DNA of 64,000 nucleotides. Source: Cladophialophora immunda (Eukaryota; Ascomycota; Eurotiomycetes; Chaetothyriales; Herpotrichiellaceae). Both the position numbers and the translations under genes were made by a program. Shown piece after piece: positions 1-64,000 of this stretch. The DNA is taken from NCBI RefSeq assembly GCF_000835495.1, contig NW_015622541.1:6696001-6760000 (forward strand), written 5' to 3'. Below the pieces are notes generated by a model, which was not told the DNA's origin, did no database searches, and saw only the letters and a program-made list of their open reading frames with translations. Positions within the stretch are counted from its first letter, which is position 1; the number at the start of each line of letters is the position of its first letter.

Positions 1-973
1 CCAATGGAACAAGAACATTGTATGACGACCAGGGATATACGGCGCCAGCCCAGGATAGCGCGATGAGGACACCACAGATGGCCGCGATGAAGATGGCATT
101 ACCAGCCCAATCAATCGAGGTCAGCCTGGTGGCGAGCTTGACGTTCTTGTTCCATCTCACCTTCAAGAAGGCAAGGAGAAGTGACAACGCTACCCCGCCA
201 ATGGGAAGATTGAGGTAGAAGACCCATCGCCAGGTGGAATACTCAACAATAAGCCCGCCGAAGAATGGACCGAGCGCCGTGCCAAGAGCAATCAGACCAA
301 AGATGATGGCAAAGTAGTTGCCTCGTTGTCGCAAGGGGATCAAGTCGCAGATGATCATCTCGATGAGGACGCTCATGCCGCCTGCGCCGGCTCCCTGAAT
401 CACACGACCGACGATGAGCATCGGCATGCTGCTTGCTCCTCCGCAAATTCCGCCGCCCAGCACAAAAATCGCCGTTGCGGCGATCGTTGGCCACCGACGT
501 CCAAAGACATTTGCCAGCTGTCCGTAAAGGGGCTGCAATGCCGTCCTGTCGCGAAAATTCGTCAATACCACGTTGATGCAGCAATGGAAGAAGCTGATTG
601 CGAGACGAATATGTTGTACTTACATGGTCAGGAAGTAACCATTGACGGCCCATATATACAAGTCGCCGCCACCTAGATCCGCGATGATAGACGGCAGAGC
701 CGTGGATGTGATGGTTGCTTCCAGCGCTGTCAGCAGACCTGTGAAGCTGAGTGCTACCACAATCATCCAGAACCGCAACCCTTTCTTCAGTCCGGTCGTT
801 GAGGGCTTGGTCGAGAGCTGAGCATCTTTTGGAGCAGCTGTCTCCGCCTCCTTGCTGGCTGCATCGTTGTCCATACCGGCACTGGAGTTGACCACAGCCT
901 TGTCACGGGAGAGGTCCATCTCCGGATGCGGATTTGACTCCATGTGTAAACTCTCTTCTTCCAAGTTACTCAT
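1..973 (-). CDS. DHA14-type MFS drug transporter, 5' part (cut by window edge)
   Basis: This is the N-terminal part of a plasma-membrane proton antiporter of the major facilitator superfamily, 14-helix drug/H+ group. The start chosen is the ATG at 973, which opens a hydrophilic N-terminus (MSNLEEESLHMESN). Exon 1 (624-973) ends with ...NGYFLTM at a GTAAGT donor. The intron is 546-623 and exon 2 runs off the window at base 1. The first helix carries FTGLLTALEATITSTALPSI, the usual TMS1 pattern. Exon 2 reads TALQPLYGQLANVFGRRWPT (loop 2-3 motif A), then GRVIQGAGAGGMSVL (motif C-like), then GPFFGGLIVEYSTWRWVFYL. These are standard for the fungal TRI12/azole-efflux type. The C-terminal half lies outside the window, so completeness cannot be judged. 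The substrate is unknown. Confidence 0.88.
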
Positions 974-1741
974 TTTCTTCCAGGCTAGGGTCTCGTACTG
1001 TCTCTCGTCGACTCTCAAGGATCGGGGGTGTCCTGGCGGGATAAGGGCGGGCTATACGGATCTGATATGCCTCTCCTGGGCGAGGGGGTTCGCGAATTCC
1101 AACTTCAATTGAAAGGAACGATTGACAGGACCACAGACCAAAGATAAAAGAAAGCCACACGAGTCAAAGGAGCACCAAAGTCTTATAGACTGTGCTACTA
1201 CGGTGGACATCGATCAGACTGATGTACTCGGAGGTCTTCCTGTACCGGAGGCTTTCTTGCTCTCCGGATCGGAGGCTTTTGTTCAATCCTTTCGGGGATC
1301 TTTCAAGCGGGATGAAGTACGCCACCCCGTTTCGAAACTGGCTCATGACCAGACCTTGCTCCTAGGAGCATTGCAAGCATATTCGGATATTTTCAACCTT
1401 GTCATTAAGGGGAAACTGACTGCTCGGCGTGATGGTCGAGACAGAGCGTGCGGTCTGGGTTTAGGGCGGCATCACTCTCGTCCCGATCTGGGGAGGACTG
1501 CGAGTAGCGCCGACCTTGGCAGTGAGACTCTCTCCCCCCAGTTGAAATGCTTCTGCTTCTTACACATCAGCAGAAGCTGCCACTGCACCGTTCTCTAACT
1601 CAATTATATGGCCTAAAGCTACGGCCTCCTCAACACAAGGAAGCAACTAGCATCCTGCAACAGCGGACCTAGACACTTCACAACCACTTGTGAACAGAGC
1701 GTGGAGACGAGCCAGGATCCGACTCTGCTGGAACTTGCAGA
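974..1741. other. Intergenic region between divergent MFS and MOSC genes
   Basis: About 770 bases lie between the divergently transcribed transporter and MOSC gene, so both promoters should lie here. Short open frames on both strands (for example around 1122-1598) show no domain-like composition and no sensible splice partners. I see no RNA gene or repeat. Confidence 0.5.
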
Positions 1742-2953
1742 ATGCATATTCAAAGGGTGAGTTTAATCAGTTAACTATACTTCCATTTACTTTGGAAGCT
1801 CCAGCCGGACGCACCATATATGTTGCACTCAATTCTTCTTGCATACGCTGATCATAATCTGCCCTGTACATCTTCACAGCTCTTCATATATCCTATCAAG
1901 TCTCTCCTCCCAGTCGAGGTTACCGAAGCAGAAATCACGTCGACGGGGCTGAATTATGATCGGTCGTTCATCCTCATCAAGGAGACGGATGATGTGGCCG
2001 CCGATGAGCACACTTCATCGGTACAGGAACATCTGACCATCAAATCTCTGTCAAAGTTGTGCCTGTTTCAGCCGTCAATCCTGTCAACTGGTGAAACATC
2101 TTCGCATGGGAGGCTGAATGTCAAACATACGCTCAGTGGTGAAGAGATCGAGTTTCCCCTCGTACCTACGCCGAGTTTTCTAGGCAATGCTGAGGCATAT
2201 ACCGTTGAACTGTTCGGCACGCGAGCCGTGGGAGAAGATATGGGCGATGAGATCGCGGCATGGTTTACAAAGCATCTGGGACAGAAAGCACGGCTGCTAT
2301 ATATGGTTGACGGAAGCACAGGGACGCGGGATTGCCCTGCGCCATCATTAATTCCACGCAAGCCAAAACCACGGACCGGATTGTTGTCCTGGATCAAGGC
2401 TCAGGAGGAAGAACTTCATGCCCAAAAGATACAGTTTGCTGATGCAGCACCTCTGCTAATCACGACAGTGAGCTCCGAAAGGGACGCGAAGGGTCGGGTG
2501 CCCAAGAATGTAGTAGAAGACGAGGGTGAAGAAGACGATGTGATCGTGCGGTTCCGCTCGAATGTGCACATCGACAACGTCTCTGCGCGTGGAGAGCATG
2601 ATTCCGTGAGCGATGATGAGGGGGGCGAGAGTCATTCAGCCCCCTATGCCGAAGAGAACTGGAAGGCCCTCAACATCGTCCCTGCAAGCTCCGGTGATGA
2701 CACTGCCGCCACAAACGCCCCAGTCCACCTCGACCTGGTCTTCAACACGGTCCGCTGCATGTCTTTGAACGTGGACTTCCGCACCGGTGGCACCGTGCCG
2801 CCCGAGCGTCAGCTCTATAGACTCCTGACCAAGGATAGGAGGGTGAATCCGGCTTTTCCCTACAAGCCGTGTTTCGGACGGTATGCCTTTGCGGAGCCAT
2901 TCGGGACGGTGATCAGGGTAGGGGATCGGGTGGAGGTGGAGGAATGGTGCTGA
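1742..2953 (+). CDS. MOSC-domain protein (molybdenum-cofactor sulfurase C-terminal-like)
   Basis: The protein resembles the MOSC N-terminal beta-barrel plus MOSC domain family (mARC/YcbX-like), which binds molybdenum cofactor and takes part in reductive detoxification. A 15-base first exon (1742-1756) encodes MHIQR. A GTGAGT...CACAG intron (1757-1879) joins it in phase to LFIYPIKSLLPVEVTEAEIT, restoring the family's expected N-terminus. The total is 362 residues. The central part has LLITTVSS. The C-terminal part has VRCMSLNVDFRTG, which carries the conserved MOSC cysteine, and PCFGRYAF near the end. An acidic, low-complexity insert (about residues 220-285) sits between the two halves. An in-frame ATG at 1820 would lie inside the intron, so I reject it as the start. 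The partner protein is unknown. Confidence 0.82.
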
Positions 2954-3451
2954 AGAATGCTCTGGTGCACTATTTTCCTTTGGTTCGGATATCAAGGCCC
3001 TCAATGTGTCAGTGAACCAATGCACACAGTTTCTTTGAGGAGCTATATGAAGCCATTGTTTGTGGGGGTTCCCTTGAATGCTGGACACTGCTGATTTGAA
3101 GCTGGTGACTGGGAGAGTGTCTTGGTAATAGCAATCAAAGTCCTAATCGCCCATCTTCCGCTCATGGCTAAGCTGCTCGCCGTTATTACTCGCCCTTCTC
3201 GTAGAATGAAGGCGTGCAACCACTTAAAATGCAAATTTGACGTGTGTTGAAATGGTACCTGAGTCCGTCCCCAAATGCCGAGCCTCAGCCCGGGAGAGGA
3301 GATTTCGGACACTTTGTGGCTCACCTTCGAAAGACCGAGCGTGGGATGCCAAGACGGAACATGTTAGCGCCCACAGAAGCGGGGTGTCTGATTTTTACAC
3401 AATATAATATTTACCATCGGAATGTCCTTCAACAATCACAACAGGAAACAT
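2954..3451. other. Intergenic region, MOSC gene to tRNA-Asn
   Basis: About 500 bases. Short frames on both strands have no recognisable content. The last tens of bases are the 5' flank of the tRNA gene; no upstream Pol III element is obvious, as expected for internally promoted tRNA genes. Confidence 0.4.
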
Positions 3452-3475
3452 TCCTCTGTGGCGCAATTGGCTAGC

Positions 3476-3526
3476 GTATGTATCAGCAAGACCGCTAAGT
3501 CGACACAGCTAACAGTGTTTCTCCAG
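3476..3526 (+). other. Spliceosomal-like intron in the D arm of tRNA-Asn
   Basis: The 51-base insert starts GTATGT, has GCTAAC at 3508-3513 and ends TTTCTCCAG. These are the donor, branch site and acceptor of protein-coding introns in this same window. Excision joins GGCTAGC to GCGTCTGA and restores the 3' strand of the D stem exactly. Confidence 0.75.
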
Positions 3527-3540
3527 GCGTCTGACTGTTA

Positions 3541-3591
3541 ATTCACGATTTGACACTGTGAAAAACAAGTGATCAAAGGGGATCAACACCC
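3541..3591 (+). other. Canonical-position tRNA intron (37/38) of tRNA-Asn
   Basis: The 51-base insert lies directly after the base 3' of the anticodon, where the tRNA splicing endonuclease cuts nuclear pre-tRNAs. It has no GT...AG borders. AACA at 3585-3588 could pair with the TGTT of the anticodon loop. I could not confirm a full bulge-helix-bulge by eye. Confidence 0.7.
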
Positions 3592-3596
3592 ATCAG

Positions 3597-3645
3597 GTGG
3601 GAACTATGCTCAACTGAATCTTACTCCCAAACTAACAACTCACAG
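3597..3645 (+). other. Spliceosomal-like intron in the anticodon 3' stem of tRNA-Asn
   Basis: The 49-base insert starts GTGGGA (G at +5), has ACTAAC at 3631-3636 and ends ACTCACAG. Excision joins ATCAG to GAGGTTGG, completing the anticodon 3' strand TCAGG. The donor is weaker than that of the D-arm intron. Confidence 0.7.
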
Positions 3646-3685
3646 GAGGTTGGTGGTTCGAGCCCACCCGGAGGAGCATCTATTC

Positions 3686-3692
3686 TTTTTTT
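3686..3692 (+). terminator. Pol III T-tract terminator of tRNA-Asn
   Basis: Seven T residues ten bases after the discriminator base match an RNA polymerase III termination signal. Confidence 0.75.
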
Positions 3693-4483
3693 GCCCCGTC
3701 TTTCACTTTTGTTGCTGTGCCTAGGGGCAGAGTTTGAGCCCATGAACAGGCGTCTGGGCACAAGAATCCTCTGGCCCCCCATTGTCCCTTTAGAAGCCAG
3801 CCTCTTGATTTATCTTTTTCTCAAGATTAGTGTAGCCTCCAGTCGACGAGATAGATATACCGGACTTCACTTATGTATGACTGCAATCGTGGCTATCGCT
3901 TTCTCTTCCTATGTGTCATAAAGGGTGAAGGGATTGAACAGTATCACCTGCAGCGTGAAGATATGCGGATATCAAGAAGTGAGCGCCTGTGAATATGGTA
4001 ATACTGATATCACTATTAGCTACCAGATCAACGATGAAGGCGTTACAAACCCTGAACTCATAGCTTCGCTAGAGCGCATAGGATATGAATCTGATACACC
4101 AAACATCCATGGAGTTTGGAAAAATTCGAGGCTATCCAGACGGGGAACTCTCAGTCAATGTGAGAATGTTGTAAGAGATCGCTGAGACACTAATACGAGG
4201 TGCTTGTGGTTGGTCTGCATCTCCGCATCGTTATGGGCGGAATAAGTGTGGGGGAAGCTCTAATTAAGTGCCCTGAGTGCCTGGGAGTCTCAATTCGGCC
4301 ACCCGGGGAACTGGGCTGCGACCGCCAAATCCAGAAATGCACGAGGCCTCCAAACAACAGACTCCGCACCCAACTTCCTCCTTTCAATTGAGCCTTGACC
4401 CATACCGAGTACATACCTACACACATACTTCTTTGTTCGATTGGATCGTTTCATCGCCCCTTGATCCAGATCCAGTGCTCGCG
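3693..4483. other. Intergenic region upstream of the Zn2Cys6 gene
   Basis: About 790 bases. A short frame at 3925-4185 has no recognised domain and no splice partner. The 3' portion is the presumed promoter and 5' leader of the regulator. Confidence 0.4.
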
Positions 4484-6809
4484 ATGGTGGCCACCCCAAC
4501 GACACCGCGCACGCAGTCTGGGCAGAGGAAGGAAAGAATGGCGGACAAGTCTCAGCAAGACGGCCCCAAGTCACTAGCACGAGCATGTCTGTCCTGTCGA
4601 GCTCGAAAAACCCGCTGTGATACGGCAAGGCCACGCTGTACCTCGTGCGCCGCGCAGGGGAAGGACTGCGTCTACAAACAAGAGACGCCGCAGAGAAGGT
4701 ACGTTCGTCCTCTCGGAGCTGGAAGCTAGGTTGACGCAGTGACATATCTAGACCGACGTTGGCGCGCATTCACGAATTGCAGAAGCAAAACTCGGCCCTT
4801 GATGCTTTCATCGCCAGGCTCAAATCGGCACCACCTGCAAAGCGAGAGAGACTGTTGACATCAGTAACAATCTGCGATGGGCGGGTTCGTTTACCGGACG
4901 ACGGCAGCGACGAACGTAATGCTGAACCACGCTTTTCACCTCAACCACACCTTGCTGGGCCGCCAGCGGGAAACCAGGATGCTATGCCCAACATCGCACA
5001 AAATCTGCGGCGCCGGAGTAGCCTAGGCAGTCTGGAAGATTCCTCAGACGAGGAATTCGATATCGGCCCTTTCCTGTCTGTAGATGAGGCAGGGAAACCC
5101 AGCAGCTTTGGACCTTCCTCTGCCCTTCACTACCATCCCCGGTCGGGAAGCACTTCGGTGCAATCAGCAGCCTCTCTGGCGAGAGACCATATCAGGAACT
5201 GCTTGATTGCAGAAGCTGCGCTCCAGAGACAGAACGAGCGCCACTTGGCTTCGCTGCCCGACGTCCATGGAGTTCCGACAGAGTTAGCGATGCATTTGCT
5301 CGAATTGCACTGGAGCCGCCAACACCACACGTTATTGCTGACCTACCGACCTGCGATTATAAGAGATCTGTTACGGAACGGACCTCATTGTTCGAGGTTC
5401 CTACTTCATGCTATATTTGCGTGTACAAGCAAGTTTTCTGCCCGAGTGGAGGTCCGAGACGATCCATCAGACCCTTCAACAGCAGGTCGACGGTTTTTCC
5501 GACGTTGTGACGAGCTCCTTGCAGAAGACTCTCTCTTGATTTACCCCAAGCTTCCCACCGTGGTTGGACTCCTACTCCTAGGATCGAGCTACAATGCCAA
5601 AGGCGAGACCTCGAAAGGATGGTTATACACGGGTTATGCCCTGCGCATGATTTATGATCTCGGTCTGCACCTTGACCCAAAAGAGACCAGCGACTCTCCA
5701 GAGCAGGTGGAAATCCGGCGGAGAGTCTTTTGGGGTGCCTTTGTGTCGGACAAGTTACAAAGTCTCTACCTTGGACGCCCAGCGGCCATCAATCTTCGAG
5801 ACTCGCATGTCTCGCGAGACTTTATGGACACTCTCGAAGAGCAGGAGCTATACGTGCCATACAAAGATCCCAAATATCCCGGCCCCCAGACTACTTCCCC
5901 TTCTACCGGTCTTCCCATCTACTCGGTCTCGACCTTCCAACAGCTGTGCCTGCTATCCAAGATTATGACCAAGATTATCAACACATTCTATGTCGTTGGA
6001 GCAACACCTCGCAACGCTCAGGCCAGTCTGCAGCTTGTCGACAATGCGCTACAAGCATGGAGGGAGAACTTGCCAACAAATCTGGATTTCCAGCCTCGAC
6101 TCTTGCAATCTGATCCGACATCGTACCCCCCTCCGAACTTGATGAACGTGCACGCGCTCTATTATTCCTTGCTGATTCTTCTTCACCGACCGTTCATCTC
6201 GGACGGACACTTGCGCTCCACCGCTACTCCGTCATTGTCTTGGGGTCGCTGCACATCGGCGGCACGAAGTATCACGAGCATTGCACTGGCATGGAAAACT
6301 GCATACAGCCTCAGAGGCGCCCCGTACTTGTTGAGCTATGCGATATATGTTGCATGCACGATCCACGTTCGGAACGCCGCAGCCGATGCATCCAGTGGCA
6401 ACAACAGAGAGCACACCTCCCTCCTGGCGGCAAGCTTGTCTTGTCTTGAACAGCTGTGTCTTGCGAATCCCGGTGTTTCTAAGCCCATGAAGATCATACA
6501 AAGATTGATGGAGGCTAGCAAAATTGTATTGCAGCCAGGTAAATATGTCTCGGATGTTGTCATGTCAGTTGCTGACTCTCCAAAGAGGAAACTATATACC
6601 CCAGCTACTCGCCATCCTCGTTCGATTTTGACACCATCTTCAGCATGTTCCCCACGAGGAATGTGACGAGCTCAAATGTGCAATACTCGGGAGAAGTGAT
6701 TTTCGACTCGGATATTCCTGATGATCCGCTCTTCGGACTCATGGACGAGCCCATCTTGCCCTACACCGACATGTCTGATACCTTTTTCAATGGCACTAGA
6801 GCATTTTGA
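4484..6809 (+). CDS. Zn2Cys6 transcription factor with fungal_trans domain
   Basis: This is a nuclear DNA-binding regulator of 741 residues. Exons are 4484-4698, 4752-6538 and 6586-6809. The zinc cluster is Cys35-x2-Cys38-x6-Cys45-x6-Cys52-x2-Cys55-x6-Cys62 followed by a basic linker. The first intron (GTACGT...CTAG) joins it in phase to RIHELQKQNSALDAFIARLK, a short heptad segment suited to dimerisation. The fungal-specific middle homology domain is clear at KGWLYTGYALRMIYDLGLHL and EIRRRVFWGAFVSDKLQSLY. The last intron (6539-6585) is needed: reading through it ends early at 6666, whereas splicing gives an acidic C-terminus ending FFNGTRAF. It lies at the head of a run of catabolic genes and is the obvious candidate regulator of them; that role is inference from position. 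Confidence 0.9.
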
Positions 6810-7199
6810 GGCCAAGATGAATACAATCAAAGCGAGTCGCCTGCTCTGGGGAAAGCGTGGAGATTGAAGCTTTGAGGCACCGTCCGCTCTGCAACGAGTG
6901 AAAAAGATAACCAGACTAAAGGAGGGAACTGCAGCCGGAGGATCATCCTCCGGCTGTCGGAATGTGACTCTCCGCCACGGGGACTGCAAGCGAAATTGGT
7001 CCGACTATCCTTGCTTTGGGGTATAACCTAGCAACTGGACTCCAATTCGTGGATCCCTGAATCCCTCTGGGTGCTAGTGATGGTCCGAAGTTGGAAATCT
7101 CTATAATACGTCGATATTTTGGCACCCCTGGTGAGCTCCAGTAACCCGTATCAGAAGGAGCCAGAGTCGAGAATCGCAAAACACTCGGAGCTAGTCACA
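6810..7199. other. Intergenic region, regulator to CMD gene
   Basis: About 390 bases. Nothing coding is seen. An imperfect inverted repeat of GGAGGATCATCCTCCGG type lies near 6936-6955 and could be a hairpin at the regulator's 3' end or an operator-like palindrome. Confidence 0.4.
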
Positions 7200-7689
7200 A
7201 TGAGCGGCGAAAGTTCATTATACGACAAGGGCAAGGAGGTCCGCATCGCGGTGCTAGGAGAAGCACATGTGCAGAGGTCTCTGGCGGCGCGACAAAGCGA
7301 GTTCGCCAAACCGTTGCAGGACTTCACCACCGAGTTTTGCTGGGGAAAAGTCTGGGCTCGCCCGGAGCTCGATCGCAGGTCGAGAAGTCTCGTCAGTACG
7401 TTCAGAGCTCCCCCAATGGCTGTCCCTTCACCCAGCACCTTTTCTGACAATGAGCAATTTAGATCTGGGATTCATGATTGCCTTGCACAGCTGGCATGAA
7501 TTGGCTATCCACACCAAAGGAGCTATCCGAAATGGCGTGACGGAGGTTGAGATCAGAGAGGTCATTATGCAATCTATGGTGTATTGCGGTGTGCCTGCCG
7601 GTGTCCAGGCCTTGAAAGTGGCTGAGACGTCGATCAACGAGATGATTGAAAGCGGAGAGCACCAGAGACAGCTGAAGGAGAAGGTGTAA
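7200..7689 (+). CDS. Carboxymuconolactone decarboxylase (CMD) family protein
   Basis: A small all-helical protein of 140 residues. Exons are 7200-7395 and 7463-7689, with a GTACGT donor and CTGAC branch site. The joined product reads PLQDFTTEFCWGKVWARPEL then RRSRSLVNLGFMIALHSWHE, then HTKGAIRNGVTEVEIREVIM and QSMVYCGVPAGVQAL. These are the core motifs of gamma-carboxymuconolactone decarboxylase-like proteins. The peroxidase-type CxxC of AhpD is absent, which favours the decarboxylase-like branch. Family members act in aromatic-acid and lactone breakdown, usually as homo-oligomers. The next gene on the right is a lactonase-type hydrolase transcribed toward it (3' ends about 110 bases apart), supporting a shared catabolic context. 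The exact substrate cannot be read from sequence. Confidence 0.87.
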
Positions 7690-7799
7690 GGGCGGCAGCT
7701 AGAAGTAAATTCTGTCTTTTGCAGAAAAGCAGGGCATATTGAACATCTCCATGCCTGCCATAGAAAAGGATAGAGGAACCAAAATAGTCTGCATGGATC

Positions 7800-8783
7800 T
7801 CAATACATCCACCGTGGGAAAAACCGGTTCTGGTTCTCCGAAGCCCATTTCCAGTCGTGCGCGACTATCCACTCGACCGCGTCGCCATTGACCTCGATCA
7901 GCCTCTGCACGTTCTCAATTGTCTTCCGGGCCTTGTGCAGCTCGGCGTGCGCACTCTTCAACTTCCCCTGGCCGTTGTCGTACTCGAGAATCTGCTTCTC
8001 CCCGGTCATGATGCGGCGGTCGTGGCAGCAATCGCCGCCCAGATACACCCACTTCTCGGGCCCGACGCGGAGCAGGGCGTTGACATGGCCGTGGATGTGG
8101 CCTGGGGCGTCGATGATCCACAGGCTGCCGTCGCCAAAGAAGTCGACCGCGTAGGGCAGCGTCGAAATGGACGTCCACTGGTGCTTCGTCTGCGCGGGCG
8201 CCGCCATGTGTTTCCTGTCCGAGTCCGGCACGGGCGGGAGCTCGGTGACCTGGGACGCGGGCAGGGCGCCCTTCTCGATGCGCTCGAGCGGGTAGTGTGG
8301 TGCGCCGTTCTCGAGGATGTACAGCGTGCCCGAGCCCACGACGAACGTCGACTGCGGGTAGTCGGACGGCAGCCCGATGTGGTCCCAGTGGATGTGGCTC
8401 AGGACCACGTAGTCGATGTCCCGCGCTGGGTCGAGCCCGCCGCTCATCAGGCTCGACCGCGCGTCCGCCGACGAGTATACCGGTTGTCGGGTGGTGATGT
8501 GGTGCTGCGTCGCCGGCTGGGCGTACCGGGTCAGGTCGCGCTTGATGCCCAGGTCAAACACGACCCGCGTGGGCTTGGACGTGCTAGTCGCGCGGTGCTC
8601 GATCAGGAAGCACATCGACGGCACCGTCGTGCCTTTCTCCGGGTCGGGGTCCGTCACGAAGTTGCGCTCCGGAAGCGTCAAGAACCCCCCGTTCAGGGCT
8701 GCCACTTTCACATATACCTGGTTTGGCGCCGGGGGTGGTAGACGCAGAGCGTCGTCGCCAGGTCTGTGCGTGAGATCTCCCAT
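7800..8783 (-). CDS. Metallo-beta-lactamase-fold hydrolase, probable lactonase
   Basis: A single-exon gene for 327 residues. The dinuclear zinc motif H-x-H-x-D-H is SHIHWDHIG with His130, His132, Asp134 and His135. Further ligands are expected at the His of APGHIHGHV, the Asp of YLGGDCCHD and the His of VEWIVAHDWKW. The length and motif layout suit the N-acyl-homoserine-lactonase/AttM-like branch, which opens lactone rings, but related fungal enzymes open benzoxazolinones or lactams. It lies between a CMD-family gene and a hydroxyacid dehydrogenase and shares a 790-base divergent promoter with the latter. Third positions are strongly G/C, which produces a long false open frame on the opposite strand (7857-8741). 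The family call is secure; substrate choice is inference. Confidence 0.87.
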   Translation of the reverse strand: MGDLTHRPGDDALRLPPPAPNQVYVKVAALNGGFLTLPERNFVTDPDPEKGTTVPSMCFLIEHRATSTSKPTRVVFDLGIKRDLTRYAQPATQHHITTRQPVYSSADARSSLMSGGLDPARDIDYVVLSHIHWDHIGLPSDYPQSTFVVGSGTLYILENGAPHYPLERIEKGALPASQVTELPPVPDSDRKHMAAPAQTKHQWTSISTLPYAVDFFGDGSLWIIDAPGHIHGHVNALLRVGPEKWVYLGGDCCHDRRIMTGEKQILEYDNGQGKLKSAHAELHKARKTIENVQRLIEVNGDAVEWIVAHDWKWASENQNRFFPRWMY

Positions 8784-9575
8784 TGCCGTTGCTGTAAGGG
8801 GGCCTGTCTTTGGATCTTACTGAGCTGCCGTGCTTGTTGGCATGTGTCAGAGCAGGACTGATGGATCTGATCAATACACGACCGAGTACCACTTATGTGC
8901 GAAGCCTCTCGAACCGGCAAAAGCGACATCGAAGTATCTTGTCCCCGTGTCGAAGTCTCCCTTGGAGTCACTCTCCAGCCTGGTGATGCTGGAGCAAATG
9001 CTAGAGGTGTCGCCCCCACTCCTCACTCCCGAATACCGCACCTCGTGCTCCGGGCAGAAGAATGCCAGGTCGAGTGTGGTCCCTTCCCCGAGGCAAAGCC
9101 ACGACGGAGAAAGGCCGATTGGTGCAAGGTATAGCATCCCAGCGGGGCCATGGTACGGGGTATCATTCGGGGTTCGCCCGGGGTAGATGGAGACCAAGTC
9201 CCCAGCCTCATGAGCCGAACAAGCATAGCAGTTCAGACCCTGCGTCCGGAGACTCATTCTCCGGCCTAGCCTCACGCTTCACGCATCCCCTCACTCGACA
9301 AGCGACACTGCAGATTGGGGGAGAATCGACCCCCGAGCTGGAAGTACCCGAGAGTACGGAGTCCATGCAGCGACTCGTTGCCGGCGAGGACCACGCGGGG
9401 TCATCGTGCCGGCTATCGACTTCAAAGATCACAAAGTGGCAATCACTGTGGTAACTATTTAGTGAGTTGGTTGGTAGCAGCCTTTCCCGAATGTTGGCAT
9501 AGGTTCATCACACGAAAAACAAACAAACGAACAAATCAACCACCACCAACATCAGCAGCCAGCAGTATCCAAACA
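8784..9575. other. Divergent promoter region, lactonase / hydroxyacid dehydrogenase
   Basis: About 790 bases lie between two divergent starts. Short frames on both strands look random. The region probably carries both promoters. A CA/AAC-rich leader (about 9506-9575) precedes the right-hand ATG, typical of fungal 5' leaders. Confidence 0.45.
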
Positions 9576-10641
9576 ATGGGCTCGTACGCGGAACCTCAGT
9601 TGCCCGCCAACATTGGCTTCGTGGGCCTGGGCAATATGGGCTTCCCCATGTTTTCCAACTTGGTCAGCAAACTGCCCGAGACCTCGACGGTACACTTCTA
9701 CGATGTGAACCCGGAGTCAATGCAGAGGGGGCTGAAGGAGTCGGGCGCAGTGGCCAAGCTAGATCCCTGCAGCAGTTCAAGAGAGGTCGCCGAGAAGAGT
9801 GTATGCATTCCATTCCTGTTTGGATGGCGGTACCATTCCAGTCTCGCTAACCCAAGTCCCTTGCGAATAGGATTTGTTCATGTCCATGGTCCCCGAGGGC
9901 AAACACGTCCGAGCAGTCTACCTGGATCCGGAAAACGGCGTGCTGGCGGCCAAAGACCTCAGCGGCAAGATCCTCATCGACAGCAGCACAATCGACACGG
10001 CCACGTCGCTCGAGGTGGGCGAGGAGACGCGCAAACAGCACCCGCGGGCGCACTTCTTCGACGCCCCCGTGTCGGGCGGCACGGCGGGCGCGAAGAAGGG
10101 CTCCATCACGTTCATGATCGGGTGCGCCAAGTCGGACCCCCTGCTGCCGCTGCTGAAGGCGCTGATGGCGCTGATGGGCCACAACATCTACACGTGCGGC
10201 GGCCCGTCGCTGGGGCTGACGGCCAAGTTCTGCAACAACTACCTCAGCTCGTCGATCACGCTGCTCAACGCCGAGATGTTCAACTTCGCCATCAAGTCCG
10301 GCATGGACCCGCGAACGCTGCAGGACATCCTCAAGACCACCACCGGCTGCAACCGCAATGCCCAGTGGGCCAACCCCGTCCCCGGCCTGAGCCCCGACGC
10401 CCCCTCGTCCCGGGGCTACAAGCCGGGCTTCAAGATCGAGTACGTTAAGAAGGACATCGGCCTGGCCATCGCGGCGTGCGAGCGCGTCGGCGCGAAGCTG
10501 TGCGTTGGTCCCACCACCTGGAACACCTACGTCGAGGCCGGCAAGGACCCGCGCTGCGCCGGCATGGACTCCAAGGTCATCTATCGGTACATTGGCGGCG
10601 ACGAGGAGTGGCTGGACAAGTTCCCGCAGCAGGACGAGTGA
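9576..10641 (+). CDS. 3-hydroxyisobutyrate dehydrogenase-family enzyme
   Basis: This is an NAD(P)-dependent beta-hydroxyacid dehydrogenase of 331 residues. Exons are 9576-9800 and 9871-10641, with a GTATGC donor and a GCTAAC branch site. The N-terminal Rossmann motif is IGFVGLGNMG (residues 13-22). The substrate motif is DAPVSGGTAGAKKG (about 139-152). The catalytic lysine is Lys194 in LTAKFCNNY, and the C-terminal helical domain ends with DEEWLDKFPQQDE. Members oxidise 3-hydroxyisobutyrate (valine breakdown), tartronate semialdehyde/glycerate or gamma-hydroxybutyrate. There is no clear mitochondrial leader, which makes a housekeeping valine role less likely. The coding region is very GC-rich at third positions. 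It converges on the Ldh2-type gene, 255 bases away. Confidence 0.88.
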
Positions 10642-10896
10642 TGCCGCAGGACTGGTTTTGCGATGCGTTTCAGGTTGGGGAGATTAGAATACTATAGCTT
10701 GATACACAATGGGATACATGGACGTTCAATCATTGGTATATCTTCGACTTTGCGTAGGCTGCGTCTTCCACTGACGGGAGATACGGCATGTAAACGAACG
10801 CCCTTGAACGAGCTGGAAACTACTGATCGAACAGCTTTAGCCACGCAAACTTGAGATAGGTCTTGGTTGATATCGTCATTCCACGAGTAACATTTC

Positions 10897-11937
10897 TTAT
10901 TTTGCTCCATCTATCAGCTTCTGCAAGCCCTCCAGCACGGACCTGTCGACCTCGACGACCCCTCCTTCCCGCGTGCGCTCACGGCTCTCCCAGCTCCGAT
11001 CGAAGGGCATCCGGATGGGCCCATTGCCCTCGAGCGGGCGGCTGGCCCGGATGGTGTCCGAGTAGGCGGCGACCTCGCGCTTGAAGTCGGCGAGGGGCCG
11101 GAACATCTCTGGGTCCATGGCGATGACCAGCACGCCCCAGCCGTCGTGGGTGCCCGTGTGGGCGGGCGCCCCGGCCAGCGCGCCCAGCAGCTGGATGGCG
11201 ATGGCCAAGCCGCTGCCCTTGTGGCCGCCCCAGACGGCCATGGCGCCGCCGTCGAAGGCGCGGAAGGGGTCGCGGGTCGGGTGGCCGTCGGCGTCGAAGG
11301 CCGTGCCCTCGGGCAGCTCCTCGCCCATAAGCTGCGCCAGCTTGACCTGGGCGTGGATGATCTTGGACGTGCCGATGTCCCAGATGACGGGCTGGTTCGA
11401 CGCGGAGGGGAAGGCGATGCACAGCGGGTTCGTGCCGAAGCGCGGCGTCGAGCTGCCCTCGGGGGCGACCCAGGGCCCCGCGCTGGCCGTGACCAGCGCC
11501 ACCAGGTCCTGCCGCGTGCACATCTCGGCGTAGTACGACAGCATGCCCGCGTAGAAGGTGTCGCTGACGCCCACGACGCCCACGCCGCCCGCCTTGGCCT
11601 TGCTGATGGCGAGCTCCGTCGCCCGGTGCGCCGCCAGGTACCCGATCGCGCCGTGGGCGTCGAGCTGCGCCGACGCCGGCCGCTCGCGCGTCACCACCAT
11701 GTCCGCGCTGCCCACCAGCTTCTCCCGCACCCGCTCCGCGATCGTGAGCACCCTGGCCAGCCCCGTCGGCCCGTAGCCGCGCAGCTGGGCGTCCATGATG
11801 TGCGCGCAGATCGTGTCGGCGTCCTGGTCCGTGAAGCCCACCGCGCGGAGGGCGCGTCGCGAGCGGTCTGTCGCGTCCGCGATCGAGATCGTGACCAGCT
11901 CCTCCCGGGCCATCTTCCAGCTGGAGCCGGTGGCCAT
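10897..11937 (-). CDS. Malate/L-lactate (Ldh2) family dehydrogenase
   Basis: A single-exon gene for 346 residues, close to the roughly 350 usual for this family. The start is MATGSSWKMAREELVTISIA at 11937; an upstream extension to 12069 is open but uses a hydrophobic stretch unlike the family. Family blocks are RAVGFTDQDADTICAHIMDA, TRPERP-type linker, AHGAIGYLAAHRATELAI, GVVGVSDTFYAGMLSYYAE, PRFGTNPLCIAFPS and GGHKGSGLAIAIQLLGALAG. These enzymes use NAD(P) without a classical Rossmann fold and act on malate, lactate, sulfolactate, ureidoglycolate or 2,3-diketo-gulonate. The neighbours are another hydroxyacid dehydrogenase and an anion transporter, which fits a role in organic-acid catabolism. 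A long opposite-strand open frame here comes from high G/C at third positions and is not a gene. Confidence 0.87.
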   Translation of the reverse strand: MATGSSWKMAREELVTISIADATDRSRRALRAVGFTDQDADTICAHIMDAQLRGYGPTGLARVLTIAERVREKLVGSADMVVTRERPASAQLDAHGAIGYLAAHRATELAISKAKAGGVGVVGVSDTFYAGMLSYYAEMCTRQDLVALVTASAGPWVAPEGSSTPRFGTNPLCIAFPSASNQPVIWDIGTSKIIHAQVKLAQLMGEELPEGTAFDADGHPTRDPFRAFDGGAMAVWGGHKGSGLAIAIQLLGALAGAPAHTGTHDGWGVLVIAMDPEMFRPLADFKREVAAYSDTIRASRPLEGNGPIRMPFDRSWESRERTREGGVVEVDRSVLEGLQKLIDGAK

Positions 11938-12640
11938 TTTTGCCGAAGAGGTTACAGGTGTTGGGCCAAATGAGGGGGGGTGAGGAAAACAAAAACAAAC
12001 GACTGCGACGTCGATGACAACAAAAGCGAAGCACAGATGGTCTTGTGAGGGCTGTATATCTACGACCACCCGACGCCGCCAAATCGGGACATGTAGCCGT
12101 CCTCAAGCGCGTTTTTGGTCTGGTGCATTACTTGTACGTTGCAAGTCCGGATGTGTTCTCTCTGCGAAGTCTGCGCGGAAGTCTACCATCCGGGGTGTTT
12201 GACTCGGTGGGAGAATCTCTCTCCGATGGTCCCTCCCCCCCCCCAAAAGGGGGATTTTGCACCAGTAGTTGGAGAATGGCAGTGGCAGTGGCATTGCCGT
12301 GGCTACCAACAAGCACGGGTCCAACGCATGGGAATCTATCTGATCTGATCTGCTCTCGCAAGTGGAGTCTTTTACCAACAACCCCTTTCTTCGATCAAAG
12401 AAACGATTACCGAGAAAAGGGGATGCTTTCAGTGGAGTGAGAATACCGAGTACGGATCCAATTTCAGGGGTGGCAGCTTGGGCCAAACTAGAATAGACGT
12501 CTACATTGGGGCATTCCCTTCTTCATATTCGATCGCAGGCAGCTCACGCTCCTCAAGGCTAATGTTCGCCGATGAAAATTAAACTTGAAATCCTCTTGAG
12601 CACTCGTCACATGTCTTTCCTCCTTCGCAGCGAAACTCGG
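11938..12640. other. Intergenic region with C-tract hairpin
   Basis: About 700 bases between the Ldh2-type start and the 3' end of the transporter. A run of ten C (12235-12244), then AAAA, then GGGGG forms a short possible hairpin. No coding sequence is supported. Confidence 0.4.
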
Positions 12641-14373
12641 TTAGTAGGTGTATCGGAATCCAGGCTGTCCCTCAATGACAATCTCGCCACGGTCGGCCCG
12701 CTTGTTCTGGATGTAAAAGATGACAAAGTTCTTGGCCACAAGCACGAAGTAGAGCATCTAGACGGCAGGTCAGTAAATTCGATCTTGGAGTCGCCCCGTC
12801 CGGAGGGATATTTTGCGCTCACCTGAAAGCCAATGCAGATCCAGAGGCCCGATCTGTAGCCCGGCGCGTCCTTGGACTGGAACACGTTGCCTGCGATGAT
12901 GCCGCCAAAGGCACCGCCCATGACCATGAGGGCCATGGTGAGGCCCTTCTTGTTCTGCCCGACCATGTTGTTGTGCGCGTAGGCCCACTGGGTAGGGATG
13001 TTGGCGATGATGCCCATGACGCCCAAGAACACCCCGGCGTAGCGTGCGTGGACGTTGTCGGCGAAACCCGTCAGGGACACCCCGACAATATACATGGACG
13101 CGTTGAAGAGCATGACCGGGCCGCGGATCTTGAAGTGGTCGGCCGTGAACGCGCAGATCATGATCCACGCCGCCCCGGCCGCGTATGGAGGGAAAGTCAG
13201 CAGCTGGGCCCGGCCGGTCGAGTAGCCGAAGCCGTCCTTCAAGATCACGGGCAGGAAGTATGAGAAGGCGTAGACGCCCGTGTTGTTGAGCAGGAGGTAC
13301 AGGGTGAACTCCCAGAGCTTCCAGTCTTGAAAGTGTTTCATGGCGATCCGAAAGGTGATTTTGTCCTCGACGGCGTCGCCACGATCACGCTCCACGCGGG
13401 CGAGAACGATGGCGGCTTCCTCGGGCGTCAAAAAGCCGGGCAGGCCAAGGGAGTTTTTGACGGTGGCTTTTTCGGGGAAGTCGACCATGACCACGTAGGA
13501 GACGAGGCCGACGATGGTGCTGACGATGCCCTCCTGTATCCAAACAGTCAGAAGATGCCACTCTGTACCTGGGGAAAAGTAGACTTGGGCTTACGATGAT
13601 AAAGATCCACGACCACCCATTCAACCCGGAGTCTCCAGCCATCTGCTCGATCCCGTAGGCGAGCAGCCCGGCCAGGCCGCTGGAAGCATTGCCAATCACG
13701 TAGAACCCGGCAATGCGGGCCTGGATTTCGTAGCGTGTGTACCAGTTGTACAGCAGAAACATGGCTGCCGGGACGAGACCACCTTCGAGGAAGCCGAGGA
13801 GGACACGGCACAGGGCGAGCTCACCCCAGGTCTTGACGAAGCCTTGACAGAGGGTCACGACGCCCCATATGGTTGTAATGGTACCGATCCACAGAGCAGG
13901 GCCGACCTTTCGGACAAGGAATGTCGCCGGGATGTCGACGAGACAGTATCCAACGAAGAAAATCATGGCCAAGACGGAGTAGCGGTTGCCGATGTTGGTC
14001 TTGAGGTCTTCACTCATGCCGGCGATGTTGGCCTGCGGACATGGTCAGTTGTTGTCCCAAGAGACACATTGATGTATAATGAGGGAGTACTCACGTTTCC
14101 CAGGTTGGACCTGTCGATGAACGCCCACATGTAGAGCAGAGAGAGCATGGGCACAAGACGCAGGTCGACTTTCCACATGACTTTGCGGACGGTCTTGGGG
14201 TCCTCCTCGAGATGAGACTCCAGCACCGCCTTCAGCGGGATGTGGTACTTCTGCTCGAGCTCGTCGGCATCGTGCTGCACCTGCTCGGAGATGAGGTCCT
14301 TGAAGTGGCTCTGCTTCTCTGCATCTTCCACATGGTGCATGGCGGTATTCTTGACGCCCGCGGTGTTGGTCAT
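12641..14373 (-). CDS. MFS transporter, ACS (allantoate permease-like) family
   Basis: A plasma-membrane anion:proton symporter of 514 residues. Exons on the minus strand are 14373-14095, 14032-13595, 13533-12823 and 12757-12641; all introns (61-65 nt) have GTRAGN donors. The protein begins MTNTAGVKNTAM and has a long charged N-terminus, then helix 1 (LRLVPMLSLLYMWAFIDRSN) with the conserved D-R-S-N pattern. Next come FFVGYCLVDIPATFLVRKVG and the motif-A-like loop, then VLLGFLEGGLVPAAMFLLYN. It ends GQPGFRYTY, the usual ACS-family tail. Relatives carry allantoate, nicotinate, pantothenate, tartrate and other carboxylates. Its neighbours are organic-acid dehydrogenases, so it probably imports the acid or lactone they consume. 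It shares a 730-base divergent region with the flavoprotein at 15104. Confidence 0.9.
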
Positions 14374-15103
14374 GGTAATGACTCCAAGCACAAAAGAGAC
14401 ACTGCGAGATGCCTTGACAAAAGCAAAGACGGCGCTTTTCGAAAAGGAAGACAGTGGGCAACTGAGCACACAGGAGACTTGCTCTGGAAAAGCGAGATAG
14501 GGACGACGGCCTTGCTCTAAGTATCAGAAGACACCGCCTGGAACCTCCTGGAGTAATGGGCCCCGAAGATACAGGCCAACACCATGCCCCTTTGCGTTTG
14601 GCGGTGCGAGGCTGGGCCGGCACATGGGGGTGTTTAGACCTGCTGGAAGGACGGGAGAGGGATAAGTCTGGAGCAATGCCCTTCCCCGCAGGATGTACTC
14701 CAGATTCTCGCTAGCGGCACGCAGAGGACGGTGAGTGCCAGTGAGCATCGGGTAACGCGGCTTGGACTCTGCAGGGATGGCGGAGCTTGATGCTCTATCA
14801 ACCCGTGTCTGCGGAGGGAGAGTCTCCGAAGCTGGGGGCTAGCCGGGGAGAGGTCGGTCGCTGTCCTGCCGTCTATCAGCTTCGATCATGAGAGGTCTAC
14901 ACCGCCACCAATGATATCGAGCAGGACGAAATTACAGAGGAGGACAGTGACCTGATCACAGCCTCGTGTGTTCCAGCTTGAGACGGGACTTGGGTCTTGC
15001 TTTCGCCTAATATATACTGCTTATACTGCTGAAGCCTTGACAATCAAATCTTCACATCAACAAACACACTTTCGACTGAACAACAGAAGACTACAAGATC
15101 AAT
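14374..15103. other. Divergent promoter region, ACS transporter / flavoprotein
   Basis: About 730 bases between divergent starts. It should hold both promoters. Short frames on either strand show no domain content. Confidence 0.45.
15011..15016 (+). promoter_or_regulatory. TATA-like element of the flavoprotein gene
   Basis: TATATA lies about 90 bases upstream of the ATG at 15104, followed by an A/C-rich leader. The placement fits a core promoter. Confidence 0.4.
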
Positions 15104-16684
15104 ATGAGTTTGCCCGCTGCGTGCGACGTGCTTGTTGTCGGCAGCGGCAATGCTGGCTTCGCTGCCGCCCTTTCGGCCTCTCAGTCAGGGGCAAAGAGGA
15201 TCTTACTCATCGATAAGTGTCCCGAATCCTGGGCGGGCGGGAATTCTTATTTTACTGCTGGAGCATACCGGACCGTTCATCATGGCCTAAACGACCTCTT
15301 GCCCATCGTGAACAATGTGGACGCAGAGCTAGCGGGAAAGATCGATCTGGATCCCTACACGGAGAAGGACTTTTCTGATGATATGCACCGTATCTGTGGG
15401 GGCAGATCAAACCCCGAGCTCTCCACGGCTCTAATCAAAGATTCCAATTCGGCCATCAAATGGCTGGCTCAGAATGGAGTCAGGTTTCAGCTCTCATTCA
15501 ACAGACAAGCCTACGAGGTCAACGGTCGATTCAAATTCTGGGGCGGGCTACACCTCAAGACTCAGGACGGAGGTAAAGGTCTGATCGAAGACTACCTCCA
15601 GATGGCGCGGCGGCAGAAGATTGCGCTCTCCTTCAACACCGCTCTGACCGGTCTGTCGGTAGAGGCCAATGGCAGGGTCAATGCAACCGTCCACCGAGAC
15701 CGAAAGGAACACACCATCAAGGCTGGGGCCGTGATTCTTGCCGCGGGAGGCTTCGAAGCAAGCCCGCGTCTACGGTGCCAGTACCTAGGTCCTGGATGGG
15801 ATATGGCTCTGGTGCGTGGGACGCCCTTCAACACGGGCGACTGTCTGGAAATAGCTATGAGAGACGTCTCTGCTCTAGCAGCTGGGAACTGGAGCGGATG
15901 CCACTCGGTTGCGTGGGATGCCAATGCGGACCCCAACACTGGCGATCGACTGGCATCGAACGAATATACAAAATCCGGATACCCTCTCGGTGTCATGATC
16001 AACACGCAAGGGAAGCGGTTTGTGGACGAAGGAGTCGATCTCCGGAACTACACTTATGCCATATTTGGTCGTGCGATCCTCGCCCAGCCCGAGAGCGTGG
16101 CGTTCCAAGTATGGGACTCTCGCACGAGCCCTTGGTTGAGAACCGAGGAATACCGGGAGGAGCGCGTGGAGAGAATCACCGCCAATACCATCGAGGAACT
16201 GGCCGACAAATGTGCGCAACGGGGACTGCGCAACCGCGAGAGCTTCATCAGTACATTGCGGGAGTACAACGAAGCTGTCTATGCTCATCGGCAAGAGCAC
16301 CCCACGGCGACCTGGAACCCGGCCATCAAAGACGGGCTCTCGACACAATCCTCCACTAAGAAACTGGCGCTGGCCAAGTCGAACTGGGCGCTTCCAATCG
16401 ACCAAGGGCCATTCCTCGCTGTCAAAGTCTCTTGTGGAGTGACATTCACATTCGGCGGGTTGTCTGTGAACCCGGAGACGGCGCAGTTGAAGAGTGCAGT
16501 GACCCGGGAGGGCATACCGGGGGTGTATTGCATTGGCGAAATGCTTGGAGGGCTGTTCTATTCCAACTACCCCGGCGGGAGTGGCCTCACTTCAGGCGCG
16601 GTGTTTGGACGCCGGGCGGGCAAAGCGGCTGCTCAATGGGCTGCGAGATCGTCTCTACAAACCGGACAGTTGGCGAAGCTGTAG
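15104..16684 (+). CDS. FAD-dependent tricarballylate dehydrogenase/fumarate reductase-like enzyme
   Basis: A single-exon gene for 526 residues of the FAD_binding_2 (succinate dehydrogenase/fumarate reductase flavoprotein) superfamily. The N-terminal dinucleotide-binding motif is CDVLVVGSGNAGFAAALSAS (Gly13-Ser-Gly-Asn-Ala-Gly18). AVILAAGGFEASPRLRCQYL is the second FAD contact. The C-terminal part has VYCIGEMLGGLFYSNYPGGS then GLTSGAVFGRRAGKAAA, the closing FAD motif. The overall layout resembles TcuA (tricarballylate to aconitate) and related 3-ketosteroid dehydrogenase-like proteins that lack a cytochrome domain. No leader peptide is seen, so it is probably cytosolic. Flanked by an anion transporter and SSADH, it would fit oxidation of a tri- or dicarboxylate in the same pathway. 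The family is sure; the precise substrate is open. Confidence 0.86.
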   Translation: MSLPAACDVLVVGSGNAGFAAALSASQSGAKRILLIDKCPESWAGGNSYFTAGAYRTVHHGLNDLLPIVNNVDAELAGKIDLDPYTEKDFSDDMHRICGGRSNPELSTALIKDSNSAIKWLAQNGVRFQLSFNRQAYEVNGRFKFWGGLHLKTQDGGKGLIEDYLQMARRQKIALSFNTALTGLSVEANGRVNATVHRDRKEHTIKAGAVILAAGGFEASPRLRCQYLGPGWDMALVRGTPFNTGDCLEIAMRDVSALAAGNWSGCHSVAWDANADPNTGDRLASNEYTKSGYPLGVMINTQGKRFVDEGVDLRNYTYAIFGRAILAQPESVAFQVWDSRTSPWLRTEEYREERVERITANTIEELADKCAQRGLRNRESFISTLREYNEAVYAHRQEHPTATWNPAIKDGLSTQSSTKKLALAKSNWALPIDQGPFLAVKVSCGVTFTFGGLSVNPETAQLKSAVTREGIPGVYCIGEMLGGLFYSNYPGGSGLTSGAVFGRRAGKAAAQWAARSSLQTGQLAKL

Positions 16685-17287
16685 ACGCCTACAAAGTGTC
16701 GCTGCCGTCGCTGAATAGCACTATTACTCCCCTCAACCTAGCACTTAGGGCAATTGTGGAAAAGATTAAATACCTTCGCAGGTGTCTGGTAGAGGCGACC
16801 AGCTCCCCCTTTGTATTCTACAGGGTCCCCAGAAAAAGCATATATGAAGTCAGGCATCTGCCCGCTTCCTTTGGAGTGGCCATCTTAATCTCTAGGATAG
16901 TCACATACAGAAGAGGTAGCAGATAGATAGAACATTTTACTCGACGCTCAAAGCTTTCTTGTTTAGTTATATCCGCCGAACAACAACGAGCCATCGCAGT
17001 TTGTTTAGAAGCTTCGCTACGGAGGCAGGCGAGCGAGCGAGCGAGAACAAATCTGCCACGTCCCTCGACCACCACCAAAAGTCACCTAGCTCGTCAGCAT
17101 GCCGAAACGGAGACTCACTCTCCGAAGCGGGACAACGCCCGACCTTTGGTGATGGTTTTTTTCTCTCGGCACGCCCTCCCCGCAGCCTGTCAACATTTGG
17201 GGTTGCTAGGGGCACTTTTTTGCGCCTGGCTGGCGAGGCGTGGATGGAGTTTCGGAGAGCATCATCAGTGGCTTGAACCTGAGCGCC
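16685..17287. other. Intergenic region upstream of SSADH
   Basis: About 600 bases with no supported coding sequence. A GAGC-type short repeat (about 17031-17044, gcgagcgagcgagcgag) is a small microsatellite in the SSADH leader. Confidence 0.45.
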
Positions 17288-19147
17288 ATGCGGATAAATT
17301 GGACGAGGCTTTCGAGAATCAGCGAGGTTCGACCCCTGCCGTTCAGACCTTTGTATGTGCCTCCAAAGCGTTCTGCAAGACGACCAGCTGCTTTTGCCTC
17401 GGTGAGATCACAGCGCAACTTTTACGCCACGATGTCAAACAAGTCGCCGTTCAAAAAGTCTATACCGTACGAGGTGAGAGATGGATATTCAATAGCGACG
17501 GCACGGGTCTGACGTTTGCAACATCAGTTCAAAGACTTGACTCTCATTGACACGCGGTCGTTGATCGGAGGCCAATGGGTTGGTGCCGCGTCGGGCAAGA
17601 CGTTCAAACTTACGGGTGAGAGAGCGCCCAGCGGCTCCTGAGGCTAGCAATCTCCTCTCGTCTCTAATGCGAAATGTAGACCCGGAGGACGATGCTGAGA
17701 TCTGTGACATCGCCGACCTGGGCGCTGAAGACACCCGCAACGCCATCGAAGCGGCGAGCAGAGCCTTCGAGACGTACAGACTCACCCCCCACCGGGAGAG
17801 GCGGTGGCTGATGCGGCGCTGGGCCGACCTGATCAAGGCCAACAGGGAAGACCTCGCGGCATTGTGCACTCTCGAACTAGGCAAGCCGTACACCGAGTCA
17901 CTCGGCACCGTACAGTATGCGGTCGACTTTATCGACTGGTTCGAGGGCGGCATCGAGCGCACCTTCGGCGAGACCATCCCTGCGGCGCGCGGGAACAACC
18001 GAATCCTGACGATCCGGGAGCCTCAGGGCGTGGTCGCCTGCATTACGCCCTGGAACTCGCCCGTGGCCATGGTCACCCGCAAGGTGGGCGCCGCGATCGC
18101 AGCCGGCAACACGGTCGTGTGCAAGCCAGCGCCCGAAACGCCACTGTGTGCGATTGCGCTCGCCAAGCTGTTTGAGCGCGCGGGCGGCCCGCCTGGCGTG
18201 TTCAACATCGTCACTGCCGGCGTCGAGAACACTCCGGCGATCGGCGAGGAACTGTGTAGTCACCCGGCGGTCAAGCACCTGAGTTTCACGGGGTCGACCG
18301 CCGTGGGCCGTCTGCTGAACACGATCTGTGCCAAAACGATCAAGAAGACCAGTCTTGAGCTGGGCGGGAACGCCCCGTTTATTGTGTTTGAAGATGCCAA
18401 TATCGAGAAGGCTGTGGCGGGTATGTGTTCTCTCTTCCCTTTTCTATCGGATCTATCGTCTACGGGAAAACGGCCCTCCAACAATTTTCACGGTGGGGAA
18501 ATGCAATCTAACACCGTCCAGGTCTCATTACTTCCAAGTTTAGATCGTCGGGGCAAACATGCGTCTGTGCAAATCGCATCTTCGTGCATGCATCAATACT
18601 GGACAAGTTCGCAGACGCCTTGACGGACGGGTTGAAACGCACTTTCACCTACGGGTCCGTGTGGGACAGAAAGGTCAACTTCGGGCCGTTGTACGCCGGA
18701 AAGGGCATCGCGAAGGTGGAAGATCATTTGGACGACGCTCTGGGCAAGGGAGCTCGGGTCCATGCCGGCGGCAAGGACAACACCCTGGGCCCCAACTTCT
18801 TCCCCGCGACGGTGGTGAAGGGAGGCACGGCGGGGATGAAGTTCATGAAGGAAGAGACCTTCGGCCCACTGGCCTTTCTGGCCCCTTTCCAGACCGAGGC
18901 GGAGGTCATCAAGATGGCGAACACGTCCGACGTCGGCTTGGCCGGGTACTTCTACACCGAGGACATTTCGCGGCTGTGGAGGGTCAGTGAAGCGTTGAAG
19001 GTGGGCATGGTCGGGGTCAGAGTCGGGCTGGTCAGCGCGGCTGAGGCGCCGTTCGGCGGTGTCCTGGAGAGCGGATTGGGCCGGGAAGGAGGCATCGCGG
19101 CGCTGGAGGAATACTTGAATATCAAAAGCATAACGATCGGTATCTGA
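17288..19147 (+). CDS. Succinate-semialdehyde dehydrogenase with mitochondrial-type presequence
   Basis: An NAD(P)-dependent aldehyde dehydrogenase of 546 residues. Exons are 17288-17473, 17528-17615, 17680-18420 and 18522-19147. The N-terminus MRINWTRLSRISEVRPLPFR and following stretch is rich in Arg and Ser, lacks acidic residues apart from one Glu, and ends RSQRNFYAT before MSNKSPF, a plausible mitochondrial presequence. The body has CITPWNSPVAMVTRK, KHLSFTGSTAVGRLL, catalytic Glu318 in SLELGGNAPFIVFEDA and catalytic Cys352 in SSGQTCVCANR. The C-terminus APFGGVLESGLGREG matches SSADH rather than general aldehyde dehydrogenases. It converts succinate semialdehyde to succinate (GABA or gamma-hydroxybutyrate breakdown). 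It is followed in tandem by a zinc alcohol dehydrogenase, which could supply the semialdehyde. Confidence 0.9.
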
Positions 19148-19674
19148 GTGTGCCTTTGCTGGCTTTTAGGGAGCTCGGAGCTGTCAGGTATGCGAAGGAT
19201 TGATGTCACAGGATTTAGAAAGGTCCATGAGGCCATGACCAGGCTCGCAAGGCTGTCATCCGTCTCGACAGACTTGGCGTTGTGAGAATCCAACTAAGGA
19301 CCTCGACCACATTTGCGCCATATCCATACCATTGATCACCACAATGAGGCGTGACGTGCCGCCGTACTCGGCGTTTTTCCCGGTGATTGAGATCCTGCCG
19401 GAGGTTGTTTCCCCGCAGAAGCATTTACCGAGGAGCGCTCTCTCCAACGCGCATGGAGTAGAAGCGATCGATAGATGGGGGACCCGGTCATTACTGATGG
19501 GGCGAAGTGATCCATGACATTTCGAGAAGTGCAGTGTCGTCGAGAGTGCAAACTCAGAGCGGACGAGCAGCTTGCCTTCGCCATCAGGGATTCCCGCGAC
19601 CACCACCCGATTCACATCGTCGAAAAGAAAGGAGGCCAGCCTCGTCGTCCCATCGCTCGACTGAACCCGCCACA
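19148..19674. other. Intergenic region between SSADH and alcohol dehydrogenase
   Basis: About 530 bases between tandem genes. No coding sequence is supported; it presumably holds the SSADH 3' end and the alcohol dehydrogenase promoter. Confidence 0.4.
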
Positions 19675-21067
19675 ATGGGCTCCGCTGAAACGATGAAAGC
19701 ACTCGTTTTCCATGGCCCATATGATGTGAGATTAGAAGACCGATCAAGTCCGTTGAGACAAGCCACTTTTGCCTGGCAATGTGTTACTGACCACACCCAG
19801 TCCCTCACGTGATAGACCCGACGGATGTGGTGGTCAAAACAACCTCTGCAGCGCTGTGTGGGAGGTACTATTATCTCCTCCGGTATGATTAAATGCTCTC
19901 AAGTGCTGACTGTGGAATGTCGCGAAGTGAGCTGCACCGCTATCGAGGGCATTCGAAGATCAACATGCAGCCCGGTTACATCTGTGGACACGAAGGCATG
20001 GGCATCGTGCATGAGGTCGGCAGCGAGGTCAGAAACTTCAAAGAGGGCGACAGAATAATCGCCCCGTTCACCATCAGTTGGTTCGTACTATGGTCCGGTT
20101 TCTGGCATTGCAAAGACTGAATATTTGCAGTGGCGAATGCTTCCATTGCAAGAGGGGCATCACCGGCCGTTGCGTGAAATGCAAGTCGTTTGGATCCGTC
20201 GCATTGGACGGATCGCAAGCCCAGTATTTCAGAGTGCCGTTGGCAGATTCCACGCTGTTTCACACTCCGCATGAAGGTGACCTGGGAGAGCTGCTGATCT
20301 TGATGACCGACATTTTTCCTACCGGGTAGGCAGACATTTCCCCAATCACCTACTTTTTCCATTGATCGCAAGGCCCGGCTGATGAAACGGCACACCAGAT
20401 TCAACGGGGCGAGAAACGCCTTCCGAGAAACTCCAAGCGATCAGTGGAAGGACATGACCGTGGTAGTGATCGGCTGCGGCCCTGTAGCGCTCTGTTCGAT
20501 CATCTGCGCCCTCGAATACAAACCCGCGCGAATTATCGCCATCGACTCGGTCCCTGATCGTCTGCAACGGGCCAAAGACCTGGGCTGCATCCCTCTCAAC
20601 TTCAAGACGGTAGATGCTGTCAAAGAGGTACTGAGCCTTACGGACGGCAATGGCGCTCATGCAGTCATCGAAGTGGTTGGTCTGAGTCCCGCGCTGAAGA
20701 CTGCTTACGACGTTATCTGTCCGGGCGGCAAGATCAGCTCAGTAGGTATGTTGTTACTCACATTGGCCCCTTGTTTGATTCAACGCTCACCACACCGGCA
20801 ATAGGCGTACATAATGGCGAGCTCCCATTCACGGCCGCAGACTGTTACAACAAGAATGTCCACATCCAGTTCGGCCGGTGCCCGGCAAGGTTCGTATTCA
20901 ACGAGGCCCTGAAAGCCCTGATCCGGAACAAAAGCACGATCGAGAAGATGGGATTCATAGATCTGGTGTTGCCGGGCCTGGATGAATCGTGTGTAGATGC
21001 TTTGCGGCGCTTTGAACGGGCCGAGGTCAACAAGGTGGTCTTCAAGCCCAACGGGCCGGACGCGTAG
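19675..21067 (+). CDS. Zinc-dependent medium-chain alcohol dehydrogenase
   Basis: A 364-residue alcohol dehydrogenase built from six exons: 19675-19747, 19801-19864, 19928-20080, 20131-20325, 20399-20745 and 20805-21067. The catalytic zinc ligands are Cys44 (ALCGSELH), His67 and Glu68 (ICGHEGMG). The structural zinc ligands are Cys97, Cys100, Cys103 and Cys111 in CGECFHCKRGITGRC. The Rossmann motif is VVVIGCGPVALCSI, and the NAD-preferring acidic residue lies in RIIAIDSVPDRLQRA. The GTTCGT donor at 20081 is required to rebuild the first structural cysteine across the junction. It closely follows SSADH on the same strand. A hydroxy-acid or alcohol to semialdehyde step is the natural reading, but the substrate is inferred. 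Confidence 0.88.
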
Positions 21068-21544
21068 CCAGGATTGAACAGCATTCAGCGTGACAAGAAA
21101 AGGGCAGCTCTTGAAAACTTACGGCTCAGTGCGGCTGAATCCTGTACCTTGTCAGCGAGGTGGTTCTGGGAAACTAATACAAGAGAGTTGCGCCCACAAA
21201 CCCAAGAGAACCATGAACCCGGGAGTGTATACACCATCTCCCAGCACCGAGCTCTTGCCAGCTCCTATACCACGCATTGAGCATTCACATACATTTAAGA
21301 TCGACTGAAACTATCGCCCAATCTGCGACTAGCAGTGCCCTACTAGGAAAGTGATCTCGATCCTACTAGCTGTTTTGGAGGCTCCATTGGTCAGTGGCCT
21401 TTGCTGTCATTACACCTCTTGGCCACCAGGCACCAACCAAAGAGCTGCCCTTTAAAAGCACAATCCTTGATCAAACAGGCATCTAATAAAAAGCCCGACT
21501 GATAACAGTGCGCACTTTCTATACCTTCAAACAATTTGGAAATA
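21068..21544. other. Intergenic region upstream of the alpha/beta hydrolase
   Basis: About 480 bases with no supported gene; a short frame at 21074-21308 has no domain content. Confidence 0.4.
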
Positions 21545-22610
21545 ATGGCGACAATGGATGACTATGACAAGGTAAAGGGAGAAGAGGAACATATCCTCCC
21601 TTTACCAGGCGACCGGCAACTGGCATACGCCCACAGCGGCCCCGCAACGTCTCGAACCGTCGTTATCTTCTTCACGGGCATCATGAGCGTCGGCACCGCA
21701 CCGAACACGCCTGCCCCGTGTCGCGACCTCGGGGTGCACTGGATTTCGCCTACGCTCCCGGGCATGGGGAATTCCAGCACTCGCGACAAGAAGGTACCCT
21801 ACTACGTCTCGTTGGCGAGAGACATGGTCGCCTTGCTGGCGCATCTGTACCCCACGGACGCCTTTGACGCCCTCTACGTTGCGGGAGGATCGTACGGCAC
21901 GGTGCAGGCACAAATGCTGTACGGAGCGCCGTATGACCTGTTTCCTCCTGGTCGCAAGATCGTCGGGTGCGTCCTGTTAAGCGGCTTCGCGCCCCTCAAA
22001 TACCACCCAGGCTATGCGAAGACACTGAACTGGCAGAACTGGTTCTCCTTCGGGCCCCCAACACGGGTGCTTCCCTTCCACCTTCTCCAGCGGCTTTTCC
22101 GCCTCGCAGTCGAGTCGAAACTGCACACCGTCGACGGCGCGAAGACGTTCCTCCGGCAGACGCTTATTGACAAGATGGACGACGAAGAAAAGTCGACGTT
22201 CGGCAAATGGCTGGAGAAGAATGACCTGGCCGAGGACGCCTTCTTGGACCAGATGGCGCGAGGAATTATCCGATGTTGTGTGAACTGGGATGGCTTCATG
22301 GAGGTCTCGGACGTGATACACTCCGACTGGGGATTTGAGCCCAAGGAGCTTGACGAAGAGCATGCGTCGAAACCAGTCCTCGTCGTCAGTTCAGACGTTG
22401 ACCAAATCGGCGGGAGCACCAATAACTGGCTGGTCGACAATTACAGGTCCACCAAGCACAAACTGGTGCCGGGAGGCCACATATCGTCCTTGTTTTATAT
22501 GGATGAAATATGGGATGAGATCATTCAAAGTAAGTGGCACCAGAACAGGTTTCCAGCGGTTTGAGTGAAACTTACACGCAGGCAGTGGCGAAATCGCAGG
22601 TAGACCGTGA
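21545..22610 (+). CDS. Alpha/beta hydrolase
   Basis: A serine hydrolase of 337 residues. Exons are 21545-22529 and 22582-22610. The nucleophile elbow is VAGGSYGTVQ with Ser116. The acid is expected at the Asp of VSSDVDQIGGS and the His at GGHISSLF near the end. VVIFFTGIMSVGTAP is the oxyanion-hole strand region. A consensus GTAAGT donor at 22530 gives a nine-residue last exon ending GEIAGRP; if the intron is retained the frame stays open to 22564 with a different tail (SKWHQNRFPAV). It is not an obvious esterase or epoxide hydrolase. Its position at the end of the catabolic run suggests ester or lactone hydrolysis, but this is only context. Confidence 0.82.
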
Positions 22611-22825
22611 TGCCTGATTATGGCTTGCCCCAAGGATCCATCGGCACATTTGGGCACAGGAGTCAATTGTGAAACCCGAGAGCCACAAGAAGAATACATG
22701 GGACCAGGCATGTGCACTTGACACCAGCCTAGAACAGGCAACAGCATAGACCCATCGTGGACTCGGCGGCAAACTAGATTTCTTCACGCTCCTGGTAGTG
22801 AGCTCCTCCTACCCTAGCAGGACAT

Positions 22826-23715
22826 TCAACTCGTCCAATATAGCGAAGTCAGACCCAAGTCCATGAACAACTTCTCTACCTCCTGTGGAGTCATCCGGTC
22901 ATAGTCGTAAGCGGCCTTGTTGGAATACCACGCCTGCGACAATTCTTAGCAGACTGGCCGTGGCTTCATTTGGTAGTAGCAGAATTACCTTTGATAATTT
23001 CCACAGTTTGTCCAGGCTGATCACATCGCCGTGGTGAAAGGCGTGTCTTTGAGCGAAGCTCTGGGCTTCTTGCTCAGACGTGCAAATCTGGATCCCGCTG
23101 CAGGCGAAACGAACGTCTATCCACCACTTGGAGGGAGGCGCAGAGAAGAAGGCATAGTACTGTTGCAGTGATCTCTCTCCATTTTCACCAATTACTTTGG
23201 TGATGTCCCCATCGACGACTTCGAAGGTCAAAAGCTCCCCTTGGGACGGAGTCAGGACTTTGACGTTGACCTCGCCCGGCGACAGCATGGCAGCAAGACC
23301 AAACGCGCACCATGCACAATTCACCCACCACAGCTTTCCTGCTTTTGTCTGACAAGCTGCAGGTCAACGACTGTTCACATTCAGTTGCGCACGGATTCGG
23401 AGTCTTTGTTCAAGACACTTACAACGATATAGGGTGTAGGCCTACTTGAATATTAGCTGGCTGAGCTTCCCGCTACTGCTGCTGGAATACTCACAGATGG
23501 GAGAATGGGTGGACCATTGCGATCGGAGTTGGTGTCGGCACTCCCTCGTCGTGCAGCTTTAGATGGTGGAGGTCATGAAGCTTGCGTAGCTGTAGCGTGA
23601 CCTGCGACTCGTCACGCGAGCCAGGAACCACGAGCTCTTGGACGGTAGGGTGGCGGCACCTCTCCAGGATAAATTGGAAGACCTCGTATCTGAGCTGGCG
23701 AGCGTCGCGATCCAT
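22826..23715 (-). CDS. MerB-like alkylmercury lyase family protein
   Basis: A 235-residue protein from four exons on the minus strand: 23715-23495, 23441-23423, 23348-22989 and 22933-22826, with introns of 53-74 nt. The N-terminus has the winged-helix pattern of MerB (FILERCRHPTVQELV, then HLKLHDEGVPTPTPIAMVHP). After splicing, HPFSHLPTPYIV leads to WWVNCAWCAFGLAA. Cys94 there aligns by eye with MerB Cys96. Cys163 in RFACSGIQICTS aligns with MerB Cys159. The MerB aspartate three residues after the first cysteine is replaced by Gly97. The C-terminus DKLWKLSKAWYSNKAAYDYD is also MerB-like. MerB breaks carbon-mercury bonds by protonolysis. No mercuric reductase gene lies in the window. Activity toward organomercurials is unproven given the missing Asp; an unrelated role of this fold is possible. 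Confidence 0.72.
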
Positions 23716-24790
23716 GGCTGTGATAGAGACGTGACTCTGAGTAGGGGCAGCCAGCGACGAATCCTTCGAATGTATTTCAATCGCAGTTGGCACGCGCCAG
23801 TAAGGTGTACGCCTTGTGACACATACTGGTACATAGCTTGGCCAATATGGTGGTAAATGCACCCCTCAATTCTACAGCACGAATCGCTTCTGTCGCCAAG
23901 GTCGAATGGGCAGCAAGATGGCGGATCGTCAAGCAGGGGAAGGTAGACCTTCGGTATTGCCCACTTGGTTTGGTAAGAAAATGTCAACTTCGCAGCCAAA
24001 GACAACAAGCATCAATGGCGTGGTCGCTCTAGCCCATCACGGCTTCGGCTTCAACCGAAAGTCTGTCTCCAGACTGCGGAGTGATCATCTTTCTTCCTCT
24101 TCGACATCCTTCTACCTGCCGTTTACGGTAGAATCAACATCTGATCGACCTCCAAAGGGGACAACTCGACTAATTGTGGAAGGTCCTGTTGTCTGATGAT
24201 CGCCCGAGTATGGCCTGATGACGAGCGATCTCCCCGGGGCAAGCCAATGGCAAATGGTCTGCGCTCGCTACGTGTGCGCCACCTACCTCAAAGCGAGGAG
24301 CCTGTGTCATGGGGATGTTTGGCACTCGCCTCCTCCGCAGCTAACCTCATACCTTCCTAATCTTTCTGCATGTCCTGCCTTTTGTCTCTCAAGAAACCAT
24401 TAAGAGGGTGACAGCCAGTCGCCGCTGCCCTTGAGCTCAGACTTGCCCGACCGAAAGGGATTTCAGCCCAGGCGCAATGAACAATCGGGCACCATTTTTT
24501 ATGTGAAAAACGAAGCTGAGCCTATCGAGGCACTCTCAATCGATGAGCACACGATGATACGAGCTCCAGGGAGCTCCAAGGTGAATGGTTCCGACCCTAC
24601 AGCTGCCATTCGTATCGCGCATTGTGGTATGATCCTTCGTTGTGGTGGGTGGAAATTGTTACAGCAGAGATATATATGCAGATGAGGTGAGGACCTGAGC
24701 GCTCCTGGCAATTCATTATCAAAAATAACTTCGCCCCAATGAGGATTGCAAATTCCGCCCTGAGCCATTAACTAACTTGGGAGAAATATC
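23716..24790. other. Divergent intergenic region
   Basis: About 1.1 kb between the MerB-like start and the membrane-protein start. Frames at 23906-24196 and 24431-24685 are open but show no recognised domain and no convincing splice context. Confidence 0.4.
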
Positions 24791-26799
24791 ATGCTGACAT
24801 GGATATGTTGCGGTGTATGTATGTCTAAGATTCCTTCACTGCAATACAGGCTCAATTGCTCATCTCGACATCTATTAGGAACTCCATCGCGTTAATCCTA
24901 TATTTTATTCCAGCGCTAGAGTCATATCCCACTGGTCCAAGATATGGGACCAGCACATATCTCAACGACACACGTCTCAGCGGCTCACTTCTGTTTACCT
25001 CAGTCACCAACGTAACCCTCCCATCGGCAGCCGAGTCGGAAAGCGAATTCCAAAGATCGATCCATCTGAGCCTCGTCCTCGCTTGTCTAGTCCTGCTTGT
25101 TTTCTATCATCTCCATGTCAAGTCTTCAGGCTACCAGACGAGTCTCTGCTGGGTGCACTCGACGGACTGCCGGATGTGGTTGTCGATGTTTGCATTGTCG
25201 ACTTCCTGGGCGACAATGGTCTTTTCCACGGCGTTCTGGTGGGACGATCACCCGTGCTGCCGGCCCAGAAGATTTTGGCCATGCATGGCTCGACTCGCTT
25301 TTGTTCCATGGATTCTGCTGATCACTTCTTCTTGGTGGTTGGTAAGGCTTGTGTTCCATCTTCTAGCTATTTGGGATCAAGAAAATCAAAACCTCTGGCG
25401 AGATAGCCAACGACAGACAAACAAACACGCAGAGAAAGATATCCAAGCCACCGAGAAAGGTTTCCAAGAAGTCGACGTGGCCGGTATGTCTCCAAAACCC
25501 TGGCATTCGGGAAAGCGGATGTACTACATCGAACCCGTCGGGCTCATAATTTTTGTGTGGTTGGCCTTGACCCCTGGGGTGTTGGGTGCTTGGAATGCTA
25601 AATTTTACACCCTTTCCCTCCTCACGGTCGCTGCGGCCTTCCTATATGTTCACGCAGTTATGGGCGACGAGTGTTACACAACCTGGCCTCACAAGAGCCG
25701 ACTGGACGATATCAGAATTCCACTGTGGTCTCCATTTGGCCACTGTATGGTCTACACGTTGCCGGCACGAGGACATGGATTGGAAGCTCAGATCACCCGA
25801 AAGATCAAGTCAGAACACAAGGTCTTGGACAAGTACCAGCACTTACTCGGCGCCTTGGACGTTGTCAGAGACAAATTCACTCTAGATGAGTGCAAATCTG
25901 CCATGTCCAAAGTAGTATCTGAGCGGCTGCGAACCTTGAACGCGTACAACCAGGAGAAAGAGATTCAGTATCTCGCGCGCTGGCTCTACCATCCGGGAGA
26001 GAATAATAATTCGAGCCCCAGAGAACCCACAAAGGATAGCTCTAAGGAACTTAAGGACATCTCTAAGGAACTTAAGGACAGCTCTAAGGAACCTATAAAG
26101 GAAAAAGGTCAAGGACTAGGTTCCCTGAAGGCCGCGAAGTGGGTGCCCGGGGCAAGTTGTATAGGCCGCGATGTTGTCATGGCACTGCTTCACTGCGAGC
26201 TGCTCCTGTTTGAGAGGCGTACGGAGCTCGCCAATCGGGGTGACGTCTGGAACCTTCGGAGCAGAAATTATTCGGGGCCCCTTTACTGTCGTTATGAAAA
26301 AGACATTGCCGTCGTTGGTGATCCGGAGAAAGAAAATCCAGGCCAAAAGATCAATGCTTTCAAAGACGCTGTCTGGTATGCTATTCGGGTTGTCAAGCAG
26401 ATCTCGAATGAGAAATGGGAAGACGGCAAGTGCGATGATCCTCTACTTACCCTCAACTTCAAAAAGCCAAGAAGGTCTGTTGTCAAGGAGCTCAACTTCG
26501 AAGGTTTATGGTTTCCATTTGAAGACATGTACGTGGAAAGGCTATGGTCCCTCTGTTGGGCGGCCGATCCGAGTACGTTTGGCGCGCTCTACCTCTTCCT
26601 CCAGGTGCTGTATCTGGATATCGGCAACGACAACAGGGTTCACATCGCGCCCTTGCAACCATGTGCGGAAAGCAAATACGACAGCGAATGGAGGTTGCGC
26701 TGGCGACACCTTTGGCAGACCGCTCTCGTTTGCGAAATCTTGATCATGCTTCCAACCATCACCAACTCTTTCTTCGTGGCAGTCGCCTCTGTCGTTTAG
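24791..26799 (+). CDS. Multi-spanning membrane protein of unknown function
   Basis: I do not recognise the family. The frame is 657 residues if a 24-base first exon (24791-24814, MLTWICCG) is joined by a short 35-base intron (GTATGT...TACAG, 24815-24849) to the long exon 24850-26799; otherwise no ATG opens the frame near 24850. Hydrophobic segments include SIALILYFIPAL, LSLVLACLVLLVFYHL, LAFVPWILLITSSWWLVRLV, GLIIFVWLALTPGVLGAW, LLTVAAAFLYVHAV and a C-terminal ALVCEILIMLPTITNSFFVA. A lysine-rich linker (about residues 405-430) is made of three 21-base repeats. The cytosolic part holds KINAFKDAVWYAIRVVKQIS. The pattern recalls large fungal membrane proteins with variable loops. Function is unknown. 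Confidence 0.65.
26040..26102 (+). repeat. Three 21-bp tandem repeats in the membrane-protein gene
   Basis: Three in-frame copies of ctctaaggaacttaaggaca plus one base encode SKELKD-type units; the third copy is diverged. Length change by whole units would keep the frame. Confidence 0.85.
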
Positions 26800-27040
26800 G
26801 CTATCCGTTTTGACTGACCAGCCGACCTTCGGCAAGCCACAACAAGTTCTTACACTGATTCAAAATGATCGGAGGGAATGAACTATTAGGGTGCCCGGAC
26901 AAAGAAACAAAGGCAAAGAGGAAATGTCAAAGTGTGTGGTATTTTACTGGTGCTCAAAATTTAGCAAGTCTAGGAGAATAAATCATGTGCAATCCGTCTC
27001 TCCGTCCACAGTGTCTACGAGCCTCGCCCATCAAAGCAGC
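26800..27040. other. Short intergenic region between convergent genes
   Basis: About 240 bases; holds the 3' ends of the membrane-protein and nitroreductase genes. Nothing else is seen. Confidence 0.4.
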
Positions 27041-27652
27041 TCAAGCAATGACCCGATATCTTCCTTCCAAGGGCTTCTTTTCCTTGGGAGCGGGCTTCTC
27101 GCCAGCTGGTTTCCCGATGACCATCTGAGCGGTCAGCTTCCAGTTCGCATCGATCGACCACGTCTTCTTCACCTCGTCGTCGATGAGCGGGTTGTAATGC
27201 TGCACATGGACTCCCAGACCCGCCGCCTCCATCGCGGTCCACAGTACCAATTGGTGCATGCCACTGCCTTGCTCTCGCCAGGCCTCGAATTTGTCGGCAT
27301 ACGCCACGAACGACATGATCGGGTCGTACGTGGATGGGTCCTCGAAGAACAAGATCGAGGCATATGCCGCTTGGAAGGAGTTCACTTTCGCCTCGGTGGC
27401 TGCGGCTTGCTCTGGGTTGCCGGCCACGTGTGGAGCCAAGGCGGCCCTGACAATGTCCCACAGCTTCTTGTGCTGTTCGCCCAGGAGGACGATGATGCGG
27501 GCGCTCTGGGTGTTGAATGCAGAGGGCGTCACGAGCAGGGTCTTCTTGACGATTTCCTCGAGCTTCGCGTCTGAAATGGTCGATTCGTTCGTCAGGTTGT
27601 AAATAGTGCGCCGGTTGGCGGCGAAGTCGAGGTAAGCATCTGCGTCAGACAT
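27041..27652 (-). CDS. Fungal nitroreductase (Hbn1/Frm2-like)
   Basis: A single-exon gene for 203 residues, the usual length for this small FMN enzyme group. The start MSDADAYLDFAANRRTIYNL has the FMN-binding RRT(I/Y)Y pattern. TPSAFNTQSARIIVLLGEQH is the family's second FMN contact. FEAWREQGSGMHQLVLWTAM then EAAGLGVHVQHYNPLID form the dimer and active-site helices. WKLTAQMVIGKPAG is the closing strand. Relatives in yeast reduce nitro compounds and act in oxidative-stress response and fatty-acid signalling. The gene stands alone with a TATA-box promoter, so it is probably inducible. A longer frame on the opposite strand is a shadow. Confidence 0.92.
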   Translation of the reverse strand: MSDADAYLDFAANRRTIYNLTNESTISDAKLEEIVKKTLLVTPSAFNTQSARIIVLLGEQHKKLWDIVRAALAPHVAGNPEQAAATEAKVNSFQAAYASILFFEDPSTYDPIMSFVAYADKFEAWREQGSGMHQLVLWTAMEAAGLGVHVQHYNPLIDDEVKKTWSIDANWKLTAQMVIGKPAGEKPAPKEKKPLEGRYRVIA

Positions 27653-27792
27653 GGTGACTTCGTACTAAGATGGCAACGAGCTTGACTTGATTGAACTGCA
27701 CTCTGGGGTTGATGTTGTCTCGGTCTCCACGGTCTTGGTTGTTTTGTGCTTGTCCTGGTTGTAAGTTAATCGAGTCGTCAAGCTCCGTCCTT

Positions 27793-27803
27793 CCCCTTTT
27801 ATA
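27793..27803 (-). promoter_or_regulatory. TATA box of the nitroreductase gene
   Basis: On the minus strand TATAAAAGGGG lies about 145 bases upstream of the ATG at 27652, followed by a long leader. This is the best TATA match I noticed in the window. Confidence 0.5.
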
Positions 27804-29208
27804 TTCCATTCCCAGCCAGCCCTATACCCTTTTTCTCCCCCACCACCTGTGTGCCATATACTAGACAGCGCGCATTCCATCATGCTAGGTAATTCCTTAG
27901 GAAGCAGATAAAGCTGGGAGAGGCTGCACCATCGGTAAGCATTGTTGTCCTAGCCGAGTTCCTGGCGAGGTTGGGCGCTGAAGCCGCATTCTCGATGGCG
28001 GAAATGGTCCGATGCGGAGCTGCAACATGACGCAAAGGGCGCAACATTTCGATGGCTGCTTTCCTAAAGCGCTTGTCGATAAGGAACGTTACTAATATCC
28101 CTCAACAGTGTTTCCATAATCGCCGCTCTACCAGTGGTTTATATCAGCGGCCTCGCTGGACTGCTTCCAAATCGCACAGACACTCGTGCTGGTCTGGATG
28201 GGCTTCTTACAACGATTGTTTCTCCGGCGCCAGCACACAGCACAGCTTGACCGCTACGAATCCAATGGGAATGGACGATGTTCGCATACTGCGTTGAGTC
28301 TGGTTGCTGGGTGAGTGTTTACAGCATCTGCCGCCAACAGAGCATTCTGTTTTGGGGCCAATGACGACTCGTCTGCCTCGTTGACCGTCGCGATTGACTT
28401 GAATTCTATTGTCCCCTAGACTGACTCCGATCTCTGCTTAAAGTCCTCATCCTTCTCATCAGTGGCAGCCATTTCGAAGTCATCTAGTGTTTCCAGTCAG
28501 CAAAGGCCCAGTCGACTTACTCCTCATTATGTACTGCTTCCAGTCCGCAGCAGTCGTGGGCGCCGCGTCTCAGCCTTACAATACTGAACTCGGGAATGAC
28601 TTCGGCCCGCAACTCCGAGCGCAAGTGCCCACACCGGCAAGTTCGTTTGTACGTAGCAGATGCTATCCCTACCTACACTACAGCCTGTGTTATGGCGCTA
28701 TCTCAGAGTGAGCATGAGTATGGCAAGTGCAGGTACGGTAAACATGGCCTTACAGTTAGGCAATCATATACTAGAAGACAGACTGTATATTTAGGTGTTG
28801 ATGATGAGGTTGAAATATACAGCCGAGACGACAATCGTGTCCCGCAGCGACGAATCTCGACTGGCAACACCTTGACTTGTCCGGTCTGAGAAGCTCCGTT
28901 CTCTAAAAGGGTGGACTTTTCGACAAGGAGATTTGGTGCTGTGTAAAAACCCTCTAGCGTCACCCTTCGCGACGAGGTCCCTGCCGAAAAGACGACTATA
29001 CGATGCAGCACGACGTCTCAGCCTTGGGACGACGCCTTCACCACACATAGCTGTCTGTGATTTGGTGATCTGAATGAACATCTACGGTTTGGTATTGATC
29101 AGTTATTGTATTCTTGTTCAAAAGTACACAGGGCCAATGCTGTCAGTACTTCATTTCATCCGCCCACCATTAGAGCACATAAACCGCTCTGTCTCTCCAG
29201 GAACGAGT
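27804..29208. other. Intergenic region, no gene supported
   Basis: About 1.4 kb upstream of the nitroreductase and downstream of the PNP-TPR gene. Several short frames (for example 28487-28711, 28791-29081) lack domain content. No tRNA or repeat is recognised. Confidence 0.4.
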
Positions 29209-32200
29209 TTACCGAGTCCTTTTAGTTCTCTTCTTCACTCCTGTGGACCTCTTCTTGACACCCTTTTTTGTGCTGGTAGTCTTCTTTCCGGTCGTCTTCT
29301 TGCTGACAGTCCGCTTTCCCTTGGTCTTCTTGCTGGTAGTCTTTTTCTTTCCCTTGGTCGTTCTCCTAGTTCCCTTTTTCTTTTTCGCCACCGCGCTCTT
29401 TCGCCGTTGAAGGAGTGCCTTGAGCCTCTCCGCCGTCATCTTGGTATCTGGATGACTGACCCCCTGTACTCTCTGCCTGATTTCTAGAACTTGACGGAAT
29501 AGCTGTTCTGGCTCCTGATACTTGTTTTGATCTTGAATGATCTCTGCAAGTTCCTCGAGATTGTCCAGAGTCTCTAGAGCCTCAGGCCCTAGAGTCCTCT
29601 GTCTAGCCTTTAGCGTTGATCGACACATAGTCTCCGCCTCTTGACGCTTCCCCTGCTCCATTAGGGCTGAGATGAGGCAGTCCATAGTCTCGAGAGTCTC
29701 CGGGTGTCCAGGCCCTTGTATTTTCTCTCTTCCATCGAGGACTCGACGATATATCCTCTCTGCATCCAGACATCTATTTTGTTCGTAAAGAATTTCTGCA
29801 AGTCCCTCGAGAGCGTCCAGAGTGTCTGGATGATCAGGGCCGAGGGTCGTCTGCGTCGTCTTCAGCAACGATCGACACAGGGTCTCCGCCTCTTGGAGCT
29901 TTCCTTGCTCCACAAGGGCTGAGATGAGGCAGTCCATAACCGCTAGAGTATCGGGATGCCCAGATCCTTGTATTATCTCTCTCTCTTCGAGAACTCGGCG
30001 ATATATTCTCTCTGCTTCCAGATACCTATTTTGATCACCAAGAATCTCTCCAAGACTCTGGAGATTCTCCAAGGCATCCAGATGTTTAGGCCCGAGAGAC
30101 TTCTGTCTGGCGTTTAGCGTCGATCGACACATAGTTTCCGCCTCTCGGAACTTTTCCTGGTCCAGAAGTACTGAGACGAGGCTATCCATAGTCGCCAAAG
30201 TGTCTGGATGCTCAGCTCCCAGGAGGTTTCTTTCATGTAGAACTTGACGGTATATGTTTTCTGCTGCTTGATACCTGTGTTGATTTTCAAGCACCGATGC
30301 TAGATTTTCAAGAGTCATTAGCCTGTCTGGGTGTTCACCCATTCTGTCCAAGAGGAGGCGATAGTTTTTCTCGGCTTCCTGATATTTCTCTTGTTCGTCA
30401 AGTACCGCTGCGAGGCTCTCAAGGGTTTCTAAGACTTCTTGGTCCCTGATACCCTGAATATACTCTCTATCAGCTAGTGCCTGGCGGAAAAGCTTCTCGG
30501 CCTCCTGGTATTTTGCTTGGTCGGCGAGTACCGATGCCAGACAGGTAAGAGTGTCCAAGGTGTCCAGATTCTTAGTGCCTAGGGTCTGTTGTCGTCCTTC
30601 GAGTGCTCGTCGATACATCCTTTCGGCATCCGCATATTTCTCTTGGTCGTCAAGTACCGATGCTAGACTGTGCAGGGTCTCCAAGGTATCAGGGTGTCTG
30701 ACACCTTGGCTCTTCTCTCTTTCGTCTAGTGCCCGGCGATAGGTTTTCTCTGCATCCGGATACTTCTCTTGGTCGGCAAGCACTGATGCTAAACATGTAA
30801 GAGTGTGCAATGTATCCCGATGCTTGATTCCCAGGGTACATTCTCTTCCTTCGAGTGCTCGTCGATATCTCTTCTCGGCATATTCGTATTTTTTCTCCTC
30901 TTGGAGCACCACCGCTAGATCATGGATAGTTGCCAGAGTACTTGGATGATCTGTTCTCAATACTCTTTTCTTGGCATCGAGCGCTCGGCGATACATCTGT
31001 TCTGCGTCTTCATACTTCTCCTGATCATGAAGCACCGATGCCAAATCATCAACGGCCGATATAGTGTTCAGGTGCATATCTCCCAGTATAGCCTCACTTC
31101 CTCCTAGTACCAATCGGTATATCCTTTCTGCTTCGCGATAATTGCCTTGATCATGAAGCAGACTTCCTGAGTGCTGAAGTGTCATCAAAATATTCACGTG
31201 TTCATTCTCTGACATGCTCTTTTCTTTCTGCGCTCGTTGATAGGTACTCTCCGCTTCGCTATACCTGCGCTGGTATAAAAGTCTCAAGATTGAATCACTG
31301 ACTCGGGGTGAATTCAAGTTCAGAGCTTTCATCTGTGTAAGTGGCACATCATTCCCAATGGAAGATGGACTTGAAGGCCTGCTTCCCGAAACAACCATTA
31401 AAAGAGCTTTGGCATATGCTGCTGCGGTTGCCGCCGCGTAGACCTGCCACTCTTTGTTCTTGTGTGAATCTGCATAGTCACAGATTCCTCGGATGACGAC
31501 GCAAGGGAATGCGGCGAGCAGTCCGGCCGCTTCCATTTCGAAACATAGGACGTCTGCCTCGCGTCCCCAACGATCCCTAGTTTTAGCATCTCTCATCACC
31601 TTGTTCGCAGATGCAATAGTTCCATAGTGAATAACAGGTCCAGTCCCACTCCGATAGGATCGTGAGACCAACTGACTCATATCACACCGGTCGCACGTCT
31701 TTTCGTCCTTACGATGTTTATACTCCGCCTTGAATAAATGGTCGTTTCCCGCTCCTCGATATGGGTATTTCGGTTTGCGTGATGCGTCACTCACAGAGAG
31801 ATATTGAACCAATTGATGATCGACATGATCGTGTTGTGCTTTGAGGAAATTTATTGCCGTGAGTAGCTTTCTGGGAGGTGCGTTCACTGCGCCTGTGTGC
31901 TCGAATTCACCATCGTTGATCAGCCGCCCATAGTCATATTGGATGACACCATTATTGCGCTTGCCGGGAACACTGACAACGACATCGCCAAGTCTGATGT
32001 CGTGGTCATCGCTAGGAGCACCTCCTCCGACCCCTACCAACAAACAGAACTTGATCGAAGTGAAGGTACACTGCATAAGCATCGCGGCGGCCGCGGCGTG
32101 GTTGGTTCCCACTTGTCCAATAGGCAAACACGCAATCACAACGTTGTGCTCACCAATCCTTCCTAGTTGGTAAGAATTGTCGTCATTTTCTGGTAGCGGC

Positions 32201-32313
32201 GGTGTAGCATGTTTTTCATCCAGCATGTCCAGTACTGCCCCCGCCTCTACGGCCAAGGCACATACACATCCTGCCGTGTAATCATTTCGGTCCAGCACAG
32301 GATATCTGGTCAT
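29209..32313 (-). CDS. Nucleoside phosphorylase-TPR protein with lysine-rich tail
   Basis: A single-exon gene for 1034 residues starting MTRYPVLDRNDYTAGCVCAL at 32313. Residues about 1-310 form a PNP_UDP_1 domain (VCALAVEAGAVLDMLDEKHA; CLLVGVGGGAPSDDHDIRLG; VLCFEMEAAGLLAAFPCVVI; GICDYADSHK). About 345-970 holds fifteen kinesin-light-chain-type TPR units of 42 residues. The last 60 residues are almost all Lys, Arg, Thr and Ser. In fungi this phosphorylase domain is typically the effector end of NLR-like proteins, with NB-ARC or NACHT between it and the repeats; here that ATPase is missing and the two parts are joined by a linker of about 35 residues. Role in non-self recognition or stress is inferred from the family. 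The basic tail suggests nucleic-acid or chromatin contact, or nuclear import. Confidence 0.88.
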   Translation of the reverse strand: MTRYPVLDRNDYTAGCVCALAVEAGAVLDMLDEKHATPPLPENDDNSYQLGRIGEHNVVIACLPIGQVGTNHAAAAAMLMQCTFTSIKFCLLVGVGGGAPSDDHDIRLGDVVVSVPGKRNNGVIQYDYGRLINDGEFEHTGAVNAPPRKLLTAINFLKAQHDHVDHQLVQYLSVSDASRKPKYPYRGAGNDHLFKAEYKHRKDEKTCDRCDMSQLVSRSYRSGTGPVIHYGTIASANKVMRDAKTRDRWGREADVLCFEMEAAGLLAAFPCVVIRGICDYADSHKNKEWQVYAAATAAAYAKALLMVVSGSRPSSPSSIGNDVPLTQMKALNLNSPRVSDSILRLLYQRRYSEAESTYQRAQKEKSMSENEHVNILMTLQHSGSLLHDQGNYREAERIYRLVLGGSEAILGDMHLNTISAVDDLASVLHDQEKYEDAEQMYRRALDAKKRVLRTDHPSTLATIHDLAVVLQEEKKYEYAEKRYRRALEGRECTLGIKHRDTLHTLTCLASVLADQEKYPDAEKTYRRALDEREKSQGVRHPDTLETLHSLASVLDDQEKYADAERMYRRALEGRQQTLGTKNLDTLDTLTCLASVLADQAKYQEAEKLFRQALADREYIQGIRDQEVLETLESLAAVLDEQEKYQEAEKNYRLLLDRMGEHPDRLMTLENLASVLENQHRYQAAENIYRQVLHERNLLGAEHPDTLATMDSLVSVLLDQEKFREAETMCRSTLNARQKSLGPKHLDALENLQSLGEILGDQNRYLEAERIYRRVLEEREIIQGSGHPDTLAVMDCLISALVEQGKLQEAETLCRSLLKTTQTTLGPDHPDTLDALEGLAEILYEQNRCLDAERIYRRVLDGREKIQGPGHPETLETMDCLISALMEQGKRQEAETMCRSTLKARQRTLGPEALETLDNLEELAEIIQDQNKYQEPEQLFRQVLEIRQRVQGVSHPDTKMTAERLKALLQRRKSAVAKKKKGTRRTTKGKKKTTSKKTKGKRTVSKKTTGKKTTSTKKGVKKRSTGVKKRTKRTR
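29410..31300 (-). repeat. 126-bp TPR-coding tandem repeat array (15 units)
   Basis: Fifteen units of 42 codons, each with a QEAExxYRxxL core (REAERIYRLV, EDAEQMYRRA, PDAEKTYRRA, ADAERMYRRA and so on). Units 10-14 alternate between EAETMCRST and EAERIYRRV types, giving an 84-residue super-repeat that points to recent duplication. Confidence 0.85.
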
Positions 32314-35270
32314 TGTGAAGATGTTGAGAAAGAATTTGTTCTTCACTTTGCAATCAGGAGGATTGGATGCTCAAGGGAAAAACGGTCGCGATCACGAACA
32401 ATAAAGCAGGGAATGTCTTTGGACGAGTATCATGGAAGTTGCATACAGGATGGGATGTCAACCTTATGTAGACCAGCTCAGTATACATCGACTCATCGCA
32501 AACGCTTACATCTTTGAAAAACGCCTTGTGTGCGCCTTACTCGCTGTGTTGTCAAGAAGCACATTGCTATTGGTATCATTGGGACCCAAGTGTATGAGGC
32601 TACGCGTCACCCTGAGACTACATATGCAAAGTTCTTAATATGGTCACCCCATGGACCCATACGCCGATGTAAATTTACGTCAAAAGCGGAATGAGAAGCG
32701 ACTTCCCTTCTTAGTCGTATCAATTTACAGGACAGAAGCGGCCGGTAAAGGGCCAAGGAGTGCTTCAGCCCAATGTTTTCACCACACCGGTTAGTCTTGG
32801 ACTGATCAGGCTAGCGAATTTCTTCTTCGGCAGCGAGAGCAACAATAACCCCCGCTGTTTTCGGTATGGTCCATGAATTGGTCGGCTGTTGATCAGAACG
32901 AGATCAACCGGGGGGCACAGACGTGGTGACTCGACACCACACCCGCTCGATCCGGCACCGGTCGTGGGGGCCGAAGGCTCTGACTGCTTGGCCTGAATGG
33001 TGTGTCGCCAACCTTACTCGCCCATTGGGCACCGGTGATAACGACCACTTGTATGATTAGCCCGCCATGCCTACCTCTGAGGCTCCGAATGCGAAGGAAT
33101 CCTCTCGCTATGTCCCAAACATTGTCTCCCTCCCTCTCTCAGCTTTCTCTTGACTGCTCCCAAAACACAATCGACACTAGAGCAATGACTTACCCGGTGC
33201 AGAGGACGGTCTGCTGTAAACCTACAGCTTCGGCCTACCGATCGAGATCTTCGAACCAATGGATCCGACAGCGTCGACAAGCCCTTGGCCTCTTCTCTCC
33301 CGTTCGTCCTTCCATGCCGTCGGTGCCCTTCCTATCGAAGCAAATGTTACATTCCTTCAGTGGGTAAACAGCCATGCTAATCATTTGTCGTTTCTTCCTC
33401 TCCCTTACGCCTCACCTTGGACTACAGACAGTGACAATAACTACATACATACTGTAAGTGGAGTTGCCAGGCCGTTAGGCTACGTGACTTCTCCTTGGAG
33501 ACCACATAGTGATGATGTGGTTTCAGACCATAAGTCTATGATGTATGGAGTGTATCTGTCTCCTGATCAGTCCTTCACCTCCCTGGGGCTGGAGTCGATG
33601 TTGAAGGCAACCTGCCATGGTGCTGCATATTGCGTTCCCACCTGAACGGGCTGTTAGGCGAGCCTCCTCAGAGCCGCCTGATATTCGATCCAATGGCAAA
33701 TATGCCTCACCCCAGAGTCTGCGGACGAGTGAACCAGTGGAACAGTGCAGATGTACGGCCTTCGGGCTCTCCGCAACTTGTTCGCGGCGTGGAAGTCGAG
33801 GAACGAATCGACCTAGGCAAGGGTGATGGGCTGTGGAGTGCTCGCCGAGCCCGAATTCTGCCTTGGTAGAAGGCTGGTGGGCTCGTGGGATTGCGAGGTG
33901 CAGACGTAGCGCGTCGTGCTGAATCGTGGATTGGGAGAGAGCATAAACCCTTGCTCTCCAGGGACTCTTAGCCGATGTAGTTGTCCCAATTCGTGAGAAG
34001 AGGGAAGGAATAATCAAAAAACGTATCCAAAGACCGCGATGGCGAAGGAGATGGTGTACGAAGTTCCTTTATGACATTGACAATCTAGCACTAGTAGCTA
34101 TGCAGCGGTTCGATTCCCTCGTACAGACTGCAAAATACGGATGGAGTAGAGGCTAGCTATCTCATACTCACGAGAGGGAGGAGGGACCATGCCAAAAGAA
34201 CCCCTTTCGATTTTGATCGGCCTTGAGCCCATATTGGCATGAACACCGTAAGGCTTTGATTCTGACCACATCTTCTTGAGTTCTTGACTGACGCAGGTTT
34301 CTTTTCAAGATGGCTTGGGTCCACGTATGTGTTCATTGACACCGTGACCGTAATTCTGCTGACCAGGTGGGATCTGTTTGCGACACTTGACTGTCATGTA
34401 TGGCTCTGGCCTCAAGCGCAGTGCGAAATCACTTGGACAGCCACTTTGCCGTTGTCCATCTCTTTGAGCCGCAGCACGTCGGCGGCGTCGAACAGTCTCT
34501 CGAGCGCGCCCCCCCCCCCCTTCCCCCGGGCCCCGGCATTTGGATATTGCTTCTTTCAGGGAGTTGTCGTACGAGTCGAACACCACGCGCGAGTACCAGT
34601 GCTCCTCGAGGGTGATGAGTGGCGGAGTCATGACGAAGAAGAATGACAGTGACAGTGGCGGCTTGCTTGGTATGACAGGTGAAAGACTTAAGTAATTGAC
34701 GGAGATGGAGAGGACACAGTGCTTGTCTGACTTTTAAAACGGAAAGGTCGAGGACTGAGCTCGGCGAGACCTCGATACTTGAGGCTGTCACATGGACGAC
34801 CCGGTGTCTTTGCTAGATGGCGGACTTGTACTTGTACTTGTACTACTCCATCCCGAGACTTCACGCCTCCATTACTCGGTGCGTTTGATTCAGCGCTCCG
34901 CATTCACGACATGCTTAACAGTCGGCATTGTCAGGAGCCGAAGAGGTTGTTGCTTCAGCTATCGGCATTTCCTAATACGGTCGGCTCACCATTAGTTTGT
35001 CCTGGGTAGCGGCTCGATGGCCTTGCTCGGCTTTGTCGGATGATAACGACAGACTTTTGAAACGAACAAGATGTGCTGCGAAGAATACAGCTTTGGTAGT
35101 AGGCTGATGGTTCTGCGTTGCTGGCCATATCTGGCGGTGGCAGCTTATATCCCCCCAAACCACCAAACTCACTCGCCCGTCGGACCTTTAGCACCGAGTC
35201 ACCTCCTATACACTACATCCCAATATCTTTGCGAGGAGTACTTCGCTTTGAACATTCTCAAAACCCAACC
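32314..35270. other. Large intergenic region; possible gene relic near 33.2-33.6 kb
   Basis: About 3 kb. A frame at about 33222-33645 reads well (GLPIEIFEPMDPTASTSPWP, then FHAVGALPIEANVTFLQWV, ending YCVPT) and is preceded by an AG acceptor-like CCTACAG, but I could not find an upstream exon or a family, so I do not call a gene. A run of twelve C lies at about 34509-34520. A three-copy cttgta repeat lies at about 34826-34843. The rest shows nothing. Confidence 0.45.
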
Positions 35271-36280
35271 ATGGGACCTCCCACCGCCATCGTCACCGGT
35301 GGCTTGTCCGGCATAGGAAACGCCCTAGTCCGACACCTCGTCTCGCTGAACTGGCGCGTCGTCGTCGCCGACATCAACCCCCCAAGGAGTCCCTGCCGGA
35401 GACGTTATTCGTCAAGACGGACATCTCCTCCTGGCAGGACCAGGCCGACCTGTTCAAGCAAGCGTATGCGTGGAGCGGGCGGCTGGATTTGTGGCGCTCA
35501 ACGCGGGTGTCGACCATGGAGACGACGTGCTTGAGAATCTCTCGGGCGATGTGGACAGGCCGCCGTCGAAGCCGGATACGCGGCCGTTTGAGGTGAATGT
35601 TACTGGGGCGTAAGTTTCCCTACCTCCCTTTCTTTTTTTGAGAATACAGTCCGTCCCTCTCTTCCGTCTTTTCCCCTGGCTGACTCTGACTCTGACTCTG
35701 ATCTCTGACTCTGATCTCTGACTCTTTGCGTGGCAGCTTCTACGGCATCAAACTCGCTGCGCATTACATGACAGTGCCGAGCACCCACGCCGGCACACCT
35801 AAATCGGGTGGCAAAATCATCATCACCGCCTCCGGGGGCGGCATCTTCCCCATCCCCATCCTCGCGCAGCACACGGCCAGCAAGCATCCGCTGATCGGGC
35901 TCGTGTGAGCGCTCGCCCGCAACGGCGCCGCCACCACGGCCAACGTCCATATCAACACCGTGTGCCCTGCTATCGTCGACACTCCGGGCCTCCCGCCCGG
36001 TTTGGCGAGTAAACTCGGCCCAGACCAGCTCACGCCCACGAGCACCGTCATTCGGTGTTTCGACACGCTGGTCAATTTCGCCCGTGTCGATGCTGTCGAC
36101 TACAACAATGACGATTGGGTCACGCGCGGCAAGGAGGGAGAGACAGTCGAGGCGAATGGAGAGGAATTCATCTGGCATCATCCGCTGCAGCCGCAGGAGG
36201 GGAAGTTTAGTCGCGAGGCGGGTGTGTTGGTGGCGGCGCAGGCGTATAAGCAGAAGAGCGCTGAGGGGGTTGCGATGTGA
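35271..36280 (+). pseudogene. Decayed short-chain dehydrogenase/reductase
   Basis: A former NAD(P)-dependent SDR of the 15-hydroxyprostaglandin dehydrogenase-like type. The ATG at 35271 opens MGPPTAIVTGGLSGIGNALV, a good TGxxxGxG motif. Reading frame is then lost twice, each time by one missing base: near 35378-35384 (after ADINPP) and near 35485-35490 (inside LDFVALNAG). The intron 35610-35736 still has GTAAGT and GCAG ends. Downstream, YGIKLAAHYM and IIITASGGGIFPIPI remain readable. The catalytic tyrosine of YxxxK is His (codon 35870-35872; QHTASKH), and an in-frame TGA at 35906 replaces what is probably a CGA codon (LV*ALARNG). The frame then continues to 36280. Four independent defects make a functional product very unlikely. 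Confidence 0.85.
35680..35726 (+). repeat. CTGACT/CTGATCT microsatellite in the SDR relic intron
   Basis: Repeats of tgactc and tgatctc type fill the 3' half of the intron, lengthening it to 127 bases against 47-75 for most others here. Confidence 0.7.
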
Positions 36281-37455
36281 GGTAGTAATATGGACACAAA
36301 GGGTCCGGGAGAAAGAACAGGGTCGCCGTGGTAGTGATGGTGATAATGTCTAATTGGTGCCTGGCTGCTTAGCAAAGCTTAGAACTAGCAAGGCTTAGAA
36401 CTACGAATAAGTCAGACGATTCTCGTCCATAGGTTATTGAGTGAAGCGAAGCAGTAAGGCGTTGCTCATACTCGTTGTAGCTGATAAAGGATAAATCCCA
36501 AAAAGCCGCGGATTTGATTGGCTGGGGCAACCTGGCTTCCCTGATTAGCTGGCTCATGCTGGAGTCAGGTGATCGCAGCATGAATTACTTCACGTGACTC
36601 TAACATAAATTCGTCCTGGTGCCCTTTGGCTCTCTTTGGCATCTAGTAGTGTTGTCTGTCTTGTGTCTAACACGGTCGATTGGTACTTACGAGGTACTTC
36701 TAGGTACCATGTACTCTGGAGCAGTACAGTAGGTATGGACTATGTACGAGGTATGCCATGCATGCGACAGTCTCGTCCTCCGTAGTAACCGGACACAGAT
36801 ACCATCTTCCCCTCTCTTTGAACGTGCGAACCATGTCCATTTCGCTAAAGATATCACTCGCTCCGTGCGCCACTCTGCACATGAGCGGTGGTGAACGGAG
36901 GAGGGTCGCCAACGGGGTCGCCAGTGGGGTCTCTAACGAGATCTCTCTAGCACCCCCCGACTGATTGTCCGTCTATATAATATTCTTTTGGACCGACCGG
37001 CCAGCCATAGTTTTTCATTCAACTTTTGCTACACGGTATATTTACTGTGTATATATATATATATAATACATGTCTTGATACTCACAATCGACCGGCCGGC
37101 CGGCTGATTCGACCTTGAGTGTTTTGCTTTTGCTTTTACTTTTGCTCGCTTCTCGCGGCTGGTTTCTTCCGGACAAGGCCTTCAAATACAAGTGGCTTTC
37201 CCAATCTGAGGCAGGCGAGACGGGTGAGTGTGACAAGACTTGGGGATCCCATGATGGATGGATGGCTCCATTCATATCCGCACTTGCCCGACTGCCCGAC
37301 TGCGTTGAGATACTGTTGTTGTTTTATCGACCACCCCCTCTTCTTCCTTTTTCACGACCGAGCTCGGTCCACAAACGAGTGTATGTGTGTGCTTTTTCCA
37401 TCGCAGTGCCACCGCAGTCAATTTCCCACATATGCGTCGCGGGGACGAGGCGTGT
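36281..37455. other. Intergenic region with simple repeats
   Basis: About 1.2 kb. It holds a TA dinucleotide run (about 37048-37064), a CCGGCCGG block (37091-37102) and a short direct repeat of agcttagaacta type (about 36375-36400). No gene is supported. Confidence 0.45.
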
Positions 37456-39044
37456 TTAAACGGCGTGAGACTCCCAGTGAATGTCCGTCTTCACAGTGAT
37501 ACCCTTTGACCCGGACTCATCACTGCCCTTGGTGCGGGTACTTCCCGGTCCCGTCGTGTAGGTGGTCAACTGAACCTCGTCGTCCCCAAAAGTAGGGTTG
37601 ACGATGCGGTCCCAGTCCCGTTTGACTTTGATCGGGATACCCTGGCTAGACTTTCCCATGGTGGACCCATTCATGTTCCCGCTGGAAAAGCCGCTCGTGG
37701 GTACTGATCGGGACTGCGAGCCGGCCGATTTCCAAAAGCGCCGTAGCAGCGGCGCGTAGCAGGGCATGCAGGCGCAGAGGATGCCGATGAAGGGTTCGCA
37801 GCACGACCAGATGAAGACGCTGGCCATGGACCAGGTCAGGTCGTCGTTGTGGATGAGCTGATGGATCGAGATGATGCGCACGATTGAGGCGATGCAGACA
37901 CTGTGTTTTATTGTTAGATTTTCTCGGGAAGAAAAAGCGCTAATTGCGGACTCTCTTACAAGCCTCCGAGTCCAAGGACGCCGCCAACCATGAACTTCTT
38001 CCTTGTGGACATGCGCAATCCTAGAACTGTAGCAAATATTTTTAGCATGTGAAACACCGCCAGTATTTAACAGGAGTGGGAGGATACTCACGAGGTCGAA
38101 TTGGGATGATCAAGATGCAAACATCGACAAGCATGGCCCAGATGCCGTTGGCGAAGAAGAATAACGGCACGTCAATACAGTGACCCTTAGCCCCGGGGGT
38201 GGTATACTGAGTCTGGTGGTTTTTGAAACGGGGTCAGCGTGTGTACAATTCCCCCTCCTTGTCGGTTTTTCTTTTGTTGTCACTCTGCCGAGAGAGTATG
38301 TGGAAAGGGACCGACTCACCCAGAAATACTCCAATGGCTGACAACCGGTATTGATGGTGACGACAATGACGACGAAATAGCTCCAGACCAAGAAGAGACC
38401 GAGATAGGTGGACCACCTCTGGCGAAAGAGACGCCAGTAGTACATGACGATGGATGCTTTGGTGAAGCTGACGGCGCCTGCGTAGATCATCACGTAGGAG
38501 AATAGAATCTGTTCGGGAGAATTAAAGACTGGTCAAAACTGGGAGAGTTCGAGTTCGCCCAAAGCATCAGAGGCGACAAGGGCAACATAGATTGTTAGAA
38601 AAATGGGATGGATAAATACCTGCCAAATGGTCGTAAAGTCTTCTCCCGACACGGCCCAAAGATGCTTGCCACCACCGTATGGAAGACCTGGTCATTTTTG
38701 TCAAATTTTCCAACATCGTGTGCTGGGGGAAAAGATTTCAAACTCACTGACGAGCGAGCAGACTGCTGTACCATGTGCCAGAAGCTGTTTTTTGTCGAGA
38801 ATTAGTCCATGTTGTTTTATCCTTGTTCCTCAATATCGGGGAAACTCACCAATGCTGGGAGGATCAAGTAGTCATCCCAGGAGAATTTTCCTTTCTCCCG
38901 CATCAACTGCGACGCAAAACGGAGCATGACGGCGAGGGTCCCGATGACCATCAGGCTGACAACTGCTCTGATAATGGCGCCATTCTTGGTTTCGGACAGG
39001 TCAATGCCCGGAGGTGCAGGTCCAAAAGCTCCGCTTGCAGACAT
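37456..39044 (-). CDS. Fungal rhodopsin-like (PTH11-type) integral membrane protein
   Basis: A seven-helix membrane protein of 373 residues from seven exons on the minus strand: 39044-38850, 38784-38748, 38687-38620, 38508-38320, 38212-38092, 38026-37960 and 37900-37456. Helix 1 is NGAIIRAVVSLMVIGTLAVM followed by LRFASQL and FSWDDYLILPALLLAHGTAV, the hallmark D-D-Y/W motif. Next come VSGEDFTTIWQILFSYVMIY, KASIVMYYWRLF, YLGLFLVWSYFVVIVVTINT with the GCQPLEYFW signature, and CIDVPLFFFANGIWAMLVDV. The tail is a cytosolic Ser/Thr/Lys-rich stretch of about 110 residues. The family includes PTH11-like receptors and many secondary-metabolite-linked membrane proteins. It has no CFEM domain. Ligand and partners are unknown. 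Confidence 0.87.
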
Positions 39045-41424
39045 TGGATGGTTTGGTCGTGCTGAAAAAAAGGGGACACCCGAAAGATGAAGGGAAGGGA
39101 CAAGTAAAGAAAGCCACTCGAGCTTGCGAGTCGACGATATAAGAAGTGTAATAACGAAGGAAAAAGAAATGCTCAAAGAGTCACTCAAGGCGAAGGTATT
39201 ATAAAAAAAAGGGTCTTTACTTGACTTGCCTCTCCTTGGGATACCCCCAGATCCCAGATCCCAGACCGTTTGGGTCTCATATCACTTCAGACTAGCCATG
39301 TACCGAGTACATAGTATACATTGAGGAGCACTGTGACCCAAATGGGAATCCACAAGGCCATACTCTGTACAAGAAGAGAATTGGAGCTGGACCTTGCGCA
39401 ATCCCGGTTCCTGATCCCCGGTCCCTGATCCCTGGTCCGGGGCAGTAGCTGTTCAAGGCGTACCGGATGATCTGCATAACCAAAACAACAGTATGAATCA
39501 AACTGGGTCATTCTGGGTATAGATCGTTCTCCGCTTCTTTAACTGAGAATGAGTTGGTGACAAGACACAAGGCGACGGGGCCGAATACGAAGTGGGCAGT
39601 AAGTAGTATTAGGCCTGAAGATTTCATTCAGGAAGCCTTGGTCTCGAAAGAGTGGCCAAAGTCCTCGGGACTACTGTAATCTCGGTATTTTCAAAAGCCC
39701 AATTTGTACTCGGTACCAAGTAGCACTCAGCGCCAGAGATTTCACTGCCTTCTGGAGTTCGTCGTGCGAAATAATATGCCCGGGACCCATATCCCTTCCA
39801 GCCGTTGAGCTAGTTGCGCCGATCAGCCAAGACGCCTTTTCGACTTGCCTAGAACCTGGCAAGCAATCTGCAATGGTTCTCGAACTAGATTTTTTCGACC
39901 TAGACTTTTTCGACATGCTTTGTACGGAGTACGTAAGTGTTGACCACTCGGTGGAGAAACTTCAATGCAGGTCGGGAGGTTGACAGTTCGCAGGTTGGGC
40001 AAAGCTGGGGATCCACAGTACGGTCGGGTCAGTGCAAACGCATGGCTACCTAACATTGTGCAGATCAGAACTGTAGGGGTAAGCTTGAAGAACAGGCACA
40101 ACAGGAACAGTATTCGATCCTCGGATCCGAGTCCCTGGGCACAAGTGGCTGGAGCAAAACTACGCAAGGACTAAGAAGGGGGTGCACGTCTCCAGATGGG
40201 CATCCCAATACGGACGAAGTGTCGTCGATCTTGGGTGAGCCCCGACTTTCAGGTGTTTCAGGGCTGCAGCCGAGCCATGGCTGAGCCAACGGAACGAGTA
40301 TCTGGTCCCTCGTACGCGTACCCAAGTACCTTGTACCTTGGATTGGAATCCTCGTTTCTAACGGTTTTTCTGGAGCCCTTTGCGGAGTAACTTTAGGGGG
40401 GGGGTAGTTACGGAGGATTGTGTTCAACGGGCCGGTCCAGATCTCCGAGTAAGGCTAAGTGCGGCCCCGGACTACTCAAAGACTACTCTAACTTTGTTCA
40501 TGATCGTCGGCAGCTGGAGACAAATCGAGACACGAGTCAGTCACTCTCTTGTTTCTTGGCTCCGACGACTTGATGGTGGCCCGCTAGTCCGAGGCGATTC
40601 GGGTGCCGCCCACGAAAAGGATGGCGAGGACGAGGGACAAAGTGGGGGGAAAGGCTGTCACTGGGAAGGGGACGCGTACTGAGTAGGGAGTAGTTGTGTC
40701 CAATTGGTTAGGAGCTCAGGGACAGGATAGAGTACCTGCTCCGGATCACGACACAATACTTTAGGTGGTATAAGCACTCGATAGGCTTGACGACAACACA
40801 GCAAAAAGCCACAGTGGAGTGACTTGGTACAATAGCCTGCCTGGTGCTACCACTGATCTTGGCCGAGGTCTGTGGAAAAAGACTTTTTTCTCTATCATCC
40901 CAGCATGGTGGTGTGCTGTCGATCGGGCACCTTATGCGACGAATAGCGTGACAACCTAATAGTTAGCTACCCTTTGGGCCTGAGCTTTCCCCAGCAGGCG
41001 AACTGGGGACCTGACTTGCTTGGGACCTGGGAACTGGGAATATCCCTACTCGATACTCTACTCGCACATATCCTTCGTTAAGCAGCGAATGATACTGTCT
41101 TGCTGGAACCACAATGGCCATTTTACCTTTGGGACCAGCTGCCAGTTTCGTTTCACCCATAATACTACTGTCTACCGAGTGCATAGAACTGCTTGGTGCC
41201 ACGACCGAGTGTGCTCCACCATCATCCGTTAATATGAAACTGGTCCACGAGAAGGTCTCCACAGGAAGAGAGAGTGGATGGGAGACTACTTCACACCGCT
41301 CTCGTGGCGCCCAATTCTTTTATTATTTATCAAGGGACGAAGGGCCCGGATACTTCCCCGTGGAGATATATATTCCTTGTCGACACACAAAGTGACACAG
41401 GGCAATCATCTTACCAAAAAGAAA
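39045..41424. other. Large intergenic region, no gene supported
   Basis: About 2.4 kb. It contains short direct repeats (CCCAGATCCCAGATCCCAGA near 39245-39264; CCTGATCCC/GGTCC units at 39408-39441). Frames at 39671-39916 and 40963-41262 have no recognised domain. The right end is the promoter of the monooxygenase gene. Confidence 0.45.
41366..41374 (+). promoter_or_regulatory. TATA-like element of the monooxygenase gene
   Basis: ATATATATT lies about 50-60 bases upstream of the ATG at 41425. Spacing suits a core promoter with a short leader. Confidence 0.35.
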
Positions 41425-43712
41425 ATGGGATCTATCCAGGAAAAAGCACCCAACGATGTCAGCCAACGGCCAAACTGGGTCCCTTTGTTGGATACTCCGG
41501 TCCTGACTAGGAGGAAACTGAGGATCGTCGGTATCGGTGCTGGGTTCTCGGGCCTCACTCTGGCACACAAGATCCAGCATGAGTTGAAGCTGGAGGATGT
41601 CATTGACCTTCAGATCTACGAGAAGAACGCCGACGTCGGGGGGACCTGGTACGAGAACACGTATCCCGGTGCCGCGTGGTAAGAGTGTCTCTCCCCTGTA
41701 TCCTTGTCAGCCAGAGCACATCAGAACCTGACCACAGAATTACTAGTGATATCCCAGCTCGTGAGGCTCTCACCTTGTGAAGACGGCATTGGCCCATGAA
41801 AGAAAGCACGCACACTAACATTTGGGGATCGTTTGTCTTAGATGCCTATACCTTCTTGTTTGAGCCGAACCCGAACTGGTCGCAGTTCTACCCTGCCCAG
41901 CCCGAGATTCACGCCTACATCAAGGCAACCGTGGCCAAGTACAACCTGGATAAATACGTCTCGCTCAAGTCCAAAATCTTGGAGACGATTTGGGATGATG
42001 AGGCGGGACAGTGGAAGATCAAGTTTGACGCGAATGGAGTCGTCCGCGAGGATACCGCCGATATCCTGGTCAATGGCTCCGGGTTTCTGAAGTAAGTCAA
42101 GAAGACTCTGTATAGCATTCAGCGATGTCTAACCGAAAATCAAGCAAATGGAAATGGCCTGCGATTCCTGGTCTACATGACTTTAAAGGGAAACTCGTCC
42201 ACAGCGCCAATTGGTACGTGTTCACAAAGTCTAACTAGAAAGAGGTCAAGGCTGAGAAGTGTCTCTCTGTGCAGGGACAAGGACTACTCATGGGAGGGAA
42301 AGAAAGTGGCCGTGATCGGGAACGGGTCCTCGGGGATCCAAATCGTGCCGGCCATGCAACCAAAAGTGTCGAAACTCGTCACCTACATCCGAAATCCCAG
42401 CTGGATCTCGATCAATTTCTGCGCCGACAAGACCATCGACGGCAAAAACTTTTCGTATACCGAAGAGCAACGAAAAGAATTCAGAGAAAACCCCGAATCT
42501 CATTTTACTCTACGAAAAGAGTTGGAAGCGTCGTAAGTTTTTCTCGGATATTTTCTTGGGTTTGCAGAAAACCTCAATGGCTAACCTTTCGGGAAATCCT
42601 CGACCACCAGGGTGAATGGGTTCTTCTTCGGAATGAAGACGGGTCATCCATTCCAGCAAGGTCTCGAGGCTGCGTGTAAAGCTCAGATGGGCGCCATCCT
42701 CAAGGATCACCCTGAGATGGCGGACAAATTGATCCCCAGCTTCCATCCTGGCTGCCGTCGCCTGACAGTATGTTCCGCCAGTATGTTCCGCTGAAAAGAG
42801 ATTGAAGCCCACTAACAAGCTGGAAATCTCGATTAGCCCGGTGATGGATATCTCGAAGCTCTTCAACAACCAAACGCGAGCATCAACTGGTCTCCCATCA
42901 CTCGAATCACGGCCAAGGGGATCGAGACGGCAGAAGGAGGGGAAGAAGAATTCGACATGATCGTCTGCGCCACGGGCTTTGACACAAGTTTCATCCCGTC
43001 GTGGAAACTCGTCGGGCTCAACGGGGCGACGTTGGACGAAAGATGGAAGACTGACCCCGAGGCCTTTTTCGCCGTCCAGGTCGACACCATGCCCAACTAC
43101 TACATGTTCAATGGACCCAACTGTCCCATTTCACATGGTTCCGTCCTGACCGAGATTTCTTGGACCTGCGACTATATTCTCCGCTGGGCGGAGAAGATTG
43201 CCACTCAAGATATCAAGTAAGTTTTCGCACTTCTCTTATCGACAGGGACCACACTCTATTGTTTTAATGCTTTCCCCTTATTGGCCACGTCGGCCGTGGT
43301 ATCTGTGATTAGCATCTGCAGGTGCAGGTGATTGCGCAGGCGAACGAGGGTGAAAAGAAACGGATGGACGGACGGACAACTAGCTAATCTCAACGACTTA
43401 CAATTTAGATCCATTACTCCAAAGGCTGAAGCGGTCGCCGACTTCAACACCTATTCCCAGGAGTTTCTCAAGTCCATGGTGTGGGCAGACAACTGCCGGT
43501 CCTGGTACAAGAACGGCAAGGAACGTGGCACCGTCACCGGCACGTACGCCGGGACCATTTTGCACTTTAAGGACTGTCTGGAGAGTCTGGGCGGCGAGCA
43601 TTTCGACGTTGTCTGGCGGAGCAAGAATCGGTTCCGGTGGTTGGGCAACGGGCAGAGCAAGTGGGATAACGATGGGATGGGCGATTTAGCGTATTATATG
43701 AAGAGACTCTGA
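41425..43712 (+). CDS. Baeyer-Villiger-type flavin monooxygenase
   Basis: A FAD/NADPH monooxygenase of 561 residues from eight exons: 41425-41678, 41747-41760, 41842-42091, 42145-42213, 42275-42532, 42611-42767, 42837-43216 and 43409-43712. The FAD motif is [10 protein letters not shown] (Gly36-x-Gly38-x-x-Gly). [20 protein letters not shown] is the second FAD element and spans an exon border. The Baeyer-Villiger fingerprint F-x-G-x3-H-x3-W-D is [12 protein letters not shown] (residues 186-197). The NADPH motif is [12 protein letters not shown]. The end [20 protein letters not shown] then LHFKDCL matches fungal BVMOs. The 14-base exon 2 is needed to read ACDIPAHAYTF. Such enzymes insert oxygen next to a ketone to make an ester or lactone. 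It lies near a small membrane protein, a transporter and an amidohydrolase. Confidence 0.9.
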
Positions 43713-43923
43713 ATGTCGAAGTTGTTGGTGCCTTGCCTGATAGCATACCGAAGAAGATGGAGAGAAGAGAAGAGAGTAACAGCACTCGAAGTCGGAACCA
43801 ACTGACCTCTACGTACACGGAATCCTATTTGACCTCTTGAACCATCGAGTGACAACCTGATACCGTGCAAATGACATTTTGGCGACCGAATATCTCTGAC
43901 ACAAGAAGCTCCCGCTCGCGTTC
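43713..43923. other. Short intergenic region
   Basis: About 210 bases between tandem genes; nothing recognisable. Confidence 0.3.
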
Positions 43924-44433
43924 ATGGCGTCCTTCTTTGCCCTTGCCATCCAGCAATTCCCAAAGGACAAAGAAGGCAATAAAAGCCGGCCAAGAGGCTA
44001 TGTCAGTGGTCTAATATGTAAGCCAGCTGGCAGCCCTTAGTCTGATATCAAAAGCCCTAAGCTCTGACAATATTCAGTTGGCATCTCTTTCGCAGTATCC
44101 ATTCCCTTTATCATCTTCGCATTCAACATTGGGCTCTTCCAGCATCTGTGGATCAAGGTTTGGTACATCTGGCCCAAGTTACTATTGCTAGGGATGCTCT
44201 CGATCCTTTCACACCTGAAAATTTTCGGAATCGACAAAATGTCCTCAGGATGGAAGCGCGGGACCCAAGATTCTATGAACAAGTATGATCCGAACTATGG
44301 CGCTGGTCTCATGAACTGGCTGGCCCAGGACAACGTGCGCGATGCGGAGGACTTCCGGCGAATGACAAATGCGTATGAAATCCTGCAGACAGAGCACGGC
44401 CCACGAGCCAGAATCACTACACATCTGGTCTGA
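43924..44433 (+). CDS. Small membrane protein of unknown function
   Basis: I do not recognise the family. Two exons (43924-44017 and 44078-44433; GTAAGC donor, CTGAC branch, TTCAG acceptor) join in phase to give 149 residues starting MASFFALAIQQFPKDKEGNK. A strong hydrophobic block, FGISFAVSIPFIIFAFNIGL, is followed by WIKVWYIWPKLLLLGMLSIL, so one or two membrane helices are likely. The C-terminal half is soluble (GWKRGTQDSMNKYDPNYGAG; DAEDFRRMTNAYEILQTEHG). It starts about 210 bases after the monooxygenase stop on the same strand, so it may serve the same pathway. The start codon is the first in-frame ATG; I could not test alternatives. Confidence 0.6.
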
Positions 44434-44855
44434 TCCTCCTGACCAGCGATGATTGGAAGCTCCACAACAGTTCCACTGAGATGTTTTTTGTCTTTCAGAG
44501 GCTTGGTTTACGGTTTCAACGCGTGGCTGGGCTGTTGGGGGTCAATATATGCTTAGTTAGCTTGGGCGAGTCGGAAATACCTCAAGTTTCTTAACCCGAA
44601 TAGCAGCAGCCTTGGGTGATTCTCTGACTGTTCGCTGTAACTGGTTCCTTCAACCGCATTCTTGTTTGAAGACGTTTTCCCATTACGTGGAAGTCGGGGA
44701 CCTGGGAAGAATCTCTCCCTCGACAGTCACGCCCTTAGTTCGCCTTTATTTATATCTTGTCAGGCGCATGGGCCCTGATCTCTAAGCTTCAATCGACGAT
44801 CTGCTCGTCGTACTTCCGATGGGGATCCTGTACCCGCTACCCCGGCGTTTTGCCT
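44434..44855. other. Intergenic region between convergent genes
   Basis: About 420 bases; 3' ends of the small membrane-protein gene and the transporter. Nothing recognisable. Confidence 0.35.
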
Positions 44856-46720
44856 CTACAGTGCATACCTGAATTCAGGATTCTGCTTGTCCGTCAAATC
44901 CATGAACTCGGTGTCCGGGACGTGGACGTATCCCTCGGCAGCCGCCAGACGGTCTCGACGCTTGTTCTCCCAGGCGTACAAGAACCTCAAGACCAACGCG
45001 GTGACGATCGCTAGAGACAGACAGGCCATGATTGCGACCTTGGCCGGAATGTACTCCGGGGCTGTATAACCGGTGAAGGTTAGGGGGCCGATGATGTTGG
45101 AAGCACCGTAGGCAAAGAGGATGATGGCGTTGATGCTGATTTTCTTCGTGTGCCCTGCATAGTTGGCCGCGGCCCAGGAGTACATCATGGAGAGATCTGT
45201 GCATTGAGAGATAAGCATTATACGAGGGTCAGAGGAGTCGGGGGAAAATTGTTCTTACTTGGCCCGAAAATCTGGGTCAGGTAGATACCTGCCAGTTTCC
45301 CCGCCTTGTCGCTCTTAGGGAGGAAAGCCATCAAACCGCCGCCCAGCACGCCAGGGAGGAGGAGAGCAACAATGCCATACCCACGGTTGTTGAATTTGCC
45401 CGCATACCATGACGCGGATAGGACTGCAATCATGGAAATCGCGCCGCTGGGGATATTGAGCAAGGCTGACTGCTTGGAGGTATACCCAAAGCCTTTGATG
45501 AGTGTCGAGGAGTACGTCCCGCATGCCCCCGTGGGAACATTGCCGGCAATGATGATGACGGCGATGAGCCAGGTCCGCGGATCAAAGATGGTTTCGAGGA
45601 ATTGTGGCCGCTTGAAGGTCTTGTTCTCGATGCCGGTCATGTTTTCACGCAGGCGCTCGATGGCCAAGACTTTCTCCTCGTGTGTGAAGGACGAGCTCAT
45701 GGGAGAATCGGGCAGGACGAGGAAGACGACGATGCCCCAGGCCACAGTGACGATGCCGAAGACAAGGAACATGATCTAGATGGCTTTATCAGTTTCCGAA
45801 ATCCCCAAGATTGGAAATGTGCGGATAAGCTGCTCACCTGCCACGATTTGAACGCGTCTGCGTGGTAGTATTGAAAGCCAAACGATGCGAGGGCCCCGAC
45901 GATTGTGCCACCACCAACACCCAAATACCAGATGGCCACCCTGAGGGGCTGCTCTGCACGCTATAAAGGGTCAGCTTATCTTCACGAGCCATGATAGTCA
46001 CAGACTCCAGGTGTTGATGCTCACGTACCTTGTACCACATGCCGGTAATCAGAATCAAGCACGGAGCGCTGGCCGATTCGAACATGCCCAAAAGCAACCG
46101 AACAACGATGAGGCCGCCGAAGTTGTGGCAAGCGCTGTGCACTATCACGGTGAAAGAACTGTCAGCCCATAATACATCTTTTCTCGATCATCAATCCGTT
46201 GTCTGCAACATACCGGCCAGGACGACACCCCACAAGACAACGTTCACAGCAAGGTACTTTGCCGTCGGAAACTTCTGCATCAGGTAGGCGTGCACCGGCT
46301 GGAAGACGGCAAAGGTGACGTAGAAGAAAGTGGCCAGGTAAGAGAAGTCGGCGGCGCTCATGTGCGTGTCTTTGCTCAATCCCATGACGTTGGCATAGTT
46401 GACTGTGTGGCACCATTCGTTAGCAGCGAGTTCTTTGCACCGAGAAATACAATCAAATGCGTGATCCGACAGCTAAACATACTCAAACTCTTGTCGATGT
46501 ACTGAAGAATGTAGACGCCGAACAACATGGGCATAACGAGCCAGTCGATGCGGCGGAGCAGTCGCTTCTCATCCAATTCGGCAATGGATGCGTCGGCTTC
46601 ATTGCGGAGGAAAGCCAGGGCACCGTCGACCTGGTCGAGGGCGAGCTTCTCTTTGCCCTCGAGCACGGGCTCCTCGACGGTCGGATTGGCACGTCCGATC
46701 TTCTCGACGTCCGTGGCCAT
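44856..46720 (-). CDS. MFS transporter, ACS (allantoate/pantothenate-like) family
   Basis: A 12-helix plasma-membrane symporter of 506 residues from six exons on the minus strand: 46720-46483, 46402-46214, 46141-46029, 45960-45838, 45775-45259 and 45196-44856. The N-terminus MATDVEKIGRANPTVEEPVL is hydrophilic. Helix 1 reads RRIDWLVMPMLFGVYILQYI followed by DKSLINYANVMG, the typical D-K-x-x-x-N-Y-A motif of this family. GTYSSTLIKGFGYTSKQSAL and NIPSGAISMIAVLSASWYAG lie in helices 7-8. The tail ends EFMDLTDKQNPEFRYAL, the family's usual end. Relatives import allantoate, ureidosuccinate and other carboxylates. The M20 amidohydrolase lies divergently upstream; together they would make an uptake-and-hydrolysis pair for a ureido- or N-carbamoyl acid. 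That link is inference. Confidence 0.9.
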
Positions 46721-46890
46721 CTCTAGATTCTTCCTCCTCTTTTCCTTTTGTCCTAGCTGGGGCGAGAGAACCCTTCTTCAAGTCAAATGCTAGTGTAGTG
46801 ATGGAGGTCTCGAGGGCGGTACGAGACAATCCAGAGAGCTGTGTGTCGCGAGAAAGGGAGTCCTGCCCACCGATCTTCTCGTGAAGCCAG

Positions 46891-46902
46891 GGTTATATAA
46901 CC
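46891..46902 (-). promoter_or_regulatory. Palindromic TATA-like element upstream of the transporter
   Basis: GGTTATATAACC is a perfect 12-bp palindrome about 170 bases upstream of the ATG at 46720. It could be the TATA element, or a binding site for a dimeric regulator. Confidence 0.35.
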
Positions 46903-47120
46903 ATGTGGATCATGGCAGGACAGGGCTGTGGCAGCCCAGGGTCGCGGGTCGCTTCAACGCTTAGTTAGTTCCTTTCTGTTGCCTCCCCAGCCTAGAACCA
47001 TTCTTTGCTGGCAAATAGGCTGTATAAAGCTGGTACGAGGTATGTTTCTCCAACTGCAAAAGGGCTAGCTTGGGGGTTGGTAGGCCATTCTCCGCGCTTG
47101 GTGACTGGACAGATCAGCAG

Positions 47121-47252
47121 AGATACAGTCCCGACGCTAATGCAGGGCAAAAGATACAGTCCCGGCTCCTACCCCAGCGGGTAGTGGCGCTGAAAGATAC
47201 AGTCCCGTTGCCCGTCAATCAACTATGGGGCGTCGTGCGAGATACAGTCCCG
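47121..47252 (+). repeat. Four copies of AGATACAGTCCCG
   Basis: Exact copies start at 47121, 47152, 47195 and 47240, all in the same orientation, spaced 31, 43 and 45 bases. The sequences between them are unrelated. They lie midway between divergent transporter and amidohydrolase genes, as expected for a multi-site operator, though a decayed satellite is possible. Confidence 0.85.
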
Positions 47253-47705
47253 CCATGGCAACATGTAAGGCGAACATCTGGTGCGAATGTGTCAGATTGA
47301 AGACGAGCGTCGACTCTTGAATATACCAATCGAGACTAGAGCGAGCCTCTCTATCAAGGGTCGTTCCACGTGGCATTCCACTTTTGCAACCGCATCGATT
47401 CAAGGCGTGCATGCCTTGGAAATCTGTGACATGAATGTAAGTTGTAATAGCGGCAAAATGCATGGTTCGGGTGAGGGTTACTGCAGCTACATGGAGGGGT
47501 CGATGTGCATCTTCTCCGACTTTCACTGTGGAGTACATCCACTCAAAAGCAGATGAAGGGGAGGATGTGCTGGTATACATATACTATGGATGCTGAATGA
47601 TCCTTCAAGGTCATGAGAAGATCGACTTCCCACAGCAGCTTTGGGTTTTCTTGTTCCCCTTCGTGAAGTCCTCCAAGCCAACTGCTCTCGTTTGCCCACC
47701 ACGCA

Positions 47706-49180
47706 ATGCTCCTCACTGGAACGAGAAAGGCACTTGGCTTGCTTTCATCCAGAGTCGGGTCTACCTCGTGTTTACCGGGTGCCCAATATGTCGCCTTCGG
47801 CCAAACGTACATCCGCACGCTGAGCAGCACGACGCAGACCACCATTCCCTCATACTCGGTGAACAAAGACCGACTCTGGAAGACCATCCACGAAACTGCG
47901 CAATGGGGCGCGACCCCGGATGGAGGTATTCGGCGCCTGGCACTGACCGATACGGACAAAGCCGTGCGCGAGTGGTTCGTCTCCACGACGGAGGCGTTGG
48001 GATGCACCGTCAAAGTCGACGAAATGGGCAGCTTGTTTGCTACGCGCGCGGGCATCTCCACTTCCCTTGCCCCCATCGGAATTGGGAGCCACCTCGACAC
48101 CCAACCGGCGGGTGGCCGCTACGATGGGATTCTGGGCGTCCAGGCTGGCGTTGAGATCCTGCGGGTCCTCGAGGAGAACGGGTACCAGACATATGCGCCG
48201 CTGGCGGTCATAGACTGGACAAACGAGGAAGGTGCTCGGTTTAACACCGGCATGGTCTCGTCGGGTGTCTGGTCTGGGCGGTACACCTTGGACTACGCTC
48301 ACGCGCTCCCAGCTGCCGAGGACAAGACCAAGACGGCGACCTTGAAAAGTGAGCTGGAGCGGATTGGGTTTTTGGGAAGCGTACCCGCCTCGTACAAGGC
48401 GAATCCTTTGAGTGCGCATTTCGAGCTGCACATCGAACAAGGCCCGGTGCTAGAGGACGAGGGTAAGAAGGTAGGCGTCGTAACGGGCGTGCAGAGTATG
48501 GGGTGGCTTATCATCACCGTCCACGGGAAAAACCAGCATTCGGGCACCTGCCCGATGGACCGGCGGGCTTGTGCTCTCACATCTGCCGCGCGTATGATTT
48601 CACGCGTGGAGGAGATTGCTCTTGCTGCAAACGGCCTGTCGACCGTCGGAGTCATCAACTCGTGGCCTCAATCGCCAGCTACCGTGCCTCATAAAGTGGT
48701 CTTTAGCGTCGACTTGAGCCACCACTCCACCGAGGTGCGAGAACGCATGATTGCCGAGACGTGTGCAGAATTCGCCCAGATTGCGCAGGCGAACAAATGC
48801 ACGGTTGAGATCGAGGACATCTGGAACAGTCCGGCCGTGCAGTTCCATCAGGATTGTATCAGCTGTGTGCGCGACGCGGCACGGAACGCAGCCGGGGAGG
48901 AGAATGTCAAAGAGATGATGGCAGGTGCTGGCCACGACAGCGTGCACACAAGCGACAGGTGCCCGACGAGCATGGTCTTCGTGCCGTCCAAGGGAGGGAT
49001 CTCGCACCATCCCGACGAGTATTCTTCTCCAGAGCAATGGTATGTTTCGTCTGACTCCCCAATCCCACCACTCACAAGGCATTTCGAGTTGACAATATTA
49101 TATCCAGTGCTCTCGGGGCGCAGGTCTTGCTTGAAAGTGTGCTGCGGTATGACGATCAACTGCGGAAGTCTGCACTGTGA
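47706..49180 (+). CDS. M20-family N-carbamoyl-L-amino acid / allantoate amidohydrolase
   Basis: A dinuclear metal amidohydrolase of 468 residues. Exons are 47706-49039 and 49108-49180 (GTATGT donor, TATCCAG acceptor). The first 40 or so residues (MLLTGTRKALGLLSSRVGST, then an Arg/Ser-rich run to TLSSTTQ) are basic and hydroxylated, like a mitochondrial leader. Metal ligands are visible in IGIGSHLDTQPAGGRYDGIL (His, Asp), DWTNEEGARF (Glu), FELHIEQGPVLEDEG (His) and MAGAGHDSVH (His). The lid-domain marker is NQHSGTCPMDRR. This matches beta-ureidopropionase, allantoate amidohydrolase and L-N-carbamoylase, which release ammonia and CO2 from ureido groups. The neighbouring transporter supports use of an external ureido compound as nitrogen source. 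Which ureido acid is open. Confidence 0.9.
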
Positions 49181-49351
49181 CACGTTTGTGCGAATGGGTT
49201 TTATCAGTCTCCTGAATTGGTTAACGGTCGAGGGCATCGTGGGTCATCGAATATTGCAATGGTGAAAATAGAGTAACGAACTTGATGGACTAATCACCCG
49301 GCACTGAGAACCGAAATCGGGACGAGGTCTTCCTGCGAGTCATTTCTTGTC

Positions 49352-50247
49352 TCATCTTAATCCGGAATATTGTTGTCGAGTAGTTGCCTCCCATGTTGTA
49401 TACATCGCAGGATAAAGGTGAGTGTGTTCCATGGGTGGAGGCATAGACTGCCAATTTGACATGTCCGTTGAAAGCACACCTTGGGAGAGGTGAATGCAAT
49501 TTGGGTGTTCCAGATGGACAGGCGGCGTCTCTATGTTGTAGAAAATCTCGCTCGCTGGAGCCTCTGGCATGCTGAGGGAAGTCTCTGGCGGAAGAATTGC
49601 GGGCATACGTTGCCAGGAGCGTTCAGATACCGGATAAGTGTGCGGGACGGGCGCTGTGTATGATGTTGTAGAGCCCTGGAGAGGATAGGCGAGAGGTGGA
49701 AACGGTTGTTGCGGTTCAGGCACTGCAGATACCTGACACGGCCAAGGTGAAGGTGTAGCAGCAGGGTCAATATAAACCGGTGGTTGCGACGTTAGTGGCC
49801 ATGCAGTGTGAGGCCCATCTATCTGTTGGCATGACTCTGATGGCGTCCCAGTTTTGACGTGCCCTGCAAGTTCGGTGATCAGGACCAGGCACGGCCGTTG
49901 TAATAATGAGCCGTAGGCGTACGTACCAATTAACCTCTGAACCCGTAAAATGTTTTCAGGGGTCCCGTCTTCTCCCAGTATATCGAGAGCTTCCATGACC
50001 TCCACTTTAACCACCACGCATGGGTAGCCCAGACGCACGCAGTTGGCACATCTGCGCAAAGGGTCTCCAACGGCAGGCCTGCACCTGGCCTTTCGTTTTC
50101 GGCAATGGTCTACCAAATGAGCGAGTGTCCACATCGTTCCAACCCGGATTTTCTGCCCCAGTACTTACCGCACGCGACAGATGCCCGGTAGTAGCCCAGC
50201 TTGTCTCCTTTCGACCGCGCCCGTGAGAAGTAGCCACAATGGGACAT
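49352..50247 (-). CDS. Zn2Cys6 transcription factor (AflR-like architecture)
   Basis: A DNA-binding regulator of 278 residues. Exons on the minus strand are 50247-50169 and 50109-49352. The GTAAGT intron sits inside the zinc cluster: splicing joins ...YRASVAC to DHCRKRKARC, giving Cys26-x2-Cys29-x6-Cys36-x10-Cys47-x2-Cys50-x6-Cys57. Without splicing the cluster would lose its first cysteine. There is no fungal_trans domain; the remainder is Pro/Gln/Ser-rich with ILRVQRLIGTYAYGSL and ends TTRQQYSGLR. A short regulator with only a zinc cluster and a low-complexity tail is typical of pathway-specific regulators in gene clusters. It lies next to the amidohydrolase (170 bases, convergent) and may control it and the transporter. 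Confidence 0.85.
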
Positions 50248-52191
50248 GATCTCTGGACGCGCACAATGAATAATGGCGGTTTTAGCTTGGGTTCTGTGTA
50301 TATACGCCTCAAGGACGCGTAAATGCCCCAAATTGCAGTTGATCAGGGAGATTCTTTCGACGGACGACTGAAAATGAAGTTTCCGGGGCCCTTATCACTG
50401 AGAAACCCCGCAAGATTGACGAGATGCCTAATCTGGACAAGCTGTATTCAAGAATCCGCAAATTCCACCCACAGGTGAGTGTTGTAAATTACGGGAATGG
50501 GTGGCTAAACGTTAGGGTCCTTCTCATTCTTCTTTACCGAGGGCGAGACAATGCCGGCCAGCTTCGAAGAGTGCCAGTCAAAACCTTCCCGGTCAAATGC
50601 CGTTTCTCCACATGGTCAGGATAACTGGTTTTCTTACCGCCAAAGTTGGGGTGCCATACCGCTGGGCGAATTATGCCCTCTCATGCCCTCTTCTCTTGCG
50701 CTGCATCCAGTATTCCGATCTGAAGGTCCCTTTCGGCAGAAGATATGGACCGCACAAGTTGGTGACGCTGGTATCGTCAGGCGAGGCTGCAATGGAGCGA
50801 CTTTGTAACGGGAGCACCTCCCAATTCGGCAAGCTATTACACCAATCACAGTCTGCCTCAGTGTGGGTCTAGTTACCAGTTGGGCTATTCCAGTTACAGC
50901 CTGGCGCAAGTGAACACCGATGCTCTTATATCTCTTGGCACTTCCTCCAGGAGGCCCTCCTCCTGGTCATGAAAGGGTGAAAGGGAGGGACAAGTCGGAG
51001 GGACAGTTCGGGTATCTGAGTTATAGTGAGTACTTGAAAATGTCGTCGCGCGACAGTTTTATTTCTCGCTCCAGCGCCGAGCAAATATCTCACCAAGTTG
51101 AAGTAGAAATATCAACATCCTGCGTCATTTGCTCTCCAGGTTCGAATCACTCTCCGTTTGGAATTTAGAACTTGGCTGTGGCACTAGCGTGCGTCCGATG
51201 GCTGGCACAGCGTCGCAACTCGACGTGTTGGCAGGTATTTCCTCAATGACACGCTTCGGAGACACGCCATGAAGGATATCCCTGAGGCGAGTAGTGGTGG
51301 AGGTGGACCGGGCCCATCGTCGACACAGCTGGTAAAAACACGATTGAGGACTGTCTGGCTTCAAATGCACTCAGTGAGACAAAGAGTATCCCACTACCCG
51401 GTCCAGTAACAGGCTGCTAAGGATCGTGGTAGAAATGACGAGACTCGGTTTGCGCTTGCTCGACAGGGACGCAGCTTCCTTTCACTCTCCAAAAGGCTGT
51501 TTAGAGGTTATACGCCAAGTCGCATGCTGAGACCATGAGATCCATGTCGGAATAAAAGACACCAGACCCTTCTGGGGGTGTCCCTGAGTATCTCGTGGCT
51601 CCCTGGGGAGGAGTATCGGAGATATTTTGGATACTGCGACAAATCTTTGTCGAGGTGAACAAGTCGCTCACATACCTTGCGGACGTATCGCAAACTGCGT
51701 CTAATACCTTGTCACGCAGTCATCCAGAGTCCCAAATCTAGAATGCGGAGAGGGATCTGCATTGCGCATCTCGGAGCGTATGGAGCTTCTTCCCAGAGGG
51801 AGAAGCGCTTTGGAGTGTATGATTCGGATAATGGACAGCCCACCGCATGGAGATAAGGGAGCACATGATTCATAGGCTGATGCCACTCCTTGATGGAAGC
51901 GCATAGCTCTCTTTACTACTCGTAGGGCACCTGCTGTCGATCAGGTGTTAGTTCGGCAGATTCCCTCACGGTTCGCCGTAGTGCCAAACGGGGTTAGCGT
52001 GGTTTATCTCTCCGGCCCGCCGATGGAGGGACCAGCACCACAAGGGCTGCGGTTGCGGTCAGCTCCAATGCCTCCCAAAGTGCTTCAGATTTGTTCCAGC
52101 CTGGCAAATCTGAAAGCCCACCGAGACTGCAGGCTCAGTCTTTCCAGTTTCTCCTCCGCAATCTCTCTCTAGCATCTTCCCTGTCAAAACG
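50248..52191. other. Large intergenic region, no gene supported
   Basis: About 1.9 kb between the Zn2Cys6 start and coronin. Short frames on both strands (for example 50424-50872, 51125-51370) show no domain. The last few hundred bases should hold the coronin promoter. Confidence 0.4.
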
Positions 52192-54287
52192 ATGGCAGGC
52201 CGTTTCGTACGCTCTTCAAAATATCGGCACGTGTTCGGCCGCCCGACTCGCAAGGTGCGGCTTCACTCACTCTCAGCTGGGAGGATTCATGGCTAAGAGT
52301 TGCTAAGGAACAATGCTATGACAACGTGAGGGTATCGAAGAATGCTTGGGACACGAACTTGATCAAGGTATACACCAAGTGCAAGCTGCAATAGTCCAGA
52401 AGCTCACAATGTCAGGCCAATCCAGAATACCTCGCCCTCAATTGGGATAGCAGCGGCGGTGGTGCGTTTGCCGTCATCCCTACGAAAGAGAAAGGCCGCC
52501 TGCCCGAACGTATCCCGCTCTTCCGAGGACATACCGCCGTGGTTTTGGACACAGATTGGTGGGCGATCTGTTAAAGAGAAGCAAAACAAGGGCGCGGGAC
52601 TGACAAACGCAGGAACCCTTTCAATGACTCGTTGATTGCTTCGGGGTCGGATGATGGCAAGGTCGGGATATACACTCACGTTGATGATCAGGGAATGCTG
52701 ATTTGCGCAGGTCTTCCTATGGCGAGTTCCGGACGACTTCACACTGCATCTCGACATTCCCGCAGATGAGATCCAGGACATTGCCCCAGTGGGCAAACTT
52801 AGCGGCCACCCAAAGTACGCAACTGGTACATTGTCTTTGGAGCCATGACTGATTCCGTTCAGGAAAGTGGGCCACGTGCTCTTCAATCCCGCCGCTGAGA
52901 ATATCCTGGCATCTGCGGCTGGAGATTTTACGATCAAGATATGGGATATCGAGTCCGGTTCGTCCAAGTTGTCGCTCAAGGTCGGCGAGGTGATTCAGTC
53001 TTTATCATGGAGTGCGAATGGTTCCCTTTTGGTCACGACCTCCCGAGACAAAAAGTTGAGGATATGGGACACAAGACAAGAAAAACCCGTGCATGAAGGG
53101 CCAGGCCACGCAGGCGCCAAAAACAGTCGCGCCGTGTGGATGGGGGAACACGATCGCATCGCCACAACTGGCTTTTCCAGAATGAGTGACCGTCAGCTTG
53201 CGCTTTGGGACGTCCGGAACGCACAAGAACCCATCGATGGATTCCAAATGCTTGACTCGATATCAGGCGTGTGTATGCCTTTCTGGGACGAAGGCACCCA
53301 GTGTCTATTCCTTGCAGGCAGGGGTGACGGAAACATCCGTTACTACGAATATGAGCACGACAAGTTCGAATATCTGTCCGAGTACAAATCGTCAGATCCT
53401 CAACGTGGAGTGGCCTTCATCCCCAAGAGGGGAGTCAACCTACATGAGAACGAGGTTGCTCGAGCGTACAAGACGGTCAATGACAATTACATTGAGCCTA
53501 TTTCTTTTATTGTGCCTCGAAGAGCAGAAACGTTTCAGGAGGACATCTACCCCCCTACTGTTGGTCTGAAGCCAGCCATGAGCAGCAAAGAATGGCTTGA
53601 TGGCGCCGAGGGATTGCCACCAAAGATTTCCATGGAAAGTTTGTATGAGGGTACGGGTATCAAAGAGGTTGCAGCAGATGAGGCGAAGCCAGTCAAAAAG
53701 GCACCCGAGCCGGTCAAGGCTGTCGAAACTAAGAAAGAAGTTCCCGAGTCGATACCAGAACCGACCCCGACGACAATCCGATCTCCTCCTCCATCGATGA
53801 AGGAACAAGGTGCCACAATGATGGGTGCTGCAGACAAATTTAAAGACACCGAACCTACAGAAGGAGAGGATGACGAGTCAGATTTCGAGGAGGTCCAGAA
53901 GCCCGTGGAACGAACGACTGCGGCCAAACACGCCGTCCCTGAGGAGAAGAAGGAGCAGTCTCCCACACCCGCAGCGAGTAAAGTATGGGAAGATGTCGAG
54001 GACCCTGAGCCCGCTCCAAAACACAAGGTCAGCCAGATCCTGTCTCACAGGCACATCCTTTAGCTAACATGGAAGAACAGATGACCGAATCGGAAATGCC
54101 AGAAGAACAAACCGTCGAAGCGGGGGAAGCCTCGAATGTGGCCGAGGCGACCCCTCCGTCAGATTCCGTGGAGCGTGAAATGAAGAACATGAAGGCTATG
54201 ATTGCCCAGCAGTCCCGGCAACTGAGCAGTCTGACCAAGACGGTAACAGAACTGGTTGCGGAAGTGAAAGCTTTGAAAGGGTCATAG
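52192..54287 (+). CDS. crn1: Coronin, actin-binding WD40 protein
   Basis: An actin-filament-binding protein of 596 residues that regulates Arp2/3 and cortical actin. Seven exons: 52192-52254, 52308-52367, 52416-52558, 52613-52661, 52711-52814, 52863-54027 and 54081-54287. The first exon MAGRFVRSSKYRHVFGRPTR is the invariant coronin start. The propeller includes LALNWDSSGGGAFAVIPTKE, GHTAVVLDTDWNPFNDSLIA, SGSDDGKVFLWRVPDDF, ASAAGDFTIKIWDIESG and SGVCMPFWDEGTQCLFLAGR. The coronin C-terminal extension RGVAFIPKRGVNLHENEVAR is followed by an acidic/proline-rich unique region. The last exon encodes a coiled coil (VEREMKNMKAMIAQQSRQLS) for oligomerisation. Without the last splice the protein would end at 54063 and lose the coiled coil. 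This is a conserved housekeeping gene. Confidence 0.95.
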
Positions 54288-54985
54288 ATGGTCGGATTGG
54301 ACACATCGTCACTTGACATTTAGCGAGCCGAGTCAAAAAGCCATAACCACTTTCACCTCTTTCGCCTCTTTCCACTGTCACCCCTTGTCTGATCGTGCTG
54401 ACAGCGCTATTCGTACTCCATGCAGTTGAAAGTGTTTGAAGAAGGTGGACTAATCAGCAGGCAGTGTGGCACACCGCCACGGACACCTTTGATTGTGTTT
54501 CAGACCATCCCACAATCAGGCTGTCCCTATCAAAAGACGAAAGTGGCAATCCTGGGAATGCAGAACGAGCATAACGAGAGCATATCTTCACAGGACCATG
54601 CCGCTTTCGATCAAGGCCCTTGCTTCATCCCGTCAAACTTCCCATTCTGTCTAGTCAGAGATGGATTCCCGGAATCGTCTCAAGAAATACGATGCTATTC
54701 TTCCATACATAGCTCCCCTGAGATCAAAGATGGACTATCTCTAGTTTGAGGAAAGGGAAGGCGTAACGCAGTGGAATGATCAGACCGGGGCTCTCGTGGT
54801 GTCTCATCGGTTGCTTGCATGGCTTTCCCTGCTTCTCTCCTCGAGTGTGGGCTCCATTAGCAGCGGAGAGGTAGTCCAGGTCTGGCATATCTGGAAAAGA
54901 ATGAGAGAAACGGTCGTGAAAGGAGGGCATGAAACCCGGTTTGGCTGAACAGATTGGCATACAGGTTGTTTCTACGGCCTCGCTT
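54288..54985. other. Intergenic region between convergent genes
   Basis: About 700 bases; a frame at 54420-54749 lacks domain content. Nothing else is seen. Confidence 0.35.
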
Positions 54986-56389
54986 TCACACGTGAGGCAG
55001 GAAGTTAGGCCAGTTGATGTCTTGGTAGACGGATGCGGGCAGTGCTCGGAGGCTGGCGAGCGACTCGGCCAGCACGATGGCCCTCGCAGCCATGTACACA
55101 ATGACGAAGGGCCCGTGCATGAGGACTTTGACCCACGGCGGCAACATGTTCGCGAGCTCGGGGATGCTGGTGGCTTCGTGCTTGAAAAAGTACCGGCCCA
55201 GCAAACGGGTGTTGTAAGCACCAATCGGCGCCGCGAAGCAGTAGAGCAGGATCAGGACGAAGTCGGTGCCACTGGACACGAGCCAGAGGTAGAACTCGGT
55301 CCGCGAGGGGAACGCGGCCAGCCAGGCGAAGCCGAGATGGAGCCCGTGATACATGAGCTGGAACATCATCGTGTAGAGCGTCACTCCCATGGTGAGGCCG
55401 CCGGGCGGGAGGGTGATGCTGTTTGGCATGGTCTGTGCGGGCCTCTGTTTGGCTCTTTGGTTGTAGAAGAAGACGACCGAGAAGCCGTACCAGAACGGAA
55501 TCGTCAGACTCTTCGGGTCAGGCGCGGGCTTGACGAAGTCGAGTGGAGTCCGTGAGTAAGGCTCAGCGCAGGCAGAGGTTACTGCCGGAGCAGCGGCAGT
55601 ACTGGCAATGAGCGTGGTACTAGCGATGAGGGCCGTGGTGGCGGTGTTGGCGGTGACGGTGACGGCAGGATTGGTCTTCGAACCCGTATCCGAGATCGGT
55701 CGCTCGCAGAGTTGATTAATGTTGGCATCAATGGGCACCACGCGCTGTGATTGTGGGTCAAGAGGCTTGTAGAACCAGAAGGAGAAGGTGTGAAGCGTGC
55801 AAATTATGAATGCCAGCGTGGTGACTTCGAGTGTTGAGTATCCCAGGCCGGTAGCACCACGGGCTATGAAAGAGATGCAGAACCAGGTCATCTGGATGAG
55901 CGTCACCAAACGTGCTAACCCGTCTGCTTTGTTCAGAGCCTGAATTTCCAGCGCGGGTATCTCTGGCAAGACCAAACTTTTGTGTTCAATGAGGTAGGCC
56001 AGTTGTTGGCTGTCAACCGGAAAGGCAGGATAGTCTCGTGGAGCGATGAGGATACCGCCCATATCTGCGTAGAAGCCATGGCGTGTGGTCCACTCGGGAT
56101 GGCCCAGCCTGTGGAATACCTTGACCGACTGGTGTGCGGACAACCACTGTTCCATGGCCGTAGCCACCAGGACTTCGGGGAAGAATATGGTGAAGAGCTG
56201 CCACCGGAATTTGTAGAAAAGAGATCGCCATCCTCGGCGACTTTCTTGTGGGGGTATATTCAGACAGAGGCATGTCCAGGTGCAAAGCCAGGTGGTTGCA
56301 AGGCTGCCGTACAATATGTCACTTGTGCCTCGAACATTGGGTGCCGATACCCAGCCTCGCACAAGATCTTTCGCTCGAGGAGGGAGCAT
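54986..56389 (-). CDS. Polytopic fungal membrane protein (5' end unresolved)
   Basis: About 467 residues if counted from the first in-frame ATG (56389). It belongs to a fungal family of unknown role marked by GWVSAPNVRGTSDILYGSLA then TWLCTWTCLCLNIPP near the N-terminus. Other segments are FGFYAD-type HGFYADMGGILIAPRDYP, LIQMTWFCISFIARGATGLG, STLEVTTLAFIICTLHTFSF with WFYKPLDPQ, and C-terminal helices ending DINWPNFLPHV. A Thr/Ala-rich spacer (TVTANTATTALIASTTLIAS) divides the protein. Relatives usually start with a signal peptide and a short cysteine-containing stretch before the GWV block. Upstream minus-strand sequence (56408-56500) holds a leucine-rich stretch that could be that exon, but no ATG joins it cleanly, so the true start is not settled. 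Confidence 0.72.
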   Translation of the reverse strand: MLPPRAKDLVRGWVSAPNVRGTSDILYGSLATTWLCTWTCLCLNIPPQESRRGWRSLFYKFRWQLFTIFFPEVLVATAMEQWLSAHQSVKVFHRLGHPEWTTRHGFYADMGGILIAPRDYPAFPVDSQQLAYLIEHKSLVLPEIPALEIQALNKADGLARLVTLIQMTWFCISFIARGATGLGYSTLEVTTLAFIICTLHTFSFWFYKPLDPQSQRVVPIDANINQLCERPISDTGSKTNPAVTVTANTATTALIASTTLIASTAAAPAVTSACAEPYSRTPLDFVKPAPDPKSLTIPFWYGFSVVFFYNQRAKQRPAQTMPNSITLPPGGLTMGVTLYTMMFQLMYHGLHLGFAWLAAFPSRTEFYLWLVSSGTDFVLILLYCFAAPIGAYNTRLLGRYFFKHEATSIPELANMLPPWVKVLMHGPFVIVYMAARAIVLAESLASLRALPASVYQDINWPNFLPHV

Positions 56390-57574
56390 TCGGCATTTTT
56401 GTCTCAAAAGAGACCCTCAATCTGCGCAATATTGTCCTCGATCTGGTATTGACGGTAGCATTTGTGATGACCCAGTACCAATAGTAGCAGCACAGCCTTG
56501 TGGTTTCGTTGTCACTGAGGGTTCCAGGGGCAAATCAGTAATTTGGCAAAGTCGTCCGTGCCAGCGAGATGCCTTGCAGCCGTAGATATGGATGTTTGAG
56601 GTGCTGAATACCACGGCCAGATCTACCGATCCGATCCAACAGCACCTTGGGGTCTCATCCACCACATAGTGGGCAGGTACAACATGATTGTACGGAGTTT
56701 TGGAGTCTGGTGACGGTCTGAAGGGGCCTCTCACGGGAATATTCGCCGGGGTCGACGAAAATATCGGAAGATCTCTTGACGTGGCTTTGAGCCTAGAGGC
56801 AACGTGCCCCCAAATACCTCAAGCCATGCTCGGGCGCTGGATGCAGTCAATGGCCGATATAAGGGAATGGTGTATCTTGATTTGCTGTCCAAACTCTTGG
56901 CCCCCTTCTTCTCCCATCCTTCAGGCAAGAGGTCCGCCCTATTGTCAACGGTGGTTCGGCGGGTGGACGCAGCTATGACTAACACAATTTGAGAGGTACT
57001 TTGGTTTGACACCAGGCACGGGCCATGCCTGACACGTAGTGAACACCTCAATAAGTGGGCTTGAGCCTTGCCAGGATAGGAAGCTTGGGTGCAAAATGAA
57101 AGGCTTCGCAATACTGACCTGGGTCATGTCTTGCGCGGCGCGAATGACTAAGAATGCATGTAAGCCGAAGCGTCAGTCAGGCGACCAGTACTGACAACTA
57201 GACCCTCGAGAGCTGCGGAGGGAAGGTGGATATACGATAGTCATGTACCAGGCAGGGAGGATTAACTAGAAGCTGAATAGGCAGGCGGTAGGTGCGTTGC
57301 AGGTCAAACGGGGAGTTACCGCAAGGCTAGCGAGGCTAGGGTGCCAACCAAGGCTGCAAGGCTCCCAGTATCCCCCTTTCCAGCCTTATTCGTCTTCCCC
57401 CCGCAAGCATCACCTTTTCTTAGCATAAATCCAACGCTGGCAAGGGGGCTACTCCTTGTTCGGCCGCCTCAGCTCTGCTCAGTACGGAGTACTATGCTCC
57501 TACCTGCTTTTTGGAAGCTTGTCATGCCCCAGACATGAACTCCTTCGGTGGGTTGGAAAGAGATTACCACGAAA
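56390..57574. other. Divergent intergenic region
   Basis: About 1.2 kb. It probably includes the missing 5' exon(s) and promoter of the membrane-protein gene on the left and the promoter of the DHCR24-like gene on the right. A minus-strand frame at 56731-57111 is open but unrecognised. Confidence 0.4.
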
Positions 57575-59065
57575 ATGCCTTCCCACGAAGAACATGTCAT
57601 CCAAATATCCAATGCCGTCAGAGACTTCTTTGAGCATGGCCAGCCGTTCCGCATCTTTCATGGTTCGACAAACAGCACCCGCCCAACCGACCGACGCCAT
57701 GCTGTCGACATCACCCCCTTATCCAACGTGCTGAAAATCGACACTTCATCACGGACGGCGCTCGTAGAGCCCAATGTTCCAATGGACAAGCTCGTGGAAG
57801 CCACTCTTGCTCAGGGAATGATCCCCCCAGTTGTCATGGAATTCCCAGGCATCACTGTAGGAGGGGGATTTGCCGGTTCTGCCGGAGAGAGCAGCTCTTT
57901 CAGATACGGTTACTTTGACCAAACCGTCAAATCTATTGAGATGGTCCTCGCAGATGGTCGCGTGGTCACAGCTTCTTCATTCGAGAACAGCGACCTATTC
58001 AAGGGTGCTGCTGGGTCCTTAGGGACACTGGGCGTTACGACCAAGCTAGAGTTGCAGCTGATTCCAGCCCGTCGGTTCGTCAAGTTGCACTACTCTCCGT
58101 ATTTCACCATTCATGAGACTATCAAGGCCGTAAAACGGCAGACGGAGAACCCTGACAATGACTACGTCGACGGTATCATCTTCTCCAAAACTCACAGCGT
58201 CGTAATGACTGGTCAACTGACAGATGAGATCCCCCACCCGGCTAAAGCCCACAAATTCAGTGGCTCCTGGGATCCATGGTTCTACCTCCATGTGAAGGAT
58301 AAGACACTACAAGGACCATCTACAGAGTACATCTCTATTGCCGAGTACTTGTTTCGCTATGACCGAGGTGGCTTTTGGGTGGGTAGGCACGCATTCAAAT
58401 ATTTCAATCTTATCCCGTTCAACCGATACACCAGGTGGTTCGTGAACGATTTCATGCACACGAGGATGATGTACAGAGTTCTGCACGCAGGCGAAATGTC
58501 GTTCGGTTTCATGATTCAGGACCTTTCACTACCGTACGGCACTGCGGAGGAGTTCATCGAGTACACTTCCGAGAGACTAGGTATCTGGCCATTGTGGCTT
58601 TGCCCCTTACGAGCCGTGGATCCTCCGACATTCCATCCCAGTCATATTGAAGACGGAAAACTTCAGCCGATGCTGAATATTGGGCTCTGGGGACCCGCAT
58701 CGACGAACATCGAAACTTTCGTGCAGCAAAATCGGGATCTGGAGAGGCGTCTAACTGAGCTAGGCGGCCGCAAAGTCCTGTATTCACACACATACTATCC
58801 AGAGGAGGAGTTCTGGAAATTGTACGATCGCGAATGGTACGGTAAGCTGAGGGAAAGCTATGCCGCAGCGAATTTGCCAACGGTATGGGACAAAGTCAAA
58901 GTGGATAAACTGTACTTGACAAGGAACCGCTCATGGCTTCAACGCCTCGCGTCATCGTGGCCCTTTGGAGGAATCATCGGGATCTGGCATGCGATCCGGA
59001 GCAAAGATTATTTGATCCACAGGAAGCCAGGCTGGACATACTGGAAGACGCGCCTGTCGAAGTAG
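57575..59065 (+). CDS. FAD-linked oxidoreductase, DHCR24 (delta24-sterol reductase)-like
   Basis: A single-exon gene for 496 residues, starting MPSHEEHVIQISNAVRDFFE. The FAD-binding (PCMH) domain contains FRIFHGSTNSTRPTDR and VVMEFPGITVGGGFAGSAGE followed by SSSFRYGYFDQTVKS, a pattern specific to DHCR24/DWARF1-type reductases. FKGAAGSLGTLGVTTKLELQ follows. The C-terminal half has DYVDGIIFSKTHSVVMTGQL, RYDRGGFWVGRHAFKY and SHTYYPEEEFWKLYDREWYG. Animal and plant relatives reduce the sterol 24(28) or 24(25) double bond and have an N-terminal membrane anchor; none is visible here. Ascomycetes make ergosterol with Erg4 and do not need this enzyme for it, so a role on another prenyl or sterol-like substrate is likely. 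Confidence 0.86.
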   Translation: MPSHEEHVIQISNAVRDFFEHGQPFRIFHGSTNSTRPTDRRHAVDITPLSNVLKIDTSSRTALVEPNVPMDKLVEATLAQGMIPPVVMEFPGITVGGGFAGSAGESSSFRYGYFDQTVKSIEMVLADGRVVTASSFENSDLFKGAAGSLGTLGVTTKLELQLIPARRFVKLHYSPYFTIHETIKAVKRQTENPDNDYVDGIIFSKTHSVVMTGQLTDEIPHPAKAHKFSGSWDPWFYLHVKDKTLQGPSTEYISIAEYLFRYDRGGFWVGRHAFKYFNLIPFNRYTRWFVNDFMHTRMMYRVLHAGEMSFGFMIQDLSLPYGTAEEFIEYTSERLGIWPLWLCPLRAVDPPTFHPSHIEDGKLQPMLNIGLWGPASTNIETFVQQNRDLERRLTELGGRKVLYSHTYYPEEEFWKLYDREWYGKLRESYAAANLPTVWDKVKVDKLYLTRNRSWLQRLASSWPFGGIIGIWHAIRSKDYLIHRKPGWTYWKTRLSK

Positions 59066-59682
59066 GCCCGGGCTGGACTGGGCAAGATGATTACAAGCAT
59101 CTCTGCCCGCACGAATTGGAGCAGTCCAGACGACCTCCCGGCATACACCTTGATAGGGGGACCTTGGTTTTCTTTACCAAGAGCTTGTGCGTTCTCGAGG
59201 AGGAGCAGGCTGACAGAGGTTTGGAGCATCTCTAAGTAGTGTTCGGACACGAAGCTGAGAGTAAATCAAGCGATAACCCAAGCGAACCTGATACGGGCCC
59301 TCGCGAAGTCCGAGTACACACGACACGACAACCCCCAGACCGTTGCCACGTGGACTTTCGGTTCCATCAATAACGGTCGACAGCAAGTCTTATTCGCCCG
59401 CTGCTCGGTTCAACCGAAAGATGAGGAGAAGTTTAAGATAAACAGCCGAATTCGGTCATCTCCAACATGGATTGCGTGATCAGACTGAACAGTAATGATC
59501 GTTGATTCTATCATCTAGTTCTCGATTTTCTTTCCTTTCCTTTCCTTCTCTTAATGCGTCGATATCTTCAATCCTGCACTGTCGACAGCAAAATTTTATA
59601 CCAAGTGATAAGCACCAAAGCATAGACCCAGTTTGGTCATCCATAGACGTCTCCAAAAAAGATAAGGCTGTGCTTGGAGACC
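59066..59682. other. Intergenic region with pyrimidine-rich promoter tract
   Basis: About 620 bases between tandem genes. A TTTCC-repeat CT-rich tract at about 59527-59552 lies 130 bases upstream of the next ATG, typical of fungal core promoters. No gene is supported. Confidence 0.45.
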
Positions 59683-60959
59683 ATGGGATCCATTGGCGAG
59701 AATTATTCCAACGGTCATTCGGCGGCCTCCAGCACTGGGGATGGCCAGGGTCCCCGAAAGCCGCTCAGACAGAGCGGGCTGCTGAATGAGAAATTCGAAT
59801 CCGAAGACCTCACGCCCATCATCGGTCGGGAGTTTCCGAAAGTCAATATCGTAGATGACTTGGTCAACTCCGCTGACGCGGATACGCTCTTGAGGGATCT
59901 CGCTATCACGAGTAGGTACTCCGCAATCCAATCTCATTGCCGCGAGATCCGTTCCATAGCCTCGCACTCCGTGGAAAGATATTACAGGCAAGATATTTAC
60001 CCATTCTGAAATGGTTAGTCAGCGAGCGGGGAGTCGTCTTCTTCCGCAAACAGGACAACTTGACGGACGATCTGCAGAAGAAGTTCATCCAGCGCCTCGG
60101 GGAGCTGACCGGCAAGCCACCCTCATCGACGCTCCACATCCACCCAATCCTCAATGGATCCAGCGAGTTCGGCCATGATCTGGAGATTAGCAACATCTCG
60201 TCCGTGTCCCGCAAGAAACTCTTCGATGCCAACGGCGAGATCAAGAACAAGCGCAAATACGACGCCGCGCAATGGCACAGCGACATCCAATTCGAGCCTG
60301 CCCCCGCCGATTACACGAGCTTGAGGCTAACCCAGCTGCCCAAGACGGGAGGAGACACCCTCTGGGCAAGTGGTTATGAGATATACGATCGCATGAGCCG
60401 ACCGTGGCAGCAGTTCCTCGAGGGATTAACGGCCACATTTATTGGAGACGGTTTCATCAGAGCCGAGCAGCAAGGGAGAGCGACCTTGTATGATCAACCC
60501 CGAGGGTCGCCGTTGAATGTGGGCAAGCATTTGAGTGCCGTGCATCCTGTGGTGAGGACTAACCCGGTCACCGGGTGGAAGACTGTGTATGCGATTGGGA
60601 CGTTCCCCAAGGCCTTCAACGATTTGAACGCCGAGGAGACCGAAGAGCTGTCGAAGAAGTTGCACGGGATGATCGTGAACAACCACGACTTGCAGGTGAG
60701 GTTCAAATGGAGGAATGAGAATGATATCGGTATGTGCCCTCCCAAGATTGATTCTGTCCTGTCGCTAGAAAAGCTATGCGATGCTGATTCTCTTTGTGTG
60801 CGACCAGCTATCTGGGATAATCGATGTGTCTTCCACTGTGCCACGTTTGATTACGACGGGCTGGGCGAGCGGTTTGGACATCGCGCGGTCGGAATCGGCG
60901 AGGCTCCGTACTTGGATCCCAATAGTCAGTCGAGGACGGAGGCTCTTGCTTCATCATAG
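59683..60959 (+). CDS. TauD/TfdA-family Fe(II)/2-oxoglutarate dioxygenase
   Basis: A 363-residue alpha-ketoglutarate dioxygenase from three exons: 59683-59911, 60019-60729 and 60808-60959. The first intron is longer (107 nt) and ends ATGGTTAG; splicing restores AITISERGVVFFRKQDNLTD. The iron ligands are His163 and Asp165 in AQWHSDIQFE, and His323 in CVFHCATFDYDGLGERFGHR, whose Arg pairs with 2-oxoglutarate. GGDTLWASGYEIYDRMSRPW is the family's central block. Fungal members hydroxylate taurine and other sulfonates, or 2,4-D-like acids, at carbon next to the leaving group. The N-terminus up to residue 70 is a disordered extension typical of ascomycete paralogues. A transporter gene follows at 62558 on the same strand. 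The substrate is not deducible. Confidence 0.92.
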
Positions 60960-62557
60960 AAGAAGCGCGTCAGGAGTCGTGCTGCTCGGCTGGAATAGCC
61001 TGCGACAAAATCACAAGGAGATCGCCTGAGAGCAAAGATAAAAGATGTGGAGCGATCACCACGAATGGTGGGACGGACTACACGTGTGATGTCAGCTCGA
61101 TATTTGGAAGAGATAGTGCTCCCCTTAGAGTTCACAGGTCACCACGGGCCAACGGTGGTTGAGCGGCACCTGCTGATACTGATTGCTGGCGAGTGCAAGA
61201 ACCATTTCAACTCAGTTGTACTTGACCATAGTTGGTCTACAACCACATTTTGAGAGAGAGGCGCAGCGGGCTGGTTCTCGTTCCTCACAGCAAGCCCGGC
61301 TCGAAAGAAGCACCGAATATGGCGGGGATTGTGGGGTGGCCCTGTTTCTTATCGTCAAAGGTTTGACATAGCGTCTCTCGTCAAAGGAAAAGGTGATCGC
61401 AGAGTTTCTGTAGCCGCATAGGCTTCGCGGATCCTCGGCTGATGAGCCACTCAAACCCTCTCGCTCTCTGGGGACTTGGAATTTATACACTTGGTGGAGT
61501 AGTTGCTTCCGCTTCCGGTTATGCACTGCAGGGTAGAATCCGATTTCAAATGGAGTTCAAAGACTCCCAAGTCGCATTTGGACCGTGTAGCCGAGACGAG
61601 TGTTCGCGGTGCATTGCCATCGGCTCTCCGCAGATGACCTCGGAGTCCACTGTGACAATTTTCGCATCCTGCCCACGCCGCCCGTGCTGTCGGCAGAGAG
61701 AAGGAGAGAGATGTTCGTAGGAGCTCGCCGAAGTTGTCAGGAATTGGGTTTGGCCTTCAGTGCATCAGGGCCGTCGCCTCTGCGAATCAGTAGACCGATG
61801 TCTATCTATCATGCTTACTGGAGTGCAGAACTCAGCTGCTTCTTAGATGAGCACCAGTATCGTTAGCTGTGTCGATGTAGTACCTTTTCCTCTATCCAGG
61901 AGCTGGCCCTCGGAAGAGGCTGCTGGTCCTGTGATAGCCACTAACCGGAAGTCGACTAGCTCCAGACCCACCACGCCGTCTGCTTCCTTCCTATTCGGTG
62001 CAGCCAAAAGCTTGAGCTTCACGTCATCAGCAGAAAATCGCGGGCGAAATTTTTGCTCCAAGGTTGCAGCCACCTCGCCATATGGTTCCGACGCGTGCCG
62101 CTATCAGTGGTGCCCATTTGAATCCCGCTTCCATCACTGGTCCATCGCGCTGCCTCGGCCTTGCCTTGTCGCCGTCTCCATCGATAACAATGGCTCGCAA
62201 CCAAGCAAAAGCACCTGCTCCCTCATCGGGGCTTGCTGAGGCGATCCTTGCCCAGACGCACTACCACGTCACTGGCTACCATCAAGCCTTGCGATAAGCA
62301 CTCGCAAGCTTCGAGCTCCGATCCTTGATGTGTGGTCGTGGCATCGCCATCCCGGGCTCCACATATCCACTTGTGCTATTTTTCATATTTCTTCAATATC
62401 CGCTCGCAGGGAGTTTCGCTCTGTCAATCCATCTCGTCGGCACCTTCACGACGTCGATTTGGCTTCGCTTTTTGGATACTGAAATCTATCCCCGCAGACA
62501 GTGCGTTTCTGGCTTCCTCGAACCGGGAATTTGCGCCTTGCGCACTGCGTCGTTATA
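60960..62557. other. Large intergenic region, no gene supported
   Basis: About 1.6 kb. Frames at 61847-62239 (+) and 61843-62073 (-) overlap each other and have no recognisable content. The right end is the transporter promoter and leader. Confidence 0.4.
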
Positions 62558-64000
62558 ATGACGGGTGACACGACCCCTCCGTTGGTGCCGTCACCGGACA
62601 TGCTGGAAAAGAAGGAAAGTATACAACAAAACACCGACCTCGAGGCGACCATCGACAGAGAGGATCCCCTTGCTCTGCTCTCCAAGATCGAAACCAATTC
62701 GGATGCTCATCCGATCCGGTGGCCGCTATGGAAGAAGTGGTATATCGTCTTCGTGTACTGCCTTCTCCAAGTCTTCGTCACCCTAACGTCGACGACGTAC
62801 GTCTCGGTTGAATTCTTGATCATGGAGAAGTGGACCAGCAACACACAGGTCGCCACGCTCGGCCAGAGCATGTTCATCGTCGGTACAGCCGTCGGGCCTG
62901 CATTCCTTGGTCCTCTATCCGACATTGGAGGGCGGAAATGGGTATACGTGGGCTCAATCCTGGCCTATGCGATTCTCAACATCGGCACCGCTCTGGCCGA
63001 CAACTTCCCAATGTTGGTCATCTTCTGCTTCCTCATCGGATGCGCGGGCTCGGTCGCCTTGTGTAATGTTGCAGGGACCATCGCCGATCTCTTTGGCGAC
63101 CACGATGGGGCGGCGCAGCCTATGGCTCTTTTCGTCCTCTCTGCCAATTTTGGACCGAGTCTGGGCTCGCCGATCGGAGAGTGGATAGGCGAAAATGAGA
63201 GCTTGGGATGGCGCTGGATCTTCTACATCAATATCATCATTGGCGGTGCCTTCGCCTTGGGCCTGTGTTTCATGCCCGAGACCCTACCCCGGATCGTCAT
63301 TGCGAGGGCAGTCAAGAGACGGGGTAGCGTCGATCAGAACGCCCTGGATATCGCAATGGGGTCCAGCAAGCTCTCCGTGATGCGGGAGGTGAAGTTTGTG
63401 GCGACAATGGCGCTGAGGATCATGTTCACCGAGCCCATCGTCATCTCGCTCGGCCTGTGAGTGATTTCACGTCTCGGAGATTAATTTAACTGACTTGTGG
63501 GCTTAGATACAATGGGTTTGCCTATGGTCTGCTATTCCTCTACCTCGATGGCGTCTTCGATGTGTTCGTCTTCGACAACGGGCTCAGTTATATCGGGGCA
63601 TCATTGACCTATCTTAATTTCTGTGTTGGTACGTGATCGCGTTTGAAGGCCTGTGTATCTATTCTAACCCGAGGACAGGTGTCACGGTGACATTTATTTT
63701 CGTCCCCGTTCAGACCTACCTCTTCCGCCGAGACAGGTTGAAGCACGGTCGCCATAGGCCCGAAGCCCGTTTCCTCACATCTCTGGTGAGCGTGTGGCTG
63801 TTCCCGATCAGTCTGTTCTGGTTTGCTTGGACGTGCGATGGTGAGTATCAAGATGCCGGTTTTTCCCATGATCCCTTGAGCCCTAACAAGTCCTGATTTA
63901 GGCTCCGTATCATACTGGTCTCCAGTCGTGGCGGGCGCTGTGCTCGGCTTCTGCGACCCGCTTCTTTGGTTGGCCATGCTCAACTACATCACGGATTCGT
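62558..64000 (+). CDS. DHA1-type MFS transporter (polyamine/drug exporter-like), 3' end cut
   Basis: A plasma-membrane drug:proton antiporter cut by the right window edge. Exons are 62558-63456, 63507-63628, 63679-63840 and 63902 onward. The ATG at 62558 opens a hydrophilic N-terminus MTGDTTPPLVPSPDMLEKKE. Helix 1 is KKWYIVFVYCLLQVFVTLTS. The loop 2-3 motif is GPLSDIGGRKWVYVGS. Helix 4 and motif C-like are FCFLIGCAGSVALCNVAGTI. SLGWRWIFYINIIIGGAFAL leads into the central loop MPETLPRIVIARAVKRRG. Helices 7-10 continue after the introns (YNGFAYGLLFLYLDGVFDVF; LVSVWLFPISLFWFAWTCD). This is the Tpo/Flu1-like 12-helix group. The missing end prevents judging whether the gene is intact. Confidence 0.9.

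Follow-up and report, generated by a model that had tools for sequence, protein, structure and literature searches.

Putative spliceosomal introns beside an ordinary tRNA intron in a fungal tRNA-Asn gene and in further tRNA genes of the same genome

We analyzed a stretch of 64,000 nucleotides (hereafter, the window) that contains an interrupted tRNA-Asn(GUU) gene (Table 1). Its four exons join into a tRNA of 74 nt with all arms paired, and ARAGORN reads tRNA-Asn(gtt) once all three inserts (51, 51, and 49 nt) are removed. The coordinates, the lengths and the 74-base product agree with those of the original prediction, which had also assigned the middle insert to the normal 37/38 site, a position that we reproduced on the sequence. 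In contrast, the two outer inserts lie off the 37/38 site that is expected of introns cut by the Sen endonuclease. The gene presents the features of a Pol III gene, namely two contiguous internal boxes and a T7 run downstream, all of them already noted in the original prediction. A neighboring transcription-factor gene encodes a product that is 95% identical to a protein of Fonsecaea multimorphosa (Herpotrichiellaceae, Chaetothyriales) and 92% identical to a protein of Cladophialophora bantiana. The best counterpart of a nearby MFS transporter gene is the F. multimorphosa protein whose locus number directly follows that of the transcription-factor match. These neighbors place the genome within, or close to, Herpotrichiellaceae.

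Table 1. Parts of the tRNA-Asn locus (positions in the window) and tRNA genes with mRNA-type inserts (insert sites counted in mature nucleotides)
Feature	Position	Strand	Details
tRNA-Asn exon 1	3452..3475	+	acceptor 5' strand and D arm up to position 23
A box, positions 8-19, unbroken	3459..3470	+	sequence
mRNA-type intron 1, 51 nt	3476..3526	+	site 23/24; GTATGT...GCTAAC...CTCCAG; CTAAC at 3509-3513
Exon 2	3527..3540	+	end of D stem, anticodon stem, anticodon GTT (3537-3539), A37
Ordinary nuclear tRNA intron, 51 nt	3541..3591	+	site 37/38; without GT-AG ends and without CTRAY
Exon 3, 5 nt	3592..3596	+	positions 38-42
mRNA-type intron 2, 49 nt	3597..3645	+	site 42/43; GTGGGA...AACTAAC...TCACAG; CTAAC at 3632-3636
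Exon 4	3646..3676	+	variable loop, T arm, acceptor 3' strand, G73
B box GGTTCGAGCCC, unbroken	3655..3665	+	sequence
T7 run, Pol III-type terminator	3686..3692	+	begins 9 nt after the gene
TATA-like upstream element	3402..3409	+	about 50 nt 5' of the tRNA-Asn gene
Asn-GUU			inserts after 24 and 43 nt
Pro-CGG			insert after 8 nt
Pro-AGG (L076)			inserts after 3 and 31 nt; the first within the acceptor stem, exon 1 = 3 nt
Pro-UGG (L094)			insert after 52 nt; splits B box after G53
Ala-AGC			insert after 7 nt
Leu-UAG			insert after 15 nt
Leu-CAG			inserts after 9 and 29 nt
Asp-GUC copy 1 (L017)			insert after 24 nt
Organelle-like Asp-GUC (L095)	G000:C3:5795289	+	insert after 53 nt
Glu-CUC			insert after 15 nt
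Glu-UUC			insert after 42 nt
Ile-AAU copy 2 (L084)			insert after 15 nt
Ile-UAU (L074)			insert after 3 nt; within the acceptor stem, exon 1 = 3 nt
Val-AAC			inserts after 16 and 27 nt
Phe-GAA			inserts after 15 and 29 nt
Ser-GCU			inserts after 24 and 53 nt
Gly-UCC (L052)			insert after 57 nt; T loop, splits B box
Arg-UCU			insert after 45 nt

No tRNA was detected by ARAGORN and Rfam in the raw, unexcised window. Given the unspliced tRNA-Asn gene, ARAGORN reads a tRNA-Phe, and it reads a tRNA-Ser when the 37/38 insert alone is removed. Based on structure alone, the outer splice points of tRNA-Asn have 5 and 10 equal-scoring placements, and the GT-AG placement is one of each. The second mRNA-type intron presents a weak 5' splice site (GTGGGA) and leaves an exon of only 5 nt.

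GT, AG, and CTRAY are short and common motifs, and the pattern could in principle reflect chance or an assembly artefact. We therefore cut all segments of 46-65 nt that fit GT..G...CTRAY...AG out of the window sequence, on either strand, singly or in neighboring pairs, and ran ARAGORN on the products. Across 310 excisions, a tRNA followed by a T run was recovered only at tRNA-Asn. Two overlapping solutions were obtained there, and the better one corresponds to exactly the two outer introns. These outer inserts present the splice signals that had been claimed for them. The same approach was applied to 141 supposedly tRNA-free loci (some loci overlap, and only the central 1.1 kb was scanned in the longer ones), where 327 excisions produced one match: a true tRNA-Gly(UCC) gene with a 57-nt GTAAGT...CTAAC...CAG insert in its T loop. 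As a positive control, we scanned 13 interrupted loci that were already recognized, and the tRNA was recovered in 12 of them, in some cases with a misplaced 37/38 intron and a wrong anticodon as a result. The scan missed Leu-UAG, whose intron starts with GTAAAT and falls outside the filter. The excision scans refute the chance reading, and the same interrupted architecture is found at 18 places distributed over contigs C1 to C7, such that chance or faulty assembly is extremely improbable.

We further searched the 42.2 Mb genome for other tRNA-Asn genes. The segment from the T arm to the acceptor end (24 nt, up to three mismatches) occurs once, as does the exact anticodon-arm exon. When two mismatches were allowed, the anticodon-arm search returned 24 matches relative to 81 for the reversed control, and only the single exact match, the gene of the window, is informative. 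At 19 of the 23 other places (L041-L059), ARAGORN found no tRNA in the surrounding 600 bases when introns as long as 120 nt were permitted. Among the best 63 of 935 candidates, which the Rfam tRNA search scored, 23 genes reached E <= 0.001 and a further three, weaker places reached E <= 10; none of them reads as Asn. An exact-match scan of prokaryote and virus collections with the 3' half of tRNA-Asn returned nothing. Since this 3' half is present once in 42.2 Mb, the locus of the window is the only tRNA-Asn gene found. A count of uninterrupted tRNA-Asn(GUU) genes elsewhere had been proposed as a check on the original prediction, and the T-arm, anticodon-arm, and Rfam searches revealed none.

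A total of 42 tRNA genes were identified in the genome, of which 18 (one organelle-like) carry mRNA-type inserts (17 of 41 when the organelle-like gene is left out). These inserts, 24 in all, are located at many tRNA sites. The inventory is incomplete and was partly picked by eye: it comes from B-box pattern searches (two in full and five giving at least about 100 places each), with about 125 stretches chosen by eye, and from Rfam matches. Most candidate loci originated from tRNA searches; the intron motif itself brought in Gly-UCC, Arg-UCU, and Glu-UUC, and it was visible while boundaries were set by eye. Forty stretches (L161-L200), one of them a known Ile gene, provided no new tRNA. After excision of all introns, ARAGORN returned the expected isotype and anticodon for 18/18 genes. 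Among the first 14 genes, the expected call was obtained for 1 gene when unspliced, for 2 when only the 37/38 insert was removed, and for 11 when only the mRNA-type inserts were removed. The inserts of Arg-UCU, Glu-UUC, and Ile-UAU were recognized only on re-examination, these three genes having initially passed as ordinary; Ile-UAU keeps a T-T mismatch at 31-39.

Screening the other 24 genes for GT..G inserts and full acceptor pairing revealed no such insert, with one unpaired acceptor position in L001. Asn, Phe, Pro, and Glu have no copy devoid of an mRNA-type intron among the 42 genes. With the intron set at 37/38, none of the other 24 genes can be assigned to Asn, Phe, Pro, or Glu (L067 has no solution there and is called Met by ARAGORN). 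Several of these 24 genes are misnamed by ARAGORN, which puts the 37/38 intron elsewhere. L062 was called Pro(tgg) but reads Thr(AGU) once the intron is forced to 37/38 with five anticodon-stem pairs. The call of L074 as Asn(ATT) was a poor solution; this gene is the Ile(UAU) gene with an acceptor-stem intron, as confirmed by ARAGORN after excision. A weak tRNA-like match (L096, C2:3286361) was unconvincing and was left out.

The organelle-like gene (L095) resembles tRNA-Asp(GUC), lacks a 37/38 intron and carries a 61-nt GTAAGT...CTGAT...TAG insert in its T loop. We take its sequence to be that of an organelle-type tRNA-Asp, and the gene may be a mitochondrial tRNA gene that was copied into the nucleus and acquired an intron. 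Two further observations concern B-box-like sequences outside of tRNA genes. At G000:C2:2861579 (L105), the perfect palindrome CTCTCAGTTCGAACCCGGGTTCGAACTGAGAG holds two opposed B-box-like sequences and is not a tRNA. The U6 snRNA gene (L080, G000:C3:4237854-4237954, minus strand) aligns with all 105 positions of its model and contains no intron, and the B-box-like GTTCGATTCC lies about 40 nt downstream of it (C3:4237791).

The searches and the stretches covered did not contain any gene for Gln, His, Lys, Tyr, Trp, Leu-UAA, or Val-CAC. Introns that interrupt the B box, or B boxes of atypical sequence, may have concealed the Gln, His, Lys, Tyr, and Trp genes. Because isoacceptors are missing and three genes were recognized only on re-examination, the real number of interrupted genes is probably higher. 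Published inventories report 30 tRNA genes identified by ARAGORN in F. erecta (PMC5640708), 52 tRNA genes in Cladophialophora immunda, 28 of them spliced (PMC5595782), 41-45 tRNA genes across the five genomes of a comparison on Exophiala spinifera (PMC7412599), and, in Exophiala dermatitidis, a set of tRNAs that lacks only Trp and includes 26 with an intron (PMC4463862). The tRNA data of one more study on relatives are mitochondrial (PMC5844311). The published counts would be compatible with some hidden genes, but they also suggest that standard programs detect most tRNAs in some relatives.

Two pairs of paralogues define the insertion without recourse to splice signals. The two copies of tRNA-Asp(GUC) (L017 and L081) have identical exons of 72 nt; in copy 1, an exact 53-nt GTAAGT...CTAAC...CAG insert separates CATGA from TTTCC, which adjoin each other in copy 2. 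The 37/38 introns of these two genes differ in sequence. Similarly, copy 2 of Ile-AAU (L084) is interrupted in the D loop and copy 1 (L006) is continuous there. Since Asp and Ile-AAU each possess a copy without an mRNA-type insert, their interrupted copies could be dispensable, as would be expected if the interrupted genes were dead copies, trapped by intron insertion (through reverse splicing or transposition) and out of use. However, the exons of the interrupted genes give complete or near-complete cloverleaves, no other tRNA-Asn gene was found, and the genome cannot lack tRNAs for Asn, Phe, Pro, and Glu, all of which are without an intron-free copy in our set. This argues against dead copies, which we consider very unlikely, although the incomplete inventory makes an unseen intact copy possible. 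The original prediction had hesitated between a trapped copy and maturation by two machineries; the latter is strongly favored by the lack of any other Asn gene in our searches and by the 17 further interrupted genes with intact mature tRNAs.

The signals of the extra inserts are homogeneous. All 24 are GT...AG with a CTRAY motif, although the GT-AG ends are partly chosen by rule, as splice points were set by GT-AG wherever the structure left a choice. The branch A is located 10-15 nt from the 3' end in each of them. Their lengths range from 49 to 63 nt (median 53.5), 20/24 carry CTAAC, and 19 start with GTNNGT. By comparison, these genes have 17 inserts at 37/38, which measure 8-51 nt; none of them is GT-AG, and one contains CTRAY. 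We also slid the inserts at fixed length (up to 8 nt) using the cloverleaf score only, and the GT-AG placement was among the best in 19/20 inserts (83 equal-best placements in all); we estimate that well under one structure-allowed GT-AG placement is expected by chance. The exception is Ala-AGC, where a non-GT-AG placement two bases leftward restores one more acceptor pair. The G3-T70 pair of this gene, which we take to be the alanine identity element, is present under either placement.

The MFS transporter gene of the window provides mRNA introns for comparison. It contains three, of 61-65 nt, with GTGAGT/GTAAGC/GTGAGC at the 5' end, CTGAC 12-14 nt from the end, and a final AG. Once these are spliced, the gene encodes a stop-free product of 514 aa, 95.7% identical and gapless to the Fonsecaea protein. 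The search for these introns demanded a CTRAY, and length and branch distance were compared with these three mRNA introns. The transcription-factor gene has one candidate intron, which we left out as ambiguous (47-62 nt). The outer inserts had been predicted to match the mRNA introns of the neighboring genes in length and signals. This resemblance holds for the GT...CTRAY...AG pattern, the branch distance and, approximately, the length (49-63 vs. 61-65 nt), but the branch motif is CTGAC in the MFS introns vs. CTAAC in most tRNA introns, and three mRNA introns are too few for comparing it. We also tested 21 introns for introner-like relatedness and found a mean pairwise similarity of 0.41, relative to 0.38 after shuffling (best pair, 0.62; shuffle maximum, 0.54). 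This small excess may come from the common CTAAC and from composition, and no clear copy family was observed, although a shared, recently copied introner may still be among their sources.

Cyanidioschyzon merolae possesses nuclear tRNA genes with multiple introns in the D, anticodon, and T arms (PMC9602550), and the tRNA endonuclease could likewise remove all the inserts described here, in which case their GT-AG appearance would be incidental. Two inserts are compatible with this scenario: intron 1 of Leu-CAG and intron 1 of Phe permit 4 and 3 of the 4 central pairs of a bulge-helix-bulge, a motif in which bulges of 3 nt flank a central helix of 4 bp. We used a simplified 4-pair test on the first 15 genes, before the last three joined the set, and found at least 3 pairs in 2/20 mRNA-type junctions vs. 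5/14 junctions at 37/38, a modest difference. The outer introns of tRNA-Asn form 1 and 0 of the 4 pairs, which agrees with the spliceosomal reading that had been proposed for them. These results, together with the GT-AG ends, the CTRAY motif, and the regular branch distance found in 24/24 inserts, make removal by the endonuclease alone highly improbable.

We compared the sequences around the interrupted genes with those around the other tRNA genes. A TATA-like motif was found within 70 nt upstream of 9/15 interrupted genes vs. 14/27 others, three of which later proved to be interrupted. This motif is not discriminating, and we observed no promoter difference between interrupted and other genes. 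The inserts split the A box in Pro-CGG, Leu-CAG, Leu-UAG, Glu-CUC, Ile-AAU, Val-AAC, and Phe, and the B box in Pro-UGG, Gly-UCC, and the organelle-like Asp. Such splits should be harmful to the binding of Pol III factors unless intron bases or upstream elements compensate. Transcription by Pol II within longer RNAs, which would be spliced like mRNAs and trimmed to tRNAs later, would account for efficient splicing and for tolerated split boxes. However, T runs of at least 4 nt are found within 40 nt downstream of 42/42 genes; these runs are not independent evidence for the genes found by the B-box searches, which demanded them, but the 23 genes of the Rfam search were not so selected. Both internal boxes of tRNA-Asn are contiguous, and splicing of the Pol III U6 transcript of fission yeast indicates that Pol II is not needed (PMC10484740). 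Pol II transcription of the interrupted genes is accordingly given little credence. Separately, a CTTCAACAA-like motif lies about 17-25 nt 5' of several interrupted tRNA genes (window position 3452, L077, L082, L121, and L150) and probably represents Pol III start-site context. In L094 and L052, the intron ends leave a partial B-box-like sequence (e.g., AAGTTCAATTCC).

Taken together, these sequence data suggest that the tRNA-Asn(GUU) gene, of which we found no other copy, is very probably functional, with two spliceosomal introns and one 37/38 intron, and that it is one of at least 18 such genes. The outer introns are most likely removed by the spliceosome, and the 37/38 intron by the tRNA endonuclease. 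We infer that Pol III would transcribe the interrupted gene, that the spliceosome would take out the outer introns first, and that the 37/38 intron would be left to the tRNA endonuclease and ligase. In eukaryotes, this endonuclease sets its cuts by measuring from the body of the folded tRNA. Because this body cannot fold before the introns of the D, anticodon, and T arms have left, spliceosomal removal is expected to come first and the cut at 37/38 second. An origin of these introns by reverse splicing is possible but unproven.

The spliceosome is likely to be an obligatory tRNA-maturation machine in this fungal lineage: the decoding of Asn, Phe, Pro, and Glu codons would need mRNA-type splicing of Pol III pre-tRNAs before the endonuclease acts. 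The same kind of intron may conceal Gln, His, Lys, Tyr, Trp, Leu-UAA, and Val-CAC, and pipelines expecting introns at 37/38 only would overlook such genes or assign them wrongly. In the standard account, nuclear tRNA introns form a single class, located at 37/38 and removed by a protein endonuclease, and a second class that depends on a different machine appears here in essential tRNA genes. If this is true, mRNA splicing capacity would be coupled to tRNA supply, uncapped Pol III transcripts would be routine substrates of the spliceosome, and the tRNA inventories produced by standard programs for such fungi would be incomplete. Intron gain could then be studied in genes with mature products of only 71-83 nt, in which insertion sites can be read. 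It also becomes possible to test directly whether any nuclear transcript is open to invasion by spliceosomal introns.

Introns of mRNA type are also present in the U6 genes of fungi other than fission yeast. In fission yeast, U6 is a Pol III transcript with an mRNA-type intron that is spliced and is thought to derive from reverse splicing near the catalytic nucleotides (PMC10484740). The genes described here similarly contain a spliceosomal-type intron inside a presumed Pol III non-coding gene. Unlike U6, however, the interrupted genes encode tRNAs; they occupy 18 loci and contain one or two mRNA-type introns each, mostly alongside a 37/38 intron. Since tRNAs are outside the catalytic core of the spliceosome, the reverse-splicing argument made for U6 is not directly transferable. 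Spliceosomal introns in the rDNA of lichen fungi are spliced out of Pol I transcripts, and their removal also takes place in engineered yeast (PMC8527467); in addition, an mRNA intron in the 18S rDNA of deuteromycetes is cited in the reference list of another article (PMC11782384). These ascomycete introns also interrupt structural RNA genes, but the host here is a tRNA, presumably transcribed by Pol III, whose maturation would need cooperation with the tRNA endonuclease.

Multiple introns in tRNA genes are themselves known from a few systems. The nuclear tRNAs of C. merolae have up to three, and the anticodon intron of its three-intron tRNA-Ile leaves after the other two (PMC9602550), an order that parallels the one we propose, with the 37/38 intron last. 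The three introns of the C. merolae tRNA-Ile(UAU) are bulge-helix-bulge introns, whereas only the 37/38 introns fit this class in our set and the others are GT-CTRAY-AG. Several introns per gene (two or three, some off 37/38) also exist in tRNA genes of the Guillardia theta nucleomorph, with excision confirmed by RT-PCR (PMC4090602); these non-canonical inserts measure 3-24 nt and their removal mechanism is unknown, in contrast to the 49-63 nt mRNA-type inserts found here. The middle insert of tRNA-Asn and 16 others resemble ordinary eukaryotic 37/38 introns, and the extra inserts differ from them in position, ends, and branch motif. According to the same review of tRNA introns, eukaryotic insertions off 37/38 are supposedly rare and mostly found in pseudogenes, save for nucleomorphs and C. 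merolae, and the string 'spliceosom' is absent from its main text (PMC4090602). No report of spliceosomal introns in nuclear tRNA genes was present among the matches listed by a full-text search, which covered few subscription papers and no preprints. The precedents are U6 and rDNA, and what is new here is the presence of mRNA-type introns in tRNA genes, at genome scale and in combination with the classical tRNA intron.
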